The notes under the pieces: generated by a model
Database searches by the model: none
The model's input: the letters and a program-made list of their open reading frames with translations, nothing else
What the model was told of the DNA's origin: nothing
Shown: positions 1 through 34,648 of the stretch, piece after piece
Position numbering within the stretch: the first letter of the stretch is position 1
Layout: each line of letters begins with the position of its first letter
Origin: Chloroflexota bacterium
GTDB taxonomy: Bacteria; Chloroflexota; Dormibacteria; CF-121
Length of the DNA: 34,648 nucleotides
Reading direction: 5' to 3'
Assembly (NCBI GenBank): GCA_005880395.1
Contig: VBHQ01000153.1
Span: forward strand, 1 to 34,648
Translations under genes and position numbers: made by a program

Positions 1-339
1 AACTGTCAGCCGCTCCTCTGCGTTCAACGGCCGTTGCTGCACGATCCGGTTATTGACATGGACCAGGCCGGGTAGCGGGAATGGAAAGGTGGCGTCAACC
101 ATGAGCGTCACGGCAGCAGGAAACCCAAGAATGTGCGGATATGTTGGCGGCAGGACGTCCGATTGCCGGAAGCCGCAGACATCGGCGTAGCTCGCCAGGT
201 TTTGGCGATCGATCGACAGATCTGGCAGCTCGTATGAGGTATCGGGAAGGCTCTCGGCGTGGCGGCCGCGCGCGGTGATGGCCGCCTTCGCGTAAAGGCG
301 CCCAAGGGTCGGCCGCTGCTCGAGCCGGCGGACGGTCAT
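1..339 (-). CDS. htdX: MaoC-like 3-hydroxyacyl-thioester dehydratase, 3' end cut by window edge
   Basis: The 113 visible N-terminal codons start with MTVRRLEQRP and include the stretch LPPTYPHILGFPAAVTLMVD, typical of the N-terminal half of double hot-dog MaoC proteins such as mycobacterial HtdX (Rv0241c). Such enzymes hydrate enoyl-thioesters or dehydrate 3-hydroxyacyl-thioesters in the cytoplasm. The catalytic Asp/His hydratase motif lies in the C-terminal half, beyond the window, so catalytic competence cannot be judged. The ATG (337-339) overlaps the TGA of the upstream reductase gene as ATGA, which implies translational coupling. Order and partners match the mycobacterial htdX-fabG4-fadA2 cluster. 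Identification rests on both sequence and neighbours; the exact acyl substrate is unknown. Confidence 0.8.
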   Translation of the reverse strand, partial: MTVRRLEQRPTLGRLYAKAAITARGRHAESLPDTSYELPDLSIDRQNLASYADVCGFRQSDVLPPTYPHILGFPAAVTLMVDATFPFPLPGLVHVNNRIVQQRPLNAEERLTV

Positions 340-1634
340 GCCCCGAGAATGCTCTGACCGCAGACCCGAACGACCTGACCGTTCACGCCGCCGCTGCCGG
401 GTTGAGCGAGCCACGCAACCGTCTCCGCGACATCGACTGGAAGGCCACCCTGGTTGAGACTGTTGATCCGCCGGCCGATCTCCCGCGTAGCAAACGGCAT
501 CGCCTTCGTCATAGCGGTCTCGATGAACCCGGGAGCGACCGCGTTGATAGTCGCGGCGCGTTTGGCCATCAGCGGTGCCATGGCCTGAACCATCCCGATG
601 ATCCCAGCTTTGCTTGCCGCGTAATTCGTCTGACCGCGATTGCCGGCGATGCCGCTGGTCGAGGAAATGCAAATTACCCGCGCGTTGTCCCGGAGGACTT
701 TCTGTTCAACGAGCGCCTTGTTGATGCGGATCTGCGCCTGCAGGTTCACATTCAGGACGCTGGTCCACTGCTCGGGCGTCATGTTGACCAGCGATCGATC
801 TCGAGTGATGCCGGCGTTATGGACGAACACGTCAACGCCGCCGTAACGATCGACCAAATGCTTTGCGATGCGCTGCGGCGCGTCGTCGGCTGTGATATCG
901 ACTTGCAATGCGGTACCGCCAAGTCGGTTGGCGACCTCAGTCAGAGTCGCGCCCTGCGCGGGCACATCGGCGACGACGACCGTGGCCCCGTCCCGCGCGA
1001 GCGTCTCGGCGATGGCGGCGCCAATCCCTCTGGCGGCGCCAGTGACCACGGCGACTCGATCTTTAAGCGGGTGCTCCCAGTCCTGAGTCGGAACAGGTTT
1101 GGCCGGTCGAATGCGGATGACCTGACCGTCCACATAGGCTGAACGACCCGAAAGGAAGAAACGCAGCGTCGACTCGAGGACGGTCTCAGCGCCTTCCGCC
1201 ACATACATAAGGTTGGCCGTCGATCCGAGTCGCGCCTCCTTTCCGGCAGAGCGAATGAATCCATCGAGCGCCCGTTGCGTCGCCGAGGCTTCCGGCTCGG
1301 AGCAATCCTCCGGGGGAGTACCGAAGAGAATCAGCCGCCCTGAGGGCCGCAGATTGCGAAAGGTCTGCGAAGTGAACGCATGGAGTTTGCCCAGGTCTGC
1401 GATAGCGCGCATGGCAGTGCCGTCGAAGAGGATGGCCGCCCAGCGAGAGCTCCCACCCTCCCCCGCAGCGGGGGAGGGAGAGGAAGGCGAGGGGATTACT
1501 GCAGAGAGAACATCGCGGACGCGGCCGCCTGCGGAGGCGATCAAGACCGGTCCATCGACTAGCGGGTGGCCGGGTTGGTAGCGCCTCAGCCGGGCGGCTT
1601 CAGGGAGACCCGGAACTTTGACCTTGAGCTTCAC
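336..1634 (-). CDS. fabG4: FabG4-type two-domain 3-oxoacyl-thioester reductase (SDR)
   Basis: 432 aa from a GTG that overlaps the thiolase stop as GTGA. A longer reading frame exists upstream but lies entirely inside fadA2. The N-terminal part (about residues 1-200) is the flavodoxin-like domain that marks high-molecular-weight FabG4 (Rv0242c type), containing the conserved SAYVDGQV near its end. The C-terminal part is a classical SDR reductase with TGAARGIG for dinucleotide binding, HNAGITRD, the catalytic Ser and YAASK, and the family ending RVCGQ. It reduces 3-oxoacyl-thioesters, and NADH use is known for FabG4. Oddity: residues about 48-63 (PSPSSPSPAAGEGG) come from a GC palindrome at 1456-1478 placed in a loop of the N-terminal domain; the SDR core is untouched. 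Confidence 0.9.
   Translation of the reverse strand: MKLKVKVPGLPEAARLRRYQPGHPLVDGPVLIASAGGRVRDVLSAVIPSPSSPSPAAGEGGSSRWAAILFDGTAMRAIADLGKLHAFTSQTFRNLRPSGRLILFGTPPEDCSEPEASATQRALDGFIRSAGKEARLGSTANLMYVAEGAETVLESTLRFFLSGRSAYVDGQVIRIRPAKPVPTQDWEHPLKDRVAVVTGAARGIGAAIAETLARDGATVVVADVPAQGATLTEVANRLGGTALQVDITADDAPQRIAKHLVDRYGGVDVFVHNAGITRDRSLVNMTPEQWTSVLNVNLQAQIRINKALVEQKVLRDNARVICISSTSGIAGNRGQTNYAASKAGIIGMVQAMAPLMAKRAATINAVAPGFIETAMTKAMPFATREIGRRINSLNQGGLPVDVAETVAWLAQPGSGGVNGQVVRVCGQSILGA
1452..1490. repeat. GC palindrome copy A, inside fabG4
   Basis: Perfect 11-bp inverted repeat CCCTCCCCCGC / GCGGGGGAGGG at 1456-1466 and 1468-1478 with a one-base loop, flanked by C-rich sequence on the left and G-rich sequence on the right. 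It is translated on the minus strand as PSPAAGEGG without breaking the frame. Its orientation within the family is ambiguous because both flanks resemble the C-rich arm. Confidence 0.85.
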
Positions 1635-2911
1635 GCTGCTTCGAGGATGGCGACGACACCCTGGCCACCTGCCGCGCAGATCGAGATGAGCCCGCGTCCG
1701 GAGCCTTTTTCGGCGAGAAGTTTCGCCAGCGTGGCGACGATCCGCCCACCGGTCGCAGCAAACGGGTGTCCTACTGCGAGCGAAGAGCCATTGACATTGA
1801 GCTTCGAGCGATCGATCGGCCCAAGTGGCTTCTCGAGGCAGAGGCGCTCTTTGCAATACCTCGAATCCTCCCAGGCTTTGAGTGTCGCCAGGACCGTGGA
1901 GGCAAAGGCCTCGTGGATTTCGTAGAAATCGAAGTCCTGCAGGGTGAGCTTGTTTCGCGCGAGCAGGCGGGGGACGGCGTAGGCGGGGGCCATGAGGAGG
2001 CCCTCACCGCCGTAGACATAGTCGACGGCGGCCGTTTCGGCATCGACCGTGTGAGCCAGAACAGGAAGGCGGTGTTGCTTGGCCCATTCGTCCGTGCTGA
2101 GAAGAACGGTCGCGGCGCCATCGGATAGCGGAGTGGAATTTCCGGCAGTCATGGTGGCGTCGCCGTTCTTGCCGAAGACTGGGCGCAGCTTTGCGAGTGA
2201 TTCCATACTGGCATCGGGACGTAACGTTTGATCGCGCTGCAGACCGAGGTACGGCGTGACCAGGTCATCGAAGAAGCCGCGCTTCCACGCCGCGGCGAGA
2301 TGCTGATGGCTGGCAACAGCGAGCTCATCCTGTGCTTCGCGGCTGATCTCCCACTCGCGCGCCGTGATGGCGGCATGCTCGCCCATCGACAGGCCCGTTC
2401 TTGGCTCGGCATTGCGCGGCGTCTCGGGAACGATCTGCCCGGGGCGCAATTTGCGCAATAGCGCCAGGCGCTGTGGCATCGATTTGGCGCTGTTGATCTG
2501 GAGGAGGACGCGGCGAAGGTCCTCGTTGACGGCGATCGGCGCGTCGCTGGCCGTGTCCACCCCACCCGAAACGCCGCTCTCGACCTGGCCGAGCGCGATC
2601 TTGTTCGCGACATGAATCGTGGTTTCCAGGCCGGTGCCGCACGCCTGCTGGACGTCGTAGGCCGGCGTCCATGGCGAGAGGCGGGACCCAAGAACGACCT
2701 CGCGGGTGAGGTTGAAGTCGCGACTGTGCTTCAGCACCGCGCCTGCGGCGACCTCACCGAGGCGCTGCCCTTGCAAACCAAAGCGAGCGATCAAGCCGTC
2801 GAGCGCCGCGGTCAGCATGTCCTGGTTGGAGGCTCGGGCATAGGGGCCGCCGGCGCGGGCGAAGGGGATTCGGTTGCCGCCGAGGATGGCGGCGCGGCGC
2901 AGGTCAGCCAT
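1631..2911 (-). CDS. fadA2: Acetyl-CoA acyltransferase (thiolase), FadA2-like
   Basis: 426 aa, normal length for a degradative thiolase. The nucleophile is in QQACGTGLE (Cys91). The other catalytic elements are HEAFA, the GHPFAATGG loop (His382) and the C-terminal SICAAGGQG (Cys412), so all expected active-site residues are present. It catalyses CoA-dependent cleavage, or the reverse condensation, of 3-ketoacyl-CoA in the cytoplasm. The stop overlaps the fabG4 GTG, and the gene heads a three-gene minus-strand operon with the reductase and the MaoC hydratase. The acyl-CoA oxidase-like gene starts only 39 bp away on the other strand. Together the four genes could carry out all the chemistry of one beta-oxidation round, or part of a reverse cycle. 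Confidence 0.93.
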   Translation of the reverse strand: MADLRRAAILGGNRIPFARAGGPYARASNQDMLTAALDGLIARFGLQGQRLGEVAAGAVLKHSRDFNLTREVVLGSRLSPWTPAYDVQQACGTGLETTIHVANKIALGQVESGVSGGVDTASDAPIAVNEDLRRVLLQINSAKSMPQRLALLRKLRPGQIVPETPRNAEPRTGLSMGEHAAITAREWEISREAQDELAVASHQHLAAAWKRGFFDDLVTPYLGLQRDQTLRPDASMESLAKLRPVFGKNGDATMTAGNSTPLSDGAATVLLSTDEWAKQHRLPVLAHTVDAETAAVDYVYGGEGLLMAPAYAVPRLLARNKLTLQDFDFYEIHEAFASTVLATLKAWEDSRYCKERLCLEKPLGPIDRSKLNVNGSSLAVGHPFAATGGRIVATLAKLLAEKGSGRGLISICAAGGQGVVAILEAA

Positions 2912-2950
2912 GCGGGGTTTGCGGCTTATGTGAGGTCAATGCTGTAATGA
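2912..2950. promoter_or_regulatory. 39-bp divergent intergenic region, fadA2/fadE5
   Basis: Both promoters of the fatty-acid locus must lie in or next to this short gap, so part of each promoter probably overlaps the opposite coding sequence. No convincing TetR-type palindrome or strong Shine-Dalgarno site is visible on either side. The layout favours joint regulation of both transcripts by one factor, but that is inference. Confidence 0.4.
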
Positions 2951-4909
2951 ATGGTACAGATGAACGGCGATATCACGCGGCTGCGGGGCTTCCTCGATGG
3001 GCAGTGGTGCGACGTCCGAGAGGAGGTCCGCAACCAGATCCGGGGGTCGGAACTGTTGAGGCCCGTAGCGGGCCTGTCGACCGAGGAGCATCGCGATCGG
3101 GTGTGGGAGCAGGCCAAGCTGGTGAGCGGCTCGCGGGCGTCGCGGATGTTCTTTCCGCGCGAGGTCGGTGGGGAAGGGGACATGGGCGGCGCCCTTACCG
3201 CGTTCGAGACCCTCGGGCTGGTCGACCTCTCGCTCCTGGTCAAGATCGGCGTCCAGTACGGGCTGTTTGGCGGCGTGATCCGGCGCTTGGGATCGCAAAA
3301 GCATCATCAGAAATATTTGCGGCAGGCCATGATGATGGAACTGCCCGGATGCTTTGCGATGACGGAGACCGGTCATGGGTCTGACGTCCAATCGATCCGA
3401 ACCACCGCGACGTATGACCCGGCGCGCCAGGAGTTCGTCATCAATACCCCCGATGACGCGGCCCGCAAGGACTACATCGGGAACGCGGCGCGCGATGGCC
3501 GCATGGCTGCCGTCTTCGCCCAGCTGATGACGAATGGCGAAGGTCATGGGGTGCATGTGCTGCTGGTGCCGATCCGCGACGAGCGTGGACGGGTCTGTCC
3601 TGGCGTGCGCATCGAGGACGACGGACATAAAGGTGGCCTGAACGGCGTGGACAATGGGCGGATCTGGTTCGACAACGCCCACGTGCCTCGCGAGGCGTTG
3701 CTCGATCGTTTCGGCGCGGTGGCGCCCGATGGCACGTACAGCAGCCCGATCAAGAATGAGAGCCGCCGCTTCTTCACGATGCTCGGGACGCTGGTGTCGG
3801 GCCGGGTCAGCGTCGCGGGCGCCGCACTGGGCGCCGCCAAGCTGGCGTTGACCATCGCTGTTCGCTATGGACTCGAGCGGCGCCAGTTCAAGGCGCCCGG
3901 TCGTGAGGAAGAGGTGATCCTGCTCGATTACCTGCAGCACCAACGGCGACTACTGCCGCTGGTCGCGACCAGCTACGCGATGCATTTCGCTCATGAGGCG
4001 CTGGTCAGCAAGCTGCATGCCGCCGGCGATGGCGATAGCGCCAATGAAGTGGAACAGCGGCAGATCGAAACGCTGGCCGCAGGCATCAAGGCCGTCGCAA
4101 CCTGGCATGCGATGCAGACGATTCAAACCTGCCGCGAAGCTTGCGGCGGAGCCGGTTACCTGTCGGTCAACCGCCTCACCGAGCTGAAGGCAGACGTCGA
4201 CATCTTTACGACCTTCGAAGGCGACAACACCGTGCTGCTGCAACTGGTTGCCAAGGGACTCCTGACGAATTTCCGCGATGAGTTCGAGATCATGGACACC
4301 GTGGCGACGGTTCGGTTCGTCGCGGACCAGGTTGTCGGCGCGGTCCTGGAGCGCAGCCCGGTCGGCGGCGTCGCGCAATGGATCGCCGATGTGTGGCCCC
4401 GCTCAGAAGAAGATGCCAGCATCCTGGATCGTCGCTATCACCTGAGGCTGTTGCAGTGGCGAGAGAAGCATGTCCTCGAGGCGGTGGCCAGGCGGCTGCG
4501 AAAGATGATGTCCGGCGGTGGTGACGCCTTCGTTGCCTTCAATGCTGTCCAGGATCATCTCCTCCTGGCGGCTCGGGCGCACGTCGATCGAGTCGTCCTG
4601 GAACACGTCATCGCAGCGATCGATCGGTGCGATGAGGAGGAGATCAAGGCCCTATTGAACAAGGTTTGCGATCTCCATGTGATGGCCTTGATCGAGCGTG
4701 AGCGCGGCTGGCTGTTGGAGCATGGGCAGCTATCGGCGGGTCGGGCCAAGGCGGTGATCACGAATGTCAATCGGCTTTGCGGCGAACTGCGGCCTCACGC
4801 GCGGCTGCTCGTCGATGCATTTGGAGTGCCGGAGGAATTGCTTCCGGAGCTAGTGGCAGCCACCGGCGATCGCTCCGCCGGTCGAGGAAACCTTCTTCAA
4901 GCCCGCTGA
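2951..4909 (+). CDS. Acyl-CoA oxidase/dehydrogenase family flavoprotein (fadE5 position)
   Basis: 652 aa. Residues 131-146 carry the flavin/substrate signature LPGCFAMTETGHGSDV, and about residues 418-432 carry FTTFEGDNTVLLQ, including the catalytic-base glutamate region. Both are characteristic of acyl-CoA oxidases (ACOX) more than of short acyl-CoA dehydrogenases, and the length also fits ACOX (about 650-700). The position next to fadA2-fabG4-htdX corresponds to mycobacterial fadE5 (Rv0244c). It would form the 2-enoyl-CoA feeding the hydratase, reductase and thiolase next door; whether electrons go to O2 or to ETF cannot be read from sequence. Start choice: ATG 2951 or ATG 2960, neither with a good Shine-Dalgarno site. 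The last 60 nt overlap the convergent lipoprotein gene. Confidence 0.88.
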   Translation: MVQMNGDITRLRGFLDGQWCDVREEVRNQIRGSELLRPVAGLSTEEHRDRVWEQAKLVSGSRASRMFFPREVGGEGDMGGALTAFETLGLVDLSLLVKIGVQYGLFGGVIRRLGSQKHHQKYLRQAMMMELPGCFAMTETGHGSDVQSIRTTATYDPARQEFVINTPDDAARKDYIGNAARDGRMAAVFAQLMTNGEGHGVHVLLVPIRDERGRVCPGVRIEDDGHKGGLNGVDNGRIWFDNAHVPREALLDRFGAVAPDGTYSSPIKNESRRFFTMLGTLVSGRVSVAGAALGAAKLALTIAVRYGLERRQFKAPGREEEVILLDYLQHQRRLLPLVATSYAMHFAHEALVSKLHAAGDGDSANEVEQRQIETLAAGIKAVATWHAMQTIQTCREACGGAGYLSVNRLTELKADVDIFTTFEGDNTVLLQLVAKGLLTNFRDEFEIMDTVATVRFVADQVVGAVLERSPVGGVAQWIADVWPRSEEDASILDRRYHLRLLQWREKHVLEAVARRLRKMMSGGGDAFVAFNAVQDHLLLAARAHVDRVVLEHVIAAIDRCDEEEIKALLNKVCDLHVMALIERERGWLLEHGQLSAGRAKAVITNVNRLCGELRPHARLLVDAFGVPEELLPELVAATGDRSAGRGNLLQAR

Positions 4910-5911
4910 CGGCGTATAGAGGTAGGTCGCCGACCCGTCGCTGAACCAGATGCCGTGCGAATCGGCCGTCGCGGCGGCGAAAAAGCTCGAGCCCGAGTAC
5001 AGCAGCGATCGATGGCTCGCGTCGGTCAGGACCCACAGGGTTATCACCTTTCCGGTACTGGAGGACACGAGCGGCCGGCCCTGCCGATCGAAGCCGAGCA
5101 TCTGTACGTTATCGATCCCTTCCTGATAGAACCAGGTCTGCTCGCCACCGGTGGCTAGGTCGATGCGGATCAGGCGATTCGGGCCAGTCATGCCGTCATG
5201 GACCGTCGGATCGGCGGTGTTGTAGTCCGTGCGCCAGCCGGCGCCTGAGCCGACCCAGTATCCGTACTTCTCGCCTCCGCTGAGCGTATGAACGGCGCCG
5301 GTCGATGGGTCGAGCTTCCAGCCGATCTGTGGCCCGGGGCCATCGTGTCCGCCAACCCAGGGGCTGAGGTAGATGCCGTTGCCCACGTAGTCGTTGATGA
5401 TGTACTGCCCCGTTTTTGTGAGGGGGCGATCCACGCCGCTGGCGACGGTCACGATGTGGACCACGCTGTAGGCGCCTGGCCCCGGTTCGGTGTCCGAGTA
5501 GGTGGCGTAGGTGTAGTGGCTGCCGTCGTCCGAAACAAAGCGCCAATCGACGGGAAGCCAGCGGCCGTAGACACGGTCGTAAGCCAGGCCGCTGCCCTTG
5601 CTTGTGAGATTGCCGGTTGGATCGACGTCGAATGAGCCGGAAGGATAGTTAATGAACCCGGCCTGTGGCGTCTGGCCGGCGACGATCGGTAGGCGACAAA
5701 TCGTGGCGTTCGCTGCCCCGCTGGAACCCGTGCTGGCGGTCGATGTCGGGGCGGCCGTAGTGGAAGCCGAGGCACCGGCCGTCGATTGCACCGGCGCGGC
5801 CGAGGGGGTTTGCTTCGCCGAGGTGATGTGCGACGCCGCAGGGCTGCCGCCGCATGCGGCTGTCGTGCCTACAAAAAGGATGGCGAGCAGCAGTGAGCCG
5901 CGGCTACTCAT
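4850..5911 (-). CDS. Secreted lipoprotein, propeller-like, unknown function
   Basis: 353 aa from ATG 5911; the open frame extends further upstream but without a signal peptide. The N-terminus is a lipoprotein signal with lipobox TAAC (Cys20), followed by a Ser/Thr/Ala/Pro-rich linker to about residue 66 and then a globular part rich in Gly, Trp and Tyr with repeated strand-like blocks (YVGNGIYLSPWVGG, LIRIDLATGGEQTWF, DSHGIWFSDG). This suggests a small beta-propeller or similar all-beta fold exposed outside the membrane. The start overlaps the stop of the upstream membrane-protein gene by 8 bases (ATGAGTAG), so translation is probably coupled. Its 3' end overlaps the acyl-CoA oxidase-like gene by 60 bp, convergently. 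I do not recognise a named family. Confidence 0.75.
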   Translation of the reverse strand: MSSRGSLLLAILFVGTTAACGGSPAASHITSAKQTPSAAPVQSTAGASASTTAAPTSTASTGSSGAANATICRLPIVAGQTPQAGFINYPSGSFDVDPTGNLTSKGSGLAYDRVYGRWLPVDWRFVSDDGSHYTYATYSDTEPGPGAYSVVHIVTVASGVDRPLTKTGQYIINDYVGNGIYLSPWVGGHDGPGPQIGWKLDPSTGAVHTLSGGEKYGYWVGSGAGWRTDYNTADPTVHDGMTGPNRLIRIDLATGGEQTWFYQEGIDNVQMLGFDRQGRPLVSSSTGKVITLWVLTDASHRSLLYSGSSFFAAATADSHGIWFSDGSATYLYTPSAGLKKVSSTGGAIAGGCH

Positions 5912-6722
5912 GAGCCACGATTGATTGCATGGCGGCAGGTAAGAGATCGTCCGCGAACGCCCCGGCCGGGTTGGGGACGATCCAAACATGCAGCATCGCC
6001 GGCGTCGGCTTCGCCCGGGTTCCGAGAGGACACGGTTGGCCGTAGCCATTCGTGCCGGCGATCGTCCCGTTGGGCAGGTAGCACAGGTCGAGGTGCTGAT
6101 GCCAATGAGCAAGACCACCGGCAACTCTTGGGACGGGCTGGTTCGCGGTCGGCAAGACGAACATCGCGCCCACCAGGATCGGCCCGGCAGGTCCTGCCAT
6201 GTACATCAATCGCTCGGGGCGGCGTAGATCGAGCACTCGTCCAGCCCTGGTGTAGGTCGGATTGACCCACTCGACGATTGGCAAGTTGATTGGTGTTATC
6301 GGTTGATAGCCGGCTTGATAGGCGGCCTGCGGATTCTGATACTGCTCAATCCCAGCCTTCGTAGAAGCGACGAAGCGTTGCATTTCGGCGGTCTGGCCCG
6401 CGCTTACCTGGGCGGACCAACCGATCACCGCGACGAGCGCAACGGCCAGTGCGGCGGCCGCGGCAGCAAAGACTCGACGCGCCAGACGAGGAAGGCTGGT
6501 GAACATGAGGACCGCCTGGCTCAAGAGCGCGATCGCAAGGCCGGCGGCAATCAGCGCGTGAGCTGGGTTCGCCGCTGTGATAACCGACTCGTGCTGCGCC
6601 AGCAAGGGATCACGTGCATGCAGGACGGCGTCCCAGGCAAGCCCCGCGGCCGCGGACACGACGCCTGCCAGCGTCAGCCAGCTCAGCCCGGCGGTTGCCA
6701 GCGCTCGTCGCTGAGGTGGCAC
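5904..6722 (-). CDS. Membrane protein with extracytoplasmic His-rich (HWHxHxDxC) domain
   Basis: 272 aa from a GTG start with a weak AGAGGG upstream. About three hydrophobic helices fill residues 10-115. A soluble part follows with LPIVEWVNPTYTRAG, a YMAGPAGPILVGAMFVLP strand region, the cluster HWHQHLDLC, a second Cys in GYGQPCPLG, and AMLHVWIVPNPAGAFADDLLP. The His/Cys cluster plus a later LHVW histidine look like a metal site, but this is inference. I recall similar proteins in environmental Chloroflexota without an assigned function. It is flanked on the same strand by two lipoproteins, with an 8-bp overlap on one side and a 44-bp gap on the other, so the three probably form one operon and act at the same cell-surface site. 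Confidence 0.75.
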   Translation of the reverse strand: MPPQRRALATAGLSWLTLAGVVSAAAGLAWDAVLHARDPLLAQHESVITAANPAHALIAAGLAIALLSQAVLMFTSLPRLARRVFAAAAAALAVALVAVIGWSAQVSAGQTAEMQRFVASTKAGIEQYQNPQAAYQAGYQPITPINLPIVEWVNPTYTRAGRVLDLRRPERLMYMAGPAGPILVGAMFVLPTANQPVPRVAGGLAHWHQHLDLCYLPNGTIAGTNGYGQPCPLGTRAKPTPAMLHVWIVPNPAGAFADDLLPAAMQSIVAHE

Positions 6723-6766
6723 GCCCTCTTAACGCCGGCTGACGCTCGACCGTTACGGGTGGATTG

Positions 6767-8035
6767 CTATTTCGGCTCGGCCCAGAGGATGGCCCAGGGG
6801 TTGGCGAGACCAGCGACATGAGCGGCCACCTTTCCTGTCCGCGGGTCGAGCTTGAAGATCTGTTCGGTCTCGACGTCAGCGGCAAAGAGCCAGCGTCCAT
6901 CCGTGCTCATCCGGATGCTCATGACCGCTCCTCCGCCGAGGTACCGAGCTCGCGTCTTCAGCGTGGCCGTATCGATCGCGACGATGCCCGCGTTGTCGAG
7001 GGCAAAGAGCGTTTGACCGTCGGCCGAAAGCGCGGCGCCGTTTACGTGAACGCCCTTCGCCTCGGCGTCGGTGAACAACCCCGCTACGAGTGGCGCTGGC
7101 GCTGCGATGAGCGAGACCTGTCCCGTGCGATGTACGTCCGGCAGCCTTGCCGGGGTGATCTCGCTAATGCGTCCGGTCACCGCATTGACGGCATAAACGC
7201 TGGATCCGTCGCGGTTGCTCGTGATTGACCACTGAAACTGCTCCTCCATGTTCGACGCTTGACTCGAGGGGAGGTCAACGCACCAGGCATACGGTTGCCC
7301 CAGCGGCAGCGCATGGATTAAGGGGCCGCTGTCCCGCGCGTAGACCGTTAAGACGAAGTTGCCATCCGGCGTAAAGACGCTGTCGCCGCGTATGCCGTTC
7401 ATCGGTTCGTTTGGCTCGCGCTTGTCGAAGATGGGTTGCTCGACCAGGTTCCGGCTGGCCACGTTGTAAAGGCGCACCTGATAGTGCCCGGGGTCGCCCA
7501 TGGTCTCGATCAGGTAGAGATTCTGGCCATCGTTGCTGATGGCATCGAAGGAGAAGTCCCCGGTCAGCGATAGCCTGGTGAATGGCCTGGCGAGCGATGA
7601 GGGCCCGACAAGGAAGTCACTGTGCCTAGCGCCTCCGGCAAACGTCTGCATTGAAAGTGTCAGCCAGGCGCCGTTTGGCGATATGCCTCCGGGCAGCTGC
7701 GGATAGGTCAGGGTTGGGAGCGTGAAGCCAGACGGAATTGCGAGCTGCGCCACGGCGCGGCCTGTAGCTGGATCCACGGCAGAAAGGCGGCCGGTCGTGC
7801 TTGTTGCGCTGACTGTGTAGTAGCGCGACCAATCGGGGGCCGGAACGCCTAAAGGGAGCACGCGCTCCAACGTTCCTTTGGCCGCATCCCGGACGGTCAG
7901 CTGCGCTCCATTGCCATCGCCTTCCACGAGGAAGAGCCGGTAGTCGCCAGCGGGCGGCACAGCGGAAGAGGGACGTCCGCACGCGGTGAACACTGCCGCC
8001 GTGAGAACGAGCGCTGCGATCAGTCGACGGCTCAT
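6767..8035 (-). CDS. Secreted lipoprotein with WD40/YncE-like beta-propeller
   Basis: 422 aa. ATG 8035 is preferred because a GGAGG lies 8 bases upstream; a GTG at 8044 is in frame but would overlap that site. The signal sequence ends in lipobox FTAC (Cys19). The mature part consists of repeated propeller-blade phrases: GRLSAVDPATGRAVAQL, PGGISPNGAWLTLS, DAISNDGQNLYLIE, DSVFTPDGNFVLTVY, GAALSADGQTLFALD, GIVAIDTATLKTRARYL and MSTDGRWLFAADVETEQIFKLD. These match YncE/SMP-30/TolB-like six- or seven-bladed propellers, which usually bind partners or ligands. It is the first gene of the presumed three-gene minus-strand operon. The partner is unknown. Confidence 0.82.
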   Translation of the reverse strand: MSRRLIAALVLTAAVFTACGRPSSAVPPAGDYRLFLVEGDGNGAQLTVRDAAKGTLERVLPLGVPAPDWSRYYTVSATSTTGRLSAVDPATGRAVAQLAIPSGFTLPTLTYPQLPGGISPNGAWLTLSMQTFAGGARHSDFLVGPSSLARPFTRLSLTGDFSFDAISNDGQNLYLIETMGDPGHYQVRLYNVASRNLVEQPIFDKREPNEPMNGIRGDSVFTPDGNFVLTVYARDSGPLIHALPLGQPYAWCVDLPSSQASNMEEQFQWSITSNRDGSSVYAVNAVTGRISEITPARLPDVHRTGQVSLIAAPAPLVAGLFTDAEAKGVHVNGAALSADGQTLFALDNAGIVAIDTATLKTRARYLGGGAVMSIRMSTDGRWLFAADVETEQIFKLDPRTGKVAAHVAGLANPWAILWAEPK

Positions 8036-8208
8036 GAGCAACACCTCCGAGGGACATACCGTCGGCGGAGCGGGATGGTTCCCCCCAGAGCCGCCATCCC
8101 TGCCCCGGAGGGGACGGAGATAGAACCGCGGAGGGGGGAGGGAGAGAGATCCCAGAGGGAGTGATTATTTTGGGGAAGGGTGGTAAGGTGCCAGCCTCAG
8201 GAGCAATG
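8036..8208. promoter_or_regulatory. 173-bp divergent spacer, propeller lipoprotein / C39 protease
   Basis: Contains both promoters. Visible elements are a GGAGG for the minus gene, an inverted repeat GGGATGG (8072-8078) / CCATCCC (8094-8100), a C-rich/G-rich segment (8080-8118) that may be a decayed copy of the window's GC palindrome family, and a purine-rich run ending in AGGAG (8199-8203) that serves the plus gene. No clear -35/-10 pair could be assigned. Confidence 0.4.
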
Positions 8209-10119
8209 ATGCCCATCCATTGGATTCATAAGCAACTGGTAAGGACGATGATGGCGAGCCTGCTTTCGGCAGGCGTCGTCTTGCTGCAAGTCCCTACTGC
8301 GGCACTGGCCAACATGTCGTTCACCACCACGGCCGGATGGCGGTTACTCAATGTCCCACAGATTTTTCAGACACATGGCCTCAGCTGTGAGGCGGCAGCC
8401 GAACAGATGGCGCTCGCGTACCAAGGCGTCAACGTCAGCCAGGATGCCTTATTGAGCGCGATGCCGGTAGATCGTCGTGGGCCGACCTGGGACAGCACGG
8501 GAATGCACTGGAGCGATCCCTATGACGTCTTTGTTGGCAATCCTGATGGCAGTGAGCGATTGTTAACCGGATACGGCACCTATTACGGTCCGGTGGTAAA
8601 AGCCGCGCAGCGATACGGTGGTGTGGTTGTCCAGTACGGTGAGGGGATCCAGCCGCCCACGATTTACCAGGCGGTGATGACCGGCCATCCGGTCGTCTCC
8701 TGGGTTGGATTCGATTGGAAGTGGCATCAGGTCTCCCACTACCGTGCATGGGATGGCGACCTGGTGCAATTCGGCAGTCCGTACGAGCATGCCGTGACGA
8801 TCATCGGCGTTACCAACGACAACCTGCTCATCAACAATCCCTGGTTCGGGCAGCAATGGATTTCTAAGCCGACGTTCGAGGCTTCGTACGGGACCTTCAA
8901 TCACATGTCGGTGATCTTCGGTGCGAGGGCAAATGATCCCGGGCCGAACACGAGCAGCACCCCGTACCAGGGCGCGACGCCAGTTCCACAAGACACGTAT
9001 CACACGCTTCAACCCAGTCGAATTCTCGATACCCGCGACGGAACCGGAGCCACGGCGCCTGGACCGCTTGGTAACGACGGAACCATGACCTTGCAGGTTG
9101 CCGGACGGGGCGGGGTGCCGGCGACTGGAGCCACGGCTGCCGTGCTCAATGTGACGGCGGTCAATCCGAGCACCGCGAGCTACCTGACGGTCTATCCTTC
9201 GGGCACGGCGCGGCCAAACACCTCCAACTTGAACTGGGTGGCGGGCAAGACCATGCCCAACCTTGTCGAGACTCCGATCGGCGCTGACGGCAAGGTTGCG
9301 TTCTACAACCATTTCGGCACCGTCCATGTCGTCGTCGACGTGGCCGGGTACTTCGGACCCTCCGCTGCTCCAACCGATGGGCTGCTGAATGCGTTAGTAC
9401 CGTCGCGCCTACTGGATACAAGAGATGGAACCGGCGGATACAGGGGCGCGTTGGGGCAAGCCTCGACGCTCAACCTGCAGGTCGCCGGGCGCGGGGGGGT
9501 TCCTGCCAGCGGCGCCGCCGCCGTGGTGCTGAACGTCACGGTTACCGGTCCGACTGCGGCCAGCTATCTGACGGTCTATCCCACCGGGGCCCAACGGCCG
9601 CTGGCATCCAATTTGAACTTTGTTGCCGGTCAAACCGTGCCAAACCGGGTCATCGTGTCAATAGGCGCCGGTGGACAGGTAAGCATTTTCAACTTCCAGG
9701 GCAGCACGCACGTTGTCGTGGACGTGTCTGGCTGGGTCAGCAATGGAACTGAGGCCACGACCGGGAGCCATTTCAGCGCGGTCAGCCCTCAGCGAATCCT
9801 GGACACCCGAAACGGCCTGGGTATTGTGCCCCCAGCGGGCATGGCGTCGGTCGGCCTGGCTGATTCGGCAAGTACCGGCGTGACTGCACTGGTCCTCAAC
9901 GTCACCGTTACCGACGTCAGCTCAGCCAGTTATCTGACCCTGTGGCCCGACGGCACCGCGCGGCCGCTCGCGTCCGATCTGAACTTCGGCCCCGGCGACA
10001 CGGTCCCCAATCTCGTCATCGTGAAAGTGGGTCCGAACGGGGCCTTCGATTTCTTCAACCACACGGGTTACGCGGACGTGGTCATCGACCTGGTGGGCTA
10101 CTTCGGGCCGGTCGGCTGA
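8209..10119 (+). CDS. Exported C39-family cysteine peptidase with three LDTR/SYLTVYP repeats
   Basis: 636 aa. ATG 8209 is chosen for AGGAG five bases upstream; ATG 8206 and GTG 8161 are alternatives. The Sec signal peptide ends near VPTAALA. The peptidase_C39_2 domain spans about residues 35-245: the oxyanion Gln and nucleophilic Cys in PQIFQTHGLSCEAAAEQ, His in YEHAVTIIGV and NNPWFG as the third position, so the catalytic set is complete. Three C-terminal repeats follow (residues 264-392, 393-521, 522-636) with the pattern RILDTRxGxG, GVPxxGAxAxVLNVT, SYLTVYPxGxxRPxxSNLN, and HVVVDVxGYF. This repeat is common in surface proteins of Actinobacteria and Chloroflexota; its ligand is not known to me. 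Probably a cell-wall-associated or secreted protease. The end overlaps the convergent UXS-like pseudogene by 22 bp. Confidence 0.88.
   Translation: MPIHWIHKQLVRTMMASLLSAGVVLLQVPTAALANMSFTTTAGWRLLNVPQIFQTHGLSCEAAAEQMALAYQGVNVSQDALLSAMPVDRRGPTWDSTGMHWSDPYDVFVGNPDGSERLLTGYGTYYGPVVKAAQRYGGVVVQYGEGIQPPTIYQAVMTGHPVVSWVGFDWKWHQVSHYRAWDGDLVQFGSPYEHAVTIIGVTNDNLLINNPWFGQQWISKPTFEASYGTFNHMSVIFGARANDPGPNTSSTPYQGATPVPQDTYHTLQPSRILDTRDGTGATAPGPLGNDGTMTLQVAGRGGVPATGATAAVLNVTAVNPSTASYLTVYPSGTARPNTSNLNWVAGKTMPNLVETPIGADGKVAFYNHFGTVHVVVDVAGYFGPSAAPTDGLLNALVPSRLLDTRDGTGGYRGALGQASTLNLQVAGRGGVPASGAAAVVLNVTVTGPTAASYLTVYPTGAQRPLASNLNFVAGQTVPNRVIVSIGAGGQVSIFNFQGSTHVVVDVSGWVSNGTEATTGSHFSAVSPQRILDTRNGLGIVPPAGMASVGLADSASTGVTALVLNVTVTDVSSASYLTLWPDGTARPLASDLNFGPGDTVPNLVIVKVGPNGAFDFFNHTGYADVVIDLVGYFGPVG
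8998..10116 (+). repeat. Three tandem 129-codon domain repeats in the C39 protein
   Basis: Repeat starts aligned on YHTLQPSRILDT (8998), LNALVPSRLLDT (9385) and FSAVSPQRILDT (9772) are exactly 387 bp apart each time. DNA identity between units is only moderate, with different codons for the same residues, so the duplications are old and kept by selection on the protein. Confidence 0.85.
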
Positions 10120-10914
10120 CGCAAGCGCTCGCGGAAATAGGTGATCGTCTTTGCCAGCCCGTCATCGAGCGATGTCCTTGGCTCCCAGTTGAGCAGCTCA
10201 CGTGCCCGAGTGAGATCGGGCTTACGCTGACGCGGATCGTCCTCGGGCAGCGGTTTGAAGACGATCTCGCTTCGGCTACCGCACAACGCACGGATCCGAT
10301 TTGCCAATTCGATCATCGTGACTTCATCGGTGGTCCCGAGGTTCACCGGAGAGGCGTAGCTGGATCGCATCAGGCGGATGACGCCTTCGATCAGGTCATC
10401 CACGTAGCAAAGACTTCGTGTCTGGGAGCCGTCGCCATAGATGGTGATCGGTTGATTGTGCAGCGCCTGTAGCAGGAAATTCGGCACCGCTCGTCCGTCG
10501 TCGACCCGCATGCGCTCGCCGTAGGTGTTGAAGATGCGAACAATGCGCGTCTCCATGCTATGGGCGCGGTGGTAGGCCATGGTGAAAGCCTCGCTTGGCG
10601 CGGGCCAGTCCCAGCATGTTGTGGGTCCCCAGCGTGCCGACCTTGAGCGTCGCGATTGGGTGGTCCGCGTAGTCAACCGGTGACGCCGGCGAGGCGAAGT
10701 GGAGAACCCCATCAACCGCGTCGTTCAGGTACAGGGGTTCACTGACGTTGTGCTGAATGGATTCGAATCCCTTGCGGCCCTGGAGATGCGCAACGTTCTG
10801 GGCGACGCCAGTGACCAGGTTATCCACACAGAGGACCTGCCAGCCGTCCTCCAGCAGCCGCTCACAAAGGTGTGAGCCGAGAAAGCCGGCCCCGCCGGTG
10901 ACAACCGCGCGCAT
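10098..10914 (-). pseudogene. UDP-glucuronate decarboxylase-like SDR, internal deletion plus frameshift
   Basis: The N-terminal part (from ATG 10914) reads [16 protein letters not shown] for NAD binding, then [11 protein letters not shown] and [12 protein letters not shown], typical of extended SDRs of the UXS / dTDP-glucose dehydratase group. At about 10590-10600 the frame changes: the homologous continuation ([45 protein letters not shown]) is in the next frame down to TAG 10098. By comparison with the family, about 45 residues are missing at the junction. These are the segment with STSEVYGDP and the catalytic YxxxK, so no active enzyme can be made even if the shift were bypassed. It would have converted UDP-glucuronate, the product of the neighbouring dehydrogenase, to UDP-xylose. 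Assembly error is the main alternative. Confidence 0.88.
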
Positions 10915-10926
10915 TGTTAGATGGAA

Positions 10927-10965
10927 GCCCCCCCCGCCCTACCCATCCACAGAGGGGGAGGGAAA
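10927..10965. repeat. GC palindrome copy C, intergenic
   Basis: C-rich left arm (GCCCTACCC) and intact right arm AGAGGGGGAGGGA between ugd and the UXS-like gene. The left half has diverged. It lies just downstream of the ugd stop... read on the minus strand, between the two genes of that operon. Confidence 0.65.
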
Positions 10966-10969
10966 TAAA

Positions 10970-12265
10970 TCAGGATCGGCCGACGCCTCGGTAGACAAAA
11001 CCGAGCTCGCGCATAACGTTCGGTTCGTACAGGTTCCGGCCGTCGACGATAACCGGCCGCCGCATCACTCGCTTCATCCGCTCGAGGTCCAGCTGGCGAA
11101 ATTCCTCCCACTCGGTGACGAGCAGAACCGCATCCGCCCCGTTGGCCGCTTCATATGCATCGCGACAGTACTGGATGTCGTTCAATGTCTGTTTGAGAAC
11201 CGGCATGGCTTTGGGATCGTAAGCGCGCACCCGAGCGCCTTTCTGTTTCAGGCTATTGATGACGTCGATGGCCGGCGCTTCGCGAACGTCGTCGGTATTC
11301 GGTTTATACGCGAGTCCAAGGACGGCGATAACCTGATCGCGAAGCCCGCCCAGGACCTCGCGCAGCTTTTCGACAAGCAGCGTCCGCTGATCGAGGTTGA
11401 TCTCCATCACCGCATCGAGCAGTTCGGGGTGGTAACCAAGCGTCTCCGCTATCCGAGCAAGCGCTTTAACGTCCTTCGGGAAACACGATCCGCCATACCC
11501 AATGCCTGCGTCGAGGAACATCGGGCCGATCCGGCGATCCATTCCCATTCCCTGGGAAACGACCTTGACATCCGCGTCGACGCGCTCGCAGATCCGGGCG
11601 ATCTCGTTGATGAAGGAGATGCGCGTCGCCAGAAAGGCGTTCGAGGCGTACTTGATCATCTCTGCAGTGTGGAGATCCGTGATCAGGATGTTGGTATCAA
11701 GCCTGGCGTAGATCGCGGCCACCGCCTCTGCGGCCGGGCGGCTATGGGAGCCAAACACCAACCGGTCTGGGTGCATGAAGTCGTGGATGGCGCTGCCCTC
11801 GCGAAGAAACTCAGGATTCGAGACGACGGAAAACGGAATCTCCTCTTCGAGGTTTTCGCCGATGATGCGCGAGACGATATCGCCGGTCCCGATCGGCACC
11901 GTGCTCTTGTTGATGATGGTCATCGTGCGCTTCATTGCTTTTGCGATTGACCTCGCCGCCTGCTTGACAAACACAAGGTCTGCTTCGCCGCGACGGCCCA
12001 TCGGTGTACCAACCGCGACGAAGACGAATTCGGAATTGGGAATCGCGTCGGCATACTCGGTGGTAAATCGAAGGCGGTCAGCCTTGATGGCCCGGGTCAT
12101 GAGCTCCTGGAGGCCCGGTTCGTAGATGGTCGGCTTTCCCTGTTTAAGCGTGGCGATCTTGCTCGCATCGATATCGAGCGCGACCACCTCGTGTCCCAGA
12201 TCGGCCAGGCACGCCGCCGTAGTCAGACCGACATAACCGGTCCCGACGACGGAGAGGGAACTCAT
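10970..12265 (-). CDS. UDP-glucose/GDP-mannose 6-dehydrogenase family
   Basis: 431 aa from ATG 12265; a GTG ten codons upstream is in frame but invades the divergent gene's start. Rossmann motif GTGYVGL lies at residues 8-14. FVAVGTPM, STVPIGTGD, SNPEFLREGSAI, the catalytic Cys in GYGGSCFPKD and the C-terminal LGLAYKPNTDDVREAPAI are all present, so the enzyme looks complete. It oxidises a UDP- or GDP-hexose C6 to the uronic acid with 2 NAD+. The adjacent decarboxylase-like pseudogene, which uses UDP-glucuronate, makes UDP-glucose the likely substrate. Product would feed surface polysaccharide synthesis. With the decarboxylase broken, the pathway may now stop at the uronate. Confidence 0.93.
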   Translation of the reverse strand: MSSLSVVGTGYVGLTTAACLADLGHEVVALDIDASKIATLKQGKPTIYEPGLQELMTRAIKADRLRFTTEYADAIPNSEFVFVAVGTPMGRRGEADLVFVKQAARSIAKAMKRTMTIINKSTVPIGTGDIVSRIIGENLEEEIPFSVVSNPEFLREGSAIHDFMHPDRLVFGSHSRPAAEAVAAIYARLDTNILITDLHTAEMIKYASNAFLATRISFINEIARICERVDADVKVVSQGMGMDRRIGPMFLDAGIGYGGSCFPKDVKALARIAETLGYHPELLDAVMEINLDQRTLLVEKLREVLGGLRDQVIAVLGLAYKPNTDDVREAPAIDVINSLKQKGARVRAYDPKAMPVLKQTLNDIQYCRDAYEAANGADAVLLVTEWEEFRQLDLERMKRVMRRPVIVDGRNLYEPNVMRELGFVYRGVGRS

Positions 12266-12297
12266 GTCGCTTATGTAACCAAATGCCTCGGTCACGC

Positions 12298-12326
12298 TTG
12301 CGCCAGGAATCCGATACCGGTAGACT
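12298..12326 (+). promoter_or_regulatory. Candidate sigma-70 promoter, possibly leaderless
   Basis: TTGCGC (12298-12303), a 17-bp spacer, and TAGACT (12321-12326). The preferred ATG of the propeller gene begins at 12337, ten bases after the -10 box, with no Shine-Dalgarno site between, so the transcript would have almost no leader. Both boxes match the consensus only partly. Confidence 0.4.
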
Positions 12327-12336
12327 GGCCCGCGAC

Positions 12337-14889
12337 ATGCAGGTCCGCCGTCTGATCCAAGGATCGCTCGTGGGTGTGAGCATGCTGGCGGCGTCGTCGA
12401 TCTTGCCGACTGCGGCCGATTGGCCGACCTATCACCAGGACAATTCGCGGGCCGGCTACGACTCGAGCCAGCCCAACTTCGCGAGCGTCAGCCCAGGATG
12501 GTCGAGCGCAAGCCTAACCGGGATCGTCATGGCGTCACCGGTCGTGGTTGGTAGTCACGTCTACGTCGCCACCGAGGGCAATCACATCTATGACTTCGAC
12601 ACTGCCTCCGCGACGCCGGGCACGCCGATCTGGGATGTGTTCGTGGGAACGGCCGTCACGAGTGGTTGGGGGTGTGGCCAGGCGTTCGGCGGGATCACGA
12701 GCACGCCGGTTGCGGATGCTGCAGGCAATCGCCTGTACGTGTCGGGATTGCTAAATGTTGGCGGAGCCGTCAATTACTACCTGACCACGCTGAACCTGAC
12801 AACCGGCGCCGTCATCGCGCAAACGAAACTGGCGCCTGCCGGCTTGAACTGGGTCTACAACGGGCAGCGGGGCGCGCTGACGCTGGCCAACGGATATGTC
12901 TACGTGCCATTTGGCGGCCGCGACGGCGACTGCGGCACCTATCACGGATGGATTCTCGGGGTCAATGCCGGCACCCAAGCCCTGATCAGCTTTGAGACCG
13001 ATACGGCCGTCAACGGGACGCCGTTCTGGGCCACGGGCGGACTCGCGGTTGACTCCACAACCGGCGACATCCTGGGTGCGACCGGGAACAGCGGCTGTCC
13101 GTCGCAGCCCCACCAGACGCAAAGCGTGCTGCGATTGTCGCCGACTCTCGCCTTGCTTGATAGCTTCACCGAGCCCGACTGGCACAACAACACGTGTTTC
13201 GATGTCGATCTTGGTTCCGTGGCGCCACTTGTCCTTGGTGGCGGATATGGCTTCATCGTCGGCAAGCAAAGCATTGGCTACGTCATCCGCATCAACAGCC
13301 TGGGTGGTGTCGGTGGGCAGGCGTTTCCGCCGAACAACAACCTTGCCGCAGGCGACGTCTGCAACGGCGCTATGGCCTTCGGCGCCACGGCCTACGCGCC
13401 GCCCTACATCATTGTTCCCTGCGCCAACGGACTGGTCGCGCTGAACTACAACCCGGCGGGACCGTCGTTCTCCGTAGCCTGGCGCGGTCCGAACTTCTGG
13501 GCGACCCCGCCAATCGTGGCGGGAGGCGCGGCCTGGACGCTCGATACCGGCGGGAGCGGGCTGTACGCATTTGATCTGGCAACCGGGGCATTGCGATATC
13601 AGAGCCCGGCGATTAGCGTCAATCATTTCGCTTCGCCCTCCGAGTCAGCCAACACCGTCTTCGTTCCGGGAAGCAATCGCCTGCTGACATACTCGATGCT
13701 GGCATGTCCGAGCGCCCCCGCATACACGGGCTACTTCAACTGGTACGACACCGCGAGCAGCGGCATGTACGTCGACAACGTTCATGTCGTCAACCCAGGG
13801 GCCACTAACGCGGTTGGCTGCATCACTCTGTCCGGCGGCGGAACCCTCGGCTTCAATCTAAGCCCGGGCCAGGAGGGTTATTACCACTTTCCACAGGGAA
13901 CCATCGGCGGACCTCTAACGGTTCAATCTTCTGCGCGCATCATCCCCTCGCAGCGGGTGCTGTACGATCACTCCTTCAACGAAGTGGCCGCCAGCACCGC
14001 GGCTGATGCCGCGATGACTTCGTACTTCAACTGGTACGACAAGGCCAGCGCCGGAATGTTCGTGGACAATATTCACCTGCTGAATCCATCCACCACAACC
14101 TCGAGTGGAACGATCACCATTCCAGGGGCCGCGCCCCTGAGTTTTTCCGTTGGCGCGGGGCAGGAAGGCTATTACTCATTCCCCAACGGCACGATCGGCG
14201 GTCCCGTAACCGTGGCCGTCAGCAGCGGTCCCGCCGTGATCGCCTCCCAGCGGGTCATCTACTACGGATCCTTCAACGAAGTCCGGGCTCGGCCCGCAAG
14301 CGCAGCCGCCACCACTTCCTACTTCAACTGGTATGACCGACAAAGCGCCGGTATGCGCGTCGACAACGTTCACATTCTGAACCCGGGTGCCACGGCGGCG
14401 AGCGGGACGGTTGCCATCAGCGGCGGGCCGAGTCAGAACTTCAGCGTGGCCGCCGGTCAGGAGCAGTTTTATAGCTTCCCGGCGGGAACGATCGGTGGGC
14501 CAATCACGGTCATGGTGACATCCGGTCCGGGGGTCGTCGCCTCCCAACGCGTGGAGTACTACCAATCATTTAACGAGGTGTCGGCGTCTCAGCTGTCGGA
14601 TGCCTCGACCAAGTCCTACTTCAATTGGTATGACCGCCAAAGCACCGGAATGAGCGTCGATAATGTCCACGTCCTTAATCCCGGAGCAAGCACATCGACG
14701 GGGACGATCACGTTGCCCGGCCTACAGGACAACTTCAGCGTGGGAGCGGGACAGGAAGCCTACTACAGCTTCGCGCAGGGAACCATCGGAGGACCGGTGG
14801 TCGTCACGGTCACGGGAGGCCCAGCCGTGATCGCGACGCAGCGGGTCATTTTCTTCCAGTCGTTCAACGAGGTTGCGGCCGCCTCTTGA
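12337..14889 (+). CDS. Exported quinoprotein-like beta-propeller with four SFNEV-type repeats
   Basis: 850 aa from ATG 12337. An upstream in-frame ATG (12283) would add a charged extension before the signal peptide and is less likely. Signal peptide QVRRLIQGSLVGVSMLAASS, cleavage near PTAA. Residues about 30-460 are a PQQ-like (WD-type) propeller starting WPTYHQDNSRAGYD, with blade phrases ASPVVVGSHVYVATEGNHIY, GLYAFDLATGALRY and many Cys residues. No PQQ ligand set could be verified. Four repeats of about 97-99 residues follow, each beginning YFNWYDxxSxGMxVDNVHxLNP and ending with GTIGGPVxV, ASQRVxYYxSFNEV. This repeat type is frequent in Chloroflexota surface proteins. No sortase motif or C-terminal membrane anchor is seen, so it is probably secreted. 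Confidence 0.85.
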   Translation: MQVRRLIQGSLVGVSMLAASSILPTAADWPTYHQDNSRAGYDSSQPNFASVSPGWSSASLTGIVMASPVVVGSHVYVATEGNHIYDFDTASATPGTPIWDVFVGTAVTSGWGCGQAFGGITSTPVADAAGNRLYVSGLLNVGGAVNYYLTTLNLTTGAVIAQTKLAPAGLNWVYNGQRGALTLANGYVYVPFGGRDGDCGTYHGWILGVNAGTQALISFETDTAVNGTPFWATGGLAVDSTTGDILGATGNSGCPSQPHQTQSVLRLSPTLALLDSFTEPDWHNNTCFDVDLGSVAPLVLGGGYGFIVGKQSIGYVIRINSLGGVGGQAFPPNNNLAAGDVCNGAMAFGATAYAPPYIIVPCANGLVALNYNPAGPSFSVAWRGPNFWATPPIVAGGAAWTLDTGGSGLYAFDLATGALRYQSPAISVNHFASPSESANTVFVPGSNRLLTYSMLACPSAPAYTGYFNWYDTASSGMYVDNVHVVNPGATNAVGCITLSGGGTLGFNLSPGQEGYYHFPQGTIGGPLTVQSSARIIPSQRVLYDHSFNEVAASTAADAAMTSYFNWYDKASAGMFVDNIHLLNPSTTTSSGTITIPGAAPLSFSVGAGQEGYYSFPNGTIGGPVTVAVSSGPAVIASQRVIYYGSFNEVRARPASAAATTSYFNWYDRQSAGMRVDNVHILNPGATAASGTVAISGGPSQNFSVAAGQEQFYSFPAGTIGGPITVMVTSGPGVVASQRVEYYQSFNEVSASQLSDASTKSYFNWYDRQSTGMSVDNVHVLNPGASTSTGTITLPGLQDNFSVGAGQEAYYSFAQGTIGGPVVVTVTGGPAVIATQRVIFFQSFNEVAAAS
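13732..14886 (+). repeat. Four tandem ~98-codon surface repeats
   Basis: Units begin at 13732, 14023, 14320 and 14617, each with YFNWYD, and end with SFNEV. Spacing is 291, 297 and 297 bp. Unit 1 is the most divergent (lacks the SGP before the ASQRV-equivalent), while units 3 and 4 share YDRQS and are closest. This is consistent with stepwise duplication from the C-terminal side. Confidence 0.85.
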
Positions 14890-14897
14890 GGCCCCAC

Positions 14898-14919
14898 CCG
14901 GCCCTCCCCTGAGGGCCGG
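14898..14919. terminator. Hairpin between convergent genes (GC palindrome-related, copy D)
   Basis: CCGGCCCTC (14898-14906), loop CCCT, GAGGGCCGG (14911-14919): a perfect 9-bp stem just after the propeller gene stop and before the convergent GT4 remnant. No T-tract follows on either strand, so it may be a weak bidirectional terminator or simply another member of the GC palindrome family. Confidence 0.5.
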
Positions 14920-14926
14920 TAGAAGG

Positions 14927-15463
14927 TTAGGCGGCGTGGTCGCGAAGATCGCCCGAACGCCGGGCGATGAGCAGTCGGCGATAGGCGTCGGCGAGCCGGG
15001 CAGCGTGATAGGGCATCCCGTAGGGGATGACTTCCTGCACGGCGCCCGGAAAGAAGTCCTGAGCAAGGTGCCTGTCGAGCAATTTCGACGACGGACTGAT
15101 GACCAGCTTGATCGAGCGAGTCATCCATCGGTGGAAGGCGAGTGCCCGGCGAAGCAGGCGGTCATCATGCAGGCCGAGGACGATCGTTGGTCGAAAGGGC
15201 TCGATGTCGCTGCCGATGGCCAGCATGATCCCGGCGAGCGTCAGTCCCGTGAGGTTGTTGAGGTGCACGATCTCCGGTTGATTCTGGCTCAAGGAGCGGC
15301 GAACGCGGGCGGTCGTCCCGGGTAGTCGACGAAGGCCTGGCTCAATGGTCAGGATCGTGACCCGCTGGTCCTCCGCGAGCGCCGGGCCGAGCTCGCCGAC
15401 GTAGCCGGCGGCCTCGGGGACCAGGACTCCGGCCGAGCGGTTGTCGATCAGGCAGATCCTCAT
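14927..15463 (-). pseudogene. GT4 glycosyltransferase remnant (acceptor domain only)
   Basis: 178 codons in one open frame. The N-terminal half is the first Rossmann domain of GT4 enzymes: MRICLIDNRS, EIVHLNNLTGLTLAG, ISPSSKLLDRHLAQDFFPGA, VIPYGMP. A full GT4 would then continue for about 200 residues with the nucleotide-sugar-binding domain and its ExxxxxxxE motif. Here the sequence jumps to HAARLADAYRRLLIARR, which looks like the normal last helix of such enzymes. The simplest reading is an in-frame internal deletion that removed the donor-binding domain, leaving no transferase activity. A short natural variant is possible but I know of no such functional class. It is divergent from the GT87 gene. 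Confidence 0.7.
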
Positions 15464-15523
15464 CGCCTTGAAGAGTTAACGGCAAGTCCGAGATCACCCT
15501 TCCCGTTGCACCACCAGACTGTG
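15464..15523. promoter_or_regulatory. 60-bp divergent spacer, GT4 remnant / GT87
   Basis: Holds starts for both directions. No good Shine-Dalgarno site precedes the GT87 gene and only AAGGCG precedes the remnant. No clear promoter boxes. Confidence 0.3.
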
Positions 15524-16873
15524 ATGACACGGCGAGGAAACGAAATCGCAAAGACGGCCTTACTTGCGGCGAGCATCGCCGTCATCGGGACGCTTTACCT
15601 CGTCGCGATCCTGAACGCGGTGCCGCCGCATCCGGACCTGGTTATCTACGCGCGCGGGGCCAAGGACCTGGTCGCCGGGCGGCCGCTCTATGAGGCCTAT
15701 CTGCAGAGTCCGGGCGACCCCACGCTCCGCTACGGCTTCATCTACCCGCCTCTCTTCGCCATCCTGCTCCTGCCGCTGAGCCTGGTGCCGCCAGCCGCCC
15801 TGCCAACCCTGTGGCTGATCGCGACCCATAGCGCGCTGGCATTCGCCTTCTGGCTGGTGTTTCGCCGGCTTGCGGTCGGGCGCACCGTGACGCTGTTCGC
15901 CATCGCCCTGACGCTGGCGTTCTACCCGCTGTGGGTGGAAGGGTCGCAGGCCCAGGCGAACCTGCCAATCCTGCTGCTGGTCACCCTTGGTCTTGTGGGC
16001 ATCAGCGACGGTAAGCCCCGGTCCGGCATCTGGTTGGGCCTGGCCGCTGCGCTGAAGCTGACGCCAGCTCTATTGATCCTGTGGCTTCTATGGGAACGCC
16101 GGTTTCGGGCCGCCGCCTGGATCGCGGGTGGGTTTGTCGCGTTCAGCGCGGTCGCGGCCATGCTGCGGCCAGCGGACACCCTGACCTATGCGACGAGGGT
16201 GTTGCCGATGCTGGCGGGTGGCACTGCTTATTACAGCAACCAGTCGATCGCGGGGTTGGTAGCCCGACTGTTCAAGGCAAATCCGTACACAACGCCGGTG
16301 GTTCAGCTGCCGTGGGAGCCGATCCTGGTGCTGATCGTGGTTGCGGGGCTTATCGGCTACTGGATTCTTAGAGCCCCCAACCTGACCCTCCCCAAGAGGG
16401 GGAGGGAGTCGCACAAAGCTAGGGACTTCTCAGGATTAACCTTTCTGCCACTCCTGCCCCTGGCGTCGGCGGTGAGTTGGGAGCATCACCTGGTAATCCT
16501 GTTGCCCCTGGTATGGGTGCTTATCGCCAGGGTCCCCTCCTTGACCTTCCCCCGCAAATGGGGGAGGGAAATGGCCAGGCTCGGCGTTCTGGGCGTGGCC
16601 CTCCTCTGCTTGCTGGCAATCCCACATTTGCCGATCGGGCCGCCGTACGCCAGCGACTTCGCTCGCGCCGCGCATACCACGAATCCGCTGCTCATTGCCG
16701 GGGCAAATCGCTTGCTTGCTGGAACCCTGATTCTGTTTGCCGCAGCCCCCTGGATGCTGCGCGTAGCGGCCCCCACCCTGACCCTCCCCCGCAAGCGGGG
16801 GAGGGAAAGAGGCGTTGCACAGCAGTGGCGTCCAAGCACGTGGTCATCCTCGGAGCTGGACCGGCCGGCCTGA
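15524..16873 (+). CDS. GT87 (DUF2029) polyprenyl-phosphate-dependent mannosyltransferase-like membrane enzyme
   Basis: 449 aa from ATG 15524 (GTG 15521 and TTG 15506 also in frame). About ten membrane helices. Family features: early extracytoplasmic PHPDLVIYARGAKDL with the Asp, GFIYPPLFAILLLPLSLVPP, QAQANLPILLLVTLG, ALKLTPALLILWLLWERR and NQSIAGLVARLF. Enzymes of this class transfer mannose or a related sugar from a lipid carrier on the outer face of the membrane. Oddity: three in-frame copies of the GC palindrome encode residues about 284-295 (APNLTLPKRGRE), 337-349 (VPSLTFPRKWGRE) and 416-428 (APTLTLPRKRGRE). They fall between hydrophobic helices or at the C-terminus, so the core could survive. 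The 3' end overlaps the next gene's start by 49 bp, probably because the third copy extended the frame. Confidence 0.83.
   Translation: MTRRGNEIAKTALLAASIAVIGTLYLVAILNAVPPHPDLVIYARGAKDLVAGRPLYEAYLQSPGDPTLRYGFIYPPLFAILLLPLSLVPPAALPTLWLIATHSALAFAFWLVFRRLAVGRTVTLFAIALTLAFYPLWVEGSQAQANLPILLLVTLGLVGISDGKPRSGIWLGLAAALKLTPALLILWLLWERRFRAAAWIAGGFVAFSAVAAMLRPADTLTYATRVLPMLAGGTAYYSNQSIAGLVARLFKANPYTTPVVQLPWEPILVLIVVAGLIGYWILRAPNLTLPKRGRESHKARDFSGLTFLPLLPLASAVSWEHHLVILLPLVWVLIARVPSLTFPRKWGREMARLGVLGVALLCLLAIPHLPIGPPYASDFARAAHTTNPLLIAGANRLLAGTLILFAAAPWMLRVAAPTLTLPRKRGRERGVAQQWRPSTWSSSELDRPA
16374..16407. repeat. GC palindrome copy E, in frame in GT87
   Basis: CCCTCCCC (16386-16393), loop AAGAG, GGGGAGGG (16399-16406), preceded by CCCCCAACCTGA. 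Read as APNLTLPKRGRE. Confidence 0.88.
16532..16570. repeat. GC palindrome copy F, in frame in GT87
   Basis: CCTTCCCCC (16545-16553) and GGGGGAGGG (16560-16568) with one mismatch, preceded by TCCCCTCCTTGA. Read as VPSLTFPRKWGRE, the same frame as copies E and G. Confidence 0.88.
16769..16807. repeat. GC palindrome copy G, at GT87 3' end
   Basis: Perfect 11-bp arms CCCTCCCCCGC (16782-16792) and GCGGGGGAGGG (16795-16805) with loop AA, preceded by CCCCCACCCTGA; the best-preserved copy. Read as APTLTLPRKRGRE just before the end of the GT87 frame and 20 bases before the flavoprotein start. Confidence 0.9.
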
Positions 16874-18213
16874 CCGCCGCTTACGAGCTGAACCGTCACG
16901 GCGTGCCACTCACCGTGCTGGAGAAGGACCCCCGCTTCGTCGGTGGGTTGGCACGGACGGTCGAACGCGACGGCTACCGATTCGACCTCGGCGGCCACCG
17001 CTTCTTCACGAAGGCGCTGGAGGTCGACGACCTCTGGCACGAGGTGCTCGGCGACGAGTTCCTCCGCCGTCCGCGCATGTCGCGCATCTACTGGAACAAC
17101 CGCTACCTCGACTACCCGCTGCGCGGGCCGGACGTGATCCGCAAGCTCGGCCCGGTCGAGCTCGCCCGCTGCATGGGCTCGTACCTCGTCGCGGCCGCGC
17201 GGCCGAAGCGCGAGGAGAGCTCGCTCGAGGATTGGGTGACGAACCGGTTCGGCCGCCGCCTTTTCGAGCTCTTCTTCCAGAGCTACAACGAGAAGGTCTG
17301 GGGCGTACCGGCGTCGGAGATCCGCGCGGAGTGGGCGGCGCAGCGCATCAAGGGCCTGTCCTTCTTCTCCGCCGCGAGGGCGGCGTTCTTCGGCAACAAG
17401 GGCAACAAGATCAAGAGCCTCATCTCGGAGGGCGCCGAGGTGACCAGCATTCGCCACAGCGGAGGAATGATTCGGAGCGTCGCGATCCAAGGTGCCTCCG
17501 GCAGGCAGGTCATCGAAGGCACCGATTTCATTTCGACCTTGCCGATCCGCGAGCTGATCGAGCGGTGCGACCCACCGTTGCCGACGCCCGTCCGCGAGGC
17601 GGCCGCGAAATTGAAATATCGCGACTTTCTGACCGTAGCAGTGGTCGTCAAGCGGGACTCGCTGTTTCCCGACAACTGGATCTATATCCACGACCCGGCA
17701 GTGAAGGTTGGACGGATCCAGAATTTCAAGAACTGGAGCCCGGACATGGTGCCGGACCAACGGGCGACGTGCCTCGGCCTCGAGTACTTCTGCTTCGAAG
17801 GCGACGGATTGTGGACATCGAGCGACGAAGAACTAGTCGACCTGGGCCGGCGCGAGCTGGCCACCCTTGGGATCTGCCGGCCGGAAGAGGTGGCCTGGGG
17901 GGCGACGGTGAGAGTCCAAAAGGCTTACCCGGTCTATGACGATCAGTACCGCGAGCATGTCGCGGTGGTCCGCGAGTATCTCGAGCGCGCGCTGCCCAAC
18001 CTGCACCTGGTCGGCCGGAACGGCATGCACCACTACAACAACCAGGACCATTCAATGATGACCGCCCTGCTGGCGGCGCGGAACATCGCCACTGGGACCA
18101 CCTACGACGTCTGGAAGGTCAATTCGGATGCCGAGTACCACGAGGAGGCACGAGCCTCAGATCGGGAGATCGGCGGTCGGCACGTCCCCATGCGGATCGA
18201 TGAGGCCGCTTAA
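16825..18213 (+). CDS. UDP-galactopyranose mutase/protoporphyrinogen-oxidase-like flavoprotein, internally shortened
   Basis: 462 aa from GTG 16825; a longer upstream frame runs through the GT87 gene and the palindrome and is rejected. The FAD-binding GAGPAGL (residues 10-16) and later FDLGGHRFF, NEKVWGVP and the C-terminal GRNGMHHYNNQDHSMMTALLAA are diagnostic of NAD(P)/FAD amine-oxidase-like proteins found in glycan loci. Two anomalies. First, after KIKSLI (residue 200) the usual EEFxYPRxGPGxMWE block of about 30 residues is absent, in frame. Second, codons 16981-17433 end in A/T only 4 times in 151, against 10 of 52 before and 29 of 134 after, so this tract has a different origin. The missing block removes part of the substrate/FAD region, so activity is doubtful. 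Confidence 0.8.
   Translation: MASKHVVILGAGPAGLTAAYELNRHGVPLTVLEKDPRFVGGLARTVERDGYRFDLGGHRFFTKALEVDDLWHEVLGDEFLRRPRMSRIYWNNRYLDYPLRGPDVIRKLGPVELARCMGSYLVAAARPKREESSLEDWVTNRFGRRLFELFFQSYNEKVWGVPASEIRAEWAAQRIKGLSFFSAARAAFFGNKGNKIKSLISEGAEVTSIRHSGGMIRSVAIQGASGRQVIEGTDFISTLPIRELIERCDPPLPTPVREAAAKLKYRDFLTVAVVVKRDSLFPDNWIYIHDPAVKVGRIQNFKNWSPDMVPDQRATCLGLEYFCFEGDGLWTSSDEELVDLGRRELATLGICRPEEVAWGATVRVQKAYPVYDDQYREHVAVVREYLERALPNLHLVGRNGMHHYNNQDHSMMTALLAARNIATGTTYDVWKVNSDAEYHEEARASDREIGGRHVPMRIDEAA
16981..17433 (+). other. Very-high-GC3 tract within the flavoprotein gene
   Basis: 151 consecutive codons with about 97 percent G/C at third positions and a strong preference for CTC, CGC and GAG, bounded by normal codon use on both sides (about 80 percent). 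The right border coincides within a few codons with the site where a conserved block is missing. Confidence 0.8.
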
Positions 18214-20063
18214 GGTCGATTACAGGTGCCTACCAGAGGGTCTCGCCATCAAGCCGGTTAGCACTGCCGCATCGCGCGGATTCGCGGTCGTGACCCATCT
18301 ACCGAGAAAGGTTCGGCTCACGATCGTGCTGACGGCAACCTCGATCCTCGTGATCGTCAATGCCCTGGACTACGCCGATTTCCTGGCGGCGGTTCCCAAG
18401 CATTCAGACTTCTTCCTCTATTACCGCGCCGCCCGGGTCGGGCTCAACCGGGTATCCCGTCGCCCTGACGATCTGGAGCGCCGCGATGTTCGGCGCACTA
18501 CTGCTCGCCTGGCGCATCCTCGCCCCCGGAAGCCGCCTCGATCGGTTTGCCCACTTGATGGCAACCCTTGGGCTGTACTTCGTCCAGATGCTGCTGCGTC
18601 TTGGGCAGGTCGTGAGCCTCGTCATGGCGGCGATTGCCGGCTGCTGGTGGTTAATCCGGCACAACAAGCCGTTGTTGGCGGGCATGGTGTTGGGCGTCAT
18701 GGTGCTTAAACCGCAGACCGCCCTGCTGGTACCCCTCACGCTGCTGGTGGCAGGCTACCGTCGGGTTTTCGTCGGATGGGCGCTGGTCGCGGTTCCCCTG
18801 ACCATCGCATCACTGCTGGCGATTGGTGTGCAGGGGATTCGGAATTTCGAATATGCGAGTTACATCGTCTATTACCTGCCTAAGCTGACATTGGTTTCCG
18901 TCAACTGGGTCTTTCCAGGAGTGCCGGCGGTGGCGATCGGCGTGATCGCCCTGGGCTTGACCCTATCGACGGCATGGCGCGCCCGGCGTCGCGGGCCGGA
19001 GTTGCCGATCGCGGTCGGCCTGGTTGGGTCGACCCTGGTCACGCCGTACCTGAATGTCTACGACCTCACGGGCCTGATCCTCAGCGCGTGGCTCGCGCTG
19101 CGCGTTGGCCTCCAACCGTGGCAAAAGGTTCTGCTCGTGATCTGCTACGTGCCGCTGGTGTTTGCCAACGCGGATTCCTGGCCGGTCCCGACGATCGCCG
19201 TCCGGTGCGCCTGGCTGGTCGCGCTCTTTGCGCTGAGCGCCCGGCCGAGGCAGATGTGGCTGCCACGGCTCGACGATCTCGGCCCGAGAGCCCGTCGGGT
19301 GGTCGTCCTGCCTGCGTATCGGGCGGAGAAGACCCTGCGCGACGTCGTGGCCGGTATCCCGCGCGGCGAAGCCGACCGGATCCTCCTGGTCGATGACGCC
19401 AGCCTCGATCGCACCGCGGAGGTTGCGTTGGAGTTGGGCATCGACGTCATCAAGCATCCGCGGAACCTGGGTTATGGGGGCAATCAGAAGACCTGCTACG
19501 CCAACGCGCTCCTGATGGGGGCCGAGGTGGTGGTCATGTTGCACCCCGACGGGCAATATGACCCAGGCCTGGTGCCCGCGCTTTGCCGGGCGGTCGAGGA
19601 GGGCAAGGGCGACGTCGTGCTCGGGTCGCGTTGGCTGGGGATTGATCCGGCAGCGGCCGGCATGCCGTCATGGAAGCGGATGGGCAACCGATTCCTAACC
19701 TGGACGGAGAACCGCGTGCTCGGCCTGAACCTATCCGAGTACCACACCGGCTACCGAGCCTACTCGCGACGGTTCCTGGAGACCATTCCGTACGCGGAAA
19801 ACTCCAACGATTTCGTTTTTGATACCCAGCTGCTCATCCAGGCCGCGAGTTTCGGCTTCCGGGTTGCCGAGATTCAGGCGGTAGGTCGGTACTTCGAGGA
19901 CGCGAGCTCGATCGGGTTCAAGACGTCGGTTATCTATGGACTCAAGACGCTTGTCGCGTTGGCCACTTACCTCGCCAGCGAGGTTGCCCTTCCATCGCGT
20001 TGGCTGAGACCGCGCGCGACGTTGCGGCTGCCAGCAATCAGCTCCGAGCAGGCGGCCGCCTGA
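18200..20063 (+). pseudogene. GT87-GT2 fusion glycosyltransferase, frameshifted by internal deletion
   Basis: Part 1 (from ATG 18200 or GTG 18290) reads a membrane start and HSDFFLYYRAARVGLN. At about 18444-18453 the homologous sequence jumps to the next frame, GYPVALTIWSAAMF. Alignment with the intact paralogue at 25591 places about 43 residues in the gap, including the HPPxFAWVLAPL block. The second frame then runs to 20063 with the rest of the GT87 domain (LLRLGQVVSLVM, VLKPQTALLVPL, STLVTPYLNVYDL) and, after about 300 codons, a complete GT2 domain: VVVLPAYRAEKTL, LLVDDASLDRT, NLGYGGNQKTCY, MLHPDGQYDP, YHTGYRAYSR. The GT2 part might still be translated by internal initiation. The fusion itself links a nucleotide-sugar GT2 to a lipid-linked-sugar GT87. 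The start overlaps the flavoprotein stop. Confidence 0.85.
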
Positions 20064-20068
20064 GACCG

Positions 20069-21517
20069 ATGGCCAGCAAGGCCATGGCCGGCGGGCTTTT
20101 CCTACTGCTCGCCTTTATCTACTGGGTCTGCGTCCGACGCTACCTGCCGTACGACGGAGACATGATGTTCCGCGTCACGAAGAGTCTGGTCACGGCGCAT
20201 AGCCTCCGGATTCATGATCCCGTGCTGCACCTGAACGAGCCGTACTCGTTTTACGGGCTGGCCGTCTCGCTGCTCCTGGTTCCTTTCTTTGTGGTTGGGC
20301 AACTGCTGTTTGGCGATGGCACGGCGCTGATCCCGACGTTCGAACCGATCGTGACCGCATTGACGGTGGTTGCGCTGTTGGGCCTGCTGGTCCAGCTTGG
20401 TGTTTCCTGGAAGCGAGCGTTTGCGGTTGGTCTGCTCTATGCGTTTGGAAGCCTCGCCTGGGCGTACAGCGGCGTCCTTTACAGCGAACCGCTCGTTGGG
20501 CTATGCATCGTGGCCAGCCTGCTCTTCGTTCGCCGCTACGAACGAGGGAGCCGGTGGTGGCTGCTCGCCGCAGGCGGCGCGGCCGGCCTCGCGCTGCTGG
20601 CGCGCTGGGATTCCATGCTGCTTGTGGTGGCCCCTGTGTCGGTCTACCTGGTTTACGCGCTCTACCGCGACGTCACTCGATCAATGCGGGAGCGGTTGGT
20701 GGCCTTCGCTCTGCTCGCATCGCCTATCGCGATCGTGACGGCCGTCAACCTTGCCTATGACCTGTTCCGGTACGGGCGTCCGCTGGCCAGCCCGTACATA
20801 GGAACCTTCCAGTTCTCTACACCGCTGCCGGTCGGTGTCTTCGGATTGCTGTTCAGTCCCGGCGCCGGTCTCATCGTCTACGTCCCCCTGGTGTTGCTTG
20901 GCGGTTTCGGGGTTAGGGCGTTATACCAGCGCTGGCCGAGGATAACGCTCCTGATCGCCGGATTGGTCGCAGTTCGCCTCGCTTTCTACGGACAGTGGTT
21001 CGGATGGGATGGGGGAATCACCTTCGGTCCAAGGTTCTTGGTCCCGATTGTGCCGCTCCTTTTCGTGCCGATCGCTTTCATCCCCCACCCTGCCCTGCCC
21101 CAGAGGGGGAGGGCAATTGTCATGCTGGCGCTGACAATATTGTTGAGCTCGCTGAGCATTGGTGTCGAGCTGTTGAACCAGATCGTTCCATATGGCCAGT
21201 ACTACACGAGCGTGGCGACGGCACTGAACACGGCTGCGCGGCACGCCTGCCCGGGCTGTCCGCTGTGGCAGGTTGTACAGCTGACGACAGGCCGGCTGGA
21301 TTACGACTGGCAGTTCATCCCTCTCCACGGGCAACTGACGATGCTGCTTTCCGGCAGGATCGACCCGATCTGGCGCAACATCGCGCTTGTGGTTCCGATC
21401 CTGATCGCTGTCCTCGGATTTATCGGCTTCCGCCTTTTTCGCATGGCCGCGCGACTCGACCGGGAGGACCTGCAATTGGCTGCGGAGCAGCCTGGGCCCT
21501 TGGCGCGAGCCAGCTAA
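20069..21517 (+). CDS. GT-C family membrane glycosyltransferase (ArnT/PMT-like), unassigned
   Basis: 482 aa from ATG 20069, five bases after the preceding stop; in-frame starts further upstream overlap the GT2 domain. About eleven helices. Typical GT-C features are the early loop YLPYDGDMMFRVTKSLV with acidic residues, SLAWAYSGVLYSEP, LARWDSMLLVV, the FGLLFSPGAGLIVYVPL segment and GGITFGPRFLVPIVPLLF. The class moves sugars from polyprenyl-phosphate donors on the outer membrane face; the substrate is unknown. Residues about 338-349 (IPHPALPQRGRA) derive from a GC palindrome placed between two helices. The last four bases overlap the convergent NRAMP-like gene. Confidence 0.78.
   Translation: MASKAMAGGLFLLLAFIYWVCVRRYLPYDGDMMFRVTKSLVTAHSLRIHDPVLHLNEPYSFYGLAVSLLLVPFFVVGQLLFGDGTALIPTFEPIVTALTVVALLGLLVQLGVSWKRAFAVGLLYAFGSLAWAYSGVLYSEPLVGLCIVASLLFVRRYERGSRWWLLAAGGAAGLALLARWDSMLLVVAPVSVYLVYALYRDVTRSMRERLVAFALLASPIAIVTAVNLAYDLFRYGRPLASPYIGTFQFSTPLPVGVFGLLFSPGAGLIVYVPLVLLGGFGVRALYQRWPRITLLIAGLVAVRLAFYGQWFGWDGGITFGPRFLVPIVPLLFVPIAFIPHPALPQRGRAIVMLALTILLSSLSIGVELLNQIVPYGQYYTSVATALNTAARHACPGCPLWQVVQLTTGRLDYDWQFIPLHGQLTMLLSGRIDPIWRNIALVVPILIAVLGFIGFRLFRMAARLDREDLQLAAEQPGPLARAS
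21082..21114. repeat. GC palindrome copy H, in frame in GT-C gene
   Basis: CCCCCACCCTGCCCTGCCCC then AGAG and GGGGAGGGC, arms imperfect by one base. Read as HPALPQRGRA, the same reading frame as copies E, F and G. Confidence 0.85.
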
Positions 21518-22779
21518 TGGCCGAACAACCGGCTTCCCAGCTGCTGCCAGAGGAACATGGCGCTGACCACGGTCACCAGCGCGGTCGTCAACAGGCCGAG
21601 CGTGGTCAACAGGCCGCCGATGCGATGCGCCTGCATCGCCCGGTGACTCCGGGCCGCGAGTAGCAAGAAGATCAGGCCGATGGGCGTTCCGAGGCCGCCG
21701 GCAATGCTGGCCGCGAACAGCAGGCGAATGGGGGCAACGCCGGCAAACGAGATGATCACGCCGATCAGCAGCATGATCAGAATCGCTGCGTAAAAGGCCC
21801 GTGCCTGCGCCGGTTTCTTTGAGAGCCCGACAGGAAGACCCAATTCCGTAGTCAGCAGATATGCCGACGACGAAGCGAGCACGGGCACGGCGATCACCGA
21901 TGAGGCGAGCAGACCCGCCGCAAACAGATAGGACGCCAGGGGCCCGGCGATGGGACGAAGCGCCGCGGCCGCCTGCTGGGCGGTTTCGACCTGCTTGTGG
22001 TGCACGCCGAGCGTCGTGCCGGCCGTGATGAGGATGAACCAGAACATCGCGACCGCGACCAGCATCCCGGCCCCTGCATCCATCCGAGCGTGACCGAGGC
22101 GGCCGATCGGCGCGCCCTCTTCCGCCTCCTCCTGGGTCTCCCAGATGTAGGCATAGGCCGTGAGCGTTGTGCCAAGGATCGCCAGCGCGGCCTGAATCAG
22201 GCGCGGGTCTGGCGATAGCGAGGGTAGCAAGGTCGCCCTCAGCACTCTGCCCCAGTCCGGATGGGCGAGGAAGGCGGAGAGGATATAGGCGACGAAGATC
22301 AGCAAGACGTACTTGAAGATCCGCACGACGCTTTCATAGCTTCCCAGCACGAGGACCGCCGCGAGCACGAGGGCATAGGGGACCACGAACCAACGAAGAT
22401 CGATCGGCACTACCAATGCCAGCGCCGCGGCACCGGCTTCCATGTCGGCGGCGACCGTGATCACGTTTACCACGAGCACGGAGGTGAGCAGGATCAGACT
22501 CCATGGACGGCCATAGAGGTCCTTGACCACACGCTGCAAGCCGGCTTTGGCGACCACACCGAGCTGGGCGCTGATGATCTGGACGCTGGCCAGCATCGGA
22601 TAAATGAGGAGGGTGAGGAGGGAGAGACGGTAGCCGGTACTGGCACCGGCGACCGAGATCGTCGCCACCGTGGTCGGGTCGACATCGGATGAGCCGGCCA
22701 CCAGACCAGGGCCGAGGCCACGGACCAAATTCCCGATGCGGCGCAGCGGCCTACGGAATTTTGCGGAGATTTGGCCCAT
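21514..22779 (-). CDS. NRAMP-like divalent cation transporter, non-canonical metal-site motifs
   Basis: 421 aa from ATG 22779; ATG 22872 would add 31 residues and run over the pilin leader region. Eleven or so helices. Helix 1 reads GPGLVAGSSDVDPTTVAT in place of the classical DPGN motif, and helix 6 reads YAYIWETQEEAEEG where MntH has the MPH motif with its soft-metal-binding methionine. This pattern is known in NRAMP-related clades thought to carry Mg2+ or other hard cations, and in uncharacterised soil bacterial relatives. Metal specificity therefore should not be assumed to be manganese or iron. No MntR-type box or riboswitch is visible upstream. Confidence 0.85.
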   Translation of the reverse strand: MGQISAKFRRPLRRIGNLVRGLGPGLVAGSSDVDPTTVATISVAGASTGYRLSLLTLLIYPMLASVQIISAQLGVVAKAGLQRVVKDLYGRPWSLILLTSVLVVNVITVAADMEAGAAALALVVPIDLRWFVVPYALVLAAVLVLGSYESVVRIFKYVLLIFVAYILSAFLAHPDWGRVLRATLLPSLSPDPRLIQAALAILGTTLTAYAYIWETQEEAEEGAPIGRLGHARMDAGAGMLVAVAMFWFILITAGTTLGVHHKQVETAQQAAAALRPIAGPLASYLFAAGLLASSVIAVPVLASSSAYLLTTELGLPVGLSKKPAQARAFYAAILIMLLIGVIISFAGVAPIRLLFAASIAGGLGTPIGLIFLLLAARSHRAMQAHRIGGLLTTLGLLTTALVTVVSAMFLWQQLGSRLFGH

Positions 22780-22852
22780 AGTTTGCCGGATCGTCACCAG
22801 GAGCGGGCAACTGGTGTACGGCCATGCGACCCGTCGTACCTGGAGCGCTGTC

Positions 22853-22868
22853 AGACTGGCTCCAGTCT
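22853..22868. promoter_or_regulatory. 16-bp palindrome upstream of flp (possible operator)
   Basis: AGACTGG CT CCAGTCT, perfect 7-bp arms, ending seven bases before the GGGAGGTG ribosome-binding site of the pilin gene and also 74 bp upstream of the divergent transporter. It could be a repressor site or a leader hairpin. Confidence 0.45.
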
Positions 22869-22889
22869 CCAAAACGGGAGGTGAAATCC

Positions 22890-23069
22890 ATGTTGACCAG
22901 CCTGTATCTGCGTCTGCGCGCTCTGTTCAACCGCGAGGAAGGACAGGGTATGGTCGAGTATGCCCTTATCCTCGTGTTGATCGCGGTCGTAGTCATCGTC
23001 GTCCTGATCCTTCTTGGCAACCAGGTCAAGAACGTGTTCTGCAACATCTCTGGCGGTCTCGGCCAGTAA
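22890..23069 (+). CDS. flp: Flp/Fap type IVb pilin
   Basis: 59 aa; ATG 22890 has an excellent GGGAGGTG at 22876-22883. The leader MLTSLYLRLRALFNREEG ends at the prepilin peptidase site (Gly18), followed by QGMVEYALILVLIAVVVIV with Glu at +5 and Tyr at +6, the hallmark of Flp pilins. The tail is short with one Cys (Cys51). The mature peptide of 41 residues would be assembled by a Tad secretion machine, but no tad, cpa or prepilin peptidase gene is in the window. This is thus an isolated pilin unit with its own terminator. High expression is suggested by the strong ribosome-binding site and strong terminator. Confidence 0.95.
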   Translation: MLTSLYLRLRALFNREEGQGMVEYALILVLIAVVVIVVLILLGNQVKNVFCNISGGLGQ

Positions 23070-23070
23070 C

Positions 23071-23102
23071 GCCCGACTCTGCCCTCCCCACAGGGGGAAG
23101 GA
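23071..23102. repeat. GC palindrome copy I, after flp
   Basis: CGACTCTGCCCTCCCC ACA GGGGGAAGG, an imperfect copy between the pilin stop and its terminator. Confidence 0.65.
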
Positions 23103-23113
23103 AAGAGGAATCA

Positions 23114-23144
23114 CGAGGGCCCTTCGGGGCCCTCGTTGTTTTTT
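23114..23144 (+). terminator. Intrinsic terminator of flp
   Basis: CGAGGGCCC (23114-23122), loop TTCG, GGGCCCTCG (23127-23135), then TTGTTTTTT. Perfect 9-bp stem with a stable tetraloop and T-tract on the plus strand only. Confidence 0.93.
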
Positions 23145-23153
23145 GTCCCCGCC

Positions 23154-23942
23154 CTAGGCGGCCCGATCGGCTGGCACGTCCGGCAGGCGCGAGGCGACGG
23201 CGAGCTCCCGCAGCCGACTGCGGTGGTAAGGGTCCTCATTGCTGAACAGCCGCCCTCTTGACGATGCCCTCAGGGCGATCAGCGTGCCCAGGGCCCGGAC
23301 GCCATCGAGCCAGGTGAGCTTCTTTCCCTCTGCCCGGGTGCGCGCGTAATACGTGATCGGAACTTCGTGGATCCGATATCCCAGTCGCAGAATGCGCGCC
23401 GTCATCTCCGGCTCGATGTCGAAACGGTCGCCCCGCAGCCCCAGCCGACGAAGGAGATCGGTTCGAACCGCTTTGAACCCGGTCTCCATGTCCTGGATGT
23501 AACAGTTGAACAGGACGTTGGTGGCAGTCGTGACCAGCCGGTTGCCGACAACGAACCAGTACGAATATGCCGTGTGGCCGGCAAACCCTCGAACACCGTA
23601 GACGACATCCGCCCGGCCTTGGAGAATCGGCGCGATCATCAGCGGATATTCCGCAGGATCGTATTCGAGGTCGGCGTCCTGAATGATGGCGATCGAGGCT
23701 CGCGCTACATCGATGGCCGTTCTGATCGCGGCCCCCTTGCCGCGATTAACCGGGTGGCGATGGACGCTGACGCGCTGATCGCCGAGAAAGGTTCGGGCAA
23801 CCTCGAAGGTCCCATCAATCGATCCGTCGTCCACGATGATGACCTGCTGAACGCAGGACTGCGCGAGGACCCGGCGCACGAGCGATCCGAGGGTGGCTGC
23901 CTCGTTAAAGGCAGGGACGATCACGGCCAGGATGGGGCCCAT
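23154..23942 (-). CDS. GT2 family glycosyltransferase, dolichyl-phosphate-mannose-synthase-like
   Basis: 262 aa from ATG 23942. GT-A fold with VIVPAFNEAATL at the N-terminus, IIVDDGS (Asp38-Asp39), the metal/donor motif QDADLEYDP (Asp89, Asp91) and MEGF-type METGFKAVR further on. No C-terminal membrane helices. Such proteins transfer a sugar from a nucleotide donor to polyprenyl phosphate, which would supply the GT87 and GT-C enzymes in the window with lipid-linked donors; the particular sugar cannot be read from sequence. It follows the LysE-like gene on the same strand after 38 bp and ends just left of the flp terminator. Confidence 0.88.
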   Translation of the reverse strand: MGPILAVIVPAFNEAATLGSLVRRVLAQSCVQQVIIVDDGSIDGTFEVARTFLGDQRVSVHRHPVNRGKGAAIRTAIDVARASIAIIQDADLEYDPAEYPLMIAPILQGRADVVYGVRGFAGHTAYSYWFVVGNRLVTTATNVLFNCYIQDMETGFKAVRTDLLRRLGLRGDRFDIEPEMTARILRLGYRIHEVPITYYARTRAEGKKLTWLDGVRALGTLIALRASSRGRLFSNEDPYHRSRLRELAVASRLPDVPADRAA

Positions 23943-23980
23943 ACCCGTTCAACTTGGAGACAGTCCCCAAATTTGCGCCG

Positions 23981-24646
23981 TTATCGGGGGTTGGTCGCCA
24001 GGCGAAGCCCGAGCCCGACGAGCACGACGCCGGTGGTCGCCTCCATGGCTCGTCGAATGCGGTCACGGCGGAGGAAGTCGCCGATACGCGAGACGACGAT
24101 CGCGTAGAGCGTCAGCCACGTGAGCGTGATGCTGCAGAAGATGGCGCCAAGAAGCAGCAGGCCCAGGAACGACGCGGCACTGCGGGTCACAAACTGCGGG
24201 AGCAGGCTGAGAAAGAAGACGACGATCTTCGGATTGCTGAGGTTGCTGAAGAGGCCCTGACGGTAGGCGGCCTTCAGCCGGAGGCCCCCACCCTGCCCTC
24301 CCTCAGAGGGGGAGGGTGAACCCGGGGCGGGTGACGGTGAACGCGGGGCGGGTGACGGTCGTTTGTAGGCCGAGTAGAGGGCCTGAAGGCCGAGAAACAC
24401 GAGGTAGGCGGCGCCAATCAGCCGGACGGCGAGAAACAGAGGCTGCGAGGCGACGATGAGCGCGGCCAGCCCGGCGCTGCTAGCGACAGTCCAGGTGGCA
24501 AGGCCGCTGACCACCCCGGCACCGGTGGCGATCCCGCCGCGGCGGCCGCCCACCAGCGTATTCCGGATCGTGAGCGCGGTGTCCTGGCCAGGCGTCGCGA
24601 TCACGAGAAACGCGATGCCGAGGAACGCCGCCAGATTCGTGATCAT
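23981..24646 (-). CDS. LysE/RhtB family exporter with repeat-derived loop
   Basis: 221 aa from ATG 24646; an upstream start at 24673 would cross into the divergent gene. Six helices; family signatures VIATPGQDTALTIRNTLVGG at the N-terminus and NLSNPKIVVFFLSLLPQFV in the middle. LysE proteins export amino acids or related compounds. Oddity: the cytoplasmic loop after helix 3 is expanded to about residues 96-121 (SPAPRSPSPAPGSPSPSEGG). It is built from a 21-bp tandem duplication (24315-24356) and a GC palindrome (24285-24316), both multiples that leave the frame intact. Function is plausibly retained because the loop is outside the helices. Confidence 0.88.
   Translation of the reverse strand: MITNLAAFLGIAFLVIATPGQDTALTIRNTLVGGRRGGIATGAGVVSGLATWTVASSAGLAALIVASQPLFLAVRLIGAAYLVFLGLQALYSAYKRPSPAPRSPSPAPGSPSPSEGGQGGGLRLKAAYRQGLFSNLSNPKIVVFFLSLLPQFVTRSAASFLGLLLLGAIFCSITLTWLTLYAIVVSRIGDFLRRDRIRRAMEATTGVVLVGLGLRLATNPR
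24285..24317. repeat. GC palindrome copy J, in frame in lysE-like gene
   Basis: CCCTCCCTC (24296-24304), loop AGA, GGGGGAGGG (24308-24316), one mismatch, preceded by GGCCCCCACCCTG. Read on the minus strand as SPSPSEGGQGGG, the same relative frame as copy A. Confidence 0.85.
24315..24356. repeat. 21-bp tandem duplication next to copy J
   Basis: Two adjacent copies (24315-24335, 24336-24356) of GGTGAAC(C/G)CGGGGCGGGTGAC differing at one base. It adds seven codons (SPAP[G/R]SP) to the LysE-like loop. Confidence 0.88.
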
Positions 24647-24654
24647 GCGTCCGC

Positions 24655-24660
24655 TACAGT
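24655..24660 (+). promoter_or_regulatory. Candidate -10 box of the small membrane protein gene
   Basis: TACAGT, eleven bases before ATG 24672, with no Shine-Dalgarno site in between; a near-leaderless transcript would result. No convincing -35 box. Confidence 0.3.
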
Positions 24661-24671
24661 GCCGAGCATAC

Positions 24672-25169
24672 ATGGCCTACTCCGCCGACAGCTGGCGCGA
24701 TTTTTATGTCATGACCGGCGGCGCGTCGGCGGCGTTGACGGGGCTGCTCTTCGTCGCGATGTCGATGCACGCGAAAGCGATCACAGACCACCCGCTGTAC
24801 GGGACGAGAGCCGTGGGAACTCTGATCTCGCTGCTGACTCAGCTCGCCCTTTCGGGTGCGGTTCTGGTACCGGGCCAATCGACCATGGCGGTAGGCATCG
24901 AGGTCGAGGTTGCGGCAGTCGCCTCCCTGATCTACACGGCCAATGCGATTTCCCGTAGCCGGAGAGCGCTGGGGCCGGACCGTCCTCGTGTACGGACGAT
25001 CCTCGAATCGGCCGGTGGGTTGATCTGGATCATCCTGTTCCTGGCCTCGGGGTTGAGTCTGATGCTGCGGACGGGCGGAGGGTTTTACCTGCTGGCGCTG
25101 GTGATGCTTTTCATGTTCGGCTGGAACGTCTACGTCTCCTGGGTATTGATCACCGAAGTCTCGGACTGA
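24672..25169 (+). CDS. Four-helix membrane protein, unknown function
   Basis: 165 aa from ATG 24672, starting 25 bp from the divergent exporter gene. N-terminal SADSWRDFYVMTGGASAAL and TGLLFVAMSMHA resemble a widespread family of small uncharacterised membrane proteins (FYxxxGxAxAALTGLLFVA). Predicted helices lie at about residues 12-34, 48-68, 72-92, 112-132 and 136-158, so four or five. No catalytic motif seen. No function is proposed; the divergent layout with the LysE-like gene may mean shared control. Confidence 0.78.
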   Translation: MAYSADSWRDFYVMTGGASAALTGLLFVAMSMHAKAITDHPLYGTRAVGTLISLLTQLALSGAVLVPGQSTMAVGIEVEVAAVASLIYTANAISRSRRALGPDRPRVRTILESAGGLIWIILFLASGLSLMLRTGGGFYLLALVMLFMFGWNVYVSWVLITEVSD

Positions 25170-25180
25170 GCACGATTTGT

Positions 25181-25315
25181 GGCATCCCGGTTTGATGCCG
25201 GGCAAGGTAGGGTAAGATCTCGATGCACCCGGCGCGGGTGCGCTCGCCGTGGGCCCCGCTCGAACAGGCCTCGAAAGCGCGAGGCATTACGTTCGGGAAA
25301 GGAGGTCCACACAAA
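25181..25315 (+). promoter_or_regulatory. Leader and promoter region of the cold-shock gene
   Basis: TTGATG (25192-25197) and TAAGAT (25213-25218) could be promoter boxes with a short 15-bp spacer. The leader would then be about 90 bases long and contains a hairpin GCCTCG AAAGCG CGAGGC (25268-25285), 12 bases before the AAAGGAGGT ribosome-binding site. A long structured leader is usual in cold-shock mRNAs, where it controls translation with temperature. An inverted repeat GGCATC/GATGCC (25181-25199) may help end the upstream transcript. Confidence 0.45.
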
Positions 25316-25510
25316 GTGTCTGGAACCATCAAGAAGCTCGTCGCCGAGCGTGGATTCGGGTTTATCACTGCCGAAGACGGCAATGACTACTTCTTCCACC
25401 GCAGCGGCACAATCGACTTCGACCGGCTGGATACCGGCGCCAAGGTTTCGTTCGTAACGGAGCCGAGCCCCAAGGGTCCGCGGGCGACCAACGTTCAGCT
25501 GGCCGCCTAG
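25316..25510 (+). CDS. Cold-shock domain protein (CspA family)
   Basis: 64 aa from GTG 25316, with AAAGGAGGT (25298-25306) nine bases upstream; the open frame further upstream is leader. RNP1-type GFGFITAE and RNP2-type YFFHRS nucleic-acid-binding motifs are both present in a single CSD beta-barrel. The first residues SGTIKKLVAERG differ slightly from the usual GTVKWFN, since the aromatic Trp is replaced by Leu; this form is seen in many non-model phyla. Binds single-stranded RNA or DNA, acting as RNA chaperone or antiterminator. Monocistronic, followed by a hairpin. Confidence 0.93.
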   Translation: MSGTIKKLVAERGFGFITAEDGNDYFFHRSGTIDFDRLDTGAKVSFVTEPSPKGPRATNVQLAA

Positions 25511-25529
25511 GTCCTAACCAGGATCAAGA

Positions 25530-25559
25530 AAGAGCCTCGCGCCGGTGCGCGGGGCTCTT
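25530..25559. terminator. Hairpin after the cold-shock gene
   Basis: AAGAGCCTCGCGC (25530-25542), loop CGGT, GCGCGGGGCTCTT (25547-25559): 13-bp stem with one G-T pair, 19 bases after the stop. The plus-strand T-tract is weak (TTCGTATT). Confidence 0.75.
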
Positions 25560-25590
25560 CGTATTGGGAAGGTTTGGAGGGCCCAGGGCG

Positions 25591-26832
25591 TTGTCTCTTG
25601 GGCACCGTGAACCGTCCACGCGCCACAAACGAGCGGCCTTGAGCGCGCCTGCGCTTGCCCGGGGCGCTCTCCAGCTGCCAAAACCCAGGGACGGCCGTGT
25701 CCAGGTGGCCGCAGTGGCTGTGGTGCTTGTCCTTCTCGTCTTCAGCGTCGTTCAGTACTTCGCGCTGACCATCAAGGCGCCCTGGCAGCTCGATTTCTCC
25801 GACTTTTACTTTGCGGCGCGCACCGGTATGGCCCATGGCTGGGCCCAGATGTACAACACCTCCGTTTCGATGCCCGCGCTCTATGCGGCGTCGGGTAACT
25901 GGCTTCCCTTTCTACACCCGCCGGTGTTCGCCTGGGTCCTCGCACCGCTGAGCTTGCTGCCGTATCCGGTTGCGCTCGCGATCTGGGACAGCTTCTTGGT
26001 TGGCTGTTACCTCTTCTGCTGGCGCATCCTGGCATCCGGCTCCATAGGCCGTCGTTTATTTCTCCTAGTTGCCGGGCTCGCACTCTACCCGGTCACGCTC
26101 GGTCTGGCGCTTGGACAGCCCACCATGGTGGTCCTGGCGGCGGTTTGCCTGTGCTACTGGTTCATCGGGCGGGAGCAGCCTCTCCTGGCCGCTGCGGCAC
26201 TCTCCGTCATCGCCCTGAAGCCACAGTCAAGTTTCCTGGTCCCCTTTGCGCTCCTACTCGCCGGGCGGGTGCGCGTCTTCACCGGCTGGGCGCTTTTCTC
26301 GATGGCGCTGGCTGCCCTATGCCTGGTCGCTCTGGGATTGCATGGCCTTCAGGATTGGCGGCATGCCATCGAGATTGGATATCGACTTCCCGGCATTCGA
26401 TTCAATAGCGTGGCTTCGACGATCGGGCCCGGCGTCCTGGCCGCCACCATAAACGTGCTCGCAGGGGGGATCGCCGTATCGATTGGCCGGGTAGCCGCTC
26501 GCCGGGGCGCGGAGCTCCCGATTGCCGCGGGCCTGTCCGGGTCCATGCTTGCGACTCCGTATCTAAGCGTGACCGACCTGGCAGCCCTCCTCATCGCTGC
26601 CTGGCTCATCCTTCGGCTGCAACCGTCGCGCTGGCTCAAGGCGCTGATGATGGTGGGGTACCTCCCGTTCTTCTTTGCGAACGAGCCGCACATGCATGGA
26701 CCGTTCCTCGTCCTGGAGGGCGCCTGGCTCATTGCGCTCCTGGTCTTCGCCGTTAGCCTCGGCGTTCAGAGGTCGACGTCTCCGGTGATGCAGGTCACGA
26801 TGCCGCCGCCGACCCAAATCGTCCCTTCCTGA
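25591..26832 (+). CDS. GT87 (DUF2029) membrane mannosyltransferase-like enzyme, intact paralogue
   Basis: About 413 aa; start uncertain. TTG 25591 has GGAGGG nine bases upstream; TTG 25564 and TTG 25639 are alternatives, and there is no early ATG. About ten helices. Motifs: LDFSDFYFAARTG with the extracytoplasmic Asp, LPFLHPPVFAWVLAPLSLLP, LGLALGQPTMVVLAAV, VIALKPQSSFLVPFALLLAG and SGSMLATPYLSVTDLAALL. It aligns along its whole length with the GT87 half of the broken fusion gene at 18.2-19.2 kb, which shows what that copy has lost. It likely transfers a sugar from a polyprenyl-phosphate donor outside the membrane. The 3' end overlaps the convergent phzF-like gene by 67 bp. Confidence 0.82.
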   Translation: MSLGHREPSTRHKRAALSAPALARGALQLPKPRDGRVQVAAVAVVLVLLVFSVVQYFALTIKAPWQLDFSDFYFAARTGMAHGWAQMYNTSVSMPALYAASGNWLPFLHPPVFAWVLAPLSLLPYPVALAIWDSFLVGCYLFCWRILASGSIGRRLFLLVAGLALYPVTLGLALGQPTMVVLAAVCLCYWFIGREQPLLAAAALSVIALKPQSSFLVPFALLLAGRVRVFTGWALFSMALAALCLVALGLHGLQDWRHAIEIGYRLPGIRFNSVASTIGPGVLAATINVLAGGIAVSIGRVAARRGAELPIAAGLSGSMLATPYLSVTDLAALLIAAWLILRLQPSRWLKALMMVGYLPFFFANEPHMHGPFLVLEGAWLIALLVFAVSLGVQRSTSPVMQVTMPPPTQIVPS

Positions 26833-27596
26833 TCAGACGTGATGTGGACGCGCCCGGCGCGGCCCAGGGCACGACCCTGACTCGCGACATACGGGGCTGT
26901 TGCACGACCAGTCCGGAGCAGCCACTGGGCGACGGACGCATTCAGGCTTCCTGTCACTGGATCCTCCACCGTGGCGTCATCCTTGGGAAAGAACGCCCGT
27001 AACTCGAATGCCTCAGGCGATCCCTTGGGATAGGGGCCGACCACGCCGACGTCGAGATCAACGACGCCTGGCTTCAGTTCGAGGACGGCGTCGGCACTTT
27101 TCAGTAGCACCGCAATCCAGCCGGGCCCGTTGTCCGCCCATTCGGAGTCCACGATGTCCGTCCTCGCGAGGCGGAGGACCTCCGTGACGTGCTGGAGCAG
27201 CGGCTCCTCGACTGGTCCCGAGCGAATCAGCGGCGGCGCCGCGAATGCCAGGCCCGCGGTTGTTTGGCGAATCGGGATCAGGCCGGCGGCGCACTGCTGA
27301 ACGATGAGGCCTGAGCGCGCCGTCTGTTGCCCGGTTGAGAGCCAGGCATAGCAGGTGCCGAGGGTGGGGTGTCCCGCAAACGGCAGCTCGGATACCGGCG
27401 TGAAAATCCGGACCTGATAATCCGCGCCTGGGGCCGTCGGTGGAAGCACGAAGGTGGTCTCCGACAGGTTCGCCCAGCGCGCGAACCCCTGCATCTGGGC
27501 GGTCGTCAACCCATCACTGTCGAGGACAACCGCTAACGGATTGCCCTGGTAGGGCGTGTCGGTGAACACGTCCACCTGGCGGAAGCGACGCAGCAC
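26766..27596 (-). CDS. PhzF family isomerase/epimerase-like protein
   Basis: 276 aa from GTG 27596. N-terminal FRQVDVFTDTPYQGNPLAVV, the catalytic Glu46 in NLSETTFVL, FAGHPTLGT (His76) and the second-half EDPVTGSLNA, so the two-domain diaminopimelate-epimerase fold and active-site glutamate are present. Except for the phenazine pathway member, substrates of this family are mostly unknown. The RidA-like gene ends three bases upstream on the same strand, and translation is probably coupled. RidA removes reactive enamines/imines, so the pair may handle an amino-acid-derived intermediate (inference). Confidence 0.92.
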   Translation of the reverse strand: MLRRFRQVDVFTDTPYQGNPLAVVLDSDGLTTAQMQGFARWANLSETTFVLPPTAPGADYQVRIFTPVSELPFAGHPTLGTCYAWLSTGQQTARSGLIVQQCAAGLIPIRQTTAGLAFAAPPLIRSGPVEEPLLQHVTEVLRLARTDIVDSEWADNGPGWIAVLLKSADAVLELKPGVVDLDVGVVGPYPKGSPEAFELRAFFPKDDATVEDPVTGSLNASVAQWLLRTGRATAPYVASQGRALGRAGRVHITSDQEGTIWVGGGIVTCITGDVDL

Positions 27597-27599
27597 TAC

Positions 27600-27947
27600 C
27601 TACCCTGGTCGCACCGCCCAGGCCTCGATCTCAACCCGGGCGCCGAGAGGAAGAGCGGCGACGGCCAGCGCGGTCCTGGCGGGAAGCGGATCACCAAAAA
27701 ACCTCATGTACGGCTCGTTGAGCTGGGCCCAATCGGCGATGTTCGCGAGGTACACATTGGTCTTGATGACGTCGGTGGGCGAGAGACCAGCGCCTTTGAT
27801 GAGTCGACCGAGATTCGCCAGCGCCTGGTTCAACTCCGGCACGAAGCCTCCCGCGACCAACTGACCATCACGCTCACCCACCTGTCCTGAGAAGGCGACC
27901 AGGTTGCCAGTCTCTCGAAGCGGACTAAAGGGCTGCACGCCCCCCAC
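27600..27947 (-). CDS. RidA/YjgF-family enamine/imine deaminase-like protein
   Basis: 115 aa from GTG 27947, or 112 from GTG 27938. The trimeric RidA fold is shown by LVAFSGQVG, the FVPELNQALANLGRLIKGAG helix, VIKTNVYLANI and the substrate-binding arginine in PARTALAV, followed by ARVEIEAWA with the usual Glu. Oddity: the start codon and first residues (VGGVQ) lie within or at the edge of GC palindrome copy K, so the native start may have been displaced. No ribosome-binding site is seen. First gene of a two-gene unit with the PhzF-like gene. Confidence 0.9.
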   Translation of the reverse strand: MGGVQPFSPLRETGNLVAFSGQVGERDGQLVAGGFVPELNQALANLGRLIKGAGLSPTDVIKTNVYLANIADWAQLNEPYMRFFGDPLPARTALAVAALPLGARVEIEAWAVRPG

Positions 27948-27970
27948 CCCGACCCTCCCCCAGAGGGGGA
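27940..27970. repeat. GC palindrome copy K, at the ridA start
   Basis: CCCCCCACCCCGACCC then TCCCCC (27956-27961), AGA, GGGGGA (27965-27970); the outer right arm is lost. Overlaps the putative GTG start of the RidA-like gene and ends eight bases before the stop of the next gene. Confidence 0.75.
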
Positions 27971-27977
27971 TGTTGGG

Positions 27978-28211
27978 TCAGCGCCACCAGGCGCCACGCC
28001 GCAGGAGCAACAGCAGGCCGACGACGATCAGGACGGAGGGCCAGAAAATATCGTCCCTGAGCCAGGAGATGACGCCAAGATTCCGGAGCAGGAAGTAGGC
28101 GCCGACAACCACCAGCGCAACGGCGAGAAACAAGCCACCGCCTGACCGCCCGTACCATTCGCGGGACCTCCGAGGCGGCAACGGGGTCTGGTTCGGCGGT
28201 TCGGTCGCCAT
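27978..28211 (-). CDS. Small LiaF/DUF5668-like two-helix membrane protein
   Basis: 77 aa from ATG 28211. A polar, Pro-rich N-terminus (about 30 residues) is followed by GGGLFLAVALVVVGAYFLLRN and DIFWPSVLIVVGLLLLLRRG, the pattern of the LiaI/LiaF-like transmembrane region. Often associated with envelope stress sensing, but no LiaS/LiaR genes are near. The divergent neighbour is an ECF sigma factor 74 bp away, so joint control is possible. Confidence 0.78.
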   Translation of the reverse strand: MATEPPNQTPLPPRRSREWYGRSGGGLFLAVALVVVGAYFLLRNLGVISWLRDDIFWPSVLIVVGLLLLLRRGAWWR

Positions 28212-28231
28212 CGACCAAGGGTACAACGGAT

Positions 28232-28256
28232 GTAACGAACGCCGCCCTCGTCCGTT
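28232..28256 (+). promoter_or_regulatory. Candidate ECF-type promoter before the sigma factor
   Basis: GTAAC (28232-28236), 16-bp spacer, CGTT (28253-28256), similar to ECF sigma promoters (GGAAC ... CGTC/CGTT). This would make the sigma gene autoregulated; based only on motif likeness. Confidence 0.4.
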
Positions 28257-28285
28257 GTGCATGGCAACACGTAAAGGAGGGCCAA

Positions 28286-28798
28286 GTGGACGCCGATCGA
28301 ACCTGGTTCGAGCCGCTAGCCCGGACGTTCGAGCGACCGGCCTACCACTTTGCCGTAATGCTGACCCAGAATCGCGCGATTGCCGAGGAAATGGTGCAGG
28401 AGGCATTTGTGAGGGTGTGGTCGTCGCCGCATACGCCCACCGCCGAGCCCGATTTTCGACGCTGGTTGTATCGCGCCATCAGCAATCTTGCCCGCGATTA
28501 CCACCGGCGCCGCCGGCTCGAGGCCACGATTCGCTTCTGGGATCGGCCGCCCGTCGATCCAGTCGATGAGGTGATCCACCGTGCGCAGGATCGCGACTTG
28601 CTGCGTGCGTTGCTGGCAATGCCACTCGCCGACCGCCAGGCGATCTACCTGCACTACTTCGACGAGCTGCCGTTCAGGGAGGTCGCCCAGGTGCTGGGGG
28701 TCAGCGAGACTGCCGCGCGGGTGCGTCTGCACCGCGCACTGAAGCGACTTCGCGACCGGCTCGGTCCCGCGTCCGTAACCGGGGAGGCGCTGGCATGA
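28286..28798 (+). CDS. ECF-type RNA polymerase sigma factor
   Basis: 170 aa from GTG 28286 with AAAGGAGG (28273-28280) five bases upstream. Region 2 spans about residues 20-90 with NRAIAEEMVQEAFVRVW (core binding, -10 recognition helix) and FRRWLYRAISNLARDYHRRRR. Region 4 is about residues 105-160 with ADRQAIYLHYFDELPFREVA and the helix-turn-helix VLGVSETAARVRLHRALKRL for -35 recognition. No extra domains. The stop overlaps the next gene's ATG as ATGA, the usual arrangement of a sigma factor with its membrane regulator. The signal sensed is unknown. Confidence 0.94.
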   Translation: MDADRTWFEPLARTFERPAYHFAVMLTQNRAIAEEMVQEAFVRVWSSPHTPTAEPDFRRWLYRAISNLARDYHRRRRLEATIRFWDRPPVDPVDEVIHRAQDRDLLRALLAMPLADRQAIYLHYFDELPFREVAQVLGVSETAARVRLHRALKRLRDRLGPASVTGEALA

Positions 28799-30387
28799 AC
28801 GCGCCAGTTGAGCTGGAAGACGGCCTCCGCCGGCTGGCGCCGGCCTTCAAAGACGGCACGCCGCCACCGCCGACGCTGCACGCCAGCGTTATGGCGCGGA
28901 TCGCGACCTCTCCAGAGCCAGTCCGGCGCTCGCTTGTGCGAGAGCTTTCCCTGGCCGCCGCGCTGATCGTTTTCGTTGGGCTCGTCGCTCTCGGGTTCGC
29001 ACGACTGCACACCGCGACGCCAGGACCGGTGAAGCCGTCGCCGACGCCGTCGCCGTCGGCCGTTTCGGGCGTCATTCCCTGGATACCGCTGCCGGCGAAT
29101 TCGGTGAATCCGCAGTCTCCGAAGATCCTGTGGCCCGACCAGGCCGCCCAGGACGTCCGGAAGACCGTGACTGATGTCAGGCCGGTCCTCTTGCCCGCGG
29201 CGATTCCAGCGGGGTTTCAGGCGCAGCTCTACGACGATTCCCGTACGTTCAGCGTCCAGTATGTCGGGGCCGGCGGCCAAAAGATCTCCTTTGCGATCGT
29301 CGTGGCCAACCCAGCTCCTGGAACGCCGAACGTTCGTCAGTCGACCCCAACTTATCGCGGGGTCCGCGCCCAGTACCAGATCGACGATGCGACCGTGCCC
29401 ACCAGCCATCGGTGGCTGATGTGGAACGAGCCGGGTACGAGTGTCGGCGGACAGCCCGGTCTTCCGTACTTTCTCTCCACCGAAGGGTTGACTGAAGCCG
29501 AATTCTGGAATGTCGCGAACTCGATCGGACCCATTCCCGCCGCCCAGGTGGTTCGCAGCTGCGGAATCAACGACCTGTACTTCGTTTCAAACGGCGCCAG
29601 CGGAGCGACCGGTCACATCGTGTACGGCATCGCGCTGGCGAACAAGAGCACAACGGCATGCGCGGTGCAAGGCTTCCCGCATTTGTCGTTGATCAGCAAG
29701 ACGGGAACGGTCGTGCCGCTGCAGGAATCGAACGATCCGAGCGGTATCGTCGGCACCGGCCGCGGAGACATCCCGACGGGCGTGCTTCAACCGAACCAGG
29801 CCGCGCCGGTTCCCCATCAGGGCGGTCCGAATGGGTACGTTCTCTTCGAGTGGTACGACTGCGGCACGACGGCGCCCGAGATCGTCGCGGTCGACCTGGC
29901 AATGCCTGGCAGCGCGAAGTCGACCCGGGTGCCGCTGTTGAACGAGGGGCTGGCCTGGGGCCCGTCGCGGTGTGACGATCCGTCGCAGGGTCGGCGCCTC
30001 CTGGTGGGACCGATCGAGCCGCCTTCCGCCGATCAGGTGGTCTCCCAGGCAGTACCGCAGTGGCAGGTCTCCATGCAGGTGCCGGATCACATCGTTGCCG
30101 GCAAAACAGTGAGCTTCACGGTGACGCTGACTAATGTCTCGGGAGCGCCAATTGTCTTCGACACCTGCCCCACATACGACGAAGGCTTTACGCCCGACGG
30201 GCTGGTGGGGTATCAGCTCAACTGCGGGCCGGTCGGGACGGTGCAGCCCGGCGCCAGCGTCACCTTTGCCATGCGCTTTAACGTCCCATCGACGACGCAA
30301 ACGGGACCCGAAAAATTCCGGTGGGCGTTGCGTGGGACGGATACCCTGGCGTCCGCCGTCAAACTGGTGACTGTCAGCACGCGTTAA
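28795..30387 (+). CDS. Membrane-anchored putative anti-sigma factor with DUF4232-like extracellular domain
   Basis: 530 aa from the ATG coupled to the sigma gene. A cytoplasmic N-terminus of about 45 residues (LRRLAPAFKDGTPPPPTLHASV) lacks the HxxxCxxC zinc motif of classical anti-sigma domains, yet the short helix-rich form is common in Chloroflexota. One membrane helix (about 49-70), a Pro/Ser/Thr linker, then an extracellular part. The middle segment carries the DUF4232 pattern CGINDLYFV, IALANKSTTACAVQGFPHLSL, VLFEWYDCG. The last part (QVPDHIVAGKTVSFTVTLTN, CPTYDEGF, NCGPVGTVQPGASVTFAMRF) is an Ig-like domain with paired cysteines. It probably holds the sigma factor until an outside cue acts; no direct sequence proof of sigma binding. 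Confidence 0.78.
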   Translation: MNAPVELEDGLRRLAPAFKDGTPPPPTLHASVMARIATSPEPVRRSLVRELSLAAALIVFVGLVALGFARLHTATPGPVKPSPTPSPSAVSGVIPWIPLPANSVNPQSPKILWPDQAAQDVRKTVTDVRPVLLPAAIPAGFQAQLYDDSRTFSVQYVGAGGQKISFAIVVANPAPGTPNVRQSTPTYRGVRAQYQIDDATVPTSHRWLMWNEPGTSVGGQPGLPYFLSTEGLTEAEFWNVANSIGPIPAAQVVRSCGINDLYFVSNGASGATGHIVYGIALANKSTTACAVQGFPHLSLISKTGTVVPLQESNDPSGIVGTGRGDIPTGVLQPNQAAPVPHQGGPNGYVLFEWYDCGTTAPEIVAVDLAMPGSAKSTRVPLLNEGLAWGPSRCDDPSQGRRLLVGPIEPPSADQVVSQAVPQWQVSMQVPDHIVAGKTVSFTVTLTNVSGAPIVFDTCPTYDEGFTPDGLVGYQLNCGPVGTVQPGASVTFAMRFNVPSTTQTGPEKFRWALRGTDTLASAVKLVTVSTR

Positions 30388-30483
30388 CCGCGCTACCTGC
30401 GCATCGGCCGCCTGTTACCGGTTTGTCACGAAAGGACCGGTGGCCACAAGGGGACGGGGGATTGGGCGTCGCACTGGTTGGGA
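30388..30483. promoter_or_regulatory. 96-bp spacer before the GGDEF/EAL gene
   Basis: Contains two copies of the self-complementary ACCGGT (about 30417-30422 and 30436-30441) that could pair around a 13-base loop, then a G-rich stretch. No ribosome-binding site is obvious before the ATG. No riboswitch fold recognised. Confidence 0.3.
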
Positions 30484-33234
30484 ATGAGCGGGTCTTCCAG
30501 GGTCCGTCGCCAGAGGCAGTCTGTTCTGTTTCTGCTTGCCTGTGCCGTCGCGCTGCTGTTGACGCTCGCATTCGGCCTGTGGATCGAGCTGCGGATCGGT
30601 GGCATCACGCTGACGGAGGCGGTCGACGATTTCGGGGAGGCGGTTGCCGGCGGCATCGGCGCCGCCGCCTGTGTGCTGGCCGCCGTCCACAATCAAGGCC
30701 GGACGCGTACTGCATGGGCGCTGCTGGGTGGGTGCGCCGCCTCATGGACGGTGGGCGAGGCGATCTGGTCGTTCATTGAGGTGTTCCAGGGGCATCAGGT
30801 CCCGTTTCCTTCGCTGGCGGACGCCGGCTACCTGGGCGCGGTGCCGCTGGCGATCGCGGCGATTGCCGTCTTCCCCGGGCGTCACCGAACCGCGTCGCGC
30901 CTGGCCTTCCTGCTGGACGGCGCGATCATGGCGTGCGCGCTGCTGGCCGTCAGCTGGGCGACCGTGCTGGGGGTGGTCTACCGAGCGGCCGGTGACAGCC
31001 TGCTGTCCACCTCGATCGGGCTCGCTTATCCGATCAGTGACGTCGCGGTCGCGATCATGGCGCTCCTGCTGGTCGGACGGATGGCGAGATCAATGCGTCT
31101 GCCGTTGATGCTGGTGGCTGCCGGACTCTTCGCGAACCTGCTTTCCGACAGTGCGTTCGCCTACCTGACGACGGTGAAGATGTACGGACCGGCGCAGCTG
31201 ATCGATACCGGATGGGTCGCCGGCTATCTGCTGATCGCGCTCGGCGCGCTACGCGCGACGCTGGTGCCGGCCACCGGATTGAAGGTGGATGGTGAACATT
31301 CCGGCGACCTGGTGCTGTTCCTCCCATACGGCTCGGTCGCGATCGCGGCCGCGGTGGTGCTGGAAAGGGCGCTGACCGGCCAGGCCGATCCGTTCCTGAT
31401 GTGGACCACCGCCGTCGTGGTCGTTCTCGTGCTGGTTCGGCAATCTATCGTGCTCTGGGACAACCTGACCCTCAACCAGCGGCTCGAGGCGCAGGCGGTC
31501 GCACTGCGCGAGAGCGAAGCACACTTCCGCTCACTGGTGCAAAACTCTGGCGACGTGATGATCCTGGCCGATGACAACGGGATGGTGCAGTTCGTCAGCA
31601 CGTCGATCGACCGGTTCTTCGCCTACAGCCCGACCGAGCTCAACGGGCAATCGTTCAGCGATTACCTGCACCCGGGTGACCAGCCGATTTTCTACAACGG
31701 GTTGAAGAAGGCGCTCACCGCATCCGCCCATCCGGTCACGCTCGGCTGCCGCTTCCGCCACAAGCTGGGGAGCTGGACCCATTGCGAGCTCACAATCACG
31801 AACATGCTGCACCAGTCGAGCCCGCAGGCGATGGTGATCAACATTCGCGATGTCACCGACCGAAAGGACATGGAGGAGCGGCTGGCGCACCTGGCGGCCC
31901 ACGACCCGGTGACCAGCCTGCCAAACCGGATCGCCTTTCGCAACCAGCTGGACGAGACGCTGATGCGAAGCCAGCCCGGACGCGGAGCGGCAGTGATGAC
32001 GATCGACATCGACGACTTCGGCGTGATCAACGACGCGCTGGGGCAACACGCAGGCGACGAACTGCTGGGGATGGTCGGCGTCCGGCTGGAAAAGATCATT
32101 CGCCCGGGCGACGTCGTGGCACGCGTGGGCGGCGACGAATTTGCCGTGCTGATGCAGAATGTGATCCAGGAAGACCTGGCGGCCAAGCAGGCGGAACGTA
32201 TCTTCGAGCTGTTCCGCGCGCCGTTTCGGATCGAGCAGCGCGAAATCAATGTCCGCCTGAGTATCGGGATCGCGCTCCAGAGCCGAAGCGAGGACACGGC
32301 AGAGACGCTGATGCGCAACGCGGACATCGCGGTGAAGGCCGCCAAGCAAAATGGCAAGGGCCGCTACGAGCGCTACGCGCCCGAGCAGCAGGCGTCGATC
32401 ACCGATCGGATGGAGCTGGAGGCGGACTTGCAGCACGCGATCGAGCGGCGCCAGGTGGTGCTGCACTATCAGCCTTCGGTGCGCTTGAGCGACGGGGCGA
32501 TCCTGGGCTTTGAAGGCCTGCTGCGCTGGAACCATCCACGGCGCGGATTGCTGTCCGCCGGTGAGTTCATTCCGCTGGCCGAAGAAACCGGCCTCGTCGG
32601 CCCGTTGCAGCGCTGGGTGTTGGGGCAGGCCTGCTCCGACGGACGGCAATGGCAATGGAAGGTGGGAGCGTCGATGGAACCGTTGCTGACGGTGAGCGTG
32701 AACGTGAGCCGTCGCGGGCTGGCGGACGAAAACCTGACCCAGGACGTCATGCACGCCTGCACGGCCGCCGGCTTCGAGCCGCGCCGCCTGGTGCTGGAGC
32801 TAACGAAAGGCGCGAGCCTGGACGGGAGCACGACGCTTGCGAAGTTGATGGAGCTGCACAAGCGAGGCATCAAGCTGGCGCTGGGCAACTTCGGCGCCGA
32901 TGCGGCGCCCCTGACGGCCCTGCGCGACCTGCCGGTGGACTATGTCAAGCTCGACCGCTCGTTCGTCGACCGGATGACGAACAGCGCCACCGACTGGGCG
33001 GTCGCGCGCGCCGTCACCGAGCTCGGCAACAGCCTCAAGATCATGACGATGGCGGATGGGATCGAGCGGGTCGAGCAGCTAGCCGCGCTGCGGTCGATCG
33101 GGTGCTACGCCGGCCAGGGATATTACGTCTCGAGGCCGTTACCGGCGTCGGGCATCGAGCGTCTGCTCACCGAATGCACGACTGAAGACGGCACCCTGCG
33201 GCTGGCGTCGTTCGGGGCGGAAAAAACGGCGTAG
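30484..33234 (+). CDS. Membrane PAS-GGDEF-EAL protein: likely active cyclase, degenerate phosphodiesterase domain
   Basis: 916 aa from ATG 30484 (TTG 30478 in frame). Residues about 10-310 contain eight to ten helices, a MASE-like sensor of unnamed type. The PAS domain spans about 340-465 (ESEAHFRSLVQNSGDVMILA to INIRDVTDRK). The GGDEF domain has an intact GGDEF at 549-553 and an upstream RPGD inhibitory site with the normal five-residue spacing, so a feedback-inhibited diguanylate cyclase is expected. The EAL domain starts EGLLRW (677-682) and keeps VNVS, but the metal-binding DDFG is LGNFG (801-804), ELTE is ELTK and AEGVE is ADGIE; hydrolysis is unlikely. The EAL part may instead bind c-di-GMP or a partner. 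Monocistronic. Confidence 0.9.
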   Translation: MSGSSRVRRQRQSVLFLLACAVALLLTLAFGLWIELRIGGITLTEAVDDFGEAVAGGIGAAACVLAAVHNQGRTRTAWALLGGCAASWTVGEAIWSFIEVFQGHQVPFPSLADAGYLGAVPLAIAAIAVFPGRHRTASRLAFLLDGAIMACALLAVSWATVLGVVYRAAGDSLLSTSIGLAYPISDVAVAIMALLLVGRMARSMRLPLMLVAAGLFANLLSDSAFAYLTTVKMYGPAQLIDTGWVAGYLLIALGALRATLVPATGLKVDGEHSGDLVLFLPYGSVAIAAAVVLERALTGQADPFLMWTTAVVVVLVLVRQSIVLWDNLTLNQRLEAQAVALRESEAHFRSLVQNSGDVMILADDNGMVQFVSTSIDRFFAYSPTELNGQSFSDYLHPGDQPIFYNGLKKALTASAHPVTLGCRFRHKLGSWTHCELTITNMLHQSSPQAMVINIRDVTDRKDMEERLAHLAAHDPVTSLPNRIAFRNQLDETLMRSQPGRGAAVMTIDIDDFGVINDALGQHAGDELLGMVGVRLEKIIRPGDVVARVGGDEFAVLMQNVIQEDLAAKQAERIFELFRAPFRIEQREINVRLSIGIALQSRSEDTAETLMRNADIAVKAAKQNGKGRYERYAPEQQASITDRMELEADLQHAIERRQVVLHYQPSVRLSDGAILGFEGLLRWNHPRRGLLSAGEFIPLAEETGLVGPLQRWVLGQACSDGRQWQWKVGASMEPLLTVSVNVSRRGLADENLTQDVMHACTAAGFEPRRLVLELTKGASLDGSTTLAKLMELHKRGIKLALGNFGADAAPLTALRDLPVDYVKLDRSFVDRMTNSATDWAVARAVTELGNSLKIMTMADGIERVEQLAALRSIGCYAGQGYYVSRPLPASGIERLLTECTTEDGTLRLASFGAEKTA

Positions 33235-33247
33235 GTTCTGGAGAGTT

Positions 33248-33325
33248 GTCGGCGCAAGTCTTTGCGGCCTGTCGGCCCAAATCTTTGCGGCCTGTCGGCC
33301 CAAATCTTTGCGGCCTGTCGGCCCA
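33248..33325. repeat. 23-bp tandem repeat, 3.4 copies
   Basis: Unit GTCGGCCCAAATCTTTGCGGCCT: copies at 33248-33270 (two differences), 33271-33293, 33294-33316 (identical) and a 9-base partial copy to 33325. Begins 13 bases after the GGDEF/EAL stop. Contiguous with no spacers, so not a CRISPR array. Confidence 0.95.
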
Positions 33326-33537
33326 CCCCTCCGCACGTGCTCGCCGGGCCGGTTCTACTGAGCACAAATCGATCGTTGTTCAGCCGGCGTAAAGCCTCTT
33401 TCTTCCTCGTCCAGTACCCCGAATGCAAAAACAGCGTCATAGCGAGGCGGCCCGGCCCGTCTGCTGCCGCGCGGAGGGCTACGCCGACCGGCCGCCATCT
33501 ACGCGCCGTCAGAATCCCGAAGGCATAAGCACTTCCA
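33326..33537. other. Non-coding remainder between GGDEF/EAL gene and permease
   Basis: With the tandem repeat it makes a 303-bp gap. The short reading frames here lack ribosome-binding sites and family-like sequence. No tRNA, terminator hairpin with T-tract or promoter stands out. It must hold the 3' ends of two convergent transcripts. Confidence 0.5.
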
Positions 33538-34648
33538 TCAGGTCCCGCCGCTGGTCACCGATTGGTAGAGGGCGAAAAGCATCAGGAGCGATGCAGCGAC
33601 CGCGAGGCCGATATCGCCGAGGCGAAGCGATCCATGCGATGACTGCCCCCACCCCTTGGCGGCGAACCACGGATAGACGGCGACGACGAGCAGCTGCGAT
33701 ATCCAGAGCGCGATCAGTGACGGCTTGAGGAGCACCGTGTAGGCGCGAGACGGATCGATCAGGCTGATGGCGGTCGCTGCCAGGAAGGCAACCACGGAGA
33801 CGATCCCCACAAATCGGGTTGGGCGCGTGACGATATTAGCCACGAGGCGGGTCAGCGCGAGGAACTCGGCGAAGATGAGCCCGGCGACGCTGAGCGCCAC
33901 GCCAACACCGACGAGCGCGGTCAATCCTGGGACGTTCGCTGCCCGCGCAAGCGCCACCCCGGGAATGTCGGCGCCGACCACCGCCTGGGTTGCGTTGGCC
34001 AGGGGAAAGACGGCGATGACCGCGAGCGCTCCGACCGCGGGGAACGTCCACGCGAGGGCTCGTTGCACCGTCCGGCTGCCGCCGCGGACCTCGCCAGCGA
34101 GGAAGAGCGGCAGGCTGGCACAGATGTAGAGGGACGATGTCTTGCCGGCCGCAGTCAGGATGGACGCCAGATTGCCGTGACCGATAAAGGACGCCGCCGG
34201 CGCCCCGAGGCTGGAGAAAGTCACGACCAGGAGCAGGACGGCAATCAAGACCTGCACGGTGGCGATCGCGGCGACGACCGCAAGTGAGGCGATCAGCGGG
34301 CTCAGCATGACGATCGCGATCAGCGCCGCGGTTGCCGCATCGAGCGCAAGGCGGTACTGGTTGACCTGCGGGAACACGGCCGGAAGCAGGTCGTAGACGA
34401 TATAGGGCACGGTGTAGACGAGGTACAGAAAATAGCTGACGATCCAGAACGCCGCCTGCACGAGAGCGAGCCGCCGGCCGACCGCCGCCTCGACGAACGA
34501 AAAGAGGCCGCCGCTGGAAGCGAGCCGCTGGGAGTAGCGGTACCAGATGGCAACTGGAAAGAGAAAGGCGAGCGTCCCCATCAGCGTGACGAGGCCCGCC
34601 GATGAGCGAGCACCATTCAGCTCCGGTGGGAGCTGGAGGGCGACAAGC
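33538..34648 (-). CDS. APC superfamily amino-acid permease, 5' end outside window
   Basis: 370 codons visible. The open frame continues past the internal ATG 34581 to the window edge with LVALQLPPELNGARSSAGLVTL, which is normal N-terminal sequence for this family, so the gene starts beyond 34648. About ten helices; features SQRLASSGGLFSFVEAAVGR (helix 3 region), VVAAIATVQVLIAVLLLV, SLYICASLPLFLAGEVRGGS, where helix 6 normally forms part of the substrate path, and a C-terminal helix ending LFALYQSVTSGGT. Transports an amino acid or similar compound by proton or sodium symport, or by exchange. The substrate cannot be inferred. Convergent with the GGDEF/EAL gene. Confidence 0.85.
   Translation of the reverse strand, partial: LVALQLPPELNGARSSAGLVTLMGTLAFLFPVAIWYRYSQRLASSGGLFSFVEAAVGRRLALVQAAFWIVSYFLYLVYTVPYIVYDLLPAVFPQVNQYRLALDAATAALIAIVMLSPLIASLAVVAAIATVQVLIAVLLLVVTFSSLGAPAASFIGHGNLASILTAAGKTSSLYICASLPLFLAGEVRGGSRTVQRALAWTFPAVGALAVIAVFPLANATQAVVGADIPGVALARAANVPGLTALVGVGVALSVAGLIFAEFLALTRLVANIVTRPTRFVGIVSVVAFLAATAISLIDPSRAYTVLLKPSLIALWISQLLVVAVYPWFAAKGWGQSSHGSLRLGDIGLAVAASLLMLFALYQSVTSGGT

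Follow-up and report, generated by a model that had tools for sequence, protein, structure and literature searches.

Internal copies of a short palindromic element leave one codon register unused in the protein genes of a Chloroflexota genus

How does a palindrome come to lie three times in a single protein gene, each time in the same reading frame? The question is raised by a window of 34,648 nucleotides (the whole stretch of DNA analysed here) from a Chloroflexota bacterium, in which one GT87 gene carries the copies named E, F and G and further copies lie in other genes (Table 1). A preliminary description of this DNA proposed that the shared frame reflects either selection for a tolerated, stop-free frame or a constraint on insertion. 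All three copies, at 16373-16808, are indeed read in the sense direction in frame S1, in which the arm CCCTCCCC starts at codon position 2, and the two copies on minus-strand genes, A and J, also agree with each other in encoding PSPxxGxGG. Two other repeats were seen in the window, an apparently intergenic run of tandem 23-bp units (TGTCGGCCCAAATCTTTGCGGCC) at 33247-33325 and a four-fold protein repeat of ~297 bp at 13717-14873 within a long ORF (12283-14889).

Table 1. Positions of the GT87 host gene and of the intragenic palindrome copies in the window.
Feature	Position	Strand	Description
Host gene GT87 (PF09594)	15524..16873	+	Polytopic mannosyltransferase-like protein; Pfam E 8e-35; carries E, F, G
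Copy E (A5 variant)	16373..16409	+	Sense frame S1, peptide APNLTLPKRGRE
Copy F (A8 variant)	16532..16571	+	Sense frame S1, peptide VPSLTFPRKWGRE
Copy G (A8 variant)	16769..16808	+	Sense frame S1, peptide APTLTLPRKRGRE
Copy H (n5 variant)	21081..21116	+	Sense frame S1, PHPALPQRGRA; putative glycosyltransferase gene 20069-21514
Copy J (n5 variant)	24284..24319	+	Antisense frame A0, PSPSEGGQGGG; LysE-type exporter gene 23984-24676 (minus strand)
Copy A (diverged/decayed leader)	about 1453..1481	-	Frame A0, PSPAAGEGG; FabG-like gene 339-1856 (minus strand)

The alignment of copies defines a family of palindromes of about 36-41 nt with a G+C-rich consensus of about 36 or 39-40 nt, in which a 5' leader, GCCCCCACCCTG(A), gives the element its orientation and is followed by CCCTCCCCC-loop-GGGGGAGGG and AAAT; in the copy alignment the same stretch reads GCCCCCACCCTG(A)CCCTCCCCC-loop-GGGGGAGGGAAAT. 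The main variants are n5 and n8, which are without the A, and A5, A7 and A8, which read CTGA, where the numbers of n5 and n8 give the length of the loop (5 or 8) enclosed by arms of 8 nt. Perfect palindrome cores occur 66 times in the 2.74 Mb assembly of this genome against 1 for a reversed-pattern control, far above chance, and both size and copy number are those of REPs, that is, of 20-40 nt palindromes in high copy. The flanks show a weak preference, with purines just upstream and A/T downstream. An Rfam search with the element gave no match, and a literature search for the palindrome core string returned nothing relevant among the matches listed. The idea that lengths in multiples of three are selected within genes found no support, as the 36/39-nt class accounts for 32 of 38 in-frame copies and 122 of 163 extragenic ones.

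That these copies are insertions is seen in the GT87 gene itself. Thirteen homologues were found in the same genus (~37-46% identity), and E, F and G are absent from every one of them. Copy E adds 11 aa relative to the homologues, in a loop between two predicted helices, and copy F adds ~6 aa net as a loop insert that partially overlaps a predicted helix edge. Copy G lies beyond the ancestral stop (the homologues terminate WLLRSR-stop) and is thus no inter-helix loop but a C-terminal extension, a tail which reaches the start of the next gene. The suggestion that the peptides sit between membrane helices is therefore borne out by E, but not by G and not cleanly by F. Homologues of the host of copy H are shorter at its position and lack the insert, and copy A is truly intragenic because the match of its host to the full-length equivalog NF006110 (3-oxoacyl-ACP reductase) spans the copy. 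Filled and empty orthologous sites were also found in many further genes, and most orthologues of the host genes are without the insert. The empty orthologous sites show, at the level of sequence comparison, that the intragenic copies are in-frame inserts. Target-site duplication is not clearly visible in filled/empty pairs of ~74-96% identity, because even the closest species pair differs by small indels that blur the boundaries. Some in-frame copies have been kept by descent in two species, namely those in argininosuccinate lyase (L012/L267), a sarcosine-oxidase-like protein (L291/L357) and a GH31 enzyme (L298/L350).

The host proteins are conserved and many of them are housekeeping enzymes: they include LeuRS, CysRS, argininosuccinate synthase, argininosuccinate lyase, MutL, D-Ala-D-Ala ligase (Ddl), a shikimate kinase/DHQ synthase fusion, a GH31 enzyme and COX1-CtaA-UbiA. 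Internal copies are positioned anywhere from 8 to 79% of ORF length; several occupy the linker from one Pfam domain to the next (CysRS, MutL, shikimate kinase/DHQ synthase), and others are inside domains. The reading frame continues through the copies in these conserved enzymes, and the function of the products is presumably intact. At two loci the element stands in a continuous ORF, between a luciferase-like monooxygenase and UbiA (L060:13228-15900) and between CtaA and UbiA (L065:12164-15481), and may have fused neighbouring genes there. At ~30 copies the upstream ORF ends inside the element or a few codons later (e.g., L103:5576, L371:2093, L090:4980), and there the C-terminus is often supplied by the element.

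The frame question was then put to a census of 317 leader-bearing copies from seven main genomes of the genus and a few loci from two more; the sequence consisted of stretches around located copies, the genomes are incomplete MAGs, and ORFs were called in this analysis without use of annotation. Each copy was assigned its frame from the codon bias of the flanks only, with the element masked, and since 2,500 random 36-nt windows gave even phases, the classification carries no phase bias of its own. The strict set of in-frame internal copies numbers 46, distributed as S0 8, S1 10, S2 0, A0 20, A1 0 and A2 8. The rule is a conservative one: E, F, G and H in the window all fall short of it, and yet comparison with homologues places E, F and H inside their genes. 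Read on opposite strands, S2 and A1 amount to a single codon register, and this register is excluded from the internal copies. When every position in real genes is weighted by the target preference of the flanks, a null built on a weak flank motif, S2 and A1 together are expected at 27%, under which 0/46 has P = 5e-7; removal of three copies shared by descent (43 left) and a factor of 3 for the post hoc choice of register bring this to P ~4e-6. Frame use is thus non-random, as had been proposed, and equal use of all stop-free frames is not what the 46 copies display. The uniformity of sense copies, on the other hand, holds for E, F, G and H in the window but not for the genus, where S0 (8) and S1 (10) are both used; antisense copies are likewise divided, between A0 and A2. 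A product of chance or gene calling seems quite improbable to us. The first sample had comprised just six copies on MAG contigs, which would favour such an artefact; against it stand 46 copies over seven genomes, the even phases of the random windows and an outcome that holds at score thresholds from 2 to 7, the one exception being a weak S2 assignment at 2 and 3.

Could the unused frames simply be those with stop codons? A filter of this kind does operate in one variant type: only 44% of CTGA-type copies are open in S0, and E, F and G share S1 because the CTGA carries a TGA in S0 and leaves S1. The stop-free frame invoked in the preliminary description is to this extent correct, but when the rejected frames are checked for stops, S2 and A1 prove to be open in 94-98% of extragenic copies and nevertheless empty. 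Stops cannot explain them, and as a full explanation the filter is refuted; we leave it hardly any probability.

The peptides themselves differ from frame to frame. S0 encodes APTLPSPxGGGK; S1 encodes PHPALPQRGRE or APTLTLPxRGRE, which are basic; A0, the commonest frame used, encodes FPSPSGGGQGGG, neutral, Gly-rich and not basic; and A2 encodes FPPPLGEGRVG. The peptides had been described as basic, which is right for S1 and wrong for A0. In the unused register, S2 would give PPPCPPPEGEG, with two polyproline runs, a Cys and acidic residues, and A1 would give ISLPLWGRAGWG, which is Trp-rich and for n5 the most hydrophobic of the six frames. Polyproline alone cannot account for the pattern, since A2 contains one PPP and is still used. 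Features of the S2/A1 peptides such as polyproline and hydrophobicity may be the cause of the exclusion. It is also conceivable that the peptides are useful, exapted as linkers or basic cytoplasmic loops, and that their frames are positively selected: the basic S1 peptide, the location of several copies in the linkers of CysRS, MutL and shikimate kinase/DHQ synthase and the maintenance of some copies across species would agree with this. Four chemically different peptides are used, however, with a neutral Gly-rich one the commonest, and the insert is missing from most orthologues, so that we regard positive selection as improbable.

The more serious alternative is that the mobilising enzyme has a preferred short target and meets it in a phase-biased manner within genes, such that insertions in S2/A1 are rarely made. 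A phase-biased target would indeed give S2 and A1 as the same register on opposite strands, and a weak flank preference is present. Further, orthologues of NAD(P)H-hydrate dehydratase in two species (L064:8446 and L088:2878) share an insertion site at which the two copies point in opposite directions (S1 and A2) and keep one register. Against this, the flank preference modelled over real genes still predicts S2 and A1 in the proportion given above, and the S2/A1 register does occur in gene-terminal copies, whose ORF ends within the element or soon after it and has less to lose, at 5/35 versus 0/46 for internal ones (Fisher P = 0.013). Because of this contrast, which is modest, the evidence leans towards selection rather than an insertion constraint, which we consider rather unlikely though the strongest of the competitors. 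The share of in-frame internal copies, 14.5% as compared with 54% for random windows, amounts to a ~3.7-fold depletion that fits selection against most internal copies, while an intergenic target preference would lower the share too. Among the few in-frame informative copies from other phyla, S2/A1 is used in 3/8 (one of the three has an odd loop length), and the exclusion may therefore be specific to the genus.

The reading that we favour, with a probability of roughly 0.6, is insertion in any phase and subsequent selection on the peptide that a copy encodes. The element, REP-like, mobile but non-autonomous and probably moved by a putative enzyme acting in trans, would insert throughout the genome. 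An intragenic copy would persist only where the net insert preserves the frame and the peptide is tolerated, tolerated peptides being flexible, polar and rich in Pro/Gly/Ser or Arg (S0, S1, A0, A2). The third register, S2/A1, would be purged despite being open, presumably by purifying selection on the peptide, and the CTGA variant would additionally lose S0 to its stop, so that sense copies are left with S1.

The element is present in 15/15 genomes of the genus tested, with few copies in three further members of the family; in 23 genomes from other families of the class it is essentially absent, with one single match. Exact leader and palindrome were found as well in Alpha-, Beta-, Gamma- and Deltaproteobacteria, Nitrospirae, Chloroflexi, Acidobacteria, Planctomycetes and others, and the element recurs within several public MAGs of Chloroflexi from soil, CF_13 among them. 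Matches of 30 or more nt over leader and palindrome were seen in public contigs (L144-L258) of Azospirillum, Deltaproteobacteria, Nitrospirae, Chloroflexi and Phycisphaerales. So wide a phylum range suggests that a short element for which no mobiliser is known has spread horizontally, as far as sequence matches can tell. The Y1 tyrosine transposase or RAYT (PF01797) was rejected as mobiliser, none having been found in the genus (0/15 genomes, 75-95% complete, with 5/14 control genomes positive). It is likewise absent from 15/32 element-bearing genomes of other phyla, and no leader-bearing copies stood beside Y1 at 15 loci inspected. Among 216 copies, an unpaired GTAG end tag occurs at background and CGTC below background, which rules out identity with GTAG or CGTC REPs.

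Rickettsia offers the best-documented cases of selfish palindromes inserted in frame; the present element forms a family apart from these, much shorter and with a wide taxonomic range. It is numerous enough to show, separately for each frame, what random peptides are tolerated by conserved enzymes, and the excluded register makes peptide selection versus insertion bias directly testable. More tentatively, and as a possibility to which we give less than even odds, palindromes of this cross-phylum kind, untagged, RAYT-less, 36/39 nt long and open in nearly all six frames, may repeatedly provide housekeeping proteins with loops, linkers and C-terminal tails of 11-13 aa, selection on the peptide having removed one register.

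Among known systems, bacterial MITEs with fused ORFs such as ERIC, YPAL and NEMIS are non-autonomous and occur in frame in genes; they are about 100-200 nt long, and most of them are bounded by terminal inverted repeats and show target duplications (PMC2229807, PMC2759123). The present element is far shorter, and neither terminal inverted repeats nor clear target duplications were seen. Intragenic REPs of the GTAG and CGTC super-families come closer: in the portions of that report available, REPs are mostly extragenic, often at gene 3' ends and with an unpaired asymmetric end, some lie inside ORFs, even several per gene, and CGTC REPs are without a dedicated transposase (Di Nocera et al., 2013; PMC3733652), so that the absence of RAYT is not unique to our element. 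On that partial text, which held no codon-register analysis of intragenic REPs, the likeness covers a size of 20-40 nt, high copy, an asymmetric end, a mostly extragenic location, some copies in ORFs and gene 3' ends, and the difference lies in the missing tags and in the RAYT not found in the genus. Rickettsia palindromic elements, or RPEs (Ogata et al., 2000; RPE-1 is one of them), are described as palindromic and in frame in conserved genes, also extragenic, about 100-150 nt long and reported from Rickettsia and Wolbachia (PMC2229807, PMC10969869, PMC3767692). On these descriptions, RPEs share with the element in-frame palindromes in conserved protein genes of one genus, encoding a peptide that the host tolerates, with copies also outside genes. 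Insertion in frame, here in 46 copies, is thus RPE-like, but the element does not belong to the RPEs, being set apart from their descriptions, in size and in their Rickettsiales hosts, by its 36-41 nt, its G+C richness and its many phyla. By analogy, then, the element would work in the manner of RPEs and intragenic REPs.
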